From Acidobacteriaceae bacterium (GTDB taxonomy: Bacteria > Acidobacteriota > Terriglobia > Terriglobales > Acidobacteriaceae), in the NCBI GenBank assembly GCA_003134655.1, contig PLBY01000079.1, forward strand, positions 62,001-126,000: a stretch of 64,000 bases of DNA. The letters are read 5' to 3'. Below the pieces are notes generated by a model. It ran no database searches. It saw only the letters and a program-made list of their open reading frames with translations, and was not told where the DNA came from. Positions 1 through 64,000 of the stretch are shown in pieces. The position numbers were made by a program, and so were the translations under genes. How positions within the stretch are numbered: position 1 is the stretch's first letter; every line of letters begins with the position of its first letter.

Positions 1-828
1 GCGTGCCCGGCCCCCGGAATCCCTGGAGTGGTGTGAACGGTTTCCGTGTCCGTGTAAAACGCGGCCAGGAACTTGAGATTGGTCGGATCGTAAGCCAGGA
101 CCCAGCCGGAATCTCCCGAGAACCCAATCACCAGAACTCCTTGTGGGAAGCCCGCCTCAGGTACGAGCAGCAAACCGGGCCGGCTCTGCTGGTGGTGCGG
201 TCCAAAAATGGTGGCGTCTCCCGCCAGAGCACATCCTTTGTTCCCCGTGGCCGAACAGATCGTTGCCGGACTGCCCGGTTTTTCTGCGCCGCTGGTAATG
301 TCGAGCGCGTGCAGCTTCACCACCCAGTTCACCGTGGTGCCAGAAGTTTCCTGGGTGCGCGCCACCGCGTAGATCGTATTCGTCGCCAGGTTAATGACCG
401 GCGTCGAAGTGATTCCGACAATGGGAAACAGCTGGCAAATTCCTGCGCCTTGCGCGCCCGCTCGGCGGATTCAGAAAGTTCACGTGCCAAAGCGGCGCGG
501 GGTTCGTGGCTTTACTGTCGGCGTCAAACGCGTAGATGCTGTCGTATTCCGTCGCCACAAAAACAACGTTATGTACACCGCCTTGCGCCATGGTGAGGTT
601 CTGCACGTAAAGCGGCTGTGCGTAGACTTGTCCGTCTACGTAATAGCTAAAGAGTTTGCCGAACCCACCAGAATTCACGTTCGACGGGGTCAGGATGGTT
701 TCCTGCAGATTCTGGCCGGTATGTTGATTGTCATTCTGACGAGTCAGAACGTTCACACTCCCAGCCGGAGCCTTCTGGCCGAAGACAAGCGTGGATAGAA
801 GAAAGATGATGGTCAATAAACGGTACAT
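1..828 (-). pseudogene. Secreted PQQ-type beta-propeller protein, N-terminal part, frame-disrupted and cut by window edge
   Basis: The start is the ATG at 828, with a GGAGG-like ribosome site just upstream, and a signal peptide follows (LLTIIFLLSTLVFG). The product resembles acidobacterial PQQ/beta-propeller-like secreted proteins: it has the stretches VNVLTRQNDNQHTGQN and VFVATEYDSIYAFDAD, typical of a first propeller blade. The first frame stops at 391, but after NPPSG (about 457) homologous-looking sequence continues in the neighbouring frame to position 1 (ICQLFPIVGITSTPVI, later VVKLHALD and VLVIGFSGDSGW). Dropping one base in the GGGCGCGC run at about 453-459 restores an open frame over the whole segment. 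This is either a decayed gene or an assembly/sequencing error. The C-terminus lies outside the window. Family assignment is by motif recognition only. Confidence 0.7.
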
Positions 829-960
829 GGGAAGCCTCCAAACGATAATGTGTTCCTGGTGTGACTGGTCCGGTCAACCGAGCGGTGCCCGCAGCGAGAA
901 AATGCCATGCGCACACGCGAAGCTACCGACACTCGAATTCAATTTGTGGTGGGAACTACT

Positions 961-1329
961 TCAGATCAGGAACGTACAGAGGAGGTCTTGGAGAGAATGG
1001 TGATCACGATGTTTCGGCGCCGAGGTGGATTCCAACACGAAACTGCTGGCAAGGCACGTTGCGCAGTGGCGCGGCACCATTGGCAAAACAGCGATTGGAT
1101 TGACGGCCGGCGGCGCGACGGCGACTCGGATACCAGGCTGGGCAGGAGGAGCTAGATTGACCGGAGCATCCGCTTCATTGAACGCGGTCTCAGGCACGTC
1201 TGCTCGGGGCAATGCGAAGGCGCACACCGCCGTCCCGAGCAGGAAAATAACCAGTACCGAACGAAGTAGCCGCACCCAATCCACCCCAGACCCGCGATCA
1301 AAATTAAAGGCCCAGAAATCCTCTGTCAA
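961..1329 (-). CDS. Small acidobacterial protein with N-terminal membrane/signal segment
   Basis: This is an unassigned small protein of up to 122 residues. It has a hydrophobic segment near the N-terminus (VLVIFLLGTAVCAFALP), then a motif-like region PRADVPETAFNEADAPVNL, a proline- and valine-rich middle, and a C-terminus ending SLQDLLCTFLI. From memory, small acidobacterial proteins sharing the DxPETAFNEADxPVNL element and the LLCTFLI tail are common, and on that basis I call this a gene. The start drawn at 1329 is a TTG; GTG codons about 16 and 19 codons further in would give a more conventional signal peptide. Function is unknown; it is probably exported or membrane-anchored. Confidence 0.55.
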   Translation of the reverse strand: MTEDFWAFNFDRGSGVDWVRLLRSVLVIFLLGTAVCAFALPRADVPETAFNEADAPVNLAPPAQPGIRVAVAPPAVNPIAVLPMVPRHCATCLASSFVLESTSAPKHRDHHSLQDLLCTFLI

Positions 1330-1423
1330 TGAGGCTTTAGTTTTGCGGGCACGGAAGAAGGTCTCAAGCAGGATAGAAAGTCGGGCCCGAACACAAAATG
1401 AGGATGGAGGTGCTGAACCCGGG

Positions 1424-1975
1424 CTACTCGTCGTCGGTTCGACTGGAGGGCTTCTTCAGCAGGATTGCCGCTACAAACGAGGCGGTTGCCGCCAGCAGCC
1501 ATTCTGCGCGGTAGAACTGAATGGCCTGCCAGTCGACGTAGGTCTTTGCCGTCAGCAGCCCGACCAGCAGTGCTCCCGCAACGCACCCTACGCCGACTAC
1601 AAATGCAATCAGCGACGCGGTGGGAAGTCCTAACCAGCTTTTGATCTCGTGGAAATGCAGGTAGCGCAGCCAGGATGGGAATGTAATCTGGCTCCACGAA
1701 ATGCCCGAGACCAAAGAGTGCACCCAGGATACGCCTTGTTGCCAAATCCCGGCGATCACGGCAGCGTCGGCGCGTGCTTCCGCGCTGACCGCTTCCCGCC
1801 GCCGGCCGCCACAGGAGTGACAAAACCGCGAACCCAGCAGAAACTCGGTCCCGCAGCGCGGACAAGTCTCGGCCATCGTGGGAGGGGCTTCCCGGACGAC
1901 GACGATCTCGTCCGCCGCGACCGGTGATGGCGGCCGCCAAAACTCCTGATGCGTTTCTTGAACTACCTGCGACAT
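1424..1975 (-). CDS. Zinc-ribbon membrane protein
   Basis: The ATG at 1975 is preferred over upstream codons because a TAGGAC ribosome-site-like sequence precedes it; the product is 183 residues. A zinc ribbon is visible as two CxxC pairs (C38/C41 in CPRCGTEF and C52/C55 in CHSCGG). A linker, one long hydrophobic segment at about residues 118-143 (LIAFVVGVGCVAGALLVGLL) and a second shorter one near the C-terminus (LLAATASFVAAILL) follow. The architecture fits small bacterial zinc-ribbon membrane proteins of unknown role. It is divergent from the TPR gene at 2430 and shares a 454-base upstream region with it. Confidence 0.7.
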   Translation of the reverse strand: MSQVVQETHQEFWRPPSPVAADEIVVVREAPPTMAETCPRCGTEFLLGSRFCHSCGGRRREAVSAEARADAAVIAGIWQQGVSWVHSLVSGISWSQITFPSWLRYLHFHEIKSWLGLPTASLIAFVVGVGCVAGALLVGLLTAKTYVDWQAIQFYRAEWLLAATASFVAAILLKKPSSRTDDE

Positions 1976-2429
1976 AGCGTGTCCTACAGTAAAACCCTTA
2001 AGGCATTGGCATTCCAACCGCCAAATCCAGCCTGACTCTAAGTCCCCCAAAGCCAAACACTTGCAATTCTTTCCAACATCCTGTCACTGTCTCCGCAGGC
2101 AATAATTACGCGCGCCAGCGAGTAAAGATGCACCGGTTACGAAAGCCCAGGCACTCCTGAAACATCGAACCCGACAGCGGCCCCTGAGTCCGCCGAGCTC
2201 CATTCGGCGGACCGGGGCAGACCGCTCTTACAAGCCTTTCCACAACCTGGATGGTCTGGTGGCTGCGAAGATTATAGGTTCGTCCAGCGTTCCACACAGG
2301 TGGCATGGAAGGAACATAGATGACGTTCTTGGTTCATGTGGGGACAGCCGCCCTCGGCTGTCCGTCGAGCGTAGCTCGACTTTTCCTGAACGATGCTCGA
2401 CTTCGTTTAGACTATGAGTTCATTCGACC
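1976..2429. other. Intergenic region between divergent genes
   Basis: This 454-base stretch separates the divergent zinc-ribbon and TPR genes, so it should hold both promoters. No convincing -35/-10 pair was found. Its right part contains one copy of the palindromic family A (2336-2382) and a TCGAC-rich tail (CGAGCGTAGCTCGAC and GATGCTCGAC). A 66-codon frame on the minus strand in the middle shows no recognisable features and was not called. Confidence 0.6.
2336..2400. repeat. Dispersed palindrome, family A, copy 1
   Basis: The copy starts ATGTGGGGACAGCCG. A perfect 9-bp stem is formed by GGACAGCCG (2342-2350) and CGGCTGTCC (2355-2363) around the loop CCCT, followed by GTCGAGCGTAGC. The same unit recurs at about 3680, 9011, 22755 and, degenerate, 27989. 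Confidence 0.85.
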
Positions 2430-3671
2430 GTGACAGCGCAAACCAATCTCCCGAAGTTGACCCGGCACGCCGACGAGTTCCTGGCCTTTCTGTGCCTGCT
2501 CCTCGCCTCGTGCCTTCCCGCGCTAAGCCAGTCGATCACCGCCGCGAACGCACCTCACGGAGCGCCGCACGATCCTCAGACCGACACCGCCTTCGACCAT
2601 TTCTACAACATGGACTACGACCGCGCGACGCAGGAGTTCGAGAAGATCGTCGAGAAGCATCCCAACGATCCCTTCGCGGTGAACCACCTGCTGACCTCGG
2701 TGCTCATGCACGACCTCTACGACACCGGAGCCATGAACACCGGGGACTACGCCAACGACAGCTTCATCGGCCGCACTCCTCGCCCCACGGATACAAAGAT
2801 CAAGGATCGGATCAAGGAATTGGTTCGACACGCGGAAGCGCTCGAGGAGCAGCAACTCAAGGCAAATCCGAAGGACGTGAACGCTCTCTACTGCCGCGGC
2901 GTCACGCGCGCACAGTTTTCGGTCTACACAGGCCTGGTCGAGCGGGCTTGGTTTTCCGCCCTGCGCAACGCCGTAGGCGCGCGCCACGACCATGAACACG
3001 TCCTCGAACTCGATCCCGACTACGTCGACGCGAAGATGGTGGTGGGCACGCACAACTACGTGATCGGCCGCCTGCCCTGGAGCGTGAAGGTGGCCGCGGC
3101 CCTCGCCGGACTGAGCGGATCGTCGGAAAAAGGTCTCGACTACCTGCGCGAGGTTGCCAAGAGCGACGGCGAAAACTCGGTCGATGCCAAAGTCGTGCTG
3201 ACCCTGTTCCTGCGCCGCGAGCATCAGTACGACGAGGCGATCGGCTACATGAACGATCTGTCGGCGAAATATCCCCGGAATCACCTGTTCCTCACCGAAG
3301 TCGCGAACCTGCAGCGCGCGTCGGGCCGTCTGCAAGAGGCCGAAGCCACCTATCGCAAAGTCTGGCAGAACGGACGGGAAGGGAAGTACGGCACCTTGCA
3401 CTACGAACTGGCAGCCTGGGGCCTCGGAGAGTTGTTGCGTAGCGAGAAGAATCTCGCCGGCGCCGCCGCAGCCTACGACCTAGTCAATGAAGCGCCGAAC
3501 CCGGATCCCGACATCCTGCAAAAAGCCAATCTCGCCGCCGGAGAAATGTACGACCTGCTCGATAAACGCGAACTGGCCATGAAGAAATATCAGACCGTGC
3601 TGGCCGGCAACGCCAACACCGGCCCCGCCGACCAGGCCCGCCGCTACATCAGAGAAGCCTATCGGGAGTAA
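2430..3671 (+). CDS. Secreted tetratricopeptide-repeat protein
   Basis: The reading frame opens at a GTG and encodes 413 residues. A signal peptide-like stretch ends near residue 34 (AFLCLLLASCLPALSQ). The mature part contains helical TPR-like units: FYNMDYDRATQEFEKIVEKHPNDP near residues 58-81, HEHVLELDPDYVDAKMVVGTHN near 193-214, and LQEAEATYRKVWQNG plus later repeats. In acidobacteria such proteins usually act as periplasmic or outer-membrane-associated scaffolds, but no partner can be named. The long frames on the opposite strand are shadows: this frame has the signal peptide and the periodic TPR residues. Confidence 0.8.
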   Translation: MTAQTNLPKLTRHADEFLAFLCLLLASCLPALSQSITAANAPHGAPHDPQTDTAFDHFYNMDYDRATQEFEKIVEKHPNDPFAVNHLLTSVLMHDLYDTGAMNTGDYANDSFIGRTPRPTDTKIKDRIKELVRHAEALEEQQLKANPKDVNALYCRGVTRAQFSVYTGLVERAWFSALRNAVGARHDHEHVLELDPDYVDAKMVVGTHNYVIGRLPWSVKVAAALAGLSGSSEKGLDYLREVAKSDGENSVDAKVVLTLFLRREHQYDEAIGYMNDLSAKYPRNHLFLTEVANLQRASGRLQEAEATYRKVWQNGREGKYGTLHYELAAWGLGELLRSEKNLAGAAAAYDLVNEAPNPDPDILQKANLAAGEMYDLLDKRELAMKKYQTVLAGNANTGPADQARRYIREAYRE

Positions 3672-3679
3672 CCCGATTT

Positions 3680-3727
3680 ATGTGGGGACAGCCGCCTTCG
3701 GCTGTCCCGCCAAGCGTAGCGAGGCGC
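3680..3727. repeat. Dispersed palindrome, family A, copy 2
   Basis: This copy lies 8 bases after the TPR gene stop. It has a 10-bp stem GGGACAGCCG / CGGCTGTCCC around CCTT, then a second small stem CGCC-AAGCGTAGCGA-GGCG. Its place directly after a stop codon means it could also act as an RNA hairpin at the 3' end of the message, but no T-tract follows. Confidence 0.8.
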
Positions 3728-3788
3728 GTGGCTGTCTGAGACTCATGGCCAAGCGTATCGCTCCAACTACAAAATCGTTTGTGGTATG

Positions 3789-3814
3789 ATCAATGCATCA
3801 ATTGATGAATCAAT
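3789..3814 (+). promoter_or_regulatory. Putative toxin-antitoxin operator with repeated ATCAAT half-sites
   Basis: Four half-sites of the word ATCAAT/ATTGAT lie in 26 bases (3789-3794, 3797-3802, 3801-3806 and 3809-3814). They form the perfect 10-bp palindrome ATCAATTGAT and the inverted repeat ATTGATGAATCAAT. The cluster ends 14 bases before the preferred antitoxin start codon. Phd/YefM antitoxins usually repress their own operon through such short palindromes, so autoregulation is a fair inference. An in-frame ATG at 3786 would put this site inside the coding region, which speaks against that start. Confidence 0.5.
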
Positions 3815-3827
3815 GGAGAGCAATCCG

Positions 3828-4100
3828 ATGAACCGCCGCGTCGACGCCCACCTCGCCCGCACACAGTTCGGCCAGATCATGGACCGCGCCGTTGAAAACA
3901 ACGAGCGCTTTGTCGTGGAACGTCGGGGAGAGCCCGCCGTGGTCATCATGAGTGTGCAGGACTTCATTCGCACCGCCGCGCCGCCTCCCGATTGGCTCGA
4001 GAAAGCCTGGAAGGGGGCTAAGAAGAGAGGCTTGGATAAGCTTTCCGCGCCAGACATTGACGCCGAGATTTCGGCCTACCGGCGCGAGAAACGCAAATGA
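3828..4100 (+). CDS. Phd/YefM-family antitoxin
   Basis: The antitoxin of a type II toxin-antitoxin pair, 90 residues from the ATG at 3828. That start has a GGAGAG ribosome site 7 bases upstream; earlier in-frame ATGs at 3786 and 3813 run through the putative operator. The Phd fold signature is clear: DAHLARTQFGQIMDRAVENN, then ERFVVERRGEPAVVIMSVQDF. This is the N-terminal DNA-binding/dimerisation half, followed by a charged C-terminal tail expected to bind the toxin. The stop codon overlaps the toxin start by four bases (ATGA), which implies translational coupling. The DNA target is inferred to be the ATCAAT cluster just upstream. Confidence 0.85.
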   Translation: MNRRVDAHLARTQFGQIMDRAVENNERFVVERRGEPAVVIMSVQDFIRTAAPPPDWLEKAWKGAKKRGLDKLSAPDIDAEISAYRREKRK

Positions 4101-4510
4101 TTCGGGCGGTCATCGACACGAACGTTCTCGTGTCGGCCATGATCTCACCTGCGGGAAATGAAGCCTTGCTCGTCATGGCGATCAACCAGGGACTGGTTGC
4201 GCCATGTCTTTCCCGCGAGATAACGGAGGAATACTCCGACGTTCTTCTTCGCCCAAGGTTTGGGTTTCCGCAAGACGAGATCGATGACATGCTCAATTTG
4301 CTCCGCCGCCATGGCCACCTCCTTGATCCGGTCCCAATTGCCCGAACTTCGCCCGATCCGGATGACGACAAGTTCATCGCCTGCGCGATAGCCGGGAAGG
4401 CTGACTTTCTCGTGACCGGGAATAAACGGCACTTCCCCCAGATCCAGCCCGCGAGTGCAAGGGTTGTCAACGCTGGGGAACTTCTGGAATTCATTACCCT
4501 TGAGCTGTGA
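4097..4510 (+). CDS. PIN-domain toxin (putative toxin-antitoxin ribonuclease)
   Basis: A 137-residue PIN-domain protein of the group annotated as putative toxin-antitoxin system toxin component. The acidic active-site residues are visible: D7 in RAVIDTNV, a glutamate in SREITEEYSDVL near residue 43, aspartates in DPDDDKFIACAI near 87-91, and the last acidic position in KADFLVTGNKRHF near 103. PIN toxins cleave RNA, commonly tRNA or mRNA, with Mg or Mn. The gene starts inside the antitoxin stop codon, so the two form one operon. No damage to the reading frame or catalytic residues is seen, so it is probably functional. Confidence 0.85.
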   Translation: MIRAVIDTNVLVSAMISPAGNEALLVMAINQGLVAPCLSREITEEYSDVLLRPRFGFPQDEIDDMLNLLRRHGHLLDPVPIARTSPDPDDDKFIACAIAGKADFLVTGNKRHFPQIQPASARVVNAGELLEFITLEL

Positions 4511-4577
4511 CAATAGTGTTGCGGGGTGAAGGGAACTTTTGTCCTACAATTACGTACTCTCTAGTGGAGGCGGAGCC

Positions 4578-4892
4578 ATGTACTGCAACTATTGCGGAAA
4601 ATTGATTCAGGACGATGCTGCCGTTTGCGCTTATTGCGGCATTCGCGTCGGCGCCTCGCTGGCCCGGACCAAACTGCTGCGTCCGCGCGTGGGGCGCAAG
4701 GTCGCCGGCGTTTGCCTCGGGTTCTCGGAGTACTTCGACATCGACGTCACCGTGGTGCGGATGGTCTGGTTGGTCACCGCGATCATGACCTGCGTCGGTT
4801 TCATCCCCTATGTCATTGCGTGGATCGTGATGCCGGAAGAGCCGCTGCTGCTGCCCGCTCCCATGAGCGTGCAACAAGTCACAAACCCGTAG
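4578..4892 (+). CDS. Zinc-ribbon plus PspC-domain membrane protein
   Basis: A 104-residue protein starting at the ATG at 4578, which a GTGGAGGCGG ribosome-site region precedes. The N-terminus is a zinc ribbon with two CxxC pairs (C3/C6 and C17/C20). A PspC domain follows, with the typical start of RPRVGRKVAGVCLGFSEYF, then DIDVTVVRMVW, and a hydrophobic helix ending IAWIVMPEEP. PspC-domain proteins sit in the inner membrane and take part in envelope stress sensing in proteobacteria. Here no other psp gene is near, so the role is open. The stand-alone zinc-ribbon-PspC layout is common in acidobacteria and other soil phyla. Confidence 0.85.
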   Translation: MYCNYCGKLIQDDAAVCAYCGIRVGASLARTKLLRPRVGRKVAGVCLGFSEYFDIDVTVVRMVWLVTAIMTCVGFIPYVIAWIVMPEEPLLLPAPMSVQQVTNP

Positions 4893-4929
4893 CCGAGTTG
4901 AGCGACGTCCGGCCTCGGACCTCAGCGGC

Positions 4930-4973
4930 GAAGTGACCGGAAGCCGAGAGCCGGACGCCGGAAGCCGCAGTTG
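4930..4973. repeat. GGAAGCC-type intergenic repeat (family C), copy 1
   Basis: A short run built of CCGGAAGCCG-like words (GACCGGAAGCCGAGAGCCGG, then ACGCCGGAAGCCGCAG). The same words recur at 13568-13682, 28044-28062 and 43449-43478, always between genes. Confidence 0.7.
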
Positions 4974-4989
4974 TGATCTAATCCCCTGC

Positions 4990-5799
4990 ATGGAGCGCAT
5001 CCCCTCCCAGCGCGTCAAGAGCGGCGACGCCGAAATCGTCTACTGGTCGCTCGGCGACGGTCCTCCGGTTGTCCTGCTGCATCCTTTCCCGGTCCATCAT
5101 GAATTCTGGCTGCCCGTGGCCGAGGTGCTGGCCACGCGTTATCGCATCATCCTGCCGGATCTTCGCGGACACGGCGAGTCTGGCGTCGGCGAAGGCCCAG
5201 CCACCATGGAGAAGCACGCCGCCGACCTCGCCCGCGTCATGGATGACGCCGAGGTCGGGGCCGCCCCACTTGTCGGAGTCTCGATCGGTGGCTACGTGTT
5301 ATTCGAATTCTGGCGAAAACATCGCGGCCGGGTTGCTGCGCTCGGATTGTGCAATACGAAAGCTCCTGCCGACGGCCCGGAAGCCCGCGCCGGACGCCTG
5401 CAGGCCGCCAACGATGTCCTCGAACGCGGCACCGAACCATTCTTCGAATCGATGATTCCCAAGCTCCTGGCGAAGACTACGCGTGAGATGCGTCCTGACC
5501 TGGTCGACGGCGCGCTCCGCATGATGCGCAAAATGTCGTCTGAAGATGTGGCGCAGGTGCAGCGCGGCATGGCCGCCCGTGCCGACTCCATCGCAACCTT
5601 GAAGACCATCAATGTTCCGACGATGATCGTGACCGGAGACGAAGACACTATGACCGGCGTGAACGAAGCGGAGTTGATGCGCCAGCACATCGCGAACAGC
5701 GAACTGTTCGTGATTCCAAAGGCGGGACACTACTCGCCGTGGGAACAACCGGCCGACGCCGCCAAGATTCTGCGCGTGTTTCTGGACGGCCTGCGCTGA
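4990..5799 (+). CDS. Alpha/beta-hydrolase fold protein
   Basis: A 269-residue alpha/beta hydrolase from the ATG at 4990. The frame is open upstream to 4933, but that part is the GGAAGCC repeat. The nucleophile elbow is GVSIGGY (Ser98), the oxyanion-side motif is LLHPFPVHHEFW near residue 30, and LPDLRGHGES near 55-64 is classical for the family. The acid is an aspartate in VTGDEDTMTG (about 217-219) and the catalytic His is His247 in KAGHYSPWE. It most resembles the 3-oxoadipate enol-lactonase/esterase branch, but the substrate cannot be told. It stands alone, with no operon partner within 90 bases. Confidence 0.8.
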   Translation: MERIPSQRVKSGDAEIVYWSLGDGPPVVLLHPFPVHHEFWLPVAEVLATRYRIILPDLRGHGESGVGEGPATMEKHAADLARVMDDAEVGAAPLVGVSIGGYVLFEFWRKHRGRVAALGLCNTKAPADGPEARAGRLQAANDVLERGTEPFFESMIPKLLAKTTREMRPDLVDGALRMMRKMSSEDVAQVQRGMAARADSIATLKTINVPTMIVTGDEDTMTGVNEAELMRQHIANSELFVIPKAGHYSPWEQPADAAKILRVFLDGLR

Positions 5800-5828
5800 G
5801 CAATCTCTCGCGGGCAATATGAATCATT

Positions 5829-5870
5829 GTCATTCCGAGCGAAGGCGAGGAATCTGCTGTTCGCCGGCGC
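5829..5870. repeat. Dispersed repeat, family E, copy 1
   Basis: The text GTCATTCCGAGCGAAG, then GCGAGGAATCTGCTGTTCGCCGG with one base different, recurs at 53069-53112. Longer relatives starting GTCATCCTGAGCG lie at 50668 and 53551. It sits between the hydrolase and the VOC gene. Confidence 0.75.
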
Positions 5871-5918
5871 CCAAAAAACAGCCGCTCGAAGTCGACTTGA
5901 TCTAGAATCGAGAACGCT

Positions 5919-6818
5919 ATGAAGAAATTCTGCATCGTCCTTGCTCTGGCTGCTCTCCAGATCTGCGCTCACGGTCAAACTGCGCCCCAACGCCCGCGCA
6001 TTCTCGGCATCGATCACGTGTCGTTCTATACCACCGCTCCCGAAGGCGTGAAGAAACTGTATGGCGACGTCCTCGGCCTTGCTTCGGCCGACCCGGTCGA
6101 GCCTGGCGGGACCCTCCGCTACCTCGTAGGCACGCAGTGGGTCGGCTATAGCCCGGCGCCCGATCCCAAGTCCACCGACCGCATGGACCACGTGGCCCTG
6201 AGAACCGACAACATCGCAGCGCTGCGAAAATATCTGACTGCGCAGGGAATCAAGGTCCCACAGATTGAAGGACGGGCCGACCACAGTTTGTTCTTCGTCG
6301 TCACCGATCCCGACGGACATAAGATCGAGTTCGTCGAGCGCGGCAAGAGCGAAGTCCCGCCTCCTGCAACTTCCGCGGTTTCGCGCCACATGATTCACGC
6401 CGGCTTTCTGGTCTACCACCAGAGCGCCGAAGATCACTTCTATCGCGGCATCCTCGGCTTCCGCCCCTACTGGCATGGGGGCATGAAGGACGACGTGACC
6501 GAGTGGCTCGCCCTGCAGGTTCCCGACGGCACCGACTGGATCGAGTACATGCTCAATCAGCCGGAACATGCCGACCTGCAACTGACCGGAGTCATGAACC
6601 ACATTTCGCTCGGCGTCGTGGACATCAAGAAAGCGCAAGCGAAGCTGGAGTCCCGTGGCTGGAAGCCGCACGGCGACGAAAAAGCGCAACTGGGCAAAGA
6701 CGGCAAATGGCAGCTGAACCTGTACGATCCTGATCTGGTGCGCGTGGAACTGATGGAATTCAAGCCCGTGCAGAAGCCCTGCTGCAGCGATTTCACCGGG
6801 CCGCACCCGACGGAGTAG
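5919..6818 (+). CDS. Secreted two-domain VOC (glyoxalase-like) protein
   Basis: A 299-residue protein with a signal peptide (CIVLALAALQICAHG, cleavage near residue 20) and two vicinal-oxygen-chelate domains. The first spans about residues 29-140, with candidate metal ligands His33 in GIDHVSFY, His in MDHVALRTDN and Glu in HKIEFVER. The second spans about 158-285, with MIHAGFLVY, NHISLGV and VRVELMEF. Related VOC proteins bind a divalent metal and act as lyases, dioxygenases or resistance proteins; the reaction cannot be predicted here. Export is unusual for VOC enzymes but common for acidobacterial members. The CC pair near the C-terminus (KPCCSDF) is notable. Confidence 0.8.
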   Translation: MKKFCIVLALAALQICAHGQTAPQRPRILGIDHVSFYTTAPEGVKKLYGDVLGLASADPVEPGGTLRYLVGTQWVGYSPAPDPKSTDRMDHVALRTDNIAALRKYLTAQGIKVPQIEGRADHSLFFVVTDPDGHKIEFVERGKSEVPPPATSAVSRHMIHAGFLVYHQSAEDHFYRGILGFRPYWHGGMKDDVTEWLALQVPDGTDWIEYMLNQPEHADLQLTGVMNHISLGVVDIKKAQAKLESRGWKPHGDEKAQLGKDGKWQLNLYDPDLVRVELMEFKPVQKPCCSDFTGPHPTE

Positions 6819-7140
6819 GTTTGCATACAGTCCTGTACGTACAATTCCTAAAAAACGTACAATATTGCAATAGATATTTGTACGTACAAAATATATTCAC
6901 AACCTAGATCGTCGTTTGAGCGCCATGAACGTCATCCAGAATGCCCTTTCCCGAGCCGGAAACGGCGCTGGCGTCGACGATCGTTGCCGAGGTAAGGGCA
7001 GAGGTCATCCCAAGCGCGATCGTTCGTCTGTGCGCCTCCCAGGGCGGTTCTACGACTTTTCAATCACTTGCACGAAGACTCAACGACTTACGCGGTTTCA
7101 AGCGTCGTTGCCGTGCCGAATTTGTTAGAATCCTCTCGCT
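6819..7140. other. Intergenic region with an AT-rich TACGTACA motif cluster
   Basis: This 322-base gap begins with a strikingly AT-rich stretch (6830-6905) that carries the palindromes described separately. The rest is ordinary G+C. A 69-codon frame (6941-7150) runs through it into the next gene, but it has no recognisable family or clear ribosome site and was not called. Confidence 0.5.
6834..6889 (+). promoter_or_regulatory. Repeated GTACGTAC palindromes, possible operator
   Basis: TGTACGTACA at 6834-6843 is a perfect palindrome. A half-site ACGTACAA lies at about 6855-6862, and TTGTACGTACAA at 6878-6889 is a perfect 12-bp palindrome. The spacing between copies is about 20 and 22 bases, roughly two helical turns. 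This pattern, in an AT-rich tract between genes, looks like tandem sites for a dimeric regulator. The regulator and the controlled gene (7141 downstream is the only same-strand candidate nearby) are unknown. Confidence 0.45.
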
Positions 7141-7551
7141 ATGGCAATGATTGATACATCTCTAGTCGCTGCGCAAACTGTGAATGCAAAGGGTGACGGC
7201 CCTGCTATCGACGTCAGCGGCGCCACGAGCCGCGTGTTCCTGGTGACCCTTGCGATTACGAAGATCATCGAGCAGGAGTCGCTCGACCTCAGCGTCTACG
7301 GATCGGCCGACGGCACGACCTGGGGCGCGAAGTCCATCGCGGCCTTTCCCCAGAAGTTTTATTGCGGAGAAACCCCGCTGCTGCTCGATCTGACCGCGCA
7401 TCCGGACGTCAAGTTCGTGCGCGCCCACTGGGAAGTCGCCCGCTGGGGCCGCGGTACCGAGACGCCCCTGTTCGAGTTCGGCGCGAAGTTGAAGGAAGTC
7501 CCAGCCAACATTCTCAAAGAAGCCACTGCGGAAGCGAACGCGATGGCCTGA
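7141..7551 (+). CDS. Conserved-looking hypothetical protein
   Basis: A 136-residue protein with no signal peptide or membrane segment and no family I recognise with confidence. It looks beta-rich: alternating hydrophobic strands such as SRVFLVTLAITKIIEQ, LDLSVYGSADGTTWG and VKFVRAHWEVARWG. The pattern of a strand, the SADGTTWG turn and a W-containing strand recalls small beta-sandwich proteins. The C-terminus is a short charged helix (LKEVPANILKEATAEANA). It lies upstream of aroA on the same strand, but a 139-base gap with a strong hairpin separates them, so cotranscription is doubtful. Confidence 0.6.
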   Translation: MAMIDTSLVAAQTVNAKGDGPAIDVSGATSRVFLVTLAITKIIEQESLDLSVYGSADGTTWGAKSIAAFPQKFYCGETPLLLDLTAHPDVKFVRAHWEVARWGRGTETPLFEFGAKLKEVPANILKEATAEANAMA

Positions 7552-7555
7552 GGAA

Positions 7556-7640
7556 TTGTTGATTTCTGATTGTTGATTGAAAAACAATCTACGCTGCGCC
7601 GCTATTGAATCAACAATCAGAAATCAGCAATCAACAATTT
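7556..7640. repeat. Long A+T-rich inverted repeat (family F)
   Basis: Left arm TTGTTGATTTCTGATTGTTG (from 7557) and right arm CAACAATCAGAAATCAGCAA (within 7609-7640) can pair over more than 20 bases, with a 29-base loop. The repeated word is TGATTGTTGATT. It could end transcription of the preceding gene or be a mobile palindromic unit. Confidence 0.7.
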
Positions 7641-7690
7641 ACGAATCGACCGTAATCTCCTAAAGCCCAATCCACTATATTGATCGCAGA

Positions 7691-9001
7691 ATGAAAAACA
7701 GCTCTCAAGTCATTGTGCGTCCGGCGCGCAACGTGCGCGGCAGTGTGCGGTTGCCCGGCGACAAATCCATTTCTCACCGCTATGCCATGCTCGCGGGTAT
7801 CGCCGACGGACCATCGCGCCTGGAGAATTATTCGACCGGCGCCGACTGCGCCAGCACGCTCGGATGCATGCGCTCGCTGGGCGTTTCATGGAATCGCAAG
7901 GAAGCCCTGGACAACACCATTGAAGTAGAGGGAAGCGGCCTCTCGCTCGCCGCTCCCGCCAGTTCGCTAGACTGCGGCAACTCCGGTTCGACGATGCGCA
8001 TGTTGAGCGGCATTGTCTCTGGACAGAAGTTCACCAGTGAAATGATCGGGGACGAGTCGCTGTCGCGCCGTCCCATGGCGCGGGTGATCACGCCGCTTAC
8101 GGCGATGGGCGCGCAGATCGCATCGCACGAAGGCAAGCCGCCGCTGCGCATCACGGGCGCGGCGCTGAAAGCCATTGACTACACCATGCCTGTAGCCAGC
8201 GCTCAGGTGAAATCCTGCCTGCTGTTCGCCGGATTATTGGCCGATGGCGAGACGCGCATCGAAGAGCCGCTGCGCACCCGCGACCACGGCGAGGTCGCGC
8301 TGCGCGCCTTCGGAGCAAAACTTGATCGCAAAAGTAGCGGGCAAGGAAATGAAGTGCGCATTCGCGGCGGACAGCGCCTGCGTGGCATCGAAGCCCGCAT
8401 CCCGGGCGATTTGTCGAGCGCGGCATTTTTTCTGTGCGCGGCCGCCTTGTTTCCAGGCTCGCAGCTGACCGTCCCTGGCCTCCTGATGAATCCCACGCGC
8501 GCCCGCCTGCTCGACATCCTGATGCAGATCGGCCTGCGGATTTCAGTTACGCAACTCGATGAGATTCACGGCGAGTTGGTCGGATCGCTGCAGATCGAAG
8601 GCGGACGCCTCACGCAAGCCACGATCGCAGGAGGCGACTCGGCCGCTCTGATCGACGAGATTCCCGTGCTGGCGGCGATCGCTCCCTACTCCGAGAAGGG
8701 AATTGAAGTCCGCGACGCGAAAGAATTGCGCGTGAAGGAATCGGACCGCATCGCCGCCGTCGCTACCAACCTGCGGCTCATGGGCGCACAGGTGGAAGAA
8801 CTCGAAGACGGGTTGAAGATTCCCGGCGGGCAGACGCTCCACGGCGCCGAACTCGACTCCTTCGGCGATCACCGCATCGCCATGGCCTTCGCCGTCGCCG
8901 CTCTGCGGGCCGAGGGCGAAACGCTGATCCGCGGCGCAGAGTCCGCCGCGATTTCGTATCCGGCGTTTTTTCAGACGCTGGAAGAAGTCACCGAACGATA
9001 G
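7691..9001 (+). CDS. aroA: 3-phosphoshikimate 1-carboxyvinyltransferase (EPSP synthase)
   Basis: The enzyme transfers enolpyruvate from PEP to shikimate-3-phosphate, the sixth step of the shikimate pathway, in the cytoplasm. The 436-residue length is standard. The N-terminal substrate loop LPGDKSISHRYAML has the catalytic Lys25. Other signatures are CGNSGSTMRMLSG near residue 97, a double SRRPMARV region, the RVKESDRIAAV motif near 350 and FGDHRIAMAFAVAAL near 395. The two repeated alpha/beta halves are recognisable. A serine in GNSGST follows the active-site loop where many glyphosate-sensitive enzymes have an alanine (GNAGTA/T); I draw no resistance conclusion. It is not in an operon with other aro genes here. 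Confidence 0.95.
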   Translation: MKNSSQVIVRPARNVRGSVRLPGDKSISHRYAMLAGIADGPSRLENYSTGADCASTLGCMRSLGVSWNRKEALDNTIEVEGSGLSLAAPASSLDCGNSGSTMRMLSGIVSGQKFTSEMIGDESLSRRPMARVITPLTAMGAQIASHEGKPPLRITGAALKAIDYTMPVASAQVKSCLLFAGLLADGETRIEEPLRTRDHGEVALRAFGAKLDRKSSGQGNEVRIRGGQRLRGIEARIPGDLSSAAFFLCAAALFPGSQLTVPGLLMNPTRARLLDILMQIGLRISVTQLDEIHGELVGSLQIEGGRLTQATIAGGDSAALIDEIPVLAAIAPYSEKGIEVRDAKELRVKESDRIAAVATNLRLMGAQVEELEDGLKIPGGQTLHGAELDSFGDHRIAMAFAVAALRAEGETLIRGAESAAISYPAFFQTLEEVTER

Positions 9002-9010
9002 GCATGAGGC

Positions 9011-9127
9011 ATGTGGGGACAGCCGCCCTCGGCTGTCCGTCGAGCGTAGCGCGACAGTTTTTCTCGTCCTCCGCCCGACTGCCGGGCTTTGCCCGGCGCG
9101 ACAGCCGAGGGCGGCTGTCGCCACATG
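9011..9127. repeat. Family A palindromes as an inverted pair
   Basis: A forward copy (9011-9041, ATGTGGGGACAGCCGCCCTC) and a reverse copy (9100-9126, ending GGCTGTCGCCACAT) face each other. Between them is a TCGCGCTACGCTCG-like spacer and the small hairpin GCCGGGCTTTGCCCGGC. The whole could fold into one cruciform of about 115 bases. Confidence 0.85.
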
Positions 9128-9285
9128 GTCCATCTCTCTCCAACCCCACTCCGGTAGTAACTTCGGGTCTATTACCACCGTGACCTGCCGTCTCCGCGCA
9201 CGCCATAGAAGAATGGTCCCTGGCCGAGAGGGGCGTTCGCTCTCGATTTCCTTTGGGGTTCAACCATATTTCTAGGGGGTGCGTA

Positions 9286-9726
9286 ATGCGTTCCAAGTGG
9301 ATGCTGTGTGTTGTTCTGGGGCTGTCTTCCGCGGCGTTTGCCAAAGATCCGAAGCCCTATCAGACGGGCAAGTTGCTGCAGATGGATTCCGTGCAGTGCG
9401 GCACGGCGGAGAAAGACTCGACCAGCGTCGCCGCAGAAATGCTGGGCACCGACTCCGGCAGCAAAAAGACCCATGAGCTTCTTTGCCAGGAATATGTGCT
9501 GCAGGCCGAGCGGGTGATCTATCGCATCCGTCCGCGCGATGAGAAGCATCCGGTGCTGCTGCCCGTGGGCGAGCAGGCGCAATTCCGCCTGCAGAAAGAC
9601 AAGATGCTGTTGCGCGTGGAAGATCTCGACAGTAAGGAACGCGAATACATAGTCGTGTCGATGACTCCGCGGTCCGACAGCACGTCGGCAGATGCAACGC
9701 CTTCCCATCTGAATCACCTGCAGTAG
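9286..9726 (+). CDS. Small secreted hypothetical protein
   Basis: A 146-residue protein from the ATG at 9286. The open frame extends to 9253, but the signal peptide SKWMLCVVLGLSSAAFAKD starts here, and an AGGGGGT ribosome site lies about 7 bases upstream. The mature part has two cysteines (SVQCGTAE and ELLCQEYV), which could form a disulfide. Its C-terminal half looks like a beta-strand domain: VIYRIRPRDEKHPVLLPVGE, then AQFRLQKDKMLLRVEDLD. No named family is recognised. A strong terminator-like hairpin follows 26 bases after the stop. Confidence 0.65.
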   Translation: MRSKWMLCVVLGLSSAAFAKDPKPYQTGKLLQMDSVQCGTAEKDSTSVAAEMLGTDSGSKKTHELLCQEYVLQAERVIYRIRPRDEKHPVLLPVGEQAQFRLQKDKMLLRVEDLDSKEREYIVVSMTPRSDSTSADATPSHLNHLQ

Positions 9727-9751
9727 CGCATTTTCCAGACCTTGAGATGCT

Positions 9752-9785
9752 ACGGCGCGGAGCCTGATCCGCGCCGTTTCTTTTG
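9752..9785 (+). terminator. Rho-independent terminator after 9286-9726
   Basis: A perfect 10-bp stem ACGGCGCGGA (9752-9761) / TCCGCGCCGT (9768-9777) with a 6-base loop is followed by TTCTTTT. Confidence 0.8.
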
Positions 9786-9829
9786 GTTCCATTCGAGGTC
9801 GGGCTGTCCGGCCGCTCCTGCCTGGCGGA

Positions 9830-9893
9830 AAAGCCCCACCCTTCGACTTCGCTCAGGGCAGGCTTTCTCGCAAGAAACGCGAGAAATGGGGCA
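9830..9893. repeat. Dispersed palindrome, family D, copy 1 (intergenic)
   Basis: The unit reads from CCCCACCCTTCGACTTCGCT through CAGGGCAGGCTTTCTCG and AAACGCGAGAAA to TGGGGCAC. The ends CCCCA/TGGGG and the inner TTTCTCGC/GCGAGAAA pair. Relatives lie at 51818-51880 and 43172-43211, both inside reading frames. The shorter word CGGCAAGCTCAGGGCAGG lies at 35186-35203. Confidence 0.75.
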
Positions 9894-10023
9894 CCCGTCG
9901 GTTCCCTCGAAGCTCGAAATCCATCACGTCTTCATGTGACCCGTATCACGGCACAGCCTTTCTTATTCCTCCACACTGAAAAGTTCGAAACGCGGATCTC
10001 TTCCGCCAACAGGACAGGTTCAG

Positions 10024-11769
10024 GTGGATGCCCATCCACAACGCTATGTGAACCCGTGGGTCGTCACCGTCTCGGTGATGCTGGCGACCTTCATGGAGGT
10101 GCTCGACACCACCGTCGTTAACGTTTCGATTCCCCACATTGCCGGAAACCTGGCTGCGACGAATGAGGAAGGCACGTGGGTGGTCACGTCGTACCTGGTT
10201 TCGAACGCGATCGTGCTGCCGATCTCCGGCTGGCTGGCGAACCGCTTGGGTCGCAAGCGCCTGCTGCTGGCTTGCGTCGCGGGATTCACTGTGACGTCTC
10301 TCTGCTGCGGCCTCGCTACATCACTGACGCAGCTGATTATTTTTCGTGTGCTGCAAGGCTTGACCGGCGGCGGACTGCAGCCTCTGGCCCAGGCGATTCT
10401 CCTGGAAACTTTCCCCAAGGAGCGCCACGGTCACGCCATGGCGGCCTTCGGCATCGGCATTCTGCTGGCGCCGATCCTCGGGCCGACGCTCGGCGGATGG
10501 ATCACCGACAATTACAGCTGGCGCTGGATCTTTTATCTCAACTTGCCCGTCGGCGCACTGTCCCTGTTCCTCATGAACAAGTTTGTTTTCGATCCCCATT
10601 ACGTGAAGCGCAGCAGTGGCACCCGGGTTGATCTTTGGGGAATCGGTTTTCTGGCGGTGGGCATTGGCTCGCTGCAGATTCTGCTCGACACTGGACAGCG
10701 GAAGGATTGGTTTTCGTCGCACTACATTCAGACATTCGCCGCGCTGTGCGCGTTTGGATTGGTAGCACTGATCATCCGTGAGTTGATGACCGATCATCCC
10801 GTGGTGGATTTGCGTGTGCTCCGGGACCGGTCATTCAGTGCTGGGGTGTTTCTGATCAGCATGCTGGGCTTTGTGCTCTACGCCAGCCTGGTCTTGCTGC
10901 CGCTCTACCTGCAGACGCTCATGGGATATCCCGCGTACAACTCGGGCCTGGCGCTGTCTCCGCGCGGCATCGGCGCGCTGCTGTTCACTCCGCTGGCGGG
11001 TCACCTCACCACCAAGATGGACCCGCGGCGGCTGCTCGTGGTCGGTATGGTGCTCGGCTCGATCACTATGTTCCAGCTCTCCGGACTCAATCTCTACGCC
11101 GGGTTCTGGGACATCTTCTGGGCGCAGGTCCTGCAGGGAGTGGCACTTAGCTTTCTGTTCATTCCGCTCATGTCGCTGGCGATGTCGCATATCTCGCCAC
11201 AGAAAATGGGAAACGCGACCAGCATCTTCAACTTAATGCGCAACATCGGCGGCAGCGTGGGCATCGCCCTGATGACCACGTTCCTGGCCCGGCGCTCCCA
11301 GGTGCACCAGAACCATCTGGTGGCGAACATCACCGCGGGCAGCCCGCAGACTGCAAGACTGCTGCAGGGACTGCGGGCGAACTTCGTCGCGCACGGGGTC
11401 GACGGCGTCACAGCCGCACACAAGGCCCTGGGCGCAGTCTATGGCATGGTGCAACAGCACGCGGCCATGCTCGCGTTTGTCGAAGCCTTCTGGGTGATGG
11501 GAGTCGTGTTCCTGCTGATGCTGGCTTTCCTGCCGATGCTGCAGTATTCCAAGAAGGCGCGTGCTGCCACGCCAGTGGCCGAACCGGAGAAGGGCATCCT
11601 TCAGCCCGAGAAGCCCGATGCCTGGACGAATGCTGCCGAGCACGAGGCCTACGACGAAGAGCACGACCTGGTGCTGCAGGCTTTCGCTCTCGTTCATCCC
11701 TTTCCGTTGAGAGAGCCTTGCTTCTCAGGGGCGAAAGGTCGTCGATTACACGTGGGGAAGTGTGAATGA
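10024..11769 (+). CDS. DHA2-family (EmrB/QacA-type) multidrug MFS exporter
   Basis: A 581-residue membrane transporter with about 14 hydrophobic helices, typical of drug:H+ antiporter family 2. The signature LDTTVVNVSIPHIAGNL in helix 1 (about residues 28-44), WVVTSYLVSNAIVLPISGWL, RLGRKR in the first loop and RVLQGLTGGGLQPL in helix 4 all fit EmrB-like pumps. The start drawn is a GTG at 10024 with an AGGAC upstream. The C-terminal tail after the last helix is about 60 residues long and charged, longer than usual. EmrB partners normally include a periplasmic adaptor (EmrA); none is beside it, so the outer-membrane link is unclear. Confidence 0.9.
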   Translation: MDAHPQRYVNPWVVTVSVMLATFMEVLDTTVVNVSIPHIAGNLAATNEEGTWVVTSYLVSNAIVLPISGWLANRLGRKRLLLACVAGFTVTSLCCGLATSLTQLIIFRVLQGLTGGGLQPLAQAILLETFPKERHGHAMAAFGIGILLAPILGPTLGGWITDNYSWRWIFYLNLPVGALSLFLMNKFVFDPHYVKRSSGTRVDLWGIGFLAVGIGSLQILLDTGQRKDWFSSHYIQTFAALCAFGLVALIIRELMTDHPVVDLRVLRDRSFSAGVFLISMLGFVLYASLVLLPLYLQTLMGYPAYNSGLALSPRGIGALLFTPLAGHLTTKMDPRRLLVVGMVLGSITMFQLSGLNLYAGFWDIFWAQVLQGVALSFLFIPLMSLAMSHISPQKMGNATSIFNLMRNIGGSVGIALMTTFLARRSQVHQNHLVANITAGSPQTARLLQGLRANFVAHGVDGVTAAHKALGAVYGMVQQHAAMLAFVEAFWVMGVVFLLMLAFLPMLQYSKKARAATPVAEPEKGILQPEKPDAWTNAAEHEAYDEEHDLVLQAFALVHPFPLREPCFSGAKGRRLHVGKCE

Positions 11770-11927
11770 GTGTAATGGGGATGTTACGACAGTCACGCGA
11801 ACTGTGGCGGTCGTAGGCCGTACACTTGAAACGGCGCACTCACGCGAAAATGCATGATTCCCCGTCATGCCCTCTGATACCCGCTGCAATCACGTTCGGG
11901 AATTCTTAATGAGCCGCAGGCCAGAAT

Positions 11928-12851
11928 ATGTTTGAGAGCTTAGACCCTTACGAGCGAACGGTGCATCGTCGATGGCCGCTTCTGATGTACAGCACTTGGG
12001 CCGTCGTAGGTCTTCTTTTTCTAATTCTGGAGGTACGAAAGCATGGCTTTTCCCAACCATTCTGGCTTGTCGTCCTGGCCGCCGTGTTCTTGCTATCTTC
12101 GACCTGGCTAGTAACAACCCTCAGATTGACAGTTCTACCGACCTGGCGCGAGGTTCGCGTTCGCCATATCATTCTGCTCTTGCCCATGTTCATCTTCGGG
12201 CACACGGACACGATCGTGCCGAATTCGAAGATTTACGCGGACCCTACCGAAATTCTTCGAGCGGCAGGCAACGGCGATTTAGAGAGGACCCGGCTATTGC
12301 TCAGGCGCAATCCTAGCCTGGTATTTACTAAAAACAGCGAAGGCTTCACCGCTCTCCATTACGCAGCGTTCCATGGCTACTTGGAAATCGCCAGATTACT
12401 GCTAGCCGAGACCGCCGATGTGAATGCAAAGACTGGCAAAGGCGCTACTCCTCTACACTATGCTGTGTGGTATGGCCACAAGGAAACTGTGCAACTCCTG
12501 CTATCGAAGCAAGCCGACGTGGATGTCCGAGATGGAATCGGACGCACGCCCTTGTATGACGCTGCGGCAATCGGTCAGATCGAAGAGGTCGGGATGCTTC
12601 TGGCCGCCAAGGCCGACGTTAATGCAAGAACCCTTCGCGGCGATACGGCACTAAGCGTGGCAGCTTCTGACGGATATGAGGATGTCGCGCGGTTGCTGAT
12701 CGACAACGGGGCAAACGTTAACGACGCAGACATCAATGGCTGTACGGCCCTATACTGGGCGCGGATAAGGAGACACGAGCGCATCGAGGATTTACTACGC
12801 CAGCACGGTGGCTTAGAACCGTGTTCAAAACCCGAGTCGCCCTCTCGTTGA
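11928..12851 (+). CDS. Membrane-anchored ankyrin-repeat protein
   Basis: A 307-residue protein. The N-terminal 95 residues hold two or three hydrophobic helices (MYSTWAVVGLLFLILEV, PFWLVVLAAVFLLSSTW and a possible third, IILLLPMFIFG). From about residue 105 to 295 there are five to six ankyrin repeats with the classic pattern: EGFTALHYAAFHGYLEIARLL, GATPLHYAVWYGHKETVQLL, GRTPLYDAAAIGQIEEVGML, GDTALSVAASDGYEDVARLL and GCTALYWARIRRHERIEDLL. Ankyrin domains bind proteins; the partner is unknown. The genes on both sides are unrelated, and this gene has somewhat lower G+C and more ordinary codons than its neighbours, so recent acquisition is possible. Confidence 0.8.
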   Translation: MFESLDPYERTVHRRWPLLMYSTWAVVGLLFLILEVRKHGFSQPFWLVVLAAVFLLSSTWLVTTLRLTVLPTWREVRVRHIILLLPMFIFGHTDTIVPNSKIYADPTEILRAAGNGDLERTRLLLRRNPSLVFTKNSEGFTALHYAAFHGYLEIARLLLAETADVNAKTGKGATPLHYAVWYGHKETVQLLLSKQADVDVRDGIGRTPLYDAAAIGQIEEVGMLLAAKADVNARTLRGDTALSVAASDGYEDVARLLIDNGANVNDADINGCTALYWARIRRHERIEDLLRQHGGLEPCSKPESPSR

Positions 12852-13154
12852 TGTTCACGGTACAGGGACCATCACCATCAACTATTGCTAACAGGCCTTA
12901 TCACAACTTTGCGCCTTTTGTTCGCCAGACAGGTGCCAGCTACGGCTTAGATTGCAATATTGGCCGCAAAGTTTTTTTCGAACGACCTTTAGCCCCTTGC
13001 TCTCTACCATGACGTAGCCGTAGAACCCGCAGTCGACTTCAGTTAGGCAACCGTCAATCTGCCTCCCGGCTGTGATAAAGTATTGCCCACCGCAAACGCT
13101 GGCTGTGGAGCTGGCTGAATCCACGCAGGTTTCGTCGTGCCGAAGGAGTGATCC
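12852..13154. other. Gap without recognised features
   Basis: These 303 bases between the ankyrin and CBS genes show no open frame, repeat or terminator that I can support. Only the GAAGGAGTGATCC ribosome site of the CBS gene is clear at the right end. Confidence 0.5.
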
Positions 13155-13565
13155 ATGAAGACCCTCCGCGAACTCGTGAAAGACCGCAAGCTTTATTCCG
13201 TCGAAGCTACCCGCACCGTGCTCGAGGCTGCGCGTTTCATGATGGAGCACAACATCGGCGCGCTGCCCGTGCTGCGCAACGGCGAACTGGTGGGCATCCT
13301 GTCGGAACGCGACATCATGAACCGAGTCGTGGCGGTGGGGCGCACTCCGGGAACGACCGCGGTGTCGGAAGTCATGACCGCTAACCCGCGCGCCGTGCCC
13401 GCCGATGAGACCATCGAGGAGTGCCTGTTCATCATGCGGGAGTTCGGATTCCGCCATCTCCCCATCGTCGACGGCAAAGAGTTGAAGGGACTAGTCTCGC
13501 TTCGCGATGTGCTCATCCACGAGGCCGCGGAGATCGAGCGCATGTCGCGCAAAGCCGCAAGTTAA
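13155..13565 (+). CDS. Tandem CBS-domain protein
   Basis: A 136-residue cytoplasmic protein made of two CBS domains and nothing else. The first covers about residues 8-66 (VLEAARFMMEHNIGALPV, VGILSERDIMNRV); the second covers about 74-130 (VMTANPRAVPADETIEECL, GFRHLPIVDG, GLVSLRDVL). The pair should form one Bateman module that binds an adenosine nucleotide. Stand-alone CBS proteins of this size are common in soil bacteria and usually act as energy or redox sensors for a partner protein. A GAAGGAG ribosome site fixes the start. Confidence 0.9.
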   Translation: MKTLRELVKDRKLYSVEATRTVLEAARFMMEHNIGALPVLRNGELVGILSERDIMNRVVAVGRTPGTTAVSEVMTANPRAVPADETIEECLFIMREFGFRHLPIVDGKELKGLVSLRDVLIHEAAEIERMSRKAAS

Positions 13566-13567
13566 GG

Positions 13568-13682
13568 GGCTTCCGGCTTCCGCTATCCGGCTTCCGGAAT
13601 ACCAAAGCCAGCAGGCTGACATTCGTCACTAACTTTCCACCGCCGCGCCTTCCGGAAGCCGAACGCCGGAAGCCGGAAGCCG
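13568..13682. repeat. GGAAGCC-type repeat (family C), copy 2, two facing arms
   Basis: GGCTTCCGGCTTCC (13568 on) and CCGGCTTCCGG (13587-13597) face TCCGGAAGCCG plus AACGCCGGAAGCCGGAAGCC (13650-13681). The arms can pair across about 50 bases. The unit separates two convergent genes and may serve as a two-way stop structure. Confidence 0.7.
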
Positions 13683-13690
13683 TCTTTTCA

Positions 13691-14446
13691 CTATCGCTTC
13701 CGCAGCATCACTTCTCCCGGCTTGGGCGGAAGCTTGAAGGGGAACTCGAACATCTTTCCGTCGAACGGGACGCGCAGGATGAATTCTTCCTGCTTCTTCC
13801 ATCCGCCGATCCACTTGCTCTGGGCGCTGAACAGCACCCAGCCCCTGATCTCGGGATTGTCCGGTCCCAGCCGCGTGGCCCGCAAACTGTTCTTGCCGAC
13901 AAACTCCTGCAGTTCCGCCGAGTCTTTCAGAAACGCCCGCACGAAGGCCTCTTTTTCTTCTTTCTTTTCCGGATGTTTCCCCACCTCGCGTTCGGTCTGG
14001 TGATTGAGTTCGTCAGCGTCGTTCTGGACTTTTTCGGAGAAGGAATCCGGATCAAGCGACGTCTGCACCACCTGGAAGTGTTTTACGAACTCGAGGGAGA
14101 TATTGTCGGTGGCGAAATCGAGCGATCCCTGGCCGCGATAACGCACGTCGAGCAGCACGCCGAAGAAGGGCTCGTGCCGGCGGTGAACTTTTTCCAACTC
14201 CTGGGAATCGACGGCCAGCGTGATGCCGGCATCGTCGGACCACAGCCCGTAGCGATATTTGCCGTCATCGTCGCGCGAGAAGGTGCAGCCGGGACGCGCT
14301 TCGTCCCAACGCACCGCAGGAATTTTTTCCTTGTTCCCGGGCGGGCCAGCGTGCCCCGCGTCCGGTTGCAGCAGGGAAGCCGCAGCCAGCACCAGTGTTA
14401 CCGCGACGATCAGCACCCGCGGGTTGCTATGCGAGGGCCGATGCAT
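13691..14446 (-). CDS. Secreted hypothetical protein
   Basis: A 251-residue protein with a signal peptide (VLIVAVTLVLAAASLLQPDAGHA, cleavage near residue 33). No family was recognised. Visible features are RWDEARPGCTFSRDDDGKYRYGLWSDDAGITLAVDSQELEKV near residues 45-86, a central charged helical part (EVGKHPEKKEEKEAFVRAF) and a C-terminal beta-rich stretch (RGWVLFSAQSKWIGGW, then FILRVPFDGKMFEFPFKLP). The single cysteine in PGCTF excludes an internal disulfide. It ends 3 bases downstream of the stop of the Ig-like gene at 14450, so the two are probably cotranscribed. Confidence 0.65.
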   Translation of the reverse strand: MHRPSHSNPRVLIVAVTLVLAAASLLQPDAGHAGPPGNKEKIPAVRWDEARPGCTFSRDDDGKYRYGLWSDDAGITLAVDSQELEKVHRRHEPFFGVLLDVRYRGQGSLDFATDNISLEFVKHFQVVQTSLDPDSFSEKVQNDADELNHQTEREVGKHPEKKEEKEAFVRAFLKDSAELQEFVGKNSLRATRLGPDNPEIRGWVLFSAQSKWIGGWKKQEEFILRVPFDGKMFEFPFKLPPKPGEVMLRKR

Positions 14447-14449
14447 AAC

Positions 14450-15574
14450 TCAATTCGTCGGTGAGGTGACCGTTAGGGTGACCGAGGGATTTGCGGTGGT
14501 GGTAGAGCCCGTGTTGCTCGCAGCGTTGCCCTCGGAGTCGACGCCGGTCACGGTGAAAGTGTAGGTATTGTTGGGAGTCACTCCGTTGGGCGTTGTCGTG
14601 GTGGTCGCGGTGTTAGAGCATGCTGGCATCAGGAACAATGCGCCGGTGATCACAAAAAGAGCCAGCAGTCCCCAGGCTTTTCTGGATCGCTTTCCACCCA
14701 CCGCCGCGCCCAGGCCCACCAGTCCCAGCATGGGGATGGTCAGCCACAGAGCGTAGAAGGTCCGGGGAGGAGCCGCGGAACCGATGATTACAGGGCCAAA
14801 CGTGTTGATTGTGATGGTGGAGGTGGCGGATCCCGTTCCGGATACAGGCAAGCTAGTGAGGCCGCTCGGATAAGTGAACAAGCAGATTGGAGGAATTGTG
14901 ACCAACGGGGTGACTGAACTGCAGGAAAGAGTAATCCCTGGTTTGCCCGTTGTGTTATACCCGTTAATCGGATTGACGCTGACGATCCCTTGCCCTCCGT
15001 TACCCGCGGGCACGGAGGTGGGCGTCACGGCTCTAGTTACGGAGATGGTGAACTGGGGAGCGACCGCCAGAACGGTGACCGTCTGCGCTTGTGTGGTGAC
15101 GGTCTGTGAGCCCGAAGTCCCCGTGATGGTGATGGCGTAAGCAATCGTAGTCGTGTCGAGCTGGGTGGTGATCGTGGCCGAAGCGCTGGCCGGGGCGTTT
15201 ACCGTTGCGGGACTCACCGCGCATGCCGGAGGATCCGTAAAGGTCGACGGTATCACCTGGCAGCTTAGATTGACGGTGCCAGTGAAGCCGCCGACCGACC
15301 CAACGGTAACGATCGCCGACGAAGTACCCTCGGGAGGTACCGCCACGGGCGAAAACGCAGTCGCGTCCAGGGTGAAGCTCTGCGCCGTGGCCGCGGTCGG
15401 TAGGCTCAAGAGTGCCGCCAACAGGCAAAGGGCCGCGAGACTGGTGCGTGCGCCGCGCAGGAAAACCCCAAGCTGCGACGGCTGGGATTGCGACGGATCG
15501 GACTTCATTCCGGACCTGGTTTCGGACTTCATTTCGGACGTTGTTCGTGACTTCGAGGTTTCGGATTTCAACAT
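14450..15574 (-). CDS. Secreted Ig-like protein with C-terminal membrane module
   Basis: A 374-residue exported protein from the ATG at 15574; later ATGs at 15532 and 15508 would shorten an odd N-terminal extension that precedes the signal peptide (LAALCLLAALLSLPTAATA). Two Ig-like domains follow (FTLDATAFSPVAVPPEGTSS with VNLSCQV, and FTISVTRAVTPTSVPAGNGG with GITLSC). The C-terminal part repeats a layout seen in the next gene: FYALWLTIPMLGLVGLG, a basic stretch GKRSRKAW, a second helix ending LFLMPAC, a T-rich linker and a last strand domain (YTFTVTGVDSEG to SVTLTVTSP). Probable cell-envelope location. The DNA of the extension contains four 12-bp tandem units. Confidence 0.75.
   Translation of the reverse strand: MLKSETSKSRTTSEMKSETRSGMKSDPSQSQPSQLGVFLRGARTSLAALCLLAALLSLPTAATAQSFTLDATAFSPVAVPPEGTSSAIVTVGSVGGFTGTVNLSCQVIPSTFTDPPACAVSPATVNAPASASATITTQLDTTTIAYAITITGTSGSQTVTTQAQTVTVLAVAPQFTISVTRAVTPTSVPAGNGGQGIVSVNPINGYNTTGKPGITLSCSSVTPLVTIPPICLFTYPSGLTSLPVSGTGSATSTITINTFGPVIIGSAAPPRTFYALWLTIPMLGLVGLGAAVGGKRSRKAWGLLALFVITGALFLMPACSNTATTTTTPNGVTPNNTYTFTVTGVDSEGNAASNTGSTTTANPSVTLTVTSPTN
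15498..15545. repeat. Four tandem 12-bp units
   Basis: TCGGACTTCATT (15498-15509), CCGGACCTGGTT (15510-15521), TCGGACTTCATT (15522-15533) and TCGGACGTTGTT (15534-15545) follow each other without gap. They lie at the 5' end of the Ig-like gene, on its N-terminal extension. Confidence 0.85.
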
Positions 15575-15821
15575 GAGCAGGTTTCGGTTCAACTAGCTTC
15601 GATTCCCAAGACATCCCAAAGGCTGCCCGGCTGACGGTAAACCGTCCATCGCCACACCCGCAGGGATGACCAACGCCAACGGCGCAAAAATCCACTTCAT
15701 TTTACCGCAGACATTTCCCGCAGAGCCACGGGACACAGTTCCCCGGAATCACTCCCACGGAATCTTCCATACTACCATCATGCGGTGATGAAGCCGGGGT
15801 GGGCTGTCCGGTGCAAAGAAG

Positions 15822-15853
15822 AACGGCCGTCTCCCGCGTGGAAGACGGCCGTT
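15822..15853 (-). terminator. Terminator-like hairpin after the SBBP gene
   Basis: An 11-bp perfect stem AACGGCCGTCT (15822-15832) / AGACGGCCGTT (15843-15853) lies 18 bases beyond the stop of the minus-strand gene 15871-18681. On that strand it is followed by CTTCTTTGC. Confidence 0.7.
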
Positions 15854-15870
15854 GGGATTGGTGCGTGGTG

Positions 15871-18681
15871 CTAGTTGACGCTGAGGCTGAGCGCCGGGCT
15901 CACCGAGTGCGTCAGCGCAGAGTTGACGGAGTCGGTCCCTGTGACCGTCACCGTGTAGCTGCCCTTGGGAGTGCAACCCGTGCAGCCGCCGCCACCTCCG
16001 CCGTTGTTGCTGCTGCCACCGCAAGCCGGCAGGAAGAACAGGGCAGCCATGATCAGGCCAAGAAGCAGGAAGCCCAGCAGTTTCTTCCTCCGCGAGTCAG
16101 CGGTGCTGAAGCGCATGCCCACCAGTGACAATCCAACGACCGGCAGCCACATGGCATAGAACACTCCGCCCGACCCTTGGTTCATGGCATGCGCCGCGCC
16201 GGTTGTGCTTACCGTTAACGTCGACGTGCCCGCTCCACCCGTGACCGCAGTGGGGATCGGACAGGTAGGGAGAGGTGATCCACCGCTGACGCTGGCCACC
16301 GAGCACGTGAAGTTCACTGTGCCCGTATAGCCGTTCGCCGCAGTGATCGTGATGGTCGAGGTTGAAGAACCGCCCTGAGTAACCGCAGCGAGCGCCGTGC
16401 CAGCGATGGTGAAGTCGGGGCCAGTCGAGGTCGTCGAGTACCTCACAACGTAAGCGTCCGTCCCGCCTTTGTTGGCACTTTGCGAGGCTGATTGCGTGGG
16501 GAAGTCGGTCGACGTGGTGTTCCCGGTTACGTAAATGTTGGCACCGGCGCTGTCAACTGCAAGAGCGCCGATCACGCCGCCGCCGATTGTGTCTTCGTTG
16601 AGAGATCCTCCAAGATAAGTGGAGAAGAGAAGAGTGGAGCCCCCTGCGCTGATCTCGCTGACGAACGCATCGTTCTGTCCTTTGTTGGCGCTCTGCGTCG
16701 GGCTGGCGGTCGGGAAATTCGTGGATGATGTCTGGCCGGTGACGTAGGCGTTCTTATTGCTGTCCAGGGCAATCGCCACGCCCGTGTCATTGCCGCTTCC
16801 GCCCAGGTAAGTGGAATAAACCAACTGCGCGCCCGTAGGATTTAGCTCGGTTACGAACGCGTCCAGAGTGTTGCCACCATAGACAGGCTGAAGTGCAGAC
16901 TTCAGAGGGAAATGAGCGGACGATGAGGTATATCCGGTGACATACGCATCATCGGAGCCGTCAACTGCGATGCCGAGTCCGGTGTCGTTCGATTCACCGC
17001 CCAGGAATGTGGAGTACACATAGCCACCACCGGATGAATTGATCACGGTGACGAAGGCGTCGTACAAGGCTCCATTACAGTTTGCGTCAGTGCCGCATGA
17101 ACCCTGGAAAACGCCAGATGTTTTGGGGAAGTCAGGGCTGTTGGTTCCCCCGGTTACATAAGCGTTCTTCGAGCTATCCACTGCGATCGCGACTGCAAAG
17201 TCATTGTTACTTCCGCCTAGGTATGTGGAATAGTCAAGGGCGCTGCCGTTCGCGCTCAACTTCGTCACGAAACCGTTTGCTGCACCTAAGAGTGTCCCTT
17301 GAATTGGGCTCTGCGTCGGGAAGTCAGTGGACGTAGTGGATCCCGTGATATAAGCGCTTCCTGCGCTATCCAGAGCGACGCCGGTTGCCACATCGGATCC
17401 ACTGCCACCGACAAATGTGCTGTAAGTCAGCGTGGATCCAGTCGCGTTCAGCTCTAGCACAAAAGCATCCACGACACCTTTGAACGTCTGAATTGGGCCC
17501 TGAGTCGGGAAGTCGGAGGAATTCGTGCCCCCAGCTACGAACGCGTTGCCTGACCCATCGACCGCGATAGCGTTGCCGCTGTCGTTGCTAGCGCCGCCGA
17601 TGTAGGTCGAGTAAACTAGCGAACCGGCTGGGGAAAGCTCGGTTACAAACACATCAAAGCCGCCCGCGTTGGTTCCGTGCAGACCGTTCTTGATAGGGAA
17701 ATCAGTTGATTTCGTCTGGCCGGTTACGTAGGCGTTGCCGCTGCCATCCACGGCGATTGCGTACCCGTCGTCCTCGGCGCTACCACCCAGATAAGTCGAA
17801 TAGCTGACCGACGGATCGATCACCAACTCGCGGCTGCGATCGTAATTGCCTAACTCGAACGCGACCTGGTTGTGGGCTTGCAGAACAAAACGCGCATCGA
17901 CCGGTTGGCGGGCTCCGTCTTTCTGTTGGTAGGCAACCGGCTTGTGCAGCAGAACGTCTCCTGCGGCGGACGCGAACACCAGATTTCCAGAATCATCCGT
18001 TGCAATGCGCTTCGCGCCCGAGACGCCGAGCCGGATCGGGGCAACACTTGCGCCCGGAGCGACGATGAAATCGAACTCCAGTTGCTTCCGCACACCGTAG
18101 AACGCCATGTCTACTCCGGGATAAACGTCCCGGTAGGACACACGCGCGTATTGCGCGGCATTCGAATGCCACTGGCTGCGATCATTGCCGATGAAGTAGT
18201 TGCTGTGTCCCGGCAACTGGCTGCCAGCGGCAATCTGCGGCTGCCCGTTTCCGTCCACCAGGTGCAAGTGAATTGCAGCGGTTCGGGTTTTGGACGGCGC
18301 TGTGAAATGGGGTTTGCCATTCACCTGCGTGGCTGCCTGCTCTGAACTCTGCAGCGCGAAGACCGTGTCGTTGGCCGTGAGGAAGACCGTGTAGCCGTTG
18401 CCTCGCGCCATGTACTTCACCTGCGGGTCGGTCTGTCCCTGGTTCGCCTCAAAGGCGAGAGGAAGAGCGCCCAGACTGGCTTGCACCCGGCCGCGCTGTG
18501 CCGCGCTTAGTGCCGGTGCCTGCGCTGCTGCAAGCGGCTTGGCCGCAGAGTTGCCGCTATGCGTGCGCAGACTGGCGGAGCCGGCGATTCCGGCGGCGGC
18601 TAGTACCGCGACCGCGACGATCGAGCCGAGGCCGACCCAACCAGCAGGCATGAATTTTTTTGAGGCAAATGACTTGGACAC
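15871..18681 (-). CDS. Large secreted SBBP beta-propeller-repeat protein with C-terminal membrane module
   Basis: A 936-residue exported protein starting at a GTG (18681) with an AGGAGG ribosome site 6 bases before it. A signal/anchor helix (GSIVAVAVLAAAGIAGSA) is followed by the conserved N-terminal domain of SBBP proteins (LPLAFEANQGQTDPQVKYMA, then VDMAFYGVRKQLEFDFIV). About nine SBBP repeats come next, each near YSTYLGGSxxDxGxAIAVDxSGNAYVTG (residues about 280-720). The last part is an Ig-like strand domain and the module FYAMWLPVVGLSLVGMRF, a helix ending LFFLPAC, a G-rich linker and a final domain ending LSLSVN. The role is unknown; cell-surface adhesion or polymer binding is plausible. 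A candidate promoter lies at 18816-18844. Confidence 0.85.
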   Translation of the reverse strand: MSKSFASKKFMPAGWVGLGSIVAVAVLAAAGIAGSASLRTHSGNSAAKPLAAAQAPALSAAQRGRVQASLGALPLAFEANQGQTDPQVKYMARGNGYTVFLTANDTVFALQSSEQAATQVNGKPHFTAPSKTRTAAIHLHLVDGNGQPQIAAGSQLPGHSNYFIGNDRSQWHSNAAQYARVSYRDVYPGVDMAFYGVRKQLEFDFIVAPGASVAPIRLGVSGAKRIATDDSGNLVFASAAGDVLLHKPVAYQQKDGARQPVDARFVLQAHNQVAFELGNYDRSRELVIDPSVSYSTYLGGSAEDDGYAIAVDGSGNAYVTGQTKSTDFPIKNGLHGTNAGGFDVFVTELSPAGSLVYSTYIGGASNDSGNAIAVDGSGNAFVAGGTNSSDFPTQGPIQTFKGVVDAFVLELNATGSTLTYSTFVGGSGSDVATGVALDSAGSAYITGSTTSTDFPTQSPIQGTLLGAANGFVTKLSANGSALDYSTYLGGSNNDFAVAIAVDSSKNAYVTGGTNSPDFPKTSGVFQGSCGTDANCNGALYDAFVTVINSSGGGYVYSTFLGGESNDTGLGIAVDGSDDAYVTGYTSSSAHFPLKSALQPVYGGNTLDAFVTELNPTGAQLVYSTYLGGSGNDTGVAIALDSNKNAYVTGQTSSTNFPTASPTQSANKGQNDAFVSEISAGGSTLLFSTYLGGSLNEDTIGGGVIGALAVDSAGANIYVTGNTTSTDFPTQSASQSANKGGTDAYVVRYSTTSTGPDFTIAGTALAAVTQGGSSTSTITITAANGYTGTVNFTCSVASVSGGSPLPTCPIPTAVTGGAGTSTLTVSTTGAAHAMNQGSGGVFYAMWLPVVGLSLVGMRFSTADSRRKKLLGFLLLGLIMAALFFLPACGGSSNNGGGGGGCTGCTPKGSYTVTVTGTDSVNSALTHSVSPALSLSVN

Positions 18682-18815
18682 GAGAATCCTCCTGTGATGG
18701 AACCCTGAAACACCGTTCTGTGAAAATCGACTCGGACTGAGGTCAAACCAATCCTCGAACCGCAGGCTTCGTGCCCTGAGTCAACAAGGTTGCAAATGTT
18801 TGCAGCTTAGCTGCG

Positions 18816-18844
18816 AGTATGGAATGGTCAACACGCCTTGTCAA
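18816..18844 (-). promoter_or_regulatory. Candidate sigma-70-type promoter for the SBBP gene
   Basis: On the minus strand, TTGACA (18839-18844) stands 17 bases before CATACT (18816-18821). The start codon is about 135 bases further on. The -35 is consensus; the -10 matches 4 of 6. Confidence 0.45.
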
Positions 18845-18952
18845 TGAAGGGTAGATAGCAATTAAGGTACCACCCGCAATGGGCAGCCTCACTCTGCGGC
18901 GTTGCGCCGGGGGCCAATCGCTCTCAAGTCAGACGAATTCGGGGGCTGAGCC

Positions 18953-19550
18953 TCACGGTACTGTGACGATAACACCCGTACACGCTTTCGGGCCAACCCT
19001 GCGGTAGCTATGCAGCACCGCGGAATCGAAATAAATCGAGTCTTCGGGTTCCAGCACGAATTCTTCGCTGCCAATCTTGATCGCCAGCGACCCTTTGATC
19101 ACGTAGAGAAACTCGACCCCCGCGTGCTGGTGCGGCTTGAGTTTCTCCAGCGGAACCTCTTGAAAATCCGCCAGAAAGGCGCTCAGTTTGCGCTCGGTGG
19201 CGCGGTAGTCGAGGCACTCGAAGTAGTACTGCACATCGGGCGTGCCCGGCCTTTCGGGGAAGCGCACGCGCTCTCCCTTGCGCACCAAGTCCGACCACCC
19301 GGCGTTTGCGTTCGTCGGTAAAGAAGTAGTCGAGACCGACCCCAAAGACCATGGCGATGCGCAAGAGTGTGGGCAGAGTGGGAAACAACTTTCCTCTTTC
19401 CAGCTTCGACAGCAAGGCCGCCGAGAGGCCCGTATGCTTGCCCAATTCCACCAGTCCCATGCTCTTACGGAGCCGCATGGAGCGCAGTTTTTCGCCAATC
19501 GAATACCGTCCCAAGCCTTCGGAAATCGTGTCGGTTATGCCAGTTGTCAT
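18953..19550 (-). pseudogene. XRE-cupin transcriptional regulator, frame-disrupted
   Basis: The ATG at 19550 opens a helix-turn-helix frame (KLRSMRLRKSMGLVELGKHT, then GLSAALLSKLERGKLFPTLP) that continues to LDYFFTDERKRRVV. The natural continuation VRKGERVRFPERP and the whole cupin (KPHQHAGVEFLYVIKGSLAI to VLEPEDSIYFDS and VLHSYRRVG) lie in the next frame, ending at 18953. One extra base in GGTCGGAC at about 19290-19297 explains the break; removing it gives a normal 198-residue HTH-XRE plus cupin_2 regulator. Such regulators bind a small ligand in the cupin and act near transport or catabolic genes. Either the gene is recently inactivated or the assembly has an indel. Confidence 0.75.
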
Positions 19551-19590
19551 TTCTCTATAATAAAATAGATGTTCTTGTTAGTAAATGTAT

Positions 19591-19672
19591 CGTAGAGACG
19601 TTGCTTGCAACGTCTCTGCTTGCGGCGTCCGATGTGCTGGCGAGAGAGACGTAGCAAGCTACGTCTCTACGA
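19591..19672. repeat. Dispersed palindrome, family B, inverted double unit, copy 1
   Basis: A first unit GTAGAGACGTTGCTTGCAAC with CGTCTCT (from 19592) and a second unit AGAGACGTAGCAAGCTACGTCTC (19645 on) are each palindromic. Spacer 26 bases. Same layout at 40074 and 54745; a single unit at 21385. Confidence 0.85.
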
Positions 19673-19686
19673 CTGCTTTAGGGTGC

Positions 19687-19717
19687 AAAAGGAAAGCCAC
19701 GCCAGGAGGGCGTGGCT
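19687..19717 (-). terminator. Terminator after the AsmA-like gene
   Basis: The stem AGCCACGCC (19695-19703) / GGCGTGGCT (19709-19717) with a 5-base loop is followed on the minus strand by TTCCTTTT. Confidence 0.75.
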
Positions 19718-19758
19718 CTTATATGGGTTCTGGGTTTGCGGTTCTTTCGGTGAAATCC

Positions 19759-21333
19759 TTACTGCGGTTTCTTCTTGTTGAACAATCCCATCACGTTGTT
19801 CACGGGATTCTGCTGGTTCGCATTGCCTTGGCCGAGCCCTTTCAGCAGTCCGGTGGCAATGCCTTTGACGTCCGGAACAAACTTGGGATCGGAGGTTGTT
19901 CCCGAGACGCCAAACGGGATGCCCATTCCTCCGACGGCCGCGTTCATTTTGAAGGCGAGTTCGTTGGCCGGACTCACCGTGCCTCCTCCGGTAACCACGC
20001 CGATCTGCGGCACGTTGAGATTGATATTGTCGGCCTTCGTGCCTTCGGGGGCCACGCGGACATCGGAACTGAAATTCTGAATCGTGGTGTCGTTGCCCGT
20101 GGTCTTCCCCGACAGCGCCGAGATGGCAGAGAGCTTTGATCCCAGGTTGAAGTTGGCGAGCGTGGAGTTTTCCAGTTTGACGTTTCCAACCGTTACTAAC
20201 TTGTCAACCGGACCAGCAATGGCCATGGTCGTCGCGAGGGTGCCGCCTTTCAGCGTTGCCTTCGGAGGTAATATCACGCCCACCGCGGGGAGGATGGCCT
20301 CGAGATCGTCGACCGGCATGCCCTGTCCGTTCACTCTCAAATTGATGGAAGTCACTTTGCCGTGAGCGTCGTAGGTACCCGTCATGTGCGCCACCGCCTT
20401 GCCCATGGCGATGTCGCATTGCGGAATCGTGCCCGTCTGCTTGGCCAGATCATGCATAACGGTATAGGTCACCTGCACGGGTTTCCCCGCAGGCGATCCC
20501 TTCTTCACGACCTGTAAATTCGTGGCTGTCAGCTTGCCCTGGGTTTTCGCCTGGTGGCCGTCAGAGGTGACGGTTCCCTCGTAATCGGCGATGCCCGAGA
20601 TCCCGGCTGCAGGATCAATAAATCCCGATGCCGCCAGATTCATCTTTTGTATCGTAACCTTGGCTTCGAGCGGAGTCTCGGCCGCATTGTCGGCATTGAT
20701 CGGTCCGGCTTTGCCTTCCAGTTTCAGGCTACCGTCGGCCGGCAGTTGCGCTGTCATCTTGAACGGAAAGGAAGACGTGAAAGAGAAGTTTGTCACTTCA
20801 ATAGTAACCTTGTCGTACACGCGGGGCTTCTCATCCGATCCCGCGCGCGACACCGTCAGGCGCCCGTTATTCACGTTCAACTTCGCCACTGAGAGGTTCG
20901 GATTTCCAGAGGATGCCGCGGGTTTCGTCGCCGACTTGTTGTTTCCCCCCAGGCTCGAAAAATTCCATTTCTCGCCGTTCTCCGATCGCACCAGGCTGAT
21001 CTCCGGCTCCTTCAGGGTCAGTTCGGTCACGTTCAGTTGCTTGGAGAAAATGAGCGGCATCATTTCCACACCTACTTTGAGCGATTTGGCCTGCACGAAT
21101 GCCGACTTGCTGAACGCCGGATCGTCGGCAATGGAAATGTCGTCCGCCGAAACGCTGCCGGAAAAGAGCGAGAGCGAGAGATTGCCCACCTTGACCTGCC
21201 GGCCCAGCGCGGTCGTCAGGTCCGATTCCAGGGTCGGCCGGAACGTGTTCGCGTCGATGAAGAAGGGAATCGCGATGGTGATGACAATGAGCACGCCAAC
21301 GACGATGGCCAGGATTTTCAGGATGCGTTTCAT
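19759..21333 (-). CDS. AsmA-family protein
   Basis: A 524-residue protein from the ATG at 21333, fixed by an AGGAGG ribosome site. An N-terminal membrane helix (ILAIVVGVLIVITIAIPFFID) is followed by the conserved AsmA start (FRPTLESDLTTALGRQVKVG, NLSLSLFSGSVSADDISIAD). Long beta-strand-rich parts follow (LNVTELTLKEPEISLVR, FSFTSSFPFKMTAQLPADG, TTMAIAGPVDKLVTVGNVKL), and the end is a Q/N-rich charged tail. AsmA-like proteins are inner-membrane-anchored periplasmic bridges thought to help move phospholipid toward the outer membrane. It is longer in the middle than short AsmA homologues and much shorter than TamB. It is transcribed alone or with the upstream TPR gene at 21425. Confidence 0.85.
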   Translation of the reverse strand: MKRILKILAIVVGVLIVITIAIPFFIDANTFRPTLESDLTTALGRQVKVGNLSLSLFSGSVSADDISIADDPAFSKSAFVQAKSLKVGVEMMPLIFSKQLNVTELTLKEPEISLVRSENGEKWNFSSLGGNNKSATKPAASSGNPNLSVAKLNVNNGRLTVSRAGSDEKPRVYDKVTIEVTNFSFTSSFPFKMTAQLPADGSLKLEGKAGPINADNAAETPLEAKVTIQKMNLAASGFIDPAAGISGIADYEGTVTSDGHQAKTQGKLTATNLQVVKKGSPAGKPVQVTYTVMHDLAKQTGTIPQCDIAMGKAVAHMTGTYDAHGKVTSINLRVNGQGMPVDDLEAILPAVGVILPPKATLKGGTLATTMAIAGPVDKLVTVGNVKLENSTLANFNLGSKLSAISALSGKTTGNDTTIQNFSSDVRVAPEGTKADNINLNVPQIGVVTGGGTVSPANELAFKMNAAVGGMGIPFGVSGTTSDPKFVPDVKGIATGLLKGLGQGNANQQNPVNNVMGLFNKKKPQ

Positions 21334-21384
21334 GATTGGTACCTCCTGCCGGAACGGCAAATTGCGGTCGGGTTTGCGGAAGAA

Positions 21385-21410
21385 AGAGACGTTGCCAGCA
21401 ACGTCTCTAC
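21385..21410. repeat. Dispersed palindrome, family B, single unit
   Basis: AGAGACGTTGC CAGC-type centre AACGTCTCT: one unit of the B palindrome lies between the AsmA-like and the TPR gene. Confidence 0.8.
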
Positions 21411-21424
21411 ATGCGCTGAGTTTA

Positions 21425-22663
21425 TCACTGCGGGTCCTGCAATAGCTCGGGCGAAGGGACGGTTCCGGTTTCCATCTGCTTTTCCTGGGCGGAGCGATGT
21501 TGGTTGTCGATGTTCACCGCCGCCTCCAATTCCTTCTTGGCCTCTGCCTTGCGTCCCAGGTGGAGCAGCACCTGCCCATGGACGTAGTGAACGTCGGTGC
21601 GCTCGGGATCGAGTTTGCCCGCCGCTTCGATCTCGACCAGGGCAGCCGCATATTTCTCCTCGCGCTGATAGATCTTCGCCAGCCCGAGATGAGAATTGAC
21701 CAGCCGGGGATCGCGCCGTAGCGCCTCGCGATAACTCTTCTCGGCGTTCTTGTCGTCCTGCATCAGCCAATAGACATCCCCTAATTGGTCGTAGTCGAGG
21801 GCCAGATCGGGCTCCACTGCGGCATCCTTCAGGAATTCATCGCGCGCCTGCGGGTAATCCTGCTTCTTCAAGTAGGTGTACCCCAGGTTGAAATGCACGA
21901 AGGGAAGCTTGGGATCCGCCTCAGCGGCCATCTGAAACTCCGCCAGAGCCGCGTCGTACTGGTTGAGATTCAGATGATATTTCCCCACGAAGAGGTGGTA
22001 CGCAGGTGAGCCATCGCCTAATTTAATTAACTGCGCAGTGGCGCGGTCGTCGAGTTCCTTGCGCCCCGCCCGGTGGGCCGCGTTGGAAAGCACGTACAGA
22101 TATGGCAGTTGACCCGATTCCTGGGCCCAGAGCGGCTCCAGTGTCGTAGCCGCATCGGCCCAGCGTTCGGCGAAAAAATAACAGAGTCCCAGAAGATAGC
22201 GAGGCTGCAGGGCGTCGGATTGATCGCGCACCACTGACTCGAAGGCAGGAATCGCTTTCAGGAATTCATTCTGACGGTAGTACGCGAGTCCAATGTTCAG
22301 CCGGATGCCGGCCACCTGCGGCATCAAGTGCTCCGCTTTTTGCAGCGTTTCGAGAGCCTTGCCCCATTGCTTGCGCCGCATGTAGACCACGCCCAGGTTC
22401 GCGTAGGCTCCTCCGGATTGCGGATCCACTTGCAGAACGGCACGGAAATCGCGCTCCGCTTCGTCCAATCGTCCCTGAGTCAGAGCATCCTGTCCCAACT
22501 GAAAAAGTTTCGCCGGATCGGCGGGCCGCGCGTTGGCAGAACTCGCTGCAGGAGCGGCGCTGCGCCCATTTCCCGCGGGCGCAGACGTAGTTTGGCGCGG
22601 CGGATGGGCTGTTGCCATCTCCACCATCAGAAGCAAAACGAAGCTTAGCGATGTGATTCGCAC
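21425..22663 (-). CDS. Exported tetratricopeptide-repeat protein
   Basis: A 412-residue TPR protein. The GTG at 22663 is chosen because a signal peptide follows at once (RITSLSFVLLLMVEMATA). The longer frame to 23116 runs through repeat DNA and antisense to the LacI gene. From about residue 45 on there are ten or so TPR units, for example KLFQLGQDALTQGRLDEAER, GAYANLGVVYMRRKQWGKAL, GIRLNIGLAYYRQNEFLKAI, FVHFNLGYTYLKKQDYPQAR and VNSHLGLAKIYQREEKYAAA. It probably scaffolds envelope proteins. No catalytic part is seen. Confidence 0.8.
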   Translation of the reverse strand: MRITSLSFVLLLMVEMATAHPPRQTTSAPAGNGRSAAPAASSANARPADPAKLFQLGQDALTQGRLDEAERDFRAVLQVDPQSGGAYANLGVVYMRRKQWGKALETLQKAEHLMPQVAGIRLNIGLAYYRQNEFLKAIPAFESVVRDQSDALQPRYLLGLCYFFAERWADAATTLEPLWAQESGQLPYLYVLSNAAHRAGRKELDDRATAQLIKLGDGSPAYHLFVGKYHLNLNQYDAALAEFQMAAEADPKLPFVHFNLGYTYLKKQDYPQARDEFLKDAAVEPDLALDYDQLGDVYWLMQDDKNAEKSYREALRRDPRLVNSHLGLAKIYQREEKYAAALVEIEAAGKLDPERTDVHYVHGQVLLHLGRKAEAKKELEAAVNIDNQHRSAQEKQMETGTVPSPELLQDPQ

Positions 22664-22754
22664 GCTTGACACTGGTATTACTCTCTGCTGTAGTGTCCGC
22701 CAGTGTACGCTTTCAATACAAGCGGCAACGCCAAGTCTGAAAGCACACTTGAGA

Positions 22755-22883
22755 CATGTGGGGACAGCCGCCCTCGGCTGTCCGTCGGGCCGAAGGCCCG
22801 ATCTCTGATCATCTGACGGACGGTTTATAGCAAGATCGTCGAGCTTCGCTCGACGGAGAGCCGAGGGCGGCTGTCCCCACATA
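22755..22883. repeat. Family A palindromes as an inverted pair, copy 4
   Basis: A forward copy (22755-22784) and a reverse copy ending GGGCGGCTGTCCCCACAT (to 22883) flank a spacer with smaller stems (GGGCCGAAGGCCC and GTCGAGCTTCGCTCGAC). It lies between divergent genes. Confidence 0.85.
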
Positions 22884-22927
22884 GTTTCTGAACCGCGCCG
22901 CGATTTCGTTCCGGCGCAAAGGCTGCG

Positions 22928-23974
22928 ATGGTGACCATTCGTGACGTGGCGAAGGAAAGCGGATTTTCCTCGACCACCGTGTCGATCGTGTTGAACAACG
23001 CGCCGTTGGCACGCTACATTCCCGCGGTCACCAAAAAGCGCATCGAGCGCGCGGCGCAGAAGCTCGGTTACCGTCCCAACCAGTTTGCCCGCTCCCTGCG
23101 CAGCAAGCGCAGCCATACCGTCGGCGTCATGGTCTTCGACATGACCGATCCCTACTGCACGCTAGTGCTGCGCGGCATTGAAAACACGCTCTACCAATCG
23201 TCGTATCTGCCGATTCTCACCGACGTGCATAACGAGCGCAGCCGCTTCGAGCGCTATCTAGAGATGCTGCTCGACCGCCGCATTGAAGCCCTGATCGTGC
23301 TCGCCAACTGGCTTTTCCTCGATATCAACCTGCTCGGCGATTTGGAGAAGAGCAGCATCCCCACGGCGATGATCGGCTGCGAGCTGAAGACCGACACGAT
23401 CAGTTCCATCATCGTCGACAACGAAGTCGGCGGCTACCTCGCGCTCGAACATCTGCACTCTCTGGGGCACCGCAAGATCGCATTCATCCGCGGGCCCAAA
23501 GCGCTGACTGATAGCTCTCCACGATGGCGCGGCATCCGCAATTGCGCCAAAGAATGCGGCCTGGAACTCGATTCCCGACTGATCATGGAATTGCCGGAGT
23601 CGCGCGATCCCGTGTCGAGCTTCGAATCGGGCCAAAAGCTCACCGACGAACTGATCAAGCAGAAGCGTCCCTTCACCGCGTTGCTGGCCTTCGATGATAT
23701 GAGCGCCTTCGGCGCCATTCGTGCGCTCAACCGGGCCGGAGTGCGGGTGCCCGAGCATTGCTCGGTGATCGGTTTCGACGACATCGCGACCTCCGCTCTG
23801 TACTCGCCGTCGCTCACGACGGTCCGCCAACCCATGGAAGCCATGGGTGCGTCGGCCGTGGGAATCGTGGTCGACGGCATCAATGGCGTGCTGGAAAAGC
23901 GGGAGATCAGCGCCACCCATCGCAAGGTCGCCCCGGAATTGGTGGTGCGGGAGTCGACGCGTAGCTTGCTCTGA
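22928..23974 (+). CDS. LacI-family transcriptional regulator
   Basis: A 348-residue LacI/GalR regulator. The N-terminal helix-turn-helix is typical (TIRDVAKESGFSSTTVSIVL), with the hinge helix KLGYRPNQFARSLRSKRS near residues 45-62. The periplasmic-binding-protein-like core has VGVMVFDMTDPYCTLVLRGI, ALIVLANWLF, GHRKIAFIRGP, TALLAFDDMSAFGAI and VIGFDDIATSALYSPSLTTV. The effector is probably a sugar or sugar derivative. In acidobacteria such regulators often sit directly before a large TonB-dependent receptor, as here (24269), which suggests control of that receptor in glycan uptake. Confidence 0.9.
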   Translation: MVTIRDVAKESGFSSTTVSIVLNNAPLARYIPAVTKKRIERAAQKLGYRPNQFARSLRSKRSHTVGVMVFDMTDPYCTLVLRGIENTLYQSSYLPILTDVHNERSRFERYLEMLLDRRIEALIVLANWLFLDINLLGDLEKSSIPTAMIGCELKTDTISSIIVDNEVGGYLALEHLHSLGHRKIAFIRGPKALTDSSPRWRGIRNCAKECGLELDSRLIMELPESRDPVSSFESGQKLTDELIKQKRPFTALLAFDDMSAFGAIRALNRAGVRVPEHCSVIGFDDIATSALYSPSLTTVRQPMEAMGASAVGIVVDGINGVLEKREISATHRKVAPELVVRESTRSLL

Positions 23975-24268
23975 GCGGTTGGTGGCGGGAAGCGAGTCCG
24001 AGGGCAATCATTGGGGAATGAGCGCTCACGGATGGGCGCAGAAACTGATGTCATCCGGCTCACTTTCTTTCGTTTTTTTCTTGACAGTAGATGCCCCGTA
24101 AAAGCACTATTCATACGTTTTAATACGCCCGACCTGGGTCTCAATCCACTGTCGGGCCGACGTGTCCATCGAAAATGCAGCCCCGGGCCGTGAGGCTCGG
24201 AAGAAATGCGGCAAGAGCTGACTGAACCAGCGCAGGGCAATGCCCGCGCTCACGGGGAGAGCGTGACC

Positions 24269-27200
24269 ATGAAATCTCATCGAGTGCTGTTGCAGGTCGT
24301 GCTGTTGGTCGTAACGTTCTGCGGAGCTGCTTGGGCTCAAAATGGGTCGATCACAGGCACAGTGAAGGATCCGTCGGGTGCCGCAATTTCCGGGGCCGCG
24401 GTGGTGATTGCCAGTCCGGACCGGGGCATTAACCGCGAGACGACGACGAACTCCGCCGGCGACTACAACGAGTCCGCCTTGCCCCCGGGTACCTACGACA
24501 TCACCATTACCGCCACTGGTTTCAAGAAGTACTCGGCCAAGGCAGTGAAACTCGATGTCGCCGAGAAGGCTCGAATCGACGTTTCCCTCGAAGTCGGCTC
24601 CATTAGCACGGAAGTCATCGTGCAGGGCGAGACCGTCGCTCAGGTCGAGACCCAATCCTCTGAACTCGCCGGCACCGTGAGTGGAAAAGAAATCACGCAG
24701 CTCCAATTGAATGGCCGAAACTTCACCTCGCTGGTTTCCCTGGTTCCCGGCGTGAGCAACCAGACTGGACAGGATGAGCCGCAGGTCGGCATTAATGGAA
24801 GCGTCTCGTTCAGCATGAACGGCGGCCGCACCGAGTACAACGCATGGGAACTCGATGGCGGCGACAACATGGACAACGGCAGCAACGGTACGTTGAATGT
24901 GTATCCCAGCATCGACGCCATCGCGGAATTCAAGGTGCTGACGTCGAACTACGGAGCCCAGTACGGACGAAACGGATCGGGCACGGTCGAAGTCGAGACC
25001 AAAGGCGGAACGAAAGCTTTCCACGGCGATGCCTACGAGTTCGTACGCAACGATATTTTCAACGCGCAAAACTACTTCAATAGCGTGGGCGCCGGGGGCT
25101 CGGGCGTAGTTCCTCCATACAAGAAGAACGATTTCGGCTATACCATTGGCGGTCCGGTTTACATCCCAGGGGTTTACAACAAGGACAAGCAGAAGACGTT
25201 CTTCTTCTGGTCGCAGGAATGGCGCCGCGAGCGCGTGCCTGCCAGCTTTAATACGCCTGTGCCGTACAGCGCCGAGCGTACTGGAAACTTCGGTGATGTG
25301 TGCCCCGTTGCTGGGACGGATTTCCTCCGTTCAGATTATCCCGATTGTCCGTCGATTGGCCCGGGAGGAGCGACCGGAACCCTAGCCACTTTTCCGAACA
25401 ATCAGGTAACGGTGGATCCCACGGGCGCGGCGCTATTGCCGCTGATCCCGGTGGCCACTGCAGACACACCCGGGGCGGCTATTTTCAATTCCAACTCCAC
25501 GCAGCCCACAACCTGGCGCGAGGAACTGTTCCGCATCGACCACAACATTAACGACAAGAACCGCCTGACGTTTCGCTACATTCACGATTCTTGGTTTACG
25601 ATCGAACCCACCACGATCTGGACAGGATCGGCATTCCCGACCGTGCAGACGGCCTTTAACGGGCCCGGGATCAGCATGGTGGCGCGCCTGACCAGCAACC
25701 TGTCGCCTACGCTGCTCAATGAATTTGTAGCCAGCTACACAACCGACCACATTTCCTTCAAGTCGCAGGGGGCATACGCTCCTCCGGCCGGTTTCTCGAT
25801 GGGTTACCTCTATAGCAATGGGGCTGGGGGGAAGTTACCGGCCATCAACATCGGGGCGGGAGCGGCCTATGGCGGCGGGTTCTACGAGGATCCGGACGGA
25901 GTTTGGCCTGAGGGTCCGTACAACTCCAATCCGACGTACACCTATCGCGACAACCTGACCAAGATTGTAGGACGCCACAACTTGCAGTTTGGCGCCTATT
26001 TCGTGGCCGCCCAGAAGAACGAATTGAGCAGTGTGCAGGTAAATGGCTCTCTCAATTTCGATCCTTCCTCGCCCATCAGTTCAGGCAATGGGTTTGCCGA
26101 CCTGCTGATGGGGAACATCGCCAGCTTTAGTCAAGGTAGCAACCAGTTGAAGTTTTATAACCGTTACAAGATCTTCGAGCCCTACTTCCAGGACGACTGG
26201 CGCGTTACCGACCGCCTGACCCTGAACCTGGGTCTGCGTATCAGCCTGGAAGGCACATACCGCGATCGCTATCAACATGCTTACAACTGGGATCCAGCGG
26301 TTTACAATGCCGGGATTGCAAATGCGGCTCAGGTGAACGGAGTTGCTACCCCTACATTAGTTGAGGGGGCTCTGATTCCCTCGGCCACCGCCAACCCGTT
26401 CCTCGGCCTCGTACAGTGCGGCGGCACCGGCGGTCCGGTCACATTCTTGAACGGATTCCCGAGTGCTTCGGTGGGTGGAACCCCGACCGTCGGCTGTTCG
26501 AAGGGCCACTTGTTCAACCCCGCTCCCCGCATTGGTTTTGCGTGGGATCCTAGAGGCAATGGAAAGACGGCGATCCGCGGCGGCTATGGCATCTTCTTTG
26601 AGCACGCCAACGGAAACGAAGCCAACACCGAGGGTATGGAAGGTCAATCCTCACCTCTTCTGCAAAGTTCGAGCCAGAACAACGTCGTCGGCTATGCGAA
26701 TATCGGCAACCCAAATGCGGGAAGCGCGGCCCCTCTATTCCCGTACAGCTTCTTGTCGATTCCGAAGCAGGTGGTATGGCCTTACATGCAGCAATGGCAC
26801 ATCGATGTTCAACACGAAATGCCGGACCGATCGGTGCTGACCGTTTCCTATGTAGGCAGCAAGGGAACGCACTTGGGGCGTCAACGGGACTTGAACCAGT
26901 TGTATCCGACCCCGGTTTCGCAAAATCCGTACAGCTACGGCCAGCCGATCACGGCGGCGGACTGCAACAGCCTCATCAACGTCGGGCTCCCCACTGTGAG
27001 CGGCACGGCGAACGGGAAGCCGGTGAGTGGTCAGACCGCCATCAATTTGCAGACGGCTTGCGGCAACGACGCCAACCCGTATCGTCCCTACCTGGGCGTT
27101 TCGACAATCACCGGCTTGGAGAACAAAGCATCCTCCAATTACAACGCGCTGCAGGTTTCGTTGCGCAGGACGGTCGGTTCCCTGAGTCTTTCAGCGGCGT

Positions 27201-27928
27201 ACACCTACAGCCACAGCATCGACGACTCTTCGGATCGGTATGACGGCACCTTCGTCAACTCCTATAACGTCGCCTCGAGCCGGGCGAGTTCCAACTTTGA
27301 CGAACGCCACATGCTGAACGTTGGATATGTCTATGACCTTCCATTCTTCCGGAAGACTGGACTTAAGCATGCTCTGATAGGTGGCTGGCAGTATTCCGGC
27401 ATCGCAACGTTTGCGACGGGAACACCGTTGACCATCACCAACGGCACGACGTACGGGGACAATGCCGGTGTCGGCAACGCGGTGGGTACCGGTTCGTATC
27501 CTCTTTTGATTGGAAATCCCAGCGCGAATGTCCCGCCACAGAGCGCGCTTAACTCGGGGAGTTATTCCAAGTTCGCCTACAATCCAGGGGCATTCGCGCT
27601 GCCAACTGGTCTGACCTTCGGCGATACCGGCAGAAACTCGCTGCGCAATCCGGGCCGCGTCAACTTCGATATGGCGCTGTTCAAGCACTTCGCCATTAAG
27701 GAGAGCATGGCCTTCGAGTTCCGCGCCGAAGCCTTTAACATCTTCAACCACCCGGAGTGGGCGGGATATTCCGGGTCGATGAGTTGCGCGGGCGGGCCCA
27801 ACAACTCGGCCGGGGATTCCAGTTGCCTGCTGTCGTCAGCCCAGGGAGGCTCCGGTGCCAACCTGTTCGAGATGAGTTCGGCTCACCTTGCCCGCATTCT
27901 GCAGCTCGGGGCGAAGTTCATCTTCTAA
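24269..27928 (+). CDS. TonB-dependent receptor with N-terminal carboxypeptidase-regulatory-like domain
   Basis: A 1219-residue outer-membrane protein from the ATG at 24269, supported by a GGGGAGAG ribosome site and a signal peptide (VLLQVVLLVVTFCGAAWAQ). Residues about 25-110 form a carboxypeptidase-regulatory-like domain (GSITGTVKDPSGAAISGAAV). The plug follows (LQLNGRNFTSLVSLVPGVS, then YPSIDAIAEFKVLTSNYGAQ and YGRNGSGTVEVETKGGTKAF). The rest is a long beta-barrel ending in LARILQLGAKFIF, with the terminal phenylalanine typical of BamA substrates. This is the acidobacterial OmpA/TonB receptor type, often used for carbohydrate uptake. No clear TonB box is seen before the plug. The neighbouring LacI gene points to regulated sugar import. 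Confidence 0.9.
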   Translation: MKSHRVLLQVVLLVVTFCGAAWAQNGSITGTVKDPSGAAISGAAVVIASPDRGINRETTTNSAGDYNESALPPGTYDITITATGFKKYSAKAVKLDVAEKARIDVSLEVGSISTEVIVQGETVAQVETQSSELAGTVSGKEITQLQLNGRNFTSLVSLVPGVSNQTGQDEPQVGINGSVSFSMNGGRTEYNAWELDGGDNMDNGSNGTLNVYPSIDAIAEFKVLTSNYGAQYGRNGSGTVEVETKGGTKAFHGDAYEFVRNDIFNAQNYFNSVGAGGSGVVPPYKKNDFGYTIGGPVYIPGVYNKDKQKTFFFWSQEWRRERVPASFNTPVPYSAERTGNFGDVCPVAGTDFLRSDYPDCPSIGPGGATGTLATFPNNQVTVDPTGAALLPLIPVATADTPGAAIFNSNSTQPTTWREELFRIDHNINDKNRLTFRYIHDSWFTIEPTTIWTGSAFPTVQTAFNGPGISMVARLTSNLSPTLLNEFVASYTTDHISFKSQGAYAPPAGFSMGYLYSNGAGGKLPAINIGAGAAYGGGFYEDPDGVWPEGPYNSNPTYTYRDNLTKIVGRHNLQFGAYFVAAQKNELSSVQVNGSLNFDPSSPISSGNGFADLLMGNIASFSQGSNQLKFYNRYKIFEPYFQDDWRVTDRLTLNLGLRISLEGTYRDRYQHAYNWDPAVYNAGIANAAQVNGVATPTLVEGALIPSATANPFLGLVQCGGTGGPVTFLNGFPSASVGGTPTVGCSKGHLFNPAPRIGFAWDPRGNGKTAIRGGYGIFFEHANGNEANTEGMEGQSSPLLQSSSQNNVVGYANIGNPNAGSAAPLFPYSFLSIPKQVVWPYMQQWHIDVQHEMPDRSVLTVSYVGSKGTHLGRQRDLNQLYPTPVSQNPYSYGQPITAADCNSLINVGLPTVSGTANGKPVSGQTAINLQTACGNDANPYRPYLGVSTITGLENKASSNYNALQVSLRRTVGSLSLSAAYTYSHSIDDSSDRYDGTFVNSYNVASSRASSNFDERHMLNVGYVYDLPFFRKTGLKHALIGGWQYSGIATFATGTPLTITNGTTYGDNAGVGNAVGTGSYPLLIGNPSANVPPQSALNSGSYSKFAYNPGAFALPTGLTFGDTGRNSLRNPGRVNFDMALFKHFAIKESMAFEFRAEAFNIFNHPEWAGYSGSMSCAGGPNNSAGDSSCLLSSAQGGSGANLFEMSSAHLARILQLGAKFIF

Positions 27929-27950
27929 TTGCTCTCGCAGACAAACAACA

Positions 27951-27981
27951 ATCCCGGCCTCCTGCGAGGCCGGGATTTTTT
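27951..27981 (+). terminator. Rho-independent terminator after the receptor gene
   Basis: An 11-bp stem ATCCCGGCCTC (27951-27961) / GAGGCCGGGAT (27966-27976) with the loop CTGC is followed by TTTTT. Confidence 0.9.
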
Positions 27982-27988
27982 GCGGCTC

Positions 27989-28062
27989 ATGTGGAGACGG
28001 CCGCCGCGAGCCGTCCGGCGATAACAGAGCTCGAGCGTAGCGTGGAAAAGCCGGAAGCCGCT
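27989..28062. repeat. Degenerate family A palindrome plus GGAAGCC repeat
   Basis: ATGTGGAGACGGCCGCCGCG with AGCCGTCC is a diverged A unit, followed by CTCGAGCGTAGCG and a short C-type run AAGCCGGAAGCCGC (28043-28056). It lies between two converging genes. Confidence 0.6.
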
Positions 28063-28063
28063 C

Positions 28064-29263
28064 CTACCCCACCTGCACTGTCTGCCGGCTCCCTACCGCT
28101 TCCAGCGCCCGCTCCAGATCTGCGATCAGATCCTCGACGCTCTCAATCCCCACCGATAGCCGCACCATCTGTTCGGTTACGCCCATTTCCGTGCGCTGCT
28201 CGGCCGAGATCATGGCGTGCGAGGTCAGCACCGGGATCGACACCAGCGACTCCACGCCTCCCAGGCTGGTCGCCAGCGTGAACAGGCGCATGGCCTCGCT
28301 GATCCGGCGCGCGTCCTCGCCCGTGCCCTCGACCTCGAACGTGACCATGCCGCCGCCGCCGCTCATCTGCTCGCGCGCAATGGCGTGCTGCGGATGGCTC
28401 TTCAGGAATGGATAATGCACGCGCCGGACTTTTTGATGTTGCCCCAAGAACTCCGCGACCCGCAGCGCGTTCTCGTTCTGCCGCGCCACGCGGACCGCCA
28501 GCGTTTTCAGCCCCCGGATCAGCATCCACGCGGCATGCGGGTCCATGCAGTTGCCCAGTGTCGTGCGCGTCTCCCAAATCTGGTCCATCAGTTCCTGCCG
28601 CCCGCTGACTACACCGCACGTCAGGTCCGCGTGCCCGCTCAAGTACTTTGTGCCCGAGTGCATGACGAGGTCGATGCCGTACTCCGACGGACGCTGGTTG
28701 ATTGGGGTGCAGAAGGTGCTGTCGATCATGCTGAGTAGTTTGTGCTGCCGGGCGAGCGCCGCGGCCTTCTTGACGTCGACCACGCGCAATGACGGATTGG
28801 TCGGCGACTCCAGATACAGCATCCGCGTATTTGGCCGGATCGCCCGCGCAGCTTGTTCGAAGTCGTTGGTATCGACGAATGTGGTCTCAATCCCCATCCT
28901 CGGCAGCCACTGCGAGAAGAACTTCATGACCCCGCCGTAGACGTCGCGCTGCGCGACAATGTGGTCTCCCGCTTTGAGGAATGCCAGGATCGTGGTGGTG
29001 ATCGCGCCCATGCCGGAGGCGAAGGTGCGTGCACCTTCTACCCCCTCGATCGCGGCCACGGCCTGCTCGGCCACCGTGTTCGTCGGATTCCCCCAGCGCG
29101 TGTAGTAGCGGTCGGTCGTGGTCACGCGTTGCTGCTCGTCGTTGTCGGTGACCTCAAACGTTGAGGTCTGATAGATCGGCGTGCCGACCGGACCGTTCTT
29201 CTTTTCCAGGTCAGCAGCTCCATGGACAGCGGCGGTTTCAGGACGGCGGGTGTTCCGTGGCAT
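28064..29263 (-). CDS. Trans-sulfuration PLP enzyme (cystathionine gamma-synthase/lyase family)
   Basis: A 399-residue Cys/Met-metabolism PLP enzyme from the ATG at 29263; codons upstream to 29374 lack family sequence. Signatures are GPVGTPIYQTSTFEV, YYTRWGNPTNTVAEQAVAAI, GARTFASGMGAITTTILAFL, VYGGVMKFF and the PLP lysine in MHSGTKYLSGH (about Lys206). The C-terminal LATSLGGVESLVSIP is also typical. It makes or splits cystathionine, or eliminates from O-acyl-homoserine or methionine; the sequence alone does not separate synthase, gamma-lyase and gamma-lyase-like forms. Threonine genes thrC and thrB lie 5 to 7 kb away, and homoserine is the branch point they share. Confidence 0.88.
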   Translation of the reverse strand: MPRNTRRPETAAVHGAADLEKKNGPVGTPIYQTSTFEVTDNDEQQRVTTTDRYYTRWGNPTNTVAEQAVAAIEGVEGARTFASGMGAITTTILAFLKAGDHIVAQRDVYGGVMKFFSQWLPRMGIETTFVDTNDFEQAARAIRPNTRMLYLESPTNPSLRVVDVKKAAALARQHKLLSMIDSTFCTPINQRPSEYGIDLVMHSGTKYLSGHADLTCGVVSGRQELMDQIWETRTTLGNCMDPHAAWMLIRGLKTLAVRVARQNENALRVAEFLGQHQKVRRVHYPFLKSHPQHAIAREQMSGGGGMVTFEVEGTGEDARRISEAMRLFTLATSLGGVESLVSIPVLTSHAMISAEQRTEMGVTEQMVRLSVGIESVEDLIADLERALEAVGSRQTVQVG

Positions 29264-29377
29264 GGCTACCTCACAGCCTCCAGAGTAATTGCGGAGATTT
29301 GCTTGGGGCAAGCGAAAGCGCGGAGCGCGACCATTTATAATGCCGGATTCGGATTCCACCTCTTTCGTGTACAACCT

Positions 29378-30166
29378 ATGGACCTGGGACTAAAAAACCG
29401 CATAGCCCTGGTAGCCGCGTCCAGTCAGGGACTTGGCTTGGCCACGGCCGAAGCGTTCGCCGCAGAAGGGTGCCGCGTCGCCATGTGCGCGCGCAATGAG
29501 CAAACGCTGCAGGCTGCCGCCGAGAAGATCAGAAAGCAGCACAACGTCGAGGTCTTCGCTGAAGGCTTCGACGTTGGCGACCCGGCTGCGGTCAGCCGCT
29601 TCGTTGCCGCCGTGGCCAGCAAGTTTGGCAGTGTCGACATCTGCGTGACGAACGCCGGCGGCCCTCCGGCCAAAGGATTCCTCGCGGCCACGCTCGACGA
29701 CTGGCAGCGCGCCATTGAGCTGAACTTCCTGAGCACGGTGTACTTCGCGCGTGAAGTGATCCCGCACATGCAGCGCAAACATTGGGGACGCATCATTACC
29801 ATCACGTCGATCACAACCAAGCAGCCGGTGGCCGACCTTGTGCTATCGAACGCGGTGCGTGCGGCGGTTGTGGGATTGGTGAAGAGTCTCGCGAATGAGT
29901 TCGGCAAAGACGGAATCCTGGTCAACAATGTTGGCCCCGGTTTCACGGCGACAGATCGTCTGAAGGAACTGGCGAAGGCCCGCTCTGCCGCGTCGGGCAA
30001 AAACGAGCAGGAGATTTTTGATGCCTGGGCCAGTGATGCTCCGCTCAAGCGACTGGGTGAGCCGCGTGAGTTGGCCGACACCGTCGTCTGGCTGGCGTCA
30101 GAGCGCGCTTCCTACGTGACGGGCCAGACCGTGCTGGTTGACGGCGGTATGTATAAAGGATTGTGA
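29378..30166 (+). CDS. SDR-family protein lacking the catalytic Tyr/Lys
   Basis: A 262-residue short-chain dehydrogenase/reductase-fold protein from the ATG at 29378. The nucleotide loop is LVAASSQGLGLATAEAF near residues 11-27, instead of the usual TGxxxGxG. Other motifs are CVTNAGGPPAKGF, HMQRKHWGRIITITSI and PGFTATDR. In place of the standard YxxxK the sequence reads VLSNAVRAAVVGLVKSLANE, so both catalytic residues are replaced (Tyr by Ser, Lys by Arg by alignment). From memory this LSNAVR form is a recognised subgroup labelled 3-oxoacyl-ACP reductase-like, so it may use another mechanism or be a non-enzymatic binder. Divergent from the PLP gene at 28064. Confidence 0.8.
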   Translation: MDLGLKNRIALVAASSQGLGLATAEAFAAEGCRVAMCARNEQTLQAAAEKIRKQHNVEVFAEGFDVGDPAAVSRFVAAVASKFGSVDICVTNAGGPPAKGFLAATLDDWQRAIELNFLSTVYFAREVIPHMQRKHWGRIITITSITTKQPVADLVLSNAVRAAVVGLVKSLANEFGKDGILVNNVGPGFTATDRLKELAKARSAASGKNEQEIFDAWASDAPLKRLGEPRELADTVVWLASERASYVTGQTVLVDGGMYKGL

Positions 30167-30258
30167 GAAAGAAAGCTTCGAGCCACGAGTCGCGAGCTTC
30201 GAGCCGAACAAGATCGGTCGCAGCTTACAGCTCAAAGCTCGGAACTCAGGGCTAATCT

Positions 30259-31446
30259 ATGCGATCGATTGCTTCTAGAATGTCCGTCATGAGCGGGGAA
30301 GGCGCGCTCTCCGTCTTTGCCCGGGCCAAAGAGTTGGAGGCGCAGGGCCGCTCCATCATCCACCTGGAACTCGGCGAGCCTGATTTCCATCCCGGCAAGT
30401 CGGTGATCGACTCGGCCGCCAAAGCGCTGGTCGACGGCAAAGACCGTTACTGCGCGGTTGCGGGTGTGCCCGCGTTACGGGAAGAGATTGCCGCGTATCT
30501 TGCCCGCACGCGGAGCATTACAGTATCACCGGCCAACATCGTGCTCGCGCCGGGATGCAAGATTGCGCTCTTCCTCGGGATGATGGTCCTTCTCGAACCG
30601 GGCGATGAGGTGCTCTATCCCGATCCCGGATTTCCCGGGTATCCCTCGATCACGCTCGGGCTGGGCGCTGTGCCCGTGCCGTTCCGGCTTACCGCGCGCG
30701 GTCATTTTCAGCCGGACCCGGTGGAGGTCGCGTCCAAAATCACTCCGCGCACGCGCATGCTGATCACGAATTCGCCGGGCAATCCGACGGGGACCGTCTA
30801 TACCGACGCGGTGCAGCGCGCTCTGGCGGAACTCGCGGTGAAGCACGACCTGTGGGTGCTCTCGGACGAAATCTATGCGCGCATTATTTACGGTGGCGAG
30901 TATCTTTCGATGCTGCGCTATCCCGGCATGCACGAGCGCACGCTGATTATCGACGGATTCTCCAAGAGCTTCGCGATGACCGGATGGCGGCTGGGATACA
31001 CGGTTGCTCCGCCCGAGGTCGTCTCGGCGTTGCTGATGATGGCGGTAAACACCTACACCTGCGTCGCCGAGTTCACTCAGTATGCCGCCATCGACGCGCT
31101 GCGCGACCGTGAGGGCAATACACCACACATGGTCGGCGAGTTCGCCCGCCGGCGCGAGCAGTTTGTAAGCGAGTTGAATCGAGTGCCCGGCTTCCGCTGC
31201 CATCCGCCGGAAGGTGCGTTCTACGCGTGGGTCGATATCACGGGCACGGGCATGAGTGCCGAGAATTTGTGCCGCATCCTTTTGGAAGATGCCGGAGTCG
31301 CCGCCATTCCCGGTGCAGCCTTCGGACCGACCGGCAAAGAGTTCATCCGTTTCTCTTTCGCCTCGTCGATGGCGACTCTGCACGAGGCGGTGGAGCGCAT
31401 CCTGAAAGTATCGTCGGCCTGGCAAGGAACAGCCGTCGTCCGCTGA
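30259..31446 (+). CDS. Pyridoxal-phosphate aminotransferase, class I/II (aspartate-aminotransferase-like)
   Basis: A 395-residue cytoplasmic transaminase. An alternative ATG at 30280 (MSVMSGEGALSVFARAKEL) may be the real start. Fold-type I signatures are HLELGEPDFHPGKSVIDSA, LAPGCKIALFLGM, LITNSPGNPTGTVYTDAV, WVLSDEIYARIIYGGEY and the PLP lysine Lys236 in GFSKSFAMTGWRLGY. The C-terminal arginine region FIRFSFASS fits substrate carboxylate binding. Substrate is not certain: aspartate, aromatic or branched-chain acids are possible. It is followed by, but separated by 163 bases and repeats from, an amidohydrolase gene. Confidence 0.85.
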   Translation: MRSIASRMSVMSGEGALSVFARAKELEAQGRSIIHLELGEPDFHPGKSVIDSAAKALVDGKDRYCAVAGVPALREEIAAYLARTRSITVSPANIVLAPGCKIALFLGMMVLLEPGDEVLYPDPGFPGYPSITLGLGAVPVPFRLTARGHFQPDPVEVASKITPRTRMLITNSPGNPTGTVYTDAVQRALAELAVKHDLWVLSDEIYARIIYGGEYLSMLRYPGMHERTLIIDGFSKSFAMTGWRLGYTVAPPEVVSALLMMAVNTYTCVAEFTQYAAIDALRDREGNTPHMVGEFARRREQFVSELNRVPGFRCHPPEGAFYAWVDITGTGMSAENLCRILLEDAGVAAIPGAAFGPTGKEFIRFSFASSMATLHEAVERILKVSSAWQGTAVVR

Positions 31447-31494
31447 GCATCGGGGCAACTGAGCAAACTGCAGAAGTATGTCTTTTGGAGCATC

Positions 31495-31603
31495 TGTTTT
31501 GGGTGGCCCACTGCTTCAGTGAGTTTGAAATTGCTTTTGGGTGGCGCAGCGCTTCAGCGCTGCGATAACAGTCACTAATGAAATCGGGCTTCAGCCCCAG
31601 AGG
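31495..31603. repeat. Tandem TTTTGGGTGGC units with hairpin (family G)
   Basis: Two imperfect units start TTTTGGGTGGC (31497 on and 31529 on). The second holds the hairpin GCAGCGCTTCAGCGCTGC (31546-31563). The tail has CAGTCACTAATGAAATCGGG and CTTCAGCCCCAGAGG. The unit lies between the aminotransferase and amidohydrolase genes; the last part provides the ribosome site AGAGGA of the latter. Confidence 0.6.
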
Positions 31604-31609
31604 AACTGC

Positions 31610-32947
31610 ATGCAACTTGCAATTCGAGGATTACTTCTCGCCGCTGTTATCGCTGTCTCTTCGTTCTCGGCCGCCCAGGCCCGTCCCTTCCCGGGTCCTG
31701 ACGTGCAGCAGATCTACCAGCGCCTGCTGCCGCAGATCGAGAAGATCCCGGCCTTCGATCACCACGCGCACCCCGGTTACGCCGACGATCCCGATGTTGA
31801 CGCCATGGCAGCGCCGCCGAACGCCAGCGAAGCGCTGCGGACGCGCGACGACAATCCTGAACTTGCCGTGGCCGCCAAGGCTCTGTTCGGGTATCCCTAC
31901 ACCGATCTCACGCCCGAGCACGCGAAATGGCTGCTCGACAAGAAGACGGAACTCAAGAAGCAACTCGCCGGCACCGCCTACTTCAACAGCATTCTCGACA
32001 AGATCAACATCGAGAGTTCGGTGGCGAATCGCGCCATGATGCCTGACTACCTCGATAAGGCGCGCTTTCCCTGGGTCTTCTTCGCCGATTCGTTTATGTG
32101 GCCGTTCAACAACGAGCGCGAGACGGCGCGCAATGCCGACGAGGGCGTCTTCATTCCCCTGCAGGAGAAAATGCTGCACCGCTGGATGCAACAGGAGAGC
32201 ATAAGCAAACTCCCGGCTATGTTCGCCGACTATCTGAAGTTCATCAGCCAGGTGCTGGAAGAGAATTCGAAACGCGGCGGCATCGCGATGAAGTTTGAAG
32301 TGGCCTATTTTCGCCCGACGACTTTCAGCGATCCCTCGCGCGCGCAAGCGGAAGATATTTACCAGCGCTACGTCACTGGCGGAATTCCCACTGAACGGGA
32401 GTACCGCAGCTTCCAGGATTTCATCTTCCGCTATCTGGTCACGGAGGGTGGACGGCTGCACTTGCCGGTACACATTCACACCGCCGTCGGCATCGGCGAC
32501 TATTTCAACCTGTCGCAGAGCAACATCATGAACCTGGAAAGCGTGTTGCGCGATCCGCGCTACGCCTCCACGACCTTCGTGATGATCCACGGCGGCTATC
32601 CGCTGGAACGTGAGGCCATTTGGCTGGCCGCCATGAAGAACGTCTACCTTGATTCTTCGTTTGGCGAACTGGCGCAGTATCCGTCCGCCTTCAAGGAAAC
32701 GCTGAAGATGTGGCTGGAAACTTTTCCCGACAAGATCACTTTCGGCACCGACTGTTTCCCTTACAATCAAGTGCTGGGGGCGGAAGAGAGCTACTGGCTG
32801 GGCGTGCAGTCGTCGCGCACCGCGCTGGCCGCGGCTCTGGCGGAGATGGTTTCGGAAAACGAAATCACCGAGGCTCGGGCTCTGGAATTAGCTCACGCCT
32901 ACCTGCACGACACAGCCGTCAAACTGTACGAAGGACGAGTGCACTAG
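31610..32947 (+). CDS. Secreted amidohydrolase-like metal-dependent hydrolase
   Basis: A 445-residue protein from the ATG at 31610, preceded by AGAGGA; the frame is open earlier through repeat DNA. A signal peptide is present (LLLAAVIAVSSFSAAQARP). The TIM-barrel amidohydrolase motifs are FDHHAHPGYADDPD (HxH, near residue 53), PVHIHTAVGIGDYF near 310, VMIHGGYPLEREAIWLAA near 347, DSSFGELAQYP and FGTDCFPYNQ near 400. These fit amidohydrolase family 2, whose members hydrolyse or decarboxylate carboxylate or amide substrates with one metal. The reaction is not predictable. An exported member is unusual, but acidobacteria have several. Confidence 0.8.
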   Translation: MQLAIRGLLLAAVIAVSSFSAAQARPFPGPDVQQIYQRLLPQIEKIPAFDHHAHPGYADDPDVDAMAAPPNASEALRTRDDNPELAVAAKALFGYPYTDLTPEHAKWLLDKKTELKKQLAGTAYFNSILDKINIESSVANRAMMPDYLDKARFPWVFFADSFMWPFNNERETARNADEGVFIPLQEKMLHRWMQQESISKLPAMFADYLKFISQVLEENSKRGGIAMKFEVAYFRPTTFSDPSRAQAEDIYQRYVTGGIPTEREYRSFQDFIFRYLVTEGGRLHLPVHIHTAVGIGDYFNLSQSNIMNLESVLRDPRYASTTFVMIHGGYPLEREAIWLAAMKNVYLDSSFGELAQYPSAFKETLKMWLETFPDKITFGTDCFPYNQVLGAEESYWLGVQSSRTALAAALAEMVSENEITEARALELAHAYLHDTAVKLYEGRVH

Positions 32948-32978
32948 ACGTGCGCAGGACGATTTCCAGGAGACGCGA

Positions 32979-33269
32979 ATGACCAAGGGATACTGGATCA
33001 CGATCTATCATTCTGTTTCTAACCCTGCCGCGCTCTCCGAGTACGCAAAGCATGCGGGTCCGGCGATCGAGGCCGCCGGTGGCCGCATCCTGGCACGAGG
33101 AGTGCCGGCCAAGACGTATGAAGCAGGAGAGGCCCAGCGGGTGGTGATCATTGAGTTTGACAGCGTGGAAAAGGCAATCGCGGCCTACGAGAGCGCTGCC
33201 TATCAGGCTGCCTTCCGGCTTTTAGGAGATGGCGCGAAGCGCGAAATACGAATTGTGGAGGGCCTCTGA
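32979..33269 (+). CDS. DUF1330-family protein
   Basis: A 96-residue small alpha/beta protein with the DUF1330 (ferredoxin-like dimeric alpha-beta barrel) pattern: GYWITIYHSVSNPAALSEYA, a glycine turn AAGGRILARG, then RVVIIEFDSVEKAIAAYESA and a final helix. GGAG precedes the ATG by 7 bases. The biochemical role is unknown; family members are thought to bind small molecules. It follows the amidohydrolase by 31 bases and precedes the cupin gene without a gap, so the three likely form an operon. Confidence 0.85.
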   Translation: MTKGYWITIYHSVSNPAALSEYAKHAGPAIEAAGGRILARGVPAKTYEAGEAQRVVIIEFDSVEKAIAAYESAAYQAAFRLLGDGAKREIRIVEGL

Positions 33270-33270
33270 A

Positions 33271-33756
33271 TTGATCAAGAAGAGAAATTCGAAAAGGAAA
33301 CCCACGCGGGCGTCAAGGAGCAAGTCCAGTTCGCGTTCTCGGACGAAGTCTGGGATCGATTTGAAAAACACAGTATCCACGCGCGCTGCGCGCCCGTCTG
33401 TGCTCCAGTACATTCCGTGGAGCAGCGTTCCGCTCGAGGACCTGACCCCGCTCTTACAGCGCCATTTCGTGGTCGGCCAGGAAATCATGCTGGCGCGCGT
33501 GCTGATGAAGAAGGGATGCATCGTTCCCGAGCACAGCCACCACAACGAGCAGCTGACCTACATTCTGGAGGGCGCGCTCAAGTTCTGGATCGACGGCAAA
33601 GAGATTGTGGTCCACGCCGGCGAAACGCTCTGCATCCCTGCCAATATGCCGCACAAGGCCGAGGCGCTCGAGGATACAGTCGATCTCGATGTGTTCAATC
33701 CGCCGCGCGCCGACTGGATCAACAAGACCGACCAGTATCTCCGGGGAAAGAAATAA
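33271..33756 (+). CDS. Cupin-domain protein with basic N-terminal extension
   Basis: A single-domain cupin of 161 residues if it starts at the TTG 33271, chosen because a GGAGGG ribosome site lies 8 bases upstream and the DUF1330 stop is one base before. An ATG at 33229 would overlap that gene by 41 bases. The first 35 residues are very basic (KKRNSKRKPTRASRSKSSSR), after which the cupin begins at YIPWSSVPLEDLTPLLQRHF. The metal-site motifs are CIVPEHSHHNEQLTYILEG (three His near 78-82 and Glu) and ETLCIPANMPHKAEAL. Cupins with this His/Glu set bind Fe, Mn or Ni. Function is open. Confidence 0.78.
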   Translation: MIKKRNSKRKPTRASRSKSSSRSRTKSGIDLKNTVSTRAARPSVLQYIPWSSVPLEDLTPLLQRHFVVGQEIMLARVLMKKGCIVPEHSHHNEQLTYILEGALKFWIDGKEIVVHAGETLCIPANMPHKAEALEDTVDLDVFNPPRADWINKTDQYLRGKK

Positions 33757-33765
33757 TTCGGGCCC

Positions 33766-35133
33766 ATGCCTCCTCTCACCAGTTCTGCGCCGGGCGTGCG
33801 TCCAAAGGCCTATCGCTTTCGATGCATTACCTGCGGCGATCTGAGCGACCAAGCGCGCCAGGATTTTCGCTGCGCCCATTGCGGCGATCTGCTTGAAATC
33901 ACCTATCCGCACTGGAAAGAGTCCGGAGGTGCGGGGCGCGACCTGAAGTCCACGTGGCGCGAGCGGCGCCTTTCCCAGTCGGCCATCGATCTGAGCGGAG
34001 TCTGGCGATTCCGCGACCTGCTGCCTGGGCTTGAAAGCGACGACCAAGCCATCACGCTGCGCGAAGGCAACACTCCGCTCTACGAGTTGCCGCAATGCGC
34101 GCGCATCACCGGCGTGCCGCGTTTGTTCGCGAAGCATCAGGGATTGAATCCCACCGGCTCGTTCAAAGACGCGGGCATGACGGTCGCCGCCACGTTCGCG
34201 CGTCTGGCCGGATTCCGCTGGGTCGCCTGCGCTTCCACTGGCAACACGTCGGCATCCATGGCCGCGTATGCCGCTCGCGGAGGCATGCGGAGCCTGGTGC
34301 TCGTTCCCGACGGAAAGATTTCCTGGAGCAAACTTTCCCAGGCGCTCGACTACGGCGCCGTCACCTGCCAGTTGCGCACTGATTTCGACGGTTGCCTGCG
34401 CCTGCTGCAGGAACTGGTTCTGCGCGCGCCCGTCTACCAACTGAATTCGATTAATCCGTTTCGGCTGGAAGGCCAGAAGACGCTCGCTTTCGAACTGCTG
34501 GAACAACTGGACTGGCAACCGCCTGACCATATCATCGTTCCGGGCGGCAACTTGGGAAACAGTTCCGCGATTGGCAAGGCGCTCGTGGAAATGCGCGACC
34601 TGGGCCTGATTTCGCGCTTGCCCAAGTTGTCGGTGATTCAGGCCGAAGGCGCGAACGCGCTGGTGCGAACGCTGCGCGAGGCCAGCGGCAAAAAGTTGGT
34701 CAGCGTGCAGGCTGAGACCCGAGCGACCGCGATTCGTATCGGCAATCCCGCGTCGTGGAAGAAGGCGGTGCACGTTCTGGAAGCTACGCACGGAGCCTGT
34801 GAGCAAGTCACGGAAGTTGAGATCGCGCAGGCTAAGGCGGAGATTGGCGCCGAAGGCATTGGGTGCGAGCCTGCATCGGCAGTTACGCTCGCCGGACTGA
34901 AGAAATTGGTGAAGCAAGGTTTTGTGAAGCCGGGGGAAAGCGTAGTGCTGGTGCTGACCGGGAACCTGCTGAAGGATCCGGACTTCACGATCAATTTTCA
35001 CCGAGGCGAATTGTTTAAAGGGACTCCAGACGAGGAAGCCAGCGCCGCGCTGAATTCGTTACGCCGTCCGCCCGTCGTTCTGGATGCCACGCTGGATGCG
35101 GTGATACGAACGCTGGAGCAAGCTGAAAAGTAG
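33766..35133 (+). CDS. thrC: Threonine synthase
   Basis: A 455-residue fold-type II PLP enzyme that converts O-phosphohomoserine to threonine. An N-terminal zinc ribbon with four cysteines (C20/C23, C36/C39) precedes the body, as in many threonine synthases of this class. The PLP lysine is Lys134 in NPTGSFKDAGMTVAATFARL. Other marks are ACASTGNTSASMAAYAARGG, IIVPGGNLGNSSAIGKAL and LVLTGNLLKDPDF. It lies 119 bases before thrB on the same strand, so these two final steps of threonine synthesis are clustered. The upstream cupin gene ends 9 bases before. Confidence 0.93.
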   Translation: MPPLTSSAPGVRPKAYRFRCITCGDLSDQARQDFRCAHCGDLLEITYPHWKESGGAGRDLKSTWRERRLSQSAIDLSGVWRFRDLLPGLESDDQAITLREGNTPLYELPQCARITGVPRLFAKHQGLNPTGSFKDAGMTVAATFARLAGFRWVACASTGNTSASMAAYAARGGMRSLVLVPDGKISWSKLSQALDYGAVTCQLRTDFDGCLRLLQELVLRAPVYQLNSINPFRLEGQKTLAFELLEQLDWQPPDHIIVPGGNLGNSSAIGKALVEMRDLGLISRLPKLSVIQAEGANALVRTLREASGKKLVSVQAETRATAIRIGNPASWKKAVHVLEATHGACEQVTEVEIAQAKAEIGAEGIGCEPASAVTLAGLKKLVKQGFVKPGESVVLVLTGNLLKDPDFTINFHRGELFKGTPDEEASAALNSLRRPPVVLDATLDAVIRTLEQAEK

Positions 35134-35164
35134 ACCCGGCGGCTGTCGTCCTGCCGCCAGTGCG

Positions 35165-35235
35165 AGGGCGAGTCGCCCCTTCGGCAAGCTCAGGGCAGGT
35201 TCTCGCGACAGCCGGCAGGATGCCGGCGCTACCGT
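35165..35235. repeat. Short repeat-derived spacer between thrC and thrB
   Basis: The spacer contains a family D relative (CTTCGGCAAGCTCAGGGCAG) and the hairpin CGACAGCCGGCAGGATGCCGGCGCT. It could reduce transcription from thrC into thrB. Confidence 0.55.
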
Positions 35236-35251
35236 TAACGACGCTGAAAAC

Positions 35252-36196
35252 ATGTTTTCCAAGACTTCGAATTCGAAACGCTCGCGGCTGCGGCTCTCGC
35301 TCCCGGGCACTTCTGCCAATCTGGGCCCGGCCTTCGACGCCGCCGCGCTCGCGATGGACTTTTACATCGAGCTTGACGCACGGGCGGCCGAGGAATTCTC
35401 CGTCGCCGCCACGGGCCGCGACCGCGAGATCTGCGGAAAACTCCAGGACCACCTCATCCTGAATACCTACCGCGAGGTGCTGCAAGCCGCAGGGCGCGCT
35501 ATCACGCCTCTGGCACTTCGCATCACAAACGACATCCCGATCGGGAAGGGCTGCGGCTCATCGGCTGCTGCCCGGCTCGCGGGCATTGCCCTTGCGGTGC
35601 ACTTTGGCCGTCTGCGTTGGACGGACGCGCAGATTGTAGGCGAAGCTTCCCGACGCGAGCACCATCCCGACAACGCCTCCGCCTGCTGGATGGGTGGCCT
35701 CACGGTGGCGCGCATGGTGGGGCAGTCTGAAGCCCAGGTGGCCTCCGTCCGTCCGAAAGGGAAGTGGCCGCTGCTGCTCGCTGTACCCGAGCAGAGCCTT
35801 TCGACGGAGGAAGCCCGTCGCGTTCTACCCGCGCAGTATTCACGCGCCGACGCGGTCACCAACGTGCAGAATTCCATGCTGCTGCTCGCTGCCTTCACGC
35901 AAGGGCGACCTGACCTTCTCTCCGCTGCGCTCGAAGACCGCATTCACCAGCCCTATCGCGCGACGCTCTGCCCATTGCTGCCGAGGCTGCAGGAGTTAAA
36001 GGGGAAGGATGGAATGCTGGGCGCGACCCTCAGCGGTGCGGGCCCTTCGGTGCTCATTTTTCTCGATCCGCGCGCTTCGCTGCAAAAAGTACGCAAAGTG
36101 GTTGCCGCTCATCTCTTGCAATGCCGCCTCGCCGCCGAATTGCTTACCACCTCGATCACCTTGCGCGGAGCCCGCGCTTCGTTCGCGCGACAGTGA
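35252..36196 (+). CDS. thrB: Homoserine kinase
   Basis: A 314-residue GHMP kinase that phosphorylates homoserine. The first motif is SLPGTSANLGPAFDAAALAM near residues 15-34, the ATP loop is ITNDIPIGKGCGSSAAARLA near 95-114, and the last motif is ATLSGAGPSVLIFLDPRA near 255-272. These three are diagnostic for the homoserine kinase branch of GHMP. The GHMP loop has a cysteine in place of the usual Leu/Met (PIGKGCGSSAA), so it deviates slightly. Next to thrC and on the same strand. A hom (homoserine dehydrogenase) gene is not in this window. Confidence 0.93.
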   Translation: MFSKTSNSKRSRLRLSLPGTSANLGPAFDAAALAMDFYIELDARAAEEFSVAATGRDREICGKLQDHLILNTYREVLQAAGRAITPLALRITNDIPIGKGCGSSAAARLAGIALAVHFGRLRWTDAQIVGEASRREHHPDNASACWMGGLTVARMVGQSEAQVASVRPKGKWPLLLAVPEQSLSTEEARRVLPAQYSRADAVTNVQNSMLLLAAFTQGRPDLLSAALEDRIHQPYRATLCPLLPRLQELKGKDGMLGATLSGAGPSVLIFLDPRASLQKVRKVVAAHLLQCRLAAELLTTSITLRGARASFARQ

Positions 36197-36382
36197 CTAC
36201 TTTCGTTCTACCCAAAATACTGTAGCCCGAAGGTGCTATTTACGTGTTCTCCTAACCCTCGTTAGTTTGAATAATTCCCCCGCGAAACTAATTTCTGCCC
36301 ACCGTGTTTTTGTAATTGGCAGAATCGGGCGTCCCGGCATCTGAGTGAGCGGGATTTCCGGGTTCGTTTGGGGTGGGCCGAG

Positions 36383-36583
36383 ATGAAGTCCAAAATGCGT
36401 CAGGCTTCTGTGCGAGGCAATCCAGTGTCCGGCAACCAGCAAGTCCGCATCGAAATACAGACCTTCCTACAGGCGCTGCACTCCTACCCCGACCGTTTCG
36501 CCAGGAATCCGGGTATTACTTTCGAAGAGTACTGCAGGAGCTTGACTCCGGCCGCCAAGACCAATTCACCCCCCCAGAACTGA
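36383..36583 (+). CDS. Small hypothetical protein
   Basis: A 66-residue protein from the ATG at 36383. The central part IEIQTFLQALHSYPDRFARN, then PGITFEEYCRSL, resembles a small protein type I remember from acidobacteria (with FL.AL.SYPERFA and LSFEQHL), and this is the only support. It has no signal peptide, membrane segment or cysteine pattern. The frame ends 24 bases before a terminator-like hairpin. Confidence 0.5.
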   Translation: MKSKMRQASVRGNPVSGNQQVRIEIQTFLQALHSYPDRFARNPGITFEEYCRSLTPAAKTNSPPQN

Positions 36584-36606
36584 CAGCAAGGCCAAACTTG
36601 GAAGTG

Positions 36607-36636
36607 AAAAGGGCACGGCTTTTAGGCCGTGCCCTT
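36607..36636. terminator. Two-way terminator-like hairpin between convergent genes
   Basis: The stem GGGCACGGC (36611-36619) / GCCGTGCCC (36626-36634) is flanked by AAAA on the left and a short TT on the right. On the minus strand it gives a T-run after the stem, so it serves mainly the gene 36692-37258. Confidence 0.65.
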
Positions 36637-36691
36637 CGCATCTGAATTAGTGCGCAAATCTCACTCCCTGAGATGCGCAGGATGGTTTCGA

Positions 36692-37258
36692 TTAGCGGCT
36701 GGCCGGAGGCACAATCCCGTTCATGCGCAGATACACTACCATCTGACCGTAGTGGTCGAAGCCATGAGTCGAAATGACGGTCGCCAATCCTAGGCGCGAT
36801 ACCTTGCCTTCGCCAAACGGACTTTTCACGGTGCCCACCAGATTTTTCTCATTTACCGTCGCGAGGGCCTTGTGGACATATTCAAAGGACTCTTTCAGGA
36901 ATTTAAGAATGTCCGCCTTACTGGTAATGGAGGTCGGTCCGGACTCCCCGCCAATGTCCACGGGAGGCTTCTGCTCCAGAAGCGCAGCCCCGAGCATGTA
37001 GTTCACCGCCGCCACATGCTTGATCTGCTCGGCATACGTCCGCGCGCCTTTGAACTCTCCGTTGGTGGGAGCGAATCCGAACTTGTCTTCGGGCATCGCC
37101 TCTGCCGCGGGCACGAACTCATGCTCCAGGTTCAGGACGGTGTGGTCCAATACCTCGGGTACCGTCCGGTGTTCTTCCTTTGGCTTGGCCGCTTGTGCCG
37201 CCGCCGTCATGGTCAAAACCAGCAAACCGCACACCACCAATCCCGGTCGCTTCATCAT
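36692..37258 (-). CDS. Secreted DinB-like helical protein
   Basis: A 188-residue protein from the ATG at 37258 (a second ATG follows directly), with AAGGGGA upstream. A signal peptide is present (LVVCGLLVLTMTAAAQA). The rest is a DinB/YfiT-like four-helix pattern with histidines in the expected places: DHTVLNLEHEFVPAAEAMPE, FKGARTYAEQIKHVAAVNYM and VISTHGFDHYGQMVVYLRMN. The three His (TVLNLEH region, IKHVAAVNY and DHYGQM) would bind a metal. DinB-fold proteins include metal-dependent transferases; an exported member is typical for acidobacteria. Substrate unknown. Confidence 0.82.
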   Translation of the reverse strand: MMKRPGLVVCGLLVLTMTAAAQAAKPKEEHRTVPEVLDHTVLNLEHEFVPAAEAMPEDKFGFAPTNGEFKGARTYAEQIKHVAAVNYMLGAALLEQKPPVDIGGESGPTSITSKADILKFLKESFEYVHKALATVNEKNLVGTVKSPFGEGKVSRLGLATVISTHGFDHYGQMVVYLRMNGIVPPASR

Positions 37259-37290
37259 TCGGGGTCCCCTTACTATTGTTTTGGATCGTC

Positions 37291-38559
37291 TTAGTCTCGC
37301 ACTACCGCCGGAGCCATTTTCAGCTCCGACGCCGTCAAACGATGCCGGCGGATCGTCGTCAGCCCGACGATCATCGCCAGGGCCGACCACGCCAAAGCCT
37401 CGGGCACGCCTTGTCTCGCGGCCAGCCATCCCCAAACTGCGCTGCCCACGGCCATGCCTCCCTGCAGCACCAGCAGATACATCGAAAGCGCGCGCGCCCG
37501 CATCCACGACGGACACATGGTCTGCGCCACCACGTTGAAGCAGGCCAGAATGCCGATCCAGGCCGCGCCCGCGCTGAATAATACCAGACACAGCCACTCA
37601 AACACGTGCACTTGCCCAGCCAGGAAGGTCATGGCGGCGAACACAACGGTTGCGCCGGCCACCAGCCCGTCCACCGAGTATTGCAGGCGCAGCCGGGGTA
37701 ACAGGGCCGCACCCGCCAGCGCACCCAGACCGAAGCAGGTCAGCAGGAATCCGTATCCCTGGGCTCCATGCGGCTGACAGACGACCGGAAGCAGCGCCAG
37801 AAGAGAGGTTGCTCCAAAGCTGAACGCCCCGGTGCGAATCAGCACCGACCGAACCTCGGGAGCTCCGCGCACATAGCGAAAGCCCTCGGCGATCGCGTCC
37901 CAGACGCCCTGCCTGGGCAAGGGCTCGTGCGCAGTCTGCTTCCATTTGCACAAAAAGTAGATCACGCCAAAGAATGAGGCTGCATTCAGCAGAAACGACC
38001 ATCCCGAACCCGCGGCCGCTACGACGATTCCACCCAGTGCTGGACCGACCGCACGCGCCACGTTGAATCCCGCGGAATTCAGCGCCACCGCGGAAGCATG
38101 CCGCGCCGGAGAAACCACGTCGGGCGTGATCGCCTGCCACGCCGGATCATTCATCACCGCGCCCAGACCGAGCAGAAACGTGAAAGCCAGCAGCATCCAC
38201 GGATCCACCGCATGCAGCAGAGTCAACACGCCCAGTGCGGTCGATGCCACTACCATCCACCCTTGCGTGAACAAAAGAAGCCGCCGCCGGTCGACCATGT
38301 CGGCCAACGCTCCCGCCGGCAGCACTACCAAGAACACCGGGACCGCCGCTGCTGCCTGGACCAGGCCGACCATCAGCGGAGAAGTGGTGAGCTGCGTCAT
38401 CAGCCAGCCCGCGCCTACGTTCTGCATCCAGGTTCCGGTATAAGAAATGACGGCAGCAAGCCACAGCGACCGAAACAGCGGCTCGCTGAGTGGCGTCCAA
38501 GCCGCGTCCGGGCGCCGCATCCCCGTGCCTTGAATCGGAACTGAAACCTGATCAGCCAA
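37291..38559 (-). CDS. MFS transporter (EntS/MFS_3-like exporter)
   Basis: A 422-residue membrane protein with about 12 hydrophobic helices. The MFS_3 pattern is seen in FRSLWLAAVISYTGTWMQNV, GAGWLMTQLTTSPLMVGLVQ, VPVFLVVLPAGALADMVDRR (motif A, loop 2-3) and LGLGAVMNDPAWQAITPDVV. This group includes the enterobactin exporter EntS and many uncharacterised exporters. No siderophore genes lie close by. It begins at an ATG, and the upstream gap to the APC gene carries a dispersed repeat (CCTTCGTGTCCTTAGTGG). Confidence 0.88.
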   Translation of the reverse strand: MADQVSVPIQGTGMRRPDAAWTPLSEPLFRSLWLAAVISYTGTWMQNVGAGWLMTQLTTSPLMVGLVQAAAAVPVFLVVLPAGALADMVDRRRLLLFTQGWMVVASTALGVLTLLHAVDPWMLLAFTFLLGLGAVMNDPAWQAITPDVVSPARHASAVALNSAGFNVARAVGPALGGIVVAAAGSGWSFLLNAASFFGVIYFLCKWKQTAHEPLPRQGVWDAIAEGFRYVRGAPEVRSVLIRTGAFSFGATSLLALLPVVCQPHGAQGYGFLLTCFGLGALAGAALLPRLRLQYSVDGLVAGATVVFAAMTFLAGQVHVFEWLCLVLFSAGAAWIGILACFNVVAQTMCPSWMRARALSMYLLVLQGGMAVGSAVWGWLAARQGVPEALAWSALAMIVGLTTIRRHRLTASELKMAPAVVRD

Positions 38560-38565
38560 GAAAGA

Positions 38566-38605
38566 GAATTCCTTCGTGAACCTTCGTGTCCTTAGTGGTT
38601 AAGGG
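38566..38605. repeat. Dispersed repeat GTGAACCTTCGTGTCCTTAG (family H)
   Basis: The text ATTCCTTCGTGAACCTTCGT (38570 on) and GTCCTTAGTGGTTAAG is a widespread intergenic word in many soil bacterial genomes, as I recall. Only one copy is seen here. Confidence 0.45.
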
Positions 38606-40070
38606 TTTGGTGTTGAACCTCGCTGAATGGCCACTGCGAATCCTTCCAGGCGCGTATCAAATAAATAAGCACACCCGTCAGCAGAATGATCGCCGCGTAC
38701 CGCATCTCCTTCTGCCAGTTCTCCCGGTTAAACAGTATGAAGAGGAAGCCCGCTGATGCCAGTAACGCCGGTAACGGATACAGCCACATGCGAAAAGGCC
38801 GGCGCATCTCCGGCCGCGTAATTCTCAGCACAATCACTCCGACCGCCTGCACCAGAAATTGCAGGATCAGCCGGATCACGACCAGCGCCGCGATTGCATC
38901 CTTCAATCGCAGGAAACAGAATGCGGCTGCAACCACGCCCAGCGCCAGCAGCGAAATGTGCGGGAAACGGTGTACGGGATGCACTTTGGCGAAGGCTTTG
39001 AAATAGTTGCCGTCCTTCGCCGCCGCGTAGGGTACTCGCGAGTAACCGAGCATCAACGAAAAGACCGAAGCGAACGCGGTTACGATCACCAGTCCGGTCA
39101 CCAGGCGCGCCGCCCACGCGCCATACACCCTCTGCATGAAAAGAGACACAACATACAGCCCGGTGTTGTTCTGTCCCGCCTGCATCATCTCCCGCCAGGG
39201 CACCACGGCGAGAACGCAGACATTCATCATGAGATATAGACAGGCGACCAGCAGAATGGAAAGCAACAGGGCGCGAGGAATATTCTTTTCCGGGTCTTTG
39301 ATCTCGTCCCCCAGAAAACTGACGTTGTAATAGCCCCAGTAGTCGTAGGTCGCGATGAGCATTGCTCCGCCCAGCCCGGTCAGGAATTTGTGGGAAATGG
39401 TGAATGCGCCTGGGGGAAAATCAAAGGCCCGTGCGGCGTTGAAATGGGTCAGCCCGGCGAAGATGATCCAGCCGATCGTCCCCATCACCCCAAACCACAG
39501 TATTTTTGACAGCCGCCCGATGGCCGTGATGTTCCGGTAAAGCAGCAGCACCGTAAAGAAACAAATCAGGACCGCAACAGCCGTTCCCGGCGTGACGATC
39601 CAACTGGCTTGCAGCGTTCCTGCCCACGGAATGTGCAACGCTGCGTCGTGATGAGCGAGCACCGTATCCAGTTCCGGCCAGTAATAGGCCGCATATCCCG
39701 CCAGCCCGATGCATCCGGTCGCAATGGAGAGAGGAGCAGAAAATGAAACCTGCCAGATGAACAGGAACGAAATCAGCCGCCCCCATTTCTTCGGACCGTA
39801 CATCTCGCGCAGGTAGCGGTACGATCCGCCCGACGCCGGCAGAGCCGCGCCCAATTCCGCGGACACCAGACCGTCGCACACGGCCAGCAGCGCGCCCACC
39901 ACCCATCCCAGCAGCGCCTGCGGTCCGCCCATGGCGCTTACCACCAGCGGCATGGTGATGAACGGCCCCACGCCGATCATGTCGATCATGTTCAGCGAGG
40001 TCGCGCTCCACAGCCCCATCCCGCGGATGAGAGTGGGCGAACCAGTTCCGGTTTGCGAGGAAGATTCCAT
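38592..40070 (-). CDS. APC-family amino-acid/polyamine permease
   Basis: A 492-residue inner-membrane transporter from the ATG at 40070. About 12 hydrophobic helices. Family marks are the unwound helix 1 region NMIDMIGVGPFITMPLVVSA (GxGxFI type) and ALPASGGSYRYLREMYGP in helix 2/3, MLIATYDYWGYYNVSFLGDE in helix 6 and the tail with IRAWKDSQWPF. It moves an amino acid or amine by proton or exchange coupling. Substrate not predictable. The frame upstream of 40070 is family B repeat DNA and was left out. Confidence 0.88.
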   Translation of the reverse strand: MESSSQTGTGSPTLIRGMGLWSATSLNMIDMIGVGPFITMPLVVSAMGGPQALLGWVVGALLAVCDGLVSAELGAALPASGGSYRYLREMYGPKKWGRLISFLFIWQVSFSAPLSIATGCIGLAGYAAYYWPELDTVLAHHDAALHIPWAGTLQASWIVTPGTAVAVLICFFTVLLLYRNITAIGRLSKILWFGVMGTIGWIIFAGLTHFNAARAFDFPPGAFTISHKFLTGLGGAMLIATYDYWGYYNVSFLGDEIKDPEKNIPRALLLSILLVACLYLMMNVCVLAVVPWREMMQAGQNNTGLYVVSLFMQRVYGAWAARLVTGLVIVTAFASVFSLMLGYSRVPYAAAKDGNYFKAFAKVHPVHRFPHISLLALGVVAAAFCFLRLKDAIAALVVIRLILQFLVQAVGVIVLRITRPEMRRPFRMWLYPLPALLASAGFLFILFNRENWQKEMRYAAIILLTGVLIYLIRAWKDSQWPFSEVQHQTLNH

Positions 40071-40073
40071 TTC

Positions 40074-40140
40074 GTAGAGACGTTGCTGGCAACGTCTTCT
40101 CACCACAAAGAAGAAAGACGTAGCAAGCTACGTCTCTACG
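40074..40140. repeat. Dispersed palindrome, family B, inverted double unit
   Basis: GTAGAGACGTTGCTGGCAAC with GTCTTCTCA and the partner unit AAAGACGTAGCAAGCTACG with TCTCTAC. It starts 4 bases upstream of the permease start codon, so it lies in its 5' leader. Confidence 0.85.
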
Positions 40141-40177
40141 GCTAATTGGTGCCTTCTGCGGGCAAGTGCACGGGACC

Positions 40178-40435
40178 CTACTTTTCGCGAATAAAGCTCG
40201 AACTCAAGGGGCGGAACGACGAAGGAATGCTGCCGTCATCTACGCCGACGCCCACATGCACATACTTGGCAGTATTCTCAAGCAACTGAACCTCAACCTG
40301 ATACGTATTGCCTTCGAATTCGAGCTTGTAGGCTTGTCCGTCTGGCAATTCAGCCACAAGTTCTGCGCAGGACTTTGCGCTCCACTTTTTCAACTCGGCA
40401 TCCAAGACGGGCTGCCATTGTTCTCGACGTGTCAT
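40178..40435 (-). CDS. Small hypothetical protein
   Basis: An 85-residue protein. It has a helical N-terminus (EQWQPVLDAELKKWSAKSCA), then strands with a regular pattern: YKLEFEGNTYQVEVQLLENT and KYVHVGVGVDDGS, and a polar tail. No family was recognised. The arrangement suggests a small alpha/beta protein; one cysteine is present. It is followed 17 bases later by the start region of the PIG-L stop, on the same strand, and upstream 107 bases from the permease start, so operon membership is uncertain. Confidence 0.6.
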   Translation of the reverse strand: MTRREQWQPVLDAELKKWSAKSCAELVAELPDGQAYKLEFEGNTYQVEVQLLENTAKYVHVGVGVDDGSIPSSFRPLSSSFIREK

Positions 40436-40452
40436 ACTCGGCGATACCGCGA

Positions 40453-43254
40453 TTACTGCTTCTCATGCCCCGCGCTCAACAGATTCACATACAGCCGCAC
40501 CGCCCCCGGCACGCCCGCGGGCAATTGCCGGAAGAACGCGTAGGCAACATAAATATACGTGCCCTTGCCATACTGCGCACGCAGCAGTCCGCCCTTCTGC
40601 GCGTCTTCTCCTGGATCGTGGCACGACAGCAGGGGCGTAAAATGATCATCCCACTTGTCCATGAAGTAGAGGCCGCGCTCCTGCACCCAGCCGTCGAAGT
40701 CTTTCGCAGTGATCGTGTTGGGATAATGAAAGACGGAATCGTCCGGCGCCAGAATTTCCACCGGGGCCTCTTCCACCGAAACCCGTGCCCGGCTCAACTC
40801 CGCGGAATAAGGAGTGAACTTTCCGCTGTTGAAGTCGCCCGTGCCCGCGTTGTACTGTACCACCAGCGTTCCACCCGCCGAGACGAAATCGAGCAGCTTC
40901 TTGTTATTGGCGACGACGTCTTTCTGCGTGTCATAGGCGCGAATTCCCAGCACGATGGTTCCGTACTTGCTCAGATCCTCGGTTGCGATGTGCTCTGCGG
41001 GAATCAGAGTGACGTCCATATCCACCTGCTTCAGCACCGTTGGAATGTCATCGCCCGCGCCCATGATGTAGCCGACTTTCAAATCATGCGGTGCCTGCAC
41101 GTCGACAATGCTCACGCGCTGCCGGGCCGGCTGGTAGTAGTAGAAGCTGCCCAGATCTTCGCGCGTGACCAGAGTGTATCCCTCGCTGTATTTTTCGCCG
41201 TCTGATTCCAGCACCGCGCGCACTGCGGTTCGCCCTTGCTGCAATCCGGTGGTGAAGACCTTGAACTGGAAATCTTGTTTCTCTCCACGCTTCTTCAAGT
41301 CAACGGCAAACTTTGCGGGCTCGGAGCGCCAGCCGCTTGGCAGCTCCAGTCGCAGCACGCCCTTTACATTTCGCTGCAGATTGCTGGTCACGCCTACCGC
41401 AACGGTTGAGGTCGACAGGTTGTGCGTCGAGATCACCTGCGTTCCGGGTTCCAGCATCACCGAGAATGCAGGCACAATCGCCAGCGGGCGGGCGCGTTGC
41501 TTTCCGGCCTCGTCGACAAACGGTGTGACAACCACTGCATTGATTCCATTTCTGGTTGGTGCCGCTCCGCCGACGGAATACTCCACCCGCGCCCGCAGCG
41601 CCGGAGGTGGGAAGGGAAGCGTCACATACCTGTCGTCGTCGATGTGATTCACGGCCTCGGTCTCGGGATCGTCCCGATGCCAATAGGGCCGCGTGTACTT
41701 GGTATCCTTTGGCACGCGTAGGCGAAAGTTTGCATGCAGGTCTTCTCCTGCTTTTACGGTCTCAGGCTTCGTCTTGCCGCTGATTGTATTCCAACCCGCG
41801 GGAACCTCCAGCTTGATGTGATCGATCAGCAACGGCAGTGTTGACCCGTTGTGCAGCGTGACGGCCACCACGAACTCTTGTCCCGGCGAAACCGTGGTCA
41901 GCGCATCCGCTTCTTTCGCCGGGCGAGACTGTGGGTTTCCGTCGGAAGACACATCTGCCGAGAGGCTCACGCCCAGAGCCAGATTCAGGGCGCTCTCTGC
42001 CTGTTGCTGCTTGTCGGCGATTCGAGTTAGCAAATCGAGCTTCGTGGAGGTGCTCAAAGCGCTTCCACGTATCTCAACGGTCACCCGATTGAACGCGGTG
42101 ACGACTTTCATCAGCGGCGCAGCTGCCGCCGAAGCATCGCTGCCTTTCGCTGAAGCTGTCGCCTGCTCCACCTGCTTCGCAATGTCAGTCAGTTCCTGGC
42201 GCAGGCGCGGAACTTTCTTCTCTTCTGCTCCTAGCCGCGCTGCCAGCCCCGGCCACGTCGTATCGATCCCATCGAAGAAATGCTTCTCGTGCCCGTCCTT
42301 GCCCACGGTCGGAGGGATCACCGAATCCACGAGCCGGTAAAACGTGAACCGGTCGCCCGGATCAATGGTCCAGTTCGCCGCTCCCTGCGACATCTGATGC
42401 CGCAGTCCCTGCATCGCGAACTGCACGTATCCCATGCCCAGATCGGCGTTCTTTTCCCCCGTATTCAACTTCAAGGTCCAGTCGGGGTCCGGACACGTCA
42501 TCGCCCCAAACCCGCACACGTTTCCGATGTAAAACTTCTTCGCCTGCCAGGGTTCCAGTCCTTGAGCAATCTGCTCGGGAAACCGCTTGGGATCGGCGGC
42601 CGCGCGGAACGCCTCTTTGGCCAGAATGCTCGATGCCTGATGATGCCCGTGTCCATCGCGCTCGCTGCCGGAAAAGCGCGCCACGAGCACATCAGGGCGG
42701 AATGTCCGAATCACACGCACCACGTCGGCGAGCGCCGTATCGTGTCCACCCCACTTCTGAAACGTCTCTTCTGGATTCTTCGAAAATCCAAAATCCGCGA
42801 CATGTGAAAACCGTTCCTGTACGCCGTAGTACTGATCCGACGCGAGCAACTCTTCGGCGCGCAGCACGCCCAACACATCCGACAGATTGCTGCCGATCTT
42901 GTTCTGCCCGCCCTCGCCGCGATTCAGCGTCATCAGCAGCGTGCTCACGCCGCGCCCGCGCGCCTCGAGCGTCAGCATCCCGCCATCTTCATCGTCCGGA
43001 TGCGCCACCACCTGCATTAGTCGCGCAGTAGTCCCCAGTCGCAGCAACTCCAGTCGCAATCCGGCCATGCCCTGATCCTGCGGAATCTCTGCCGGAACGC
43101 CTTGATACAACAGTCCGGGAGGATCGGCCAGAACGTCCAGGTTCGGCGAAGGGTTACTCGAGGAAGCGGGTACCCCATCCTTGCGCGCATTTTGCGCAAG
43201 GGTGGGGATTGTCGCCAGAAGAGAAAGAATCGAGAGGAAGCAGACGAGCTTCAC
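40453..43254 (-). CDS. Large secreted PIG-L-type deacetylase with C-terminal domains
   Basis: A protein of about 933 residues if the GTG at 43254 is used, chosen because a signal peptide follows (LVCFLSILSLLATIPTLAQ); the frame stays open to 43548, overlapping the next gene. The N-terminal domain is PIG-L/LmbE-like: MQVVAHPDDEDGGMLTLEAR (zinc motif HPDDE), VSTLLMTLNRGEGGQNKIG, VRVIRTFRPDVLVARFSG and GHGHHQASSILAKEA. Ig-like or beta-sandwich domains follow (GQEFVVAVTLHNGSTLPLLI, RVEYSVGG), and a C-terminal glutamine-amidotransferase-like Rossmann region (VGYIMGAGDDIPTVLKQVDM, YGTIVLGIRAYDT). LmbE enzymes deacetylate N-acetylglucosaminyl compounds. Repeat DNA of family D encodes residues about 15-28. 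Confidence 0.8.
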   Translation of the reverse strand: MKLVCFLSILSLLATIPTLAQNARKDGVPASSSNPSPNLDVLADPPGLLYQGVPAEIPQDQGMAGLRLELLRLGTTARLMQVVAHPDDEDGGMLTLEARGRGVSTLLMTLNRGEGGQNKIGSNLSDVLGVLRAEELLASDQYYGVQERFSHVADFGFSKNPEETFQKWGGHDTALADVVRVIRTFRPDVLVARFSGSERDGHGHHQASSILAKEAFRAAADPKRFPEQIAQGLEPWQAKKFYIGNVCGFGAMTCPDPDWTLKLNTGEKNADLGMGYVQFAMQGLRHQMSQGAANWTIDPGDRFTFYRLVDSVIPPTVGKDGHEKHFFDGIDTTWPGLAARLGAEEKKVPRLRQELTDIAKQVEQATASAKGSDASAAAAPLMKVVTAFNRVTVEIRGSALSTSTKLDLLTRIADKQQQAESALNLALGVSLSADVSSDGNPQSRPAKEADALTTVSPGQEFVVAVTLHNGSTLPLLIDHIKLEVPAGWNTISGKTKPETVKAGEDLHANFRLRVPKDTKYTRPYWHRDDPETEAVNHIDDDRYVTLPFPPPALRARVEYSVGGAAPTRNGINAVVVTPFVDEAGKQRARPLAIVPAFSVMLEPGTQVISTHNLSTSTVAVGVTSNLQRNVKGVLRLELPSGWRSEPAKFAVDLKKRGEKQDFQFKVFTTGLQQGRTAVRAVLESDGEKYSEGYTLVTREDLGSFYYYQPARQRVSIVDVQAPHDLKVGYIMGAGDDIPTVLKQVDMDVTLIPAEHIATEDLSKYGTIVLGIRAYDTQKDVVANNKKLLDFVSAGGTLVVQYNAGTGDFNSGKFTPYSAELSRARVSVEEAPVEILAPDDSVFHYPNTITAKDFDGWVQERGLYFMDKWDDHFTPLLSCHDPGEDAQKGGLLRAQYGKGTYIYVAYAFFRQLPAGVPGAVRLYVNLLSAGHEKQ
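43172..43211. repeat. Family D palindrome inside the PIG-L reading frame
   Basis: CCCATCCTTGCGCGCATTTT and GCGCAAGGGTGGGG form a hairpin with GCGCATTTTGCGC at the top. It encodes the end of the signal peptide and the first mature residues. Confidence 0.65.
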
Positions 43255-43448
43255 GCCACGAAATTGCAGGCGCTGAAGAATAAAGGAAGCGCGGCGCCGA
43301 TTGGGCCGCAGCAGGCTAAGGGTTTCGGAATGTCTCACGTTACAAGGATGGGGCCTATCCCCGGTTTGACGCAAATTCTCTTTCCGATCTTGATGCGGAT
43401 TAGACGCACGCAAGGGCCAACAGTGGCCGCACGGGCGGCGGGAAATCA

Positions 43449-43478
43449 AGGCCGGAAGCCGACCGCCGAAAGCCCGTT
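43449..43478. repeat. GGAAGCC-type repeat (family C), copy 4
   Basis: GGCCGGAAGCCGACCGCCGA with AAGCCCG lies 3 bases before the isomerase-like gene stop, in the gap upstream of the PIG-L gene. Confidence 0.55.
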
Positions 43479-43480
43479 CC

Positions 43481-44341
43481 TTACACGTCACACAACTCTG
43501 CCGCCTTCCGCAGCGACTCCAGCGGATCCCCAATCGGCACGAACTCATGCGCCACGTATCCCTTGAACCCCGAGTCGGCGATGGCCCGCATCACCCCGTC
43601 CCATTGCACCTCCTGCGTCCCGTCGAGTTCGTGCCTTCCTGGAACTCCGCCGGTGTGGAAGTGCCCGATCCACTGGATGTCTGCGCGGATCGTGGCGATC
43701 AGATCGCCTTCCATTATCTGCATGTGGTAAATGTCGTACAGCAGCTTCACGTTCGGCGAGTTCACTTCCTGCACCACGCGCACTCCCCAGGCCGTGTGGT
43801 CGCACATGTAATCGTGATGATCGCGCTTGCTGTTGAGCAACTCCAGGCAGATCGTCACGCCATGATCTTCCCCGATCTTCTTGACGCGATTGAGCCCGGC
43901 GACGGTATTGCGCGCGCCTTCGTCGTCGGACATGCCCGCTCGATTGCCAGAAAAGGTAATCACGTTCGGCACGCCGGCCTTCGCCGCCCGGGGAATATTC
44001 GTGCGAAAGGCCGTCTCGATCGCCGCTTGGTTCTCCACGCGGTTCAGTGCTTTCCCGATGTCTCCGCCGCCCGCGTATCCCATGGTGCACACTAATCCGT
44101 AGCGCCGCGGGATTTCGTACTCGTCCGGCTGCAGCAGATCGACGCCCCGTAGCCCGATTTTCGCTGCGTACTCCGCCAGTTGATCGACAGGAATGTGCGG
44201 ATAACACCACTGGCAGACGGATTGACGAATGCGCCTCTTGCGCGCAACGGGTTCGACGCTAGCCGAGAACGCGGGAAGAGCCGTCGCCGCAGCCCCGACG
44301 ACCGAAGACTTCAGCAACGCCCGCCGAGTTAAATTCCCCAT
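43481..44341 (-). CDS. Tat-exported TIM-barrel isomerase/epimerase-like protein
   Basis: A 286-residue protein of the xylose-isomerase-like TIM-barrel (AP_endonuc_2) group, closest to hydroxypyruvate isomerase. A twin-arginine signal is seen (MGNLTRRALLKSSVVGAAAT). Family marks are SVCQWCYPHIPVDQLAEYAA, GLRGVDLLQPDEYE, NVITFSGNRAGMSDDEGARN, GVTICLELLNSKRDHHDYMC (metal-ligand Glu), KLLYDIYHMQIMEGDLI, WIGHFHTGGVPGRHELDGTQ and VAHEFVPIGDP. These give the usual two Glu, Asp and His of the metal site. It could act on a sugar or keto acid in the periplasm. It precedes the PIG-L gene on the same strand. Confidence 0.85.
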   Translation of the reverse strand: MGNLTRRALLKSSVVGAAATALPAFSASVEPVARKRRIRQSVCQWCYPHIPVDQLAEYAAKIGLRGVDLLQPDEYEIPRRYGLVCTMGYAGGGDIGKALNRVENQAAIETAFRTNIPRAAKAGVPNVITFSGNRAGMSDDEGARNTVAGLNRVKKIGEDHGVTICLELLNSKRDHHDYMCDHTAWGVRVVQEVNSPNVKLLYDIYHMQIMEGDLIATIRADIQWIGHFHTGGVPGRHELDGTQEVQWDGVMRAIADSGFKGYVAHEFVPIGDPLESLRKAAELCDV

Positions 44342-44459
44342 AGGATGAGCAAAAGAGTTTTCTGAAAACTGAGAACTATGGCCAGCATCGTGGCCCCAGA
44401 CGCATTCTTCCGGGGCGCTCGCTTCGCTCGCGGGGCGGACGAATGCGTCCGCCCCTACG

Positions 44460-46853
<2,394 letters not shown>

Positions 46854-47199
46854 GAGAGCGCGTGACCTTGCTCGGCGGTAATGTTAGGCCCCCAGCCGAA
46901 TCCGGTCAACTCCCTTATTTCTCGAGGCCTACAGGGTGAGTCGGCTGCGAGCGGGACAGGGGAGGGCACGACTTCGAGTCGCGCCGTTAACCACGAGCAC
47001 CCGGCCCGGGCTTTAGCTGGCGGAGGAATCTGTCCGTTGAATACTGTGCCGCATCCAATTTGGGACCTCGCCACCTTTATTCCCATTTTGTCCTGACCTA
47101 CGTCCCTACGGTGAGATGCCCGGCCACCCAAACGCGGTTTACGCGAATATGATGAAGAAAGGACGAAACTGCGGGTCAGTTCCGTAGGAGGCAACCGTC
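46854..47199. other. Divergent intergenic region
   Basis: A 346-base region between the kinase (minus) and the DUF2934 gene (plus). It must hold both promoters, but no clear -35/-10 pair was found. A GTAGGAGGCAACC ribosome site precedes 47200. No repeat family from this window is present. Confidence 0.5.
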
Positions 47200-47571
47200 A
47201 TGAACGCCGCTGCAAGAACTCCCAACCCATGGCCAACGATGCCAGCAGACCAGCACGAGGCCGTCCGTCGGCGCGCCGAAGAAATCTACATTCGCAATGG
47301 TAGAGTCCCGGGCCGCGACCTCGAAAACTGGGCGCAGGCCGAGCAGGAAATCGCCCGCGAGTCCTCCCAGGCGCGGCGGACCGCCATCATCGTCAAAGTT
47401 AACGGCACGGAGTACATCGGCGAATACAACCCGGCATTGTCCGATGGCTATCTTCCCGGCGAGTTCGGCCCCGGCGCCTCGGTCCCCGTTCGCTTCCATG
47501 GCGACAAGATGCTGGTCAAACGTCCCAACGGCAAAATCCTTGAGACCACCATCGTCAAGAAGATTGGATGA
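47200..47571 (+). CDS. DUF2934-domain protein
   Basis: A 123-residue cytoplasmic protein. The N-terminal half has the DUF2934 pattern (HEAVRRRAEEIYIRNGRVPG with RDLENWAQAEQEIA), seen in many soil bacteria. The C-terminal half is a small strand domain (RRTAIIVKVNGTEYIGEYNP, VPVRFHGDKMLVKRPNGKIL). The start has an AGGAGG ribosome site. The family has no known role. It is followed by the VTT-like gene 45 bases later on the same strand. Confidence 0.85.
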   Translation: MNAAARTPNPWPTMPADQHEAVRRRAEEIYIRNGRVPGRDLENWAQAEQEIARESSQARRTAIIVKVNGTEYIGEYNPALSDGYLPGEFGPGASVPVRFHGDKMLVKRPNGKILETTIVKKIG

Positions 47572-47616
47572 TAGTAGGAAGTCTTCCCGCCCGATCCCCT
47601 TGATATTATTGCGAAG

Positions 47617-48261
47617 ATGGCGAACCTGCTTAGCCTGCTGGCTCCGGCCCCACGACGACAGAGCACGCAGAGTTTTGCCACGACCCTCCGGCACTTGGGC
47701 GCCTTCGGACTCTTCTTCCTCGCGATCCTCGACAGCTCTCCGATCCCAACTTTCGGCGGTCCCGACATCCTCACGGCCATCCTGTCCGCCAGCCACCGCA
47801 ACCCGTGGTATGAGTACGCTGCAATGGCAACCGCCGGATCGGTAATCGGCGCATACATTACATTTCGTCTTGCCCGCCATGCGGGAGCGGCTTTCCTGGA
47901 CAGGAAATTCAAGAAAGGCAAAGTGTCCAAGTTCCTGAAGCTGTTTAAGAAATGGGGCACGGGGACTCTCGCCGCCTCGGCGGCTATTCCCATTCCAACC
48001 CCGACTAGCCTGTTTTTCGCGGCAGCGGGTGCCTCCGATTATCCCGTGGGAAAGTTTCTCGCAGTGGTCGCCATCTCTCGGGGATTCCGCTATTCAGTCA
48101 TTGCGCTGGTCGCAGACCTCTACGGCCGTCACTTCGTCCGCGCACTGCGCCATCCCACTCAATATTGGGGCTGGATGTTGCTGTTTGTCGCGATCACGAT
48201 TGCTTTAATCGCTGGCGGGATTATGCTCAACCGCCGTTTAGAAACGGTTCCGGCAGAGTGA
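47617..48261 (+). CDS. DedA/VTT-domain-like membrane protein
   Basis: A 214-residue inner-membrane protein with four to five hydrophobic segments. The pattern GAFGLFFLAILDSSPIPTFG with GPDILTAILSASHRNP and ATAGSVIGAYITFRLARHAG, then KWGTGTLAASAAIPIPTPTS with FFAAAGASDYPVGKFL, fits the VTT/DedA fold with its re-entrant loops and the F/GxxSRhxP-like site. Related proteins are undecaprenyl-phosphate or phospholipid flippases. The substrate here is inferred only. Likely one operon with the DUF2934 gene. Confidence 0.82.
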   Translation: MANLLSLLAPAPRRQSTQSFATTLRHLGAFGLFFLAILDSSPIPTFGGPDILTAILSASHRNPWYEYAAMATAGSVIGAYITFRLARHAGAAFLDRKFKKGKVSKFLKLFKKWGTGTLAASAAIPIPTPTSLFFAAAGASDYPVGKFLAVVAISRGFRYSVIALVADLYGRHFVRALRHPTQYWGWMLLFVAITIALIAGGIMLNRRLETVPAE

Positions 48262-48364
48262 ATGAGACCCTAAACGCCACAACGCCGTTCTTATTTGCAA
48301 ACCAGGAACCCGACGACTACCGGAACCAATGTGCCGGGCCTTCACAGGGCGGTCGATGCCGACG

Positions 48365-49417
48365 TTAGTGAGCTGCCGCCAGTCGTCCATAAGTGGGCTT
48401 CATCGCCATGTACTTCGTGTTGGTCAACAGGTGCGGTTTCTTCTGGCTGTCGAGGGCGAACATCTGGTATTCCCCGGTCCACATCTCGCACTTGGGACGC
48501 TCCTCACCCACCGCAACAAACTGCCTGCCTACTCGATTCAATGCCGTGAAAGCGATGGTCTGCCCGTCGAGCGACCACGCTGGAAAACAGAAATCCTGGC
48601 GTTTGGAGAACACCAACCGCTCTTGTTCGGAACCATCCGGCCCCATCAGGAATAGCGCTGGGTGTTCTCCTTCGCGGTCCGAAACAAAAACAATGTCCTG
48701 GCCGCTCGGCGACCACGCCGGCGCCGATTCCTCCGCCTTGTTGTTGGTTAGCCGCCGCACGTTCGATCCGTCCGAGTTCATGGCGTAGATCTGGAACTTG
48801 CCGTCCCGGTTCGAAGCAAAGACCATCTGTTTGTCGTCGGGAGACCACGACGGCGAAAGCCCATGCTCAACGATACGCTTCATGTTCGAGCCATCCGGAT
48901 CCATGATCCACACGGCTGGATTGCGGCTCGGGTGCGGCAGCGCGAAGCTGTAGAATGCGATCTTTTTTCCGTCATGCGACCAAACGGGGCCGCAGGAATC
49001 GCCGGTCGTGATTTTCGTGATCCGCTTCTCGCTCGTTCCATCCGCATTGGCCACGTAGATCTGCGAGTACTGATCGTCGCGTAGCGAACAGAATGCGATC
49101 TTCGTTCCATCGGGCGAAACCGAAGGATCATACCCGTTGAGATGCAATTCCGCGATTCCCGTGCCGTCCGGATTCATGGTGGCCAGCAGGTTCATTTTCG
49201 CGTCCGACACGGAGTGAAACTGCATCGATGGATCGTCCACCGAGTTGATCGTGCCTTGCACAGGATCCGCCGACAACCTTACCCCGGAGGACTCGGCCGT
49301 GATCACGGGATCGGGCCTCACAAACACAATCTTCTCCGAGGCTTTGCCTGCGCTCTGCGAGAACCCAGGGACCGCCGCCAGCAAACAAACGCAGAACATC
49401 ACGGAGAATCTCTTCAT
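48365..49417 (-). CDS. Secreted PD40/TolB-like beta-propeller protein
   Basis: A 350-residue exported protein from the ATG at 49417, with GGAGGG before it. The signal peptide is FSVMFCVCLLAAVPGFSQ. It contains five to six PD40/WD40-like blades: GYDPSVSPDGTKIAFCSLRD, CGPVWSHDGKKIAFYSFALP, GLSPSWSPDDKQMVFASNRD, SAPAWSPSGQDIVFVSDREG and CFPAWSLDGQTIAFTALNRV, each after a word like NADGTSEKRIT or DPDGSNMKRIV. This resembles the TolB propeller without its N-terminal domain. It starts 46 bases after the ATP-grasp-like gene 49464, so it may be the last gene of the amidoligase cluster. Confidence 0.85.
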   Translation of the reverse strand: MKRFSVMFCVCLLAAVPGFSQSAGKASEKIVFVRPDPVITAESSGVRLSADPVQGTINSVDDPSMQFHSVSDAKMNLLATMNPDGTGIAELHLNGYDPSVSPDGTKIAFCSLRDDQYSQIYVANADGTSEKRITKITTGDSCGPVWSHDGKKIAFYSFALPHPSRNPAVWIMDPDGSNMKRIVEHGLSPSWSPDDKQMVFASNRDGKFQIYAMNSDGSNVRRLTNNKAEESAPAWSPSGQDIVFVSDREGEHPALFLMGPDGSEQERLVFSKRQDFCFPAWSLDGQTIAFTALNRVGRQFVAVGEERPKCEMWTGEYQMFALDSQKKPHLLTNTKYMAMKPTYGRLAAAH

Positions 49418-49463
49418 TGGTCCACCCTCCACGCAGAAAGAAGTTGGGCAAGCTACGATACGG

Positions 49464-50654
49464 CTATTCGTCCAAATACAGGCCGGCTGACGCTCCCACC
49501 CACTCCATGTTCTTGTTGTGATCCACGCCCATCATCAACCCCCGCCCCATGCGGATGATCGTCATCGCCGGCGTCAGTTCGTCGAGCCACACATACATCA
49601 CCCGCACCTCCGCCTTCGTCGCGCCAAACGGAGTCGCAATCACCGGTTCAAAGTGCATCCGCTCCTGCAAAATGTAGTACGGCCGCTTCTCCGCCGGGAT
49701 GGCCGCAATGTCTTCCTTTGTCGGGGCAATCACTACGCCGAGCCCGGCAAACGAATACAGCGGCTTCAAAGCATAATTCTCCAGATCCGCAGGAATTTCG
49801 TCGAGTCGGTCGAGAAACCACGTCTTCGGCACCGACGCGTGTTTCAGGTACGGAATCGAAAACTTGCTGATGCGGAAATACCAGTTGGGATGCCCCGCCC
49901 ACTCCACGTCAAGATCGTCGCGCCAGTCAAACGACAGGTTGACGTTCTTGCGTTCCAGTTCGTCAACAATCGCCCGGTTATAAATTCGCCGGATGGGCAT
50001 CCGCTTCCCGCCGCTCTCATAATAAAGGCGCGCCCCATCCTTCTTGATGTCCACGATGTCGACGGTCCGCACTCCGAGCATTTTCTCGGTCAGCAGAAAA
50101 TCCGGCAGCGTCTTCTGCTCCTGTGGATGAATCTCCATCAAGATCACATTCTCGGGATCATGCGACCCAACAATCGCCCGCCGCAACAACTCGCGATACG
50201 AAGAAGTATCGAGTCCACTTAAGAGATACTTCAACCGCGAATCCAGCCCATACACGTCGAGATAAGCGTCAGCCAGCGGTCCCTGGTACGCATACAGAGA
50301 AGGGAACGCCTGCAACTCCACCAGCTTCGGCTGCAACTCTCCGCGTGCGTCCCGCACCAGCCCAAAATCCACTTGCACGAACATCGGATGCGGAGCTTCG
50401 TTGGGAACCTTGAACGCAGCCGGAACCGCCTCATCCGACTTCGCGCGATATGCCGGATTGTCGACCAACTGCCGAATCAGATCCTGCCCGTCGCGGGCCA
50501 TCCGGTCAATCAGCGCTTTGGGAAAGAAACAAGGAGTCTCCGAGAGCCGAAACTGCACATGCGTGCCGCAAGCTTCATCCACCCGCCGCAAGAAGGCCTG
50601 ATACTTCTCGGGAGTAAAGCTGTCGTTGAATTGCTTGCGCAAGGAAGGGATCAT
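49464..50654 (-). CDS. Divergent ATP-grasp-like protein of the amidoligase cluster
   Basis: A 396-residue cytoplasmic protein not belonging to a family I can name. Parts of its C-terminal half look like an ATP-grasp ligase: ENYALKPLYSFAGLGVVIAP (a lysine plus small-residue loop), PYYILQERMHFEPVIATPFG (the ILQE type hinge) and KAEVRVMYVWLDELTPAMTI with IRMGRGLMMG (the arginine/strand before the metal site). The N-terminal half has FRLSETPCFFPKALIDRMAR and VQVDFGLVRDARGELQPKLV with ELQAFPSLYAYQ. It could form an amide or peptide bond. It lies after the M29-like gene, separated by a 150-base gap with a hairpin repeat. Confidence 0.7.
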   Translation of the reverse strand: MIPSLRKQFNDSFTPEKYQAFLRRVDEACGTHVQFRLSETPCFFPKALIDRMARDGQDLIRQLVDNPAYRAKSDEAVPAAFKVPNEAPHPMFVQVDFGLVRDARGELQPKLVELQAFPSLYAYQGPLADAYLDVYGLDSRLKYLLSGLDTSSYRELLRRAIVGSHDPENVILMEIHPQEQKTLPDFLLTEKMLGVRTVDIVDIKKDGARLYYESGGKRMPIRRIYNRAIVDELERKNVNLSFDWRDDLDVEWAGHPNWYFRISKFSIPYLKHASVPKTWFLDRLDEIPADLENYALKPLYSFAGLGVVIAPTKEDIAAIPAEKRPYYILQERMHFEPVIATPFGATKAEVRVMYVWLDELTPAMTIIRMGRGLMMGVDHNKNMEWVGASAGLYLDE

Positions 50655-50667
50655 AATGTTTTAGCAA

Positions 50668-50731
50668 TGTCATCCTGAGCGGAGAAAAGCGCTCACAAGA
50701 GTGAGCGCTTTTCGAAGTCGAAGGATCCCTA
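50668..50731. repeat. Family E repeat with nested hairpin
   Basis: GTCATCCTGAGCGGAGAAAA, then a strong hairpin AAAAGCGCTCAC AAGA GTGAGCGCTTTT (50687-50714), then GTCGAAGGATCC. It looks like an E unit with an embedded palindrome and could also slow transcription between the M29-like and ATP-grasp-like genes. Confidence 0.7.
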
Positions 50732-50804
50732 GCCGATTCTCATGTCCAAGGCCCGTAGCTTTTTCAATTACGAAATTACCTGATTATTCAATTACGAACT
50801 CCTT

Positions 50805-51920
50805 TTACGCCTCCACCAAAAACTTCCCGTCCCGCATAATCTGCTCGTCGTCGACCCAGATATTAAACTTCCGTCCGACGACATCAATGTGCGTGGTCGA
50901 GTCCCAGTCCGCACCCGTGTGCGCGCCATACGGATTCCCGAACGCAATGTGCACCCCAGGATACTTCTCGTCCTGCAGAATCTGCCCGATCACTTCTTTC
51001 AAGTCGATGTTCGTTCCGATCGCAAACTCGCCCACGCGATCACTGTTCTCGTCGGTGTGCGTGTACTTCCAGAAATCGCTCTCGAGTTCGCGATTCTCCG
51101 AGTGTGCCTCGGTCAGCCGGTTTCCCTTGATGTGTGCCGTCAGCGGATTCTGCTTCAGATCTCCAAACTTCGCGCACAAATAATCGCCAACCACGCCATC
51201 GATCACGAACGTCCCATTGACTTCTCCGGGTGTCGTGAAAATCTCCCCGCCCGGCAGGTTCCCCCATTTGTCTGGAGAAATAATCCCGCTGGTCTTCAGC
51301 CATTTGTAGTTCGGATTCAGGTCCGCCTTCAGGTCGGTTCCCGCTGCAGTCGTAGCCCGGATCTTCGATGCCTTGCGCACCATCTCGACTACCTTCTGGC
51401 TCAGCCGGTCCACGCGCGCGAAATCCGCCCGCATCCCTTCCAGCATGATCTGCCGGTTGATGTTCACCATGTGCGCGTGGCGAATCTTGCGCCGGTTCAC
51501 CACCTCGGTCATCTGAATGCGCGACCGCAGTTCGCGAGTCTGCGCCTGTACCGCAAAAATCGAAACCTGGCTGCTCTCCAGGTCGTCCAGAATCGGGCGC
51601 GGCAAATCGGTCAGCGGACGCTCCGCCAATTCCTCGAGAACCCACGCATGGTAGGTCGCGCCGATCTTCTCCAGTTCCCGTACGATCGCCGCGGCAATCT
51701 CGATGGTCACCTCATCGGTGATCACGCAAACCTGTTCGCTAGGCTGAATACGCAGGCAGACATTCACTGCGTTGAAAGCTCCCGGTGTGTACTCGGGGTC
51801 GAAAGGGATGTGAAGGGTGCCCCATCCTTCTCGCGCTTTTTGCGAGAGAGCCTGCCCTGAGCCTGCCGAAGGGGTGGGAATTTTGACTGAATCAGAAGTA
51901 TGTTCCACAGGAAAACTCAT
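50805..51920 (-). CDS. M29-like aminopeptidase of the amidoligase cluster
   Basis: A 371-residue protein related to the thermophilic metalloaminopeptidase (M29, aminopeptidase T) group. Core motifs: ERVKICLRIQPSEQ-like VNVCLRIQPSEQVCVITDEV, IGATYHAWVLEELAERPLTD, GNLPGGEIFTTPGEVNGTFV (metal glutamate region), GEFAIGTNIDLKEVIGQIL and HIAFGNPYGAHTGADWDSTT with HIDVV (His/Asp ligands). It should hydrolyse N-terminal residues or small amides with a divalent metal. The start overlaps the stop of the ligase gene 51920 by one base (TAATG), a sign of translational coupling. The N-terminal residues about 14-34 are encoded by a family D repeat and have no counterpart in the fold. Confidence 0.8.
   Translation of the reverse strand: MSFPVEHTSDSVKIPTPSAGSGQALSQKAREGWGTLHIPFDPEYTPGAFNAVNVCLRIQPSEQVCVITDEVTIEIAAAIVRELEKIGATYHAWVLEELAERPLTDLPRPILDDLESSQVSIFAVQAQTRELRSRIQMTEVVNRRKIRHAHMVNINRQIMLEGMRADFARVDRLSQKVVEMVRKASKIRATTAAGTDLKADLNPNYKWLKTSGIISPDKWGNLPGGEIFTTPGEVNGTFVIDGVVGDYLCAKFGDLKQNPLTAHIKGNRLTEAHSENRELESDFWKYTHTDENSDRVGEFAIGTNIDLKEVIGQILQDEKYPGVHIAFGNPYGAHTGADWDSTTHIDVVGRKFNIWVDDEQIMRDGKFLVEA
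51818..51880. repeat. Family D palindrome inside the M29-like reading frame
   Basis: The element GCCCCATCCTTCTCGCGCTT with GCGAGAGAGCCTGCCCTGAG and CCTGCCGAAGGGGTGGG is 63 bases long (a multiple of three). It encodes about residues 14-34 and is a close relative of the intergenic element at 9830-9893. Confidence 0.75.
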
Positions 51921-53056
51921 TACCCTACTTTTCGTGCGGCAGCCGGTTCTTCTTCCAGTCCGGCCTCCGTCTCCTCGATGATGTAATCAACCACTTTCTT
52001 CAAATCCCCAGTCTCCTGGAACACGCGCAGCTGCCGGTCGGCCCCGCTGCCTTTTTCCAGAATAGTGTGGATGTAATTCAATTCCTCGCGCGAATCCAGT
52101 TCGTCCACCACATCGTCGACGAACTCCAGATACTCGTGCACCAGATCGCGCGCCGGCACTTCCGTCTGCTTGCCGAAATCGATCATCTTGCCGTCGAGCC
52201 CGTACCGCGATGCCCGCCACTTGTTCTCCATGATGAGCGCGCGCCGGTACAGCCGGAACCCTTGATTCGCCGTATACAGCTTGTACAACTTGGCCACGGT
52301 GGCCTGGATCAAAGCCGCCAGCGCGATGGTCTCGTCGGCCCGCATCGGAATATCGCACACCCGGAACTCGATCGTATTAAAGAATGGATGCGGCCGGATG
52401 TCCCACCAGATCTTCTTGGCATTGTCGATGCAGTTAGTCTTGATCAGCAGCTTGATGAAGTTCTCGTACTCGCCCCAGCTCGGAAAGTAATCTGGAATGT
52501 TCGTCCGCGGAAACTTGTCAAACACTTTGCACCGGTACGATTTCAGCCCGGTATTCATCCCCAACCAGAACGGTGAATTGGTCGACAGCGCCAGAATGTG
52601 CGGCAGAAAATAGCGCGCGTGATTCATCATGTGGATCGCCGTCTCGCGATCCTCGATCCCGACGTGCACGTGCAGCCCGAAAATCAGGTTCGCCCGCGCC
52701 ACCAGTTGCAGGTCCTCGACAATATTCTTGTAGCGCTCGTCCGGGTGGATCTCTTGATCCCGCCAATCTGAAAACGGATGCGTCGCCGCCGATGCCAGCC
52801 GTAATCCATTCTCTTTGGCCAGCCGAACCATGTTGCTCCGCAGCTTCTTGACCTCGGCCTTGGCTTCTTTAATATTGGCGCAGACCGACGTCCCCACCTC
52901 CACCACCGACTGGTGCATCTCCGCTTTCACCCGCTCCTGGAGAATCATCTTCCCCTTCTCCAGGATTTCGGCATGAATGTGCGACCGTAGATCCCGGGTC
53001 TCCGGATCAACGGTCTGATATTCCTCTTCAATTCCGATAGTGAACGTAGGCTGCAT
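51920..53056 (-). CDS. Carboxylate-amine ligase, YbdK/GCS2 type
   Basis: A 378-residue enzyme of the GCS2 branch (glutamate-cysteine-ligase-like, YbdK type), which joins a carboxylate to an amine using ATP. Motifs: FTIGIEEEYQTVDPETRDLR with the GIEEE metal site, EMHQSVVEVGTSVCANIKEA, ASAATHPFSDWRDQEIHPDE, RANLIFGLHVHVGIEDRETA, STNSPFWLGMNTGLKSYRCK and HPFFNTIEFRVCDIPMRADE. The length is normal for the family. It has no gshB partner here, but ATP-grasp genes lie at both sides. E. coli YbdK has weak glutamate-cysteine ligase activity, so the substrate cannot be assumed. Divergent in no part; the frame is intact. Confidence 0.92.
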   Translation of the reverse strand: MQPTFTIGIEEEYQTVDPETRDLRSHIHAEILEKGKMILQERVKAEMHQSVVEVGTSVCANIKEAKAEVKKLRSNMVRLAKENGLRLASAATHPFSDWRDQEIHPDERYKNIVEDLQLVARANLIFGLHVHVGIEDRETAIHMMNHARYFLPHILALSTNSPFWLGMNTGLKSYRCKVFDKFPRTNIPDYFPSWGEYENFIKLLIKTNCIDNAKKIWWDIRPHPFFNTIEFRVCDIPMRADETIALAALIQATVAKLYKLYTANQGFRLYRRALIMENKWRASRYGLDGKMIDFGKQTEVPARDLVHEYLEFVDDVVDELDSREELNYIHTILEKGSGADRQLRVFQETGDLKKVVDYIIEETEAGLEEEPAAARKVG

Positions 53057-53068
53057 TATTTATGTTTT

Positions 53069-53112
53069 GTCATTCCGAGCGAAGTCGAGGAACCTGCTGT
53101 TCGCCGGCAGCA
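53069..53112. repeat. Family E repeat, copy 2
   Basis: GTCATTCCGAGCGAAGTCGA with GGAACCTGCTGTTCGCCGGC, nearly identical to 5829-5870, lies 13 bases upstream of the ligase start. Confidence 0.75.
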
Positions 53113-53175
53113 CCTAATCGCCGGGGAAGTCCTAACAGTATAACAACCCCGAAAAGAGTAGCCCCCGTGGTTACC

Positions 53176-53544
53176 TTAGTCCCATTCCTTGTTCTCCTTA
53201 ACCCGAGCCCTGACGATCTTCTTCATGAGAGCGTCCGGCAAAGGCTTATCCGGCGGAAACTGAATTGTCCCTTTGGATGTACGGTGGCCCTTCAGTTCCT
53301 TCTCGAACTGGTCGAGTACCCCTGAGCCCGTCGGGAACAGACTGCAATGCTTCTTGAAAGCCGCATAGCCTACGAGCAACCCGTTGTACTTGAACATCGG
53401 AATCCCGTAACTGATGACTTCTGTAGTTTCTTTGGGCACCACGGATCGAATCACCGCGCGGATATGCTTCAACGTGCTCTGCGCGGGCTCCGGCACTGCC
53501 GCTAGATATTCATCCACGTTCTTCGCAGGTTTACCTTTTTTCAT
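53176..53544 (-). CDS. DUF1801-family protein (YdhG-like)
   Basis: A 122-residue small cytoplasmic protein with the DUF1801/YdhG pattern: VDEYLAAVPEPAQSTLKHIR, AVIRSVVPKETTEVISYGIP with MFKYNGLLVGYAAFKKHCSL, and FPTGSGVLDQF, ending with a helical tail DALMKKIVRARVKENKEWD. The family has been linked to iron/frataxin-like roles in Bacillus but mostly has no known role. It lies between the ATP-grasp and ligase genes, but E-type repeats flank it on both sides, so it may be a later insertion in the cluster. Confidence 0.85.
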   Translation of the reverse strand: MKKGKPAKNVDEYLAAVPEPAQSTLKHIRAVIRSVVPKETTEVISYGIPMFKYNGLLVGYAAFKKHCSLFPTGSGVLDQFEKELKGHRTSKGTIQFPPDKPLPDALMKKIVRARVKENKEWD

Positions 53545-53550
53545 CCCTTT

Positions 53551-53660
53551 GTCATCCTGAGCGCAGCGAAGGATCTATGTAATCTGCCTGCACCGAATCA
53601 GCAGTCGGCAGATTGCATAGATCCTTCGGCCCGCGAAAAAGCCGCGGTCCTCAGGATGAC
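53551..53660. repeat. Family E repeat, long hairpin form
   Basis: GTCATCCTGAGCGCAGCGAA with GGATCTATGTAATCTGCC pairs with GGCAGATTGCATAGATCCTT and the end CCTCAGGATGAC. The two outer arms are 12 bases, the inner about 18. It separates DUF1801 from the ATP-grasp gene. Confidence 0.8.
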
Positions 53661-53721
53661 AACTGCGTTACTGCCAACGGTGCTGCCGATGAGCCCTTTC
53701 CAGGCGCACATCCGATTGCTG

Positions 53722-54732
53722 CTATTTTGTCGGCTTGCGTTTCCGCGCCGCCACCCACTCCGGCTCTCCCTTGCGCTCAGTTTTCTCCGCCGTCCCGGCC
53801 AGGAATCCGGCCCACCGCAACTCCTTCACCGGACTTGCCCCACTCAGCGCCATCTTTACGGCCATCTCGGCGACCGCATTCACGATCCAGTCAAAATTCT
53901 CCTGCCCCACCGAAGTAATCTCCGCGTCCGGCGCCGGATTCAGAAAGTCAATCGCATACGGCACTCCACCCTCTACCGCAAACTCTACCGTATTCAAGTC
54001 GTATCCCAGTGCGCGGCACAGCGACAACGAGTCTTTCTCAATCCGTTCCTTCAAAGCCGGAGTCGACGGCGGCGGATTCCCCTTCACATAGCGCTCGTGA
54101 TGCGGCGCCTTGGGGTCGTACTTCATGATGTGCACTTTCTCCTGCCCCACCACGTAGCAGCGGTAATACTCGTCGAACTCCACTCCGCGCTGCAGCGTCA
54201 TGCACAGGCGCCCAGTCTGGTTGTAATGCTGAAAGAACTCCTCCGGCGAATGCACCTTGTATACATGCTTCCACCCGCCGCCGGAATAAGGCTTCAGAAA
54301 AGCAGGGAAGCCGACATAATCAAACAACTCCTGCCAGTTCAGCGGGAAAATTAAATTCCGCATCGACTGGTCCGTCGTCCCCTCGGGATGCTTGTTATGC
54401 GGCAGAATCACGGTGGGCGGAATCGCCACGCCCATCTTGTGCGCCAGCGCGTAGTTGAAGAACTTGTCATCCGCCGTCCACCAGAACGGATTGTTCACCA
54501 CAATCGTCCCGTGCAGCGCAGCGTTCTTCAGATACGCGCGATAGAACTCGATATCCTGCGAAATGCGGTCGATGATCACGTCATACTTCTTCGGCTCATC
54601 CATCCGGATTCCGCCGATCTTCACAAATTCCGCCTCAACGCCGTCGACCTTCATCGAGTTGATCTTCTCGACCAAAGCCGGCGGAAACGTATTCTCCATC
54701 CCAAACAGAATCCCAATCTTCTTTGCGCCCAC
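53722..54732 (-). CDS. ATP-grasp ligase (RimK/D-Ala-D-Ala-ligase-like) of the amidoligase cluster
   Basis: A 336-residue ATP-grasp enzyme. The N-terminal part binds substrate (IGILFGMENTFPPALVEKIN, MDEPKKYDVIIDRISQDIEF with YRAYLKNAALHGTIVVNNPF). The ATP-grasp core has FPAFLKPYSGGGWKHVYKVH (ATP lysine plus glycine-rich loop), RLCMTLQRGVEFDEYYRCYV (hinge), KVHIMKYDPKAPHHERYVKG and the metal site TVEFAVEGGVPYAIDFLNPA (E, D and N). It should form an amide bond between a carboxylate and an amine. The tail is basic. It is the second gene of the cluster after the esterase-like gene and is followed by DUF1801. Confidence 0.88.
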   Translation of the reverse strand: MGAKKIGILFGMENTFPPALVEKINSMKVDGVEAEFVKIGGIRMDEPKKYDVIIDRISQDIEFYRAYLKNAALHGTIVVNNPFWWTADDKFFNYALAHKMGVAIPPTVILPHNKHPEGTTDQSMRNLIFPLNWQELFDYVGFPAFLKPYSGGGWKHVYKVHSPEEFFQHYNQTGRLCMTLQRGVEFDEYYRCYVVGQEKVHIMKYDPKAPHHERYVKGNPPPSTPALKERIEKDSLSLCRALGYDLNTVEFAVEGGVPYAIDFLNPAPDAEITSVGQENFDWIVNAVAEMAVKMALSGASPVKELRWAGFLAGTAEKTERKGEPEWVAARKRKPTK

Positions 54733-54744
54733 AAGAATTCTCCT

Positions 54745-54813
54745 GTAGAGACGTTGCTTGCAACGTCTCTTCTGTCCACGAGCAAGAGAGACGTAGCAAG
54801 CTACGTCTTTACA
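54745..54813. repeat. Dispersed palindrome, family B, inverted double unit
   Basis: GTAGAGACGTTGCTTGCAAC with CGTCTCTTC and the second unit AGAGACGTAGCAAGCTACG. It separates the esterase-like stop (54820) from the ATP-grasp start (54732). Confidence 0.85.
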
Positions 54814-54819
54814 AGGTGA

Positions 54820-55530
54820 CTAAAAGTACTTCGCCGCCATCCTCAACCAAAGCGGCCAATCATGCTTCGAGTTATCGTTCCACACATCCAGCCAATGCGG
54901 AATCGCCTTCGCATTCAAAATCGCCGAGAACTTCACGTTCTGGTCCAGACACATGTCCCAGTCCGCCGACCCCAGCACGATCTTCATCTGCCGGTAGCGG
55001 CTCAAAAACCAGTCATCCGTCATATTCGGAATGAAATCCGGGGGGTTATTGAAGTAGCAGTCGTTGTCGTAATATCCATCGAGAAACTGGTGGATATCGA
55101 ACGCCCCGCTCATGCTCACGCAATACGTCACCACATCCGGATGCTTTAAAGCAAAATTCACCGCGTGATACCCGCCAAAGCTGCAGCCCGTCGCCGCCAG
55201 TTGCCACGCCTGGTTCTTCCAGCGGACAAACGGCAAGAACTCGTGCAGGATATAGCGCTCATACTGCAAATGCCGCAGCACCCGCACCCGCGGATGTACG
55301 CCCTTGTTGTACCAGCTCTCGGTATCCACGCCGTCGGGACAAAACACCTGCAATTCCCCGCGCTCGATCTTCGGCGCCAGCACGCCAATCATCCCCCGGT
55401 CTTCATACTCGAAGAACTTTCCCATCGAGGTCGGGAAGACCAGCAGCGGCATACCCGCATGCCCGAAGACAAGCGCCTCCATGTCCCGGTGGAGTTCCTG
55501 GCTATAAGCTTTGTGATATTCGCGATTCAT
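54820..55530 (-). CDS. Esterase-fold protein (PF00756-like) of the amidoligase cluster
   Basis: A 236-residue cytoplasmic alpha/beta hydrolase of the esterase D type from the ATG at 55530; a further ATG at 55557 lies in repeat-like DNA. The nucleophile is the serine in AATGCSFGGYHAVNFALKHP, the acid is an aspartate in LGSADWDMCLDQN and the base is His in NSKHDWPLWLRMAA. The start MNREYHKAYSQELHRDMEAL with VFGHAGMPLLVFPTSMGKFF is like acidobacterial members. It may cleave an ester or thioester or release the product of the ligases. First gene of the minus-strand cluster. Confidence 0.82.
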   Translation of the reverse strand: MNREYHKAYSQELHRDMEALVFGHAGMPLLVFPTSMGKFFEYEDRGMIGVLAPKIERGELQVFCPDGVDTESWYNKGVHPRVRVLRHLQYERYILHEFLPFVRWKNQAWQLAATGCSFGGYHAVNFALKHPDVVTYCVSMSGAFDIHQFLDGYYDNDCYFNNPPDFIPNMTDDWFLSRYRQMKIVLGSADWDMCLDQNVKFSAILNAKAIPHWLDVWNDNSKHDWPLWLRMAAKYF

Positions 55531-55552
55531 CGTGAGCAGAGTTTTGTGGAAG

Positions 55553-55640
55553 GGCATGGCTTTAGCCGTGCCGCTCAGCGCCGCTAGAAAAGATTGGGAG
55601 CTTTAGCCCCGGCATCGTTTCTTTTTCCGCAGCCGGAGTA
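55553..55640. repeat. GCTTTAGCC-type repeat (family I)
   Basis: GGGCATGGCTTTAGCCGTGC with CGCTCAGCGCCGCTAGAA and GGGAGCTTTAGCCCCGGC. The word GCTTTAGC occurs in two imperfect units. It lies in the leader of the amidoligase cluster. Confidence 0.45.
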
Positions 55641-55749
55641 TCTTACCCGATGACAGCCCGAAATCCCTAGAACGAGGGTAGGAAGAGATCCTGAGTCAGT
55701 TTTCCCCGTGTCCTCTGTGCTTGAGTGCTCCCAGCCAAAGCCCCAAAAT

Positions 55750-55785
55750 GAGAAGGCCCGCCCTTTGCGGAGCGGGCCCTTCGAC
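55750..55785 (-). terminator. Terminator after 55807-56913
   Basis: The stem GGCCCGC (55755-55761) / GCGGGCC (55772-55778), extended by GAAGG/CCTTC, is followed on the minus strand by TTCTCATTTT. Confidence 0.7.
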
Positions 55786-55806
55786 GGGGGAAGGATAAAC
55801 GACTCT

Positions 55807-56913
55807 CTACGATCCGTTCGAACAAATCGACAACGACGTATTGTGCTGGAAGCTCAGCCATCCATTCACTGACGTGCTGGTCGGCGCTCCGAAGTAAGGC
55901 AGCATCACCAGGTCTTGCAAGTTGTATGTGAACCCGTGCAGCACGTAGGGGAAGCCACCATAATTGGCGTCTCCCTCCTCCGGATCGCCATCTTCCAGAA
56001 TCCCGCACGGCGTATTGTTTCCGTTGAAGTTGACGGTCAGCGGATCATCTGCCCACTCACCGATTTCGTGGGAAAGTGCCGACACGTCCTGCGAGAACAC
56101 GCCAGTATGATCTACGTACGTAGCTTCCGCGTACGATTGCGGATTGCTCACGCTGCCCTCCGAGCTGTGATACCCGCCGATGCAGCAGCCCCCGCCCTGC
56201 GTCAGATACGTGTCATAGAGCAGGAAAATGGGGAACTGATTGGGTTGAATTCCGAGCTTGCTGATCAAGGTCGGAATCTGCGAGTCAAACCAGTTGATAT
56301 CGACCTCCGCCGCAGTGAAGCCGAACGGGCTTCCGGTCTTCCCATAGGTTCGCGTCGGGCTCAGCGTCTGCTCGGCCAGTACCGTCGGGCTCAGTAAGAG
56401 GTGCGAGTTGGTGTCGGTCTTGACTGTGCCCCAGAAATTCGCGCGCTGGAACGCGTCAATGTACTGGGTCATCCCCACGTTGACTCCACCTTGTGTATAC
56501 GTCGTGGTCGAATCGAAAAGGGGTGAGGTCAGAGTGTTGGTTGTCACCGTGTTCCCGTTGGAGAGCACATGCGACGGATCGAAAGTGGTCTTCGACCCGT
56601 TGCGGGCCGTGATCACGATCTTCACCGGAATGATATAGGTCGTAACCGTAGCGCTGCTGTTGGTCGAAGGCGCCGCACCCACCATGTTGTACGTGTATTT
56701 GGTGGATCCGTAGGTGAACGATCCGTTCCAGCTCTGCAGCGAAGCTGGCGGCGGGGCAACGTCGGTGCGCAGGTGTGGAGGCATCACCATGTACCTCGGG
56801 TGAGGAGTCTCCTCTTGAGCTTCTTGGGCCAGCGCGTTTCCGGCAAGTCCCACGCAGGTCAACACACAAAGGACAGCAACTGAACTCAGGCAAGCATGAC
56901 TTCTTCCGTTCAT
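55807..56913 (-). CDS. Secreted protein with zincin-like motif, paralogue 1
   Basis: A 368-residue exported protein from the ATG at 56913, with an AAGGAG ribosome site and signal peptide SSVAVLCVLTCVGLAGNALA. It shares its layout with the next gene: LQSWNGSFTYGSTKYTYNMV, YIIPVKIVITARNGSKTTFD, MTQYIDAFQRANFWGTVKTD, VDINWFDSQIPTLISKLGIQ, GGGCCIGGYHSSEGSVSNPQ and VSALSHEIGEWADDPLTVNF, CGILEDGDPEEGDANYGGFP. The SHEIGEWxDDP word looks like a metal-binding site (HExxE type), and the CC pair could form disulfides. A metallopeptidase-like function is possible. A candidate promoter lies at 57036-57065. Confidence 0.75.
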   Translation of the reverse strand: MNGRSHACLSSVAVLCVLTCVGLAGNALAQEAQEETPHPRYMVMPPHLRTDVAPPPASLQSWNGSFTYGSTKYTYNMVGAAPSTNSSATVTTYIIPVKIVITARNGSKTTFDPSHVLSNGNTVTTNTLTSPLFDSTTTYTQGGVNVGMTQYIDAFQRANFWGTVKTDTNSHLLLSPTVLAEQTLSPTRTYGKTGSPFGFTAAEVDINWFDSQIPTLISKLGIQPNQFPIFLLYDTYLTQGGGCCIGGYHSSEGSVSNPQSYAEATYVDHTGVFSQDVSALSHEIGEWADDPLTVNFNGNNTPCGILEDGDPEEGDANYGGFPYVLHGFTYNLQDLVMLPYFGAPTSTSVNGWLSFQHNTSLSICSNGS

Positions 56914-57035
56914 AGGCGATCTTGTCTCCTTGGAATTTTCCTTCTGACGACAGAGTGACAATCGAACCCCAAACCTGAACCGGCGGTTGTCCAACCTCGA
57001 TTTCCGCAAGTCCTGACACCGACTCAGCAGCACAT

Positions 57036-57065
57036 TTTCTAATCTCTGAGTAAACTCCGAGTCAA
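57036..57065 (-). promoter_or_regulatory. Candidate promoter for the paralogue at 55807-56913
   Basis: On the minus strand, TTGACT (57060-57065) stands 18 bases before TAGAAA (57036-57041). The start codon is about 120 bases further. Confidence 0.35.
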
Positions 57066-57202
57066 TGTGCAAATGTTTTAAGCCCCTGTTTTTGTTCTGT
57101 TTTTGTAAACTGCAAATGCATTTCCGTCTTTCGTAAATTCGCTTACCAGGAAACCCGATCGGGCTTTCCCCTGTGTCCCCGGGGTTCATTGCCCCTAGCG
57201 CT

Positions 57203-57236
57203 CAAACAAAAAACCCGTCCCTTGCGGGACGGGTTG
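57203..57236 (-). terminator. Terminator after 57258-58361
   Basis: The 10-bp stem AACCCGTCCC (57212-57221) / GGGACGGGTT (57226-57235), loop TTGC, is followed on the minus strand by TTTTGTTTG. Confidence 0.85.
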
Positions 57237-57257
57237 ATTCATCAAGAAGCAATTCGA

Positions 57258-58361
57258 TTAACCGCCGTTGTTGCAGATCCCCAGCTTAAACGGATTATCG
57301 TGAAACGATTCAGTCCCGCCATCTACCGAAGTCGTATTGGGCGCACCGAAGTATTCCAGATAGACCAGATCCTGCAGGTTATAAGTAAACCCGTTCAGGA
57401 CGTAAGGGAAAGCCCCATAGTTGGAGAAGCCTTCCTCCGGGTCTCCTGTTTCCAGAATCCCGCAGGAAACCGGGTTGCCGTTGGTGTTCACGACGAGCGG
57501 ATCGTCGAGCCACTCGCCCACTTCGTGCGACAACGCCGAAACGTCCTGCGCGAAAATGCCCGGCGTGCTGATGTAGGTGAAGTGCGAATACGCCTGCGGG
57601 GCCGATGTGCTGCCGTAGGCGCTGTGGTATCCGCCAATGCAGCATCCGCCCTCAGTCAGGTACGAATTGTACGTGATGAAGATCGGCAGAGTGCCTGGGG
57701 TGATCACTTTGGCGAACTTAGTGATGATCGCTTGGATTTGACCATCGAACCAGTTGATGTCTGCTGTTCCCACCGTGATACCAAACTCGGTCGAAACCTT
57801 GCCATCAGCGGCCGGCACGGTCAGGGTCTGCAGCGGCGTTACCTTTGGTTGACCCAGAAGAACGTGGTAGCCAGTCCCGGCAACCGTCGACCAGAAGTTG
57901 CCGCGCTGGAATGCGTCTTCGTACTGCGTCGTCCCCAGATCCGTCCCCATGGGCGTAACCCAGTCCATGTTCTGGAAGATCGGCGAATTCACGGTGTTTG
58001 AGACCGCCGACTTGCCGTTGCTCTGGATTGTTTCGGGACTGAAGATCGTCGTCTTTCCGTTGGACACATACTTGAGCGCGATCGGGATCAGGAACACCTT
58101 AACCGTGGTCGACGTGCCCGTGGAAGGGTCGGTTCCAACCATGTTGTAGTTGTAGGTGTGGCTCTTGTACACGAAGGATCCGTTCCAGGTCTTCAGAGGA
58201 GTCACAGGCGCATTGCCGGTATCGGCATGGAGGGTTGGTCGCAGCCGTTCAAACATCGGATGGGCGGGCGTGGTATCTTCCTGGGCAATGGCGGTGCCTG
58301 TTACGCAGGCAACCACCGCAAGCGCAGCCAGCAGGCTGAGCACAGTGATTCGTTGCTTCAT
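57258..58361 (-). CDS. Secreted protein with zincin-like motif, paralogue 2
   Basis: A 367-residue exported protein with signal peptide ITVLSLLAALAVVACVTGTA. It is a clear paralogue of the next gene downstream (55807): LKTWNGSFVYKSHTYNYNMV, FLIPIALKYVSNGKTTIFSP, TTQYEDAFQRGNFWSTVAGT, ADINWFDGQIQAIITKFAKV, GGCCIGGYHSAYGSTSAPQA, VSALSHEVGEWLDDPLVVNT and CGILETGDPEEGFSNYGAFP. The conserved HEVGEW and following acidic residues may bind zinc. The two genes are about 60 bases plus promoter apart and have their own terminators, so they are separately transcribed copies rather than an operon. Confidence 0.75.
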   Translation of the reverse strand: MKQRITVLSLLAALAVVACVTGTAIAQEDTTPAHPMFERLRPTLHADTGNAPVTPLKTWNGSFVYKSHTYNYNMVGTDPSTGTSTTVKVFLIPIALKYVSNGKTTIFSPETIQSNGKSAVSNTVNSPIFQNMDWVTPMGTDLGTTQYEDAFQRGNFWSTVAGTGYHVLLGQPKVTPLQTLTVPAADGKVSTEFGITVGTADINWFDGQIQAIITKFAKVITPGTLPIFITYNSYLTEGGCCIGGYHSAYGSTSAPQAYSHFTYISTPGIFAQDVSALSHEVGEWLDDPLVVNTNGNPVSCGILETGDPEEGFSNYGAFPYVLNGFTYNLQDLVYLEYFGAPNTTSVDGGTESFHDNPFKLGICNNGG

Positions 58362-58582
58362 GAGTAAAAGTTCTCCTTAGGGTCAATGGAACAGTTAGGT
58401 GGTTGGAGCTTGCAAAAAGAGGCTCTTGTTGGAGTCCGAGGTCCACAGTTCCCCGGACGCAGGGGATAAAAGATACGTTCAATTCTTGCTTTCCTTGGCC
58501 CCGGATGTCAACTGTGAATATTTCTGCAGCATCCTTTCTGTAAAATGAGTTCGCCCGCGAACTGGCCGCATCAACCGACTGA

Positions 58583-59551
58583 ATGTCCGAAACCTATCTC
58601 TGCGAAGCCGACGTTCGCCGCTTGCTCGATCCTGCTCAACTCATCTCGGCGATCGAATCCGCCTTTCGCGATCGGTTTCCTTCCATCAGCCTCCCGCCTC
58701 GCACCCATGCCGAACTCGCCCATGGCATCTTCCTTGCGATGTCCTGTTACGACGGCGCCGCTGGAACCCTCGGAATGAAGCTGGTGCTCGTGCGGGATCA
58801 CGCCCAGGAAAGGCAAGCCGACCTCACCGAAGGCCGTATCCAAGCCACCTACCTGCTGCTCGATCCGGAAACCGCCCAGCCCCGCCTCACCGTCGCGGCC
58901 AACTACCTCACCGACCTGCGCACCGCTGCCACCTCTGCCGTGGCCACAAAATTCCTCGCTCGGCCTGATGCTTACACACTTGGCATCTTCGGAACCGGAC
59001 GCCTCGCCCGCACGCATCTCAGGGTGCTTCCTCTGGTGCGTAACTTTCAGCGCGTGCTCATCTGCGGACGCAATCCTTCCCGCTCGGCCGAATTTGTCCG
59101 GAGCGTTTCCGGCGAACTGCCCGGCGTCTCTATCACCGCGACCGACCCTCGCACCTGCGCCGCCGAATCCGACGTGCTCTGCACCTGTACCTCGCACTCC
59201 GCCCCGCTCTTCGACGGCCACGACCTGCGTCCCGGAACTCATCTCAATCTGGTCGGCGCCTTCCGGCCGCAAACCCGCGAAGTGGATTCCTACACCATCC
59301 AGCGAGCGCGCGTAGTGGTCGACACCTACGGCGCTGCCTTGTCCGAAGTTGGAGAGTTGCTAATTCCCCTGCAGGAAGGCGCGATCACGCGGAGCCACGT
59401 TGCTGCCGATCTTTACGAATTGGTGAGTGGAGCAAAGCAGGGAAGACGCAGCCCGGAAGAAATCACAGTTTTTAAGAGCGTCGGCTGCGCCCTGGAAGAT
59501 CTGGTCGCCGCAGAACTCCTGCTAGCGGCGCATCCCGATCGAAAATCTTGA
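58583..59551 (+). CDS. Ornithine cyclodeaminase/mu-crystallin-family protein
   Basis: A 322-residue cytoplasmic protein of the OCD/mu-crystallin family. Motifs: YLCEADVRRLLDPAQLISAI at the N-terminus, KLVLVRDHAQERQADLTEGR, TYLLLDPETAQPRLTVAANY with LTDLRTAATSAVATKFLAR (lysine/arginine substrate site), the Rossmann loop LGIFGTGRLARTHLRVLPLV near residue 132, and THLNLVGAFRPQTREVDSYT with VVVDTYGAALSEVGELLIPL. Members are ornithine cyclodeaminases, alanine dehydrogenases or ketimine reductases using NAD(P)H. Substrate not clear. Divergent from the paralogue at 58361. Confidence 0.88.
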   Translation: MSETYLCEADVRRLLDPAQLISAIESAFRDRFPSISLPPRTHAELAHGIFLAMSCYDGAAGTLGMKLVLVRDHAQERQADLTEGRIQATYLLLDPETAQPRLTVAANYLTDLRTAATSAVATKFLARPDAYTLGIFGTGRLARTHLRVLPLVRNFQRVLICGRNPSRSAEFVRSVSGELPGVSITATDPRTCAAESDVLCTCTSHSAPLFDGHDLRPGTHLNLVGAFRPQTREVDSYTIQRARVVVDTYGAALSEVGELLIPLQEGAITRSHVAADLYELVSGAKQGRRSPEEITVFKSVGCALEDLVAAELLLAAHPDRKS

Positions 59552-59597
59552 GTGTGAACCGTCGCTTTCGGAGTTGCGCCCGGCGCGATTCGGACTC

Positions 59598-62528
59598 CTA
59601 AGATCCCATCTTCGACTGCGTATGAAACGCCTTCGCCGCCTGCGCTGCGACCAACCCGAACCCTCGTTTCGACGCGTCCTGCAGAACCGCGTCCGCATCG
59701 TGTCGTCCGTTCTGGTCGCGCGCCGCTAATTCCAGTTCCGCCATGGCGAGCCGGGCTTCCATTCCCATCGTGCCGGCTCCCATCTTTTGTACCCGGGCGG
59801 AAGCGCGCGCCAAATCGCTGCGCGCCGCCACGAGGTTTCCCTCTCGGGCGTGCAACTTACCGCTCAAGATGAACATTCGGATGCCTGCTTCCCCGGGCGG
59901 ATCGCGCCCAAAAAGCTGGAATGCCTGATTCAGCCAGTTGCGGCTTTCGCCCAACCGATTCTGCGCAAAACGGGCCTCAGCGAGAATGGACGCATCCATC
60001 GCAACTCCCTGATTGTTCCCGTCACTCTTGTGGCGATTCATCGCGGCCTCGGCCGAAGCGGCAGCTTTCTCCGGACTTTCCTCCATCTGGATGTACGCCT
60101 GGTTCTCATACATCTCCGCTACCACGTTCGCCTCACCAACTTCGCGGGCGATCGCCAGAGAACTCTCAATAGTAGATTCGGCCTGCGATGTTTTCCCCTG
60201 CCACAACATCACCATGGCAAGACGGTTTTGCACGAGCGCCACGCGATTCCGTTCTCCCATCTCTCGATAGATCGACAGCGATTTCCCCAGCGAATCGTTC
60301 GCGCCTTCTAGATCGCCCTGCACAGTGTCGATGATTCCTATATCCATCAGGCGGCCCGCGACCCGGCTGCGGTCGTTCACCGACTGGCTCAAGGCCAACG
60401 CGTCTTCATACGTCTTCTTCGCCTCGGCCAGTTGGTCTCTCCACATTTGTTCGTCAGCGATCAGGCTGAGGACGTAGCCTTGCTCCTGGATGTTCTCCGT
60501 CTGCTGGTAAATGCTGAAGGCATCATGGAACAATTGTCTAGCCTCGACCAAGTCGCGGGTGTAGATATCCACCATGCCAAGGTGTGCCAGAGCGAAGGCC
60601 AGGCTCGCATTATCGCCAGTCGCGCGGCTCGTCGTGATCGCTTCACGGAATGCCGCCTTGGCCCCCGGACCATCTCCCTTTTGCCACAGCAGAACACCTT
60701 CGTCGTTGAGCGTGTCGGCAATGCCCCGGCGGTCACCCGCCAGGCGGAAGGTTTCCCGGGCCTGCCTCCACAGTTGCAGCGCCTGCGGCAGATTCCCGAA
60801 CGAACGCAACGCGGAACCCACTTGCAGTTCCGCATAAGCCACAAGCAGTTTCGCTCCCATCTTCCTGGCGCTGGCCTCGGCCTGCATGGCCGCCTGCTGT
60901 TGTCGCCGGTAGTCCGAGATCGATGCCGCAGCCGTCGCCTCCATCAAATCAATTCTCGGATCTTCGTTCGCGGGCTCCTGCAGATGCCGCATCGCCTGCA
61001 CCGTCGCCAGAGCGAGAACGCCTTTGCCCGCGTTGGTCTGGGCACTCGCCAGCTTCAGCCCGTATTCAATGTTGTCGGGGTAAAGCCGAAACAGCGTGCC
61101 GTACACATTGGCCGCTGCTTCCCACTCCTTGCTGATTTCGCGGAACAGGCCTTCCATCAATAGCTGCTGTTCGCGGGGAAGATTCTTCGCCTGCTGGAAT
61201 GCAGCTTCCGCCTCGGCCTTGGCTCTTCCGTCATAGCCCAGAGCGCTCCAGGTAGCAGCTAGCGCGGCGTGCGTGGGCACATGTTGTGGTTCGATCGAGG
61301 ATGCCTGCGTCAGCAGCGCGGACGCTTCGACCGCATCGAGTTTCTGCAGCGCCTCAACGCCCTCCGTATAAAGGCGCGCCGCGTCCGGATTTGTGGGCAA
61401 CGCCGTGCGCACCAACCCCTGAGCCTGGGGCGACAACGGCTCTAATCCCAGTTCCGCCCGCAACTTCACTCCAGCATCTGACGCGATTTGCAGTGCTTGT
61501 GCTCTCGTCCCCCTCAGTGAGAGAGAACGCAGCGTCTTCCCATCGCGCGCATCCTGCAGCCGCACATCCAGCCGGAAACTGTCGCCCGACGCTCCTGGAA
61601 CCGTGGCAAACGAACCCGATACCACAAGATCAGCGCCGATGTTCTTGCGCATCCCGCTCAGCATTTCTCGCGAGTCACTATTCGTCACCCCGAGTTCCCG
61701 CTCGGTTCTCGCGACGTTCTCCAGAGGAATCGCTCGCAGTTGATCGCCCGCAGAAAGGTCCGTCGTGAGCCAGTCGGCGAGGGCGGTCGAAAGCCACGCA
61801 TCGGCCGGGTTGCCAGTCAGATTGCGGAAGCTTTCCACGGCGATCGAGCGCCTTGACTTGGCCTGCGTTACGTTGCTCCAGACGCTTCCGCCTGCGCCAA
61901 TCAAAAGACAAATCGTGATCGTCACCATCGCGACCGCGGTACGGTGCGACTGCAGCATTGATCCCAACCAACGCGTGGTACGAACCCTGTCTGATTCGCG
62001 GACTGATGGAACTTGATTGGAGGCGGCGAACGCCGGATCGGGCGAACCATCCGTGAAAGCGGGACGAAGCCCTTCCGTGCCACCGTCAACGTCTGGCGAC
62101 ACCGGCACCGGCGGCGCGCTTCCCTCGACGATCCGCACCTCGCCCACGAATCGGTATCCGCGCCGGCTGAGTGTTTCAATGAAGCGGGGCTGGGAGGAAT
62201 CGTCGCCCAAGGTGAAGCGCAGCTTGTTGATCGCCTTGTTCAGGCGGTGGTCGAAGTCCCCGTGGGACTCCTCCGGCCACAGCAGCTTAATAAGGTCCGC
62301 TCGGTCGATCACGCCGTCCGCTCGTTCGAGCAGGCAAGCCAGTGCTTTTGCCGGCTTGTCTTCCAGCCGACGACGCACTCCGTTTTTCTTTAACTCCAGG
62401 GTCCCCAGGTCGAACTCGAACGAAGCAAAGACCGCCAGACGTTTGCCATTCGCCCCACTGAGCGTTGGCGAGCGTCCACCCCCACGAAAGAAGTTTTCTT
62501 GTGTGTCTTGAATACCAACCGTGAACAT
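59598..62528 (-). CDS. Winged-helix membrane regulator with TolB-like and TPR parts
   Basis: A 976-residue protein from the ATG at 62528 (a GTG at 62543 is an alternative). The N-terminus is a Trans_reg_C winged helix: FEFDLGTLELKKNGVRRRLE, KPAKALACLLERADGVIDRA, DLIKLLWPEESHGDFDHRLN and RFIETLSRRGYRFVGEVRIV. A membrane helix follows (VAMVTITICLLIGAGGSVWS), then a TolB-like part (RRSIAVESFRNLTGNPADAW, LSTALADWLTTDLSAGDQLR) and ten or more TPR units. This is CadC/ToxR-like: DNA binding inside, sensing outside. Acidobacteria have many such proteins. Its target genes cannot be told; the divergent gene 62625 is one candidate. Confidence 0.88.
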   Translation of the reverse strand: MFTVGIQDTQENFFRGGGRSPTLSGANGKRLAVFASFEFDLGTLELKKNGVRRRLEDKPAKALACLLERADGVIDRADLIKLLWPEESHGDFDHRLNKAINKLRFTLGDDSSQPRFIETLSRRGYRFVGEVRIVEGSAPPVPVSPDVDGGTEGLRPAFTDGSPDPAFAASNQVPSVRESDRVRTTRWLGSMLQSHRTAVAMVTITICLLIGAGGSVWSNVTQAKSRRSIAVESFRNLTGNPADAWLSTALADWLTTDLSAGDQLRAIPLENVARTERELGVTNSDSREMLSGMRKNIGADLVVSGSFATVPGASGDSFRLDVRLQDARDGKTLRSLSLRGTRAQALQIASDAGVKLRAELGLEPLSPQAQGLVRTALPTNPDAARLYTEGVEALQKLDAVEASALLTQASSIEPQHVPTHAALAATWSALGYDGRAKAEAEAAFQQAKNLPREQQLLMEGLFREISKEWEAAANVYGTLFRLYPDNIEYGLKLASAQTNAGKGVLALATVQAMRHLQEPANEDPRIDLMEATAAASISDYRRQQQAAMQAEASARKMGAKLLVAYAELQVGSALRSFGNLPQALQLWRQARETFRLAGDRRGIADTLNDEGVLLWQKGDGPGAKAAFREAITTSRATGDNASLAFALAHLGMVDIYTRDLVEARQLFHDAFSIYQQTENIQEQGYVLSLIADEQMWRDQLAEAKKTYEDALALSQSVNDRSRVAGRLMDIGIIDTVQGDLEGANDSLGKSLSIYREMGERNRVALVQNRLAMVMLWQGKTSQAESTIESSLAIAREVGEANVVAEMYENQAYIQMEESPEKAAASAEAAMNRHKSDGNNQGVAMDASILAEARFAQNRLGESRNWLNQAFQLFGRDPPGEAGIRMFILSGKLHAREGNLVAARSDLARASARVQKMGAGTMGMEARLAMAELELAARDQNGRHDADAVLQDASKRGFGLVAAQAAKAFHTQSKMGS

Positions 62529-62624
62529 GGGAAGCAATGGCACGATCGAGCCAACAGGGGCTCAATCGTGTAACTCCAGGGTGTGGCGCCGTCCTCGAAG
62601 CCAAGCGACAGACAACAAAGGGAA

Positions 62625-63743
62625 ATGAGCGCGATTCTCTCGTCCTCGAATTGGCACGTCCATGGCGGCCCGGTCCAGATCACGGTCCCGCCCGCTACCT
62701 CGGCGGCAAAAGCGAGACAGCATACTGTTATGACCCGGGCAGCCGGTGGATTGCCGCCCTCGCCACCGAATGACCAAAATGACTTTCAGGTCCAAGTGAC
62801 TCACTGTGGCAAACCTGCGGAAGATGCAGCCGTGAGTCTGCAGGTTACGAGTCCACTGTTCCCAACCGCGCGCTTTCTCAACGCTGAACAAACGGTGCCG
62901 TTAGGCACGTATTACGCACAGATCCCAGTTGTCATTCCGGGTTCTGTGGTAGCCTCCACCGTTTCCTGTTGCGATTCCGCCGCTGACTGGGTTGGTTTCC
63001 TTTACAACCAGTGGACCAGCACCAAGAATGCGATTTCGACAACTTGTACCGTAATGACTACCGCGGCGGTGGTATCGAGCCTTGTGACAGGCCCCGCCGG
63101 ACTCGCGATCGCAGCCGAAATTGAGACGGCCTGTGGGGTTGCATTGGATAGCTGGCTCTTCATCGGTGGGGTCGCAGCGGTGACGAGTCCGCAAACGCCG
63201 CCGCCCCCCTCACCATTGAAGGCGTTTTGTGACAAGGGCGTCCCCTATGTCGCCGATCTCATAAACGACACCATTGTCTTCATCCAAGCGACGGCGACGA
63301 TCCCTGGACAGCCGGCGAGCATCAGCCAGAATCTCGCCTATGCAGGGCAGGGGCCATTCGGCTCGATAACCATCAACTTCGACACGGGTGGTGCTTGCGA
63401 CATCCAAGGAAATTGGAACGGTGGGTGGTCCCGCGTCGACGGCCAGGGAGAAATTCACGCCGGTGCGTTGGGAGCAGCTATCAGTGACTCAATCGCGACA
63501 ACTGGAGTCTATGATGTGGCTCTCACTGTCACCGACAGTAACGGCTCGACCAACTACACGTTCACGGGCGAACCAACAGGCGAAGATTCCACTGGCACTT
63601 TCTTTAACTTTGGTCCAGCCGTCATAGACGGGGTGACTGGCACCGCGGAAGGATATCTCACCCCAGATGGAAGGGCCCTGTCCGGCAGCTATGTTGGCAA
63701 TGCCTCCGGCGCCATTGGAGGCTTCAGCATGGTCAAACAGTAA
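62625..63743 (+). CDS. Unrecognised protein with hydrophobic middle
   Basis: A 372-residue protein from the ATG at 62625, with AAAGGGA upstream; the frame is open from 62583. I recognise no family. The N-terminal third has a strand pattern with THCGKPAEDAAVSLQVTSPL; then comes VVASTVSCCDSAADWVGFLY; a hydrophobic part follows near residues 140-180 (AVVSSLVTGPAGLAIAAEIE, LDSWLFIGGVAAVTSP) with several cysteines. A proline stretch PQTPPPPSP leads to a C-terminal strand domain rich in G, T and N (FDTGGACDIQGNWNGGWSRV, GEIHAGALGAAISDSIAT). No classical signal peptide is seen. It starts 96 bases from the divergent winged-helix gene. Confidence 0.6.
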   Translation: MSAILSSSNWHVHGGPVQITVPPATSAAKARQHTVMTRAAGGLPPSPPNDQNDFQVQVTHCGKPAEDAAVSLQVTSPLFPTARFLNAEQTVPLGTYYAQIPVVIPGSVVASTVSCCDSAADWVGFLYNQWTSTKNAISTTCTVMTTAAVVSSLVTGPAGLAIAAEIETACGVALDSWLFIGGVAAVTSPQTPPPPSPLKAFCDKGVPYVADLINDTIVFIQATATIPGQPASISQNLAYAGQGPFGSITINFDTGGACDIQGNWNGGWSRVDGQGEIHAGALGAAISDSIATTGVYDVALTVTDSNGSTNYTFTGEPTGEDSTGTFFNFGPAVIDGVTGTAEGYLTPDGRALSGSYVGNASGAIGGFSMVKQ

Positions 63744-63905
63744 AACCTAATCAAGAGAGGGGTCCGGGGATGTTGAAACCCTCAACTCGGTGCCCCTCTC
63801 TGAACACCAATGATGAATAGAAGCTGCCGAGCAGTTGGTCTTTGGCCCACAATCTTAGACGTGGCACGGCGCGCGCTCCGGCGGACGCGATGGTTCGAGG
63901 AAAAA

Positions 63906-64000
63906 CTATCGAGGCTTCATGTACCAGAAGATCGCCAGCCCTATGAGGAGGACGGTGATGATCCACAGAACAATGTCTTTACTGCGGTTCTTTTCTTCTG
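63906..64000 (-). CDS. C-terminal end of a small membrane protein, cut by the window edge
   Basis: A minus-strand frame enters at the window end and stops at 63906. Its 30 residues read EEKNRSKDIVLWIITVLLIG, then LAIFWYMKPR. A charged start, one transmembrane helix and a short basic tail are plain. It may be the C-terminal anchor of a larger protein or a small membrane protein. Its first part lies outside the window, so nothing more can be said. Confidence 0.5.
   Translation of the reverse strand, partial: EEKNRSKDIVLWIITVLLIGLAIFWYMKPR

Follow-up and report, generated by a model that had tools for sequence, protein, structure and literature searches.

Two neighbouring minus-strand genes in the window, that is, the whole 64,000-nucleotide stretch of Acidobacteriaceae DNA analysed here, encode secreted proteins of 936 and 380 amino acids with similar C-termini, and the question raised by this locus is what such a shared tail is and what it might do. 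The initial annotation had described it as a YAxWL helix, a basic stretch, a second helix ending in L-x-PAC, a linker and a last strand domain, and had proposed a surface sorting or anchoring signal that differs from LPXTG or PEP-CTERM. The series itself holds, as FYA[ML]WL, helix 1, a basic stretch, helix 2, PAC, a linker and final strands are found in both tails (33% identical to each other), although the supposed last domain turns out to be half of one. L-x-PAC is literal in the 380-aa protein (L-M-PAC), whereas the 936-aa protein has F-L-PAC, and the YAxW motif, present in both, is a subgroup feature (22 of 198 modules have [YF]A.W among their initial 70 residues). The features of the two genes are as follows.

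15871..18681, minus strand: 936-aa secreted protein with N-terminal signal and split Ig-like tail (ORF list)
16186..16416, minus strand: 936-aa protein, half 1 of the split Ig-like domain, residues 756-832, model positions 1-78 (intact-repeat HMM, i-E 2.7e-12)
16108..16161, minus strand: 936-aa protein, membrane helix 1, FYAMWLPVVGLSLVGM..., approximately residues 841-858, read as a putative stop-transfer segment (motif position)
16081..16095, minus strand: 936-aa protein, basic stretch SRRKK, putative cytoplasmic n-region (motif position)
16024..16080, minus strand: 936-aa protein, predicted internal type II signal, h-region to -1, LLGFLLLGLIMAALFFLPA (motif position, family lipobox statistics, subthreshold matches of NF058595)
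16021..16023, minus strand: 936-aa protein, Cys of the putative lipobox, residue 887 of 936 (only invariant column among 109 tails)
15973..16020, minus strand: 936-aa protein, Gly/Ser-rich linker behind the Cys, residues 888-903 (sequence)
15874..15972, minus strand: 936-aa protein, half 2 of the split Ig-like domain, residues 904-936 up to the stop codon (intact-repeat HMM, i-E 3e-5)
14450..15592, minus strand: 380-aa secreted protein with N-terminal signal, one intact Ig-like repeat and split Ig-like tail (ORF list)
15071..15379, minus strand: 380-aa protein, intact Ig-like repeat, residues 72-174, model positions 1-101 (HMM, i-E 2.7e-22)
14801..15055, minus strand: 380-aa protein, half 1 of the split Ig-like domain, residues 180-264, model positions 1-72 (HMM, i-E 9.4e-7)
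14699..14758, minus strand: 380-aa protein, membrane helix 1, FYALWLTIPMLGLVGLGAAV, approximately residues 279-298 (motif position, sequence)
14678..14692, minus strand: 380-aa protein, basic stretch KRSRK (motif position)
14621..14677, minus strand: 380-aa protein, predicted internal type II signal, AWGLLALFVITGALFLMPA (motif position, family lipobox statistics)
14618..14620, minus strand: 380-aa protein, Cys of the putative lipobox, residue 325 of 380, in PACSN, residues 323-327 (motif position)
14453..14572, minus strand: 380-aa protein, last strands of the split Ig-like domain, residues 341-380 (motif positions)

The 936-aa protein also carries DUF7948 (PF25778; residues 77-290, E 9.7e-67) and seven stretches of SBBP beta-propeller repeats (PF06739). 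Both window tails exceed the curated cut-off (37 bits) of the NCBIfam family NF058595 ‘invert_tail’, with 48.9 and 72.5 bits, so that their resemblance is not due to chance and the family is already catalogued; in the 380-aa protein this match runs from residues 256 to 354 (model positions 1-99). Our own module profile ended 1 residue (936-aa) and 5 residues (380-aa) before the C-terminus. NF058595, the lipo-invert putative C-terminal anchoring domain, describes the same module and already names it a putative anchor; its one-line description, on which our comparison is based, gives neither a mechanism nor a split Ig domain, and its profile begins at the last strand ahead of the membrane hairpin. 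A search of titles and the starts of abstracts, with subscription papers mostly outside its coverage, found no paper on this tail or under the name lipo-invert. What is new here is the predicted split Ig-like domain around the membrane hairpin, together with the reading of helix 2, by its sequence, as a probable internalised lipoprotein signal peptide.

According to profile matches and predicted models, the last strands of the tail are the final β-hairpin of an Ig-like domain, four strands of which stand before the helices, with the membrane hairpin in between. To locate the two halves we used an HMM built solely from 22 intact repeats lying upstream of modules; one of these seeds is the intact repeat of the 380-aa protein, which has no Pfam match at E 0.1 and serves as an internal control for the split domain. 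The HMM found both halves in 101 of 121 tails, and in 164 of 198 in a larger set, from which one intact repeat (L127, removed from 199) and an N-terminal lipoprotein (L013) were left out. Half 1 ended at a median HMM position of 77 and half 2 started at 73, with 48-91 amino acids between them, and the two ends met within 8 model positions in only 114 of the 164 tails. When the insert was deleted, a single match spanned the whole domain in 139 of these 164, with a median of 50.6 bits compared with 37.9 and 14.2 for the separate halves. In 33 of the 198 tails half 2 was missed, and since the module profiles themselves contain half 2, tails lacking it would be under-sampled. Of the window proteins, the 936-aa tail matches in its second half (HMM positions 76-102 at residues 904-932), whereas half 2 of the 380-aa protein was misplaced (positions 19-74, i-E 0.005).

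The AlphaFold model of the 936-aa tail is confident for both halves, with strands in half 1 (tail residues 1-80, pLDDT 83-96 per block), helix 1 at tail residues 93-106 (protein residues 845-858) and a strand of half 2 at tail residues 155-165 (pLDDT 89-95 per block). Superposed on the continuous Ig-like domain of 2ber (405-502), it aligns over 95 residues at 2.1 Å (Z 10.8), which exceeds the length of half 1; in this predicted model, therefore, both halves contribute to one Ig-like β-sandwich. A Foldseek search by itself yielded nothing at E 0.001 or better. Three tails carry an extra domain behind the Cys, and all three retain half 2. In one of them (L165) an fn3 domain, itself poorly modelled, lies between the Cys and half 2, which still has a pLDDT of 95-97, and the model aligns with the same 2ber domain over 96 residues at 2.0 Å (Z 12.0). 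The alignments behind these models come from this same family, and the modelled tails contained both halves. The two-half HMM matches and the structural alignment together rule out that the final strands are an independent domain.

The Cys behind helix 2, which had been likened to a lipobox placed inside the protein, bears out that comparison. It is the sole invariant column among 109 tails of 20% mean identity. At -1, all 197 modules counted have G/A/S, compared with 20-45% at -2 to -14 (L143, in which the Cys was misaligned and the sequence reads S-C, is left out of these counts); both window proteins have A-C. No Lys or Arg lies between -12 and -1 in the 197 modules; basic residues peak at -20 to -24, where Asp and Glu are at 1% or less. 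The residue directly after the Cys is G/S/A/N/T, and in all 197 modules the chain runs on for at least 34 residues beyond the Cys. Among 120 tails (L004 left out, and the Cys misassigned in L042 and L110), the loop between the two hydrophobic segments has a net charge of +2 to +7 in 119, and the h-region, from the last basic residue to -3, is short and signal-peptide-like (13-17 residues) in 109. A strict PROSITE-type lipobox pattern is matched by 155 of 197 modules but by neither window protein, since both have Pro at -2, a residue unusual for a lipobox at this position, and this speaks against the lipobox reading for these two proteins. The signal also lies far from the N-terminus: its Cys is residue 887 in the 936-aa protein and residue 325 in the 380-aa protein.

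NF058595 also gave matches below its cut-off in another phylum, that of genome G439. With the rows of G439 itself set aside, 19 of the best 20 stop-free matches of this kind look like N-terminal lipoprotein signals: 17 by a script (Met 19-34 residues before A/G/S-Cys) and 2 more on reading. The remaining one (L242) has no Met; for L243 and L246 the A-C picked by the script lies 6-7 residues ahead of the lipobox Cys. An N-terminal lipoprotein control of 16 fetched-locus sequences, several of them plainly non-lipoproteins, showed an unrestricted -1 position and was set aside in favour of these subthreshold matches. By its sequence, helix 2 would be a lipoprotein signal peptide relocated inside the protein.

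The initial annotation had suggested a profile search for a lineage-wide family, and such a family exists: the module occurs in 11 proteins of the source genome, in 21 of 21 genomes of relatives and, above the cut-off, in 36 of 297 genomes of a phylum sample and 88 of 151 of a class sample. The cultured Terriglobus albidus and Granulicella mallensis are among the carriers. This spread, together with conservation of the two genes as neighbours, rules out a local duplication of two adjacent genes. Nor does the module appear to be one of cytoplasmic proteins, a script having found an N-terminal hydrophobic signal in 64 of the 72 carriers whose frame started within the fetched DNA. What stands of the anchoring proposal is a module that secreted proteins across the lineage bear at the C-terminus and that differs from LPXTG and PEP-CTERM; surface sorting is not supported as stated. 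In samples of two other phyla, 1 of 299 (G439 phylum) and 1 of 296 (G438 phylum) genomes were above the cut-off, each being the centre genome picked as a module carrier, and a single-protein query found no module in viral contigs. A MAG labelled Rhodanobacteraceae gave 17 matches, and its label looks wrong. Module matches were also seen in MAGs labelled Ignavibacteria and Gammaproteobacteria, which are candidate carriers.

Among the 21 relatives, LspA is present as one copy in 21, without extra copies in any, Lgt in 19 and LolA in 20. A dedicated processing enzyme, also anticipated by the initial annotation, did not emerge from our search, which covered LspA, Lgt, LolA and exosortase. This leaves as candidates the usual Lgt and the single LspA. 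Exosortase genes occur in the same 21 of 21 genomes, so that their presence does not discriminate, and another C-terminal processing system is possible.

We consider it fairly probable that the tail is a split Ig domain with an internal lipobox processed by Lgt and LspA, yielding a two-chain Ig domain with the lipid on the short C-terminal chain. One Ig domain formed from two halves, the lipobox rules, the lineage spread and the Lgt, LspA and LolA genes support this computationally. The topology, lipidation, cleavage, two-chain end state and the choice between inner and outer membrane we infer from sequence and models. Helix 1 would act as a stop-transfer segment that returns the exported chain to the cytosol, where the Arg/Lys cluster and helix 2 would form a full type II signal peptide in the correct orientation (N-in, Cys-out). 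Lgt would then add diacylglycerol to the Cys, and LspA would cut just ahead of it. The products would be a large N-terminal chain of propeller or enzyme, four Ig strands and the hairpin, and a C-terminal chain of approximately 45 residues with the lipidated Cys, the Gly/Ser linker and the last Ig β-hairpin. As this β-hairpin is proposed to stay docked in the Ig domain, the protein would be tied to the lipid, which suggests that this group of soil bacteria has an unusual way of fastening many of its secreted proteins to the envelope via an interrupted Ig-like tail.

After the LspA cut, the N-terminal chain would keep its own membrane hairpin, making the lipid redundant unless the hairpin is removed; no enzyme for this was found among LspA, Lgt, LolA and exosortase. 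A snap-fit anchor, in which a second protease removes the hairpin and the N-terminal chain is held only by non-covalent pairing of its four Ig strands with the lipidated two-strand peptide, which Lol could carry to the outer membrane, is possible but doubtful. The lack of Asp after the Cys (0 of 197 modules) was counted in favour of such Lol transport; the Asp rule for the residue next to the lipobox Cys comes from E. coli.

Much less likely than the two-chain reading is an uncleaved inner-membrane anchor, in which the hairpin would hold the protein beneath a closed Ig domain, with the Cys either lipidated or merely packed at the membrane surface. Two hydrophobic segments with the basic loop described above would make a stable hairpin, and the Ig domain would, in the models, be complete without any cut; however, a plain anchor needs no invariant Cys with a G/A/S neighbour in 197 of 197 modules, the h-region is as short as that of a signal peptide, and LspA, which by default cuts lipidated lipoboxes, is present in all 21 genomes. 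Sorting of the PEP-CTERM/MYXO-CTERM type, in which an exosortase, CPBP or rhomboid-like enzyme would cut helix 1 and the basic cluster, the remainder being discarded or secondary, appears improbable. A helix with an Arg cluster has the shape of such signals, exosortase occurs in all 21 relatives, MYXO-CTERM likewise has an invariant Cys predicted to be lipidated (PMC11980579), and the segment ahead of helix 1 is rich in Pro (12%), with one alignment column, in a gappy region, being Pro in 172 of 198. Yet the strictly conserved features come after helix 1, the Pro residues have no fixed motif around them, the protein continues beyond the Arg cluster, and the only other anchor-type NCBIfam match in the 380-aa protein, choice-of-anchor S, falls far short of the required score (13.5 bits against a cut-off of 70). 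A release device, in which the LspA cut separates the chains and the main protein is freed or the lipopeptide is the product, is very improbable: the cut would lie within a folded domain and in three tails the C-terminal chain bears a further domain of its own, but the N-terminal chain retains its own hairpin, and the minimum of 34 residues behind the Cys, with the last Ig strands kept behind extra domains, suggests that these strands must dock.

If processing by Lgt and LspA is correct, lipoprotein enzymes would cut a folded domain at an internal signal, so that a protein with an N-terminal signal would become lipidated at its other end. This would supply a localization rule for envelope proteins (11 in the source genome), which would probably escape predictors that consider only the N-terminus, and it would offer a split Ig tag ready for use. 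The additional hairpin removal, if true, would mean that standard lipoprotein enzymes produce a lipid anchor at the C-terminus, and that Acidobacteriaceae and related families have in it a general display system.

Among known systems, MYXO-CTERM (PMC11980579) is also a C-terminal module with a helix, an Arg cluster and an invariant Cys predicted to be lipidated; there the Cys stands ahead of the helix and the Arg cluster forms the end, whereas in the window proteins this order is reversed, the Cys following helix 2 and being followed by a domain half. The bacterial lipoprotein pathway (Lgt, LspA, Lnt, Lol) shares the basic n-region, the h-region, G/A/S at -1, the Cys and the Gly/Ser linker, but here the signal would be internal, near the C-terminus, behind another helix and the protein's own N-terminal signal. 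PEP-CTERM/exosortase and LPXTG/sortase are likewise C-terminal envelope-anchoring signals with a hydrophobic helix and a basic cluster, the former consisting of a PEP motif, a single helix and a short basic end, the latter of LPXTG followed by a helix and a basic end. Neither appears among the NCBIfam matches of the window proteins at E up to 1, and the window tails, with no PEP or LPXTG before the helix, run on into Ig strands. In donor-strand complementation of pili, an Ig-like fold is completed by a strand of another chain, as it would be here if the cut occurs; unlike in pili, both pieces would be one gene product separated by a signal peptidase, and the donor would bear a lipid.

The two neighbouring genes whose secreted products share a C-terminal tail are both encoded on the minus strand:

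15871-18681, minus strand: 936-aa gene, a DUF7948/SBBP β-propeller protein (open reading frame and domain matches)
14450-15592, minus strand: 380-aa gene, in which a signal and one intact Ig-like repeat precede the tail (open reading frame and profile)

Both tails belong to NCBIfam NF058595 'invert_tail', with scores of 48.9 and 72.5 bits against a cut-off of 37, and the module is thus already catalogued. NCBIfam describes this family as a lipo-invert putative C-terminal anchoring domain, and our literature search found no paper under its name.

Sequence profiles and a structural model together indicate that the tail forms a single Ig-like domain, split into two halves by a hairpin of helix 1, a basic stretch and helix 2. 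A profile built solely from intact repeats upstream of modules matched both halves in 101 of 121 tails; run on 198 distinct modules, it detected half 1 in 196 and half 2 in 165, with both present in 164. Half 1 ended at a median model position of 77 and half 2 started at 73, the two ends lying within eight model positions of each other in 114 of the 164, and after deletion of the insert by script a single match covered the whole domain in 139/164. The halves in the 936-aa protein correspond to model positions 1-78 and 76-102. In the 380-aa protein an intact repeat (positions 1-101), itself one seed of the model, immediately precedes the split one (1-72), half 2 of which is misplaced by this model. 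AlphaFold2 modelling of the window tail with 109 sequences gave four strands followed by two helices and then a last pair of strands, both halves being of high confidence. By VIA-align, 95 residues within the range 4-182 of this model fit residues 405-502 of 2ber, a continuous Ig-like domain, at 2.1 Å (Z 10.8); as half 1 has only approximately 77 residues, this alignment must draw on both halves. Neither a split Ig domain of this kind nor an internal type II signal was found described in the literature searched.

Three tails carry a whole additional domain between the Cys that follows helix 2 and the final Ig strands, which are retained in all three. The added domain is fn3 in L165 and L190 (46.6 and 36.5 bits respectively, cut-off 25) and NF058597 ('choice-of-anchor Z repeating domain') in L012. 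The L165 model, with final Ig strands at pLDDT 95-97 and a poorly modelled fn3 part, aligned with the 2ber domain over 96 residues at 2.0 Å (Z 12.0). The NF058597 carrier (L012/L212, own genome, contig C87) is a pro-kumamolisin protein.

Judged by its sequence, helix 2 is a putative lipoprotein signal. Its Cys is the sole invariant column in 109 tails with a mean identity of 20%. Across 197 modules the residue at -1 was Gly (121), Ala (50) or Ser (26) and no other, the A/G/S share at -2 to -14 being 20-45%; Arg/Lys peaked at -20 to -24, and the residue right after the Cys was G/S/A/N/T. As a control, we used the 20 best stop-free subthreshold NF058595 matches from the phylum of G439 (a genome outside the Acidobacteriota), leaving out G439's own. 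A script found a Met placing A/G/S-Cys at residue 19-34 in 17 of these (for L243 and L246 it picked an A-C that comes 6-7 residues before the lipobox Cys); in L235 and L247 both elements were found on reading, and L242 had no Met. The Pro at -2 in both window proteins counts against the lipoprotein-signal reading, since it fails a PROSITE-type lipobox pattern, which 155/197 modules pass.

An N-terminal hydrophobic signal was detected by script in 64 of the 72 modules with a frame start inside the locus, and seen on reading in two that the script missed (L096 and L161); six of the 64 match a lipobox loosely. A Pfam scan of nine own-genome open frames, two of them incomplete, identified as carriers besides the window proteins three DUF7948/SBBP propellers, one FG-GAP protein, two pro-kumamolisin proteins, one protein matching GH71 weakly and two that matched nothing in Pfam.

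The own genome gave 16 NF058595 matches at E 0.001, of which 11, in 11 different proteins, were over the cut-off; among the weak ones L012 is the other part of the L011 protein and, by reading, L013, L014 and L016 are ordinary N-terminal lipoproteins and L015 is the last part of an intact Ig repeat. Together with 20 relatives, matches occurred in 21/21 genomes (3-22 per genome at E 0.001, weak ones counted). The module was present in 73/79 named loci examined, and named carriers include Terriglobus albidus, Granulicella mallensis, G. rosea, Silvibacterium bohemicum and Paracidobacterium acidisoli. Over the cut-off were 88/151 genomes in a class sample and 36/297 in a phylum sample, where scoring was limited to 14 candidates per genome. 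In the latter, all 31 listed genomes of the own GTDB family had matches; the listing leaves out 131 genomes without a match, and its no-match part, arranged by kinship, begins outside this family. Two other phyla, those of G439 and G438, gave 1/299 and 1/296 over the cut-off, the single genome in each being the centre genome, picked for having the module. Matches of 81 and 75 bits (L027 and L031; G216 and G272) lie in another family (f42) of the same phylum, outside the own class. A MAG labelled Rhodanobacteraceae (L142, G437) has 17 module matches, a number as in an acidobacterium, and this label is probably wrong. MAGs labelled Ignavibacteria (L160, two modules on a single contig) and Gammaproteobacteria (L164, one strong module) may owe the tail to misbinning or transfer.

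Homologues of both window genes adjoin each other in L156, L165, L172 and L167; L020, with identities equal to those of L167, probably comes from that same organism, and L198 has the small gene together with a large-gene fragment. This conserved neighbourhood (L156, L165, L167/L020 and L172) suggests that the products of the SBBP-propeller gene and the 380-aa Ig gene (14450-18681) work together. Identity to relatives is 50-60% over long stretches for the 936-aa gene and 37-53% for the 380-aa gene, and a duplication behind the pair, if one occurred, is old. A helix-turn-helix/cupin-type regulator, by reading, at 18953-19550 is seemingly split across two frames (19008-19550 and 18953-19498), in what seems a frameshift or assembly error.

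A type II signal needs its basic end in the cytosol, and the exported chain must therefore re-enter the membrane. Helix 1 would bring the chain, already exported by its N-terminal signal, back into the membrane, for which hydrophobicity alone would suffice; it has no invariant or nearly invariant columns in 109 tails, which fits such a role. Lgt and LspA would then act on the internal signal as on any lipoprotein, and after the cut the Ig domain would consist of two chains, the short one carrying the lipid. We infer this topology, lipid, cut and location from established knowledge of Lgt/LspA-type enzymes. Each of the 21 genomes has one LspA, 19 have Lgt (the two without a match are 86% and 80% complete) and 20 have LolA. 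The stretch before helix 1, between Ig half 1 and the helix (828-840 in the 936-aa protein, for example), is 12% Pro across the family; one gappy alignment column there is Pro in 172/198 modules, and no fixed motif was seen around it in the 198-module alignment.

Compared with known anchors, the module would work like that of a lipoprotein, but differs in that its signal is not N-terminal. An exosortase (PF09721) occurs in 21/21 genomes, from which PEP-CTERM-type sorting probably coexists with the module. MYXO-CTERM consists of a Cys, a helix and an Arg cluster (PMC11980579); the module has the same three elements, but in reverse order.
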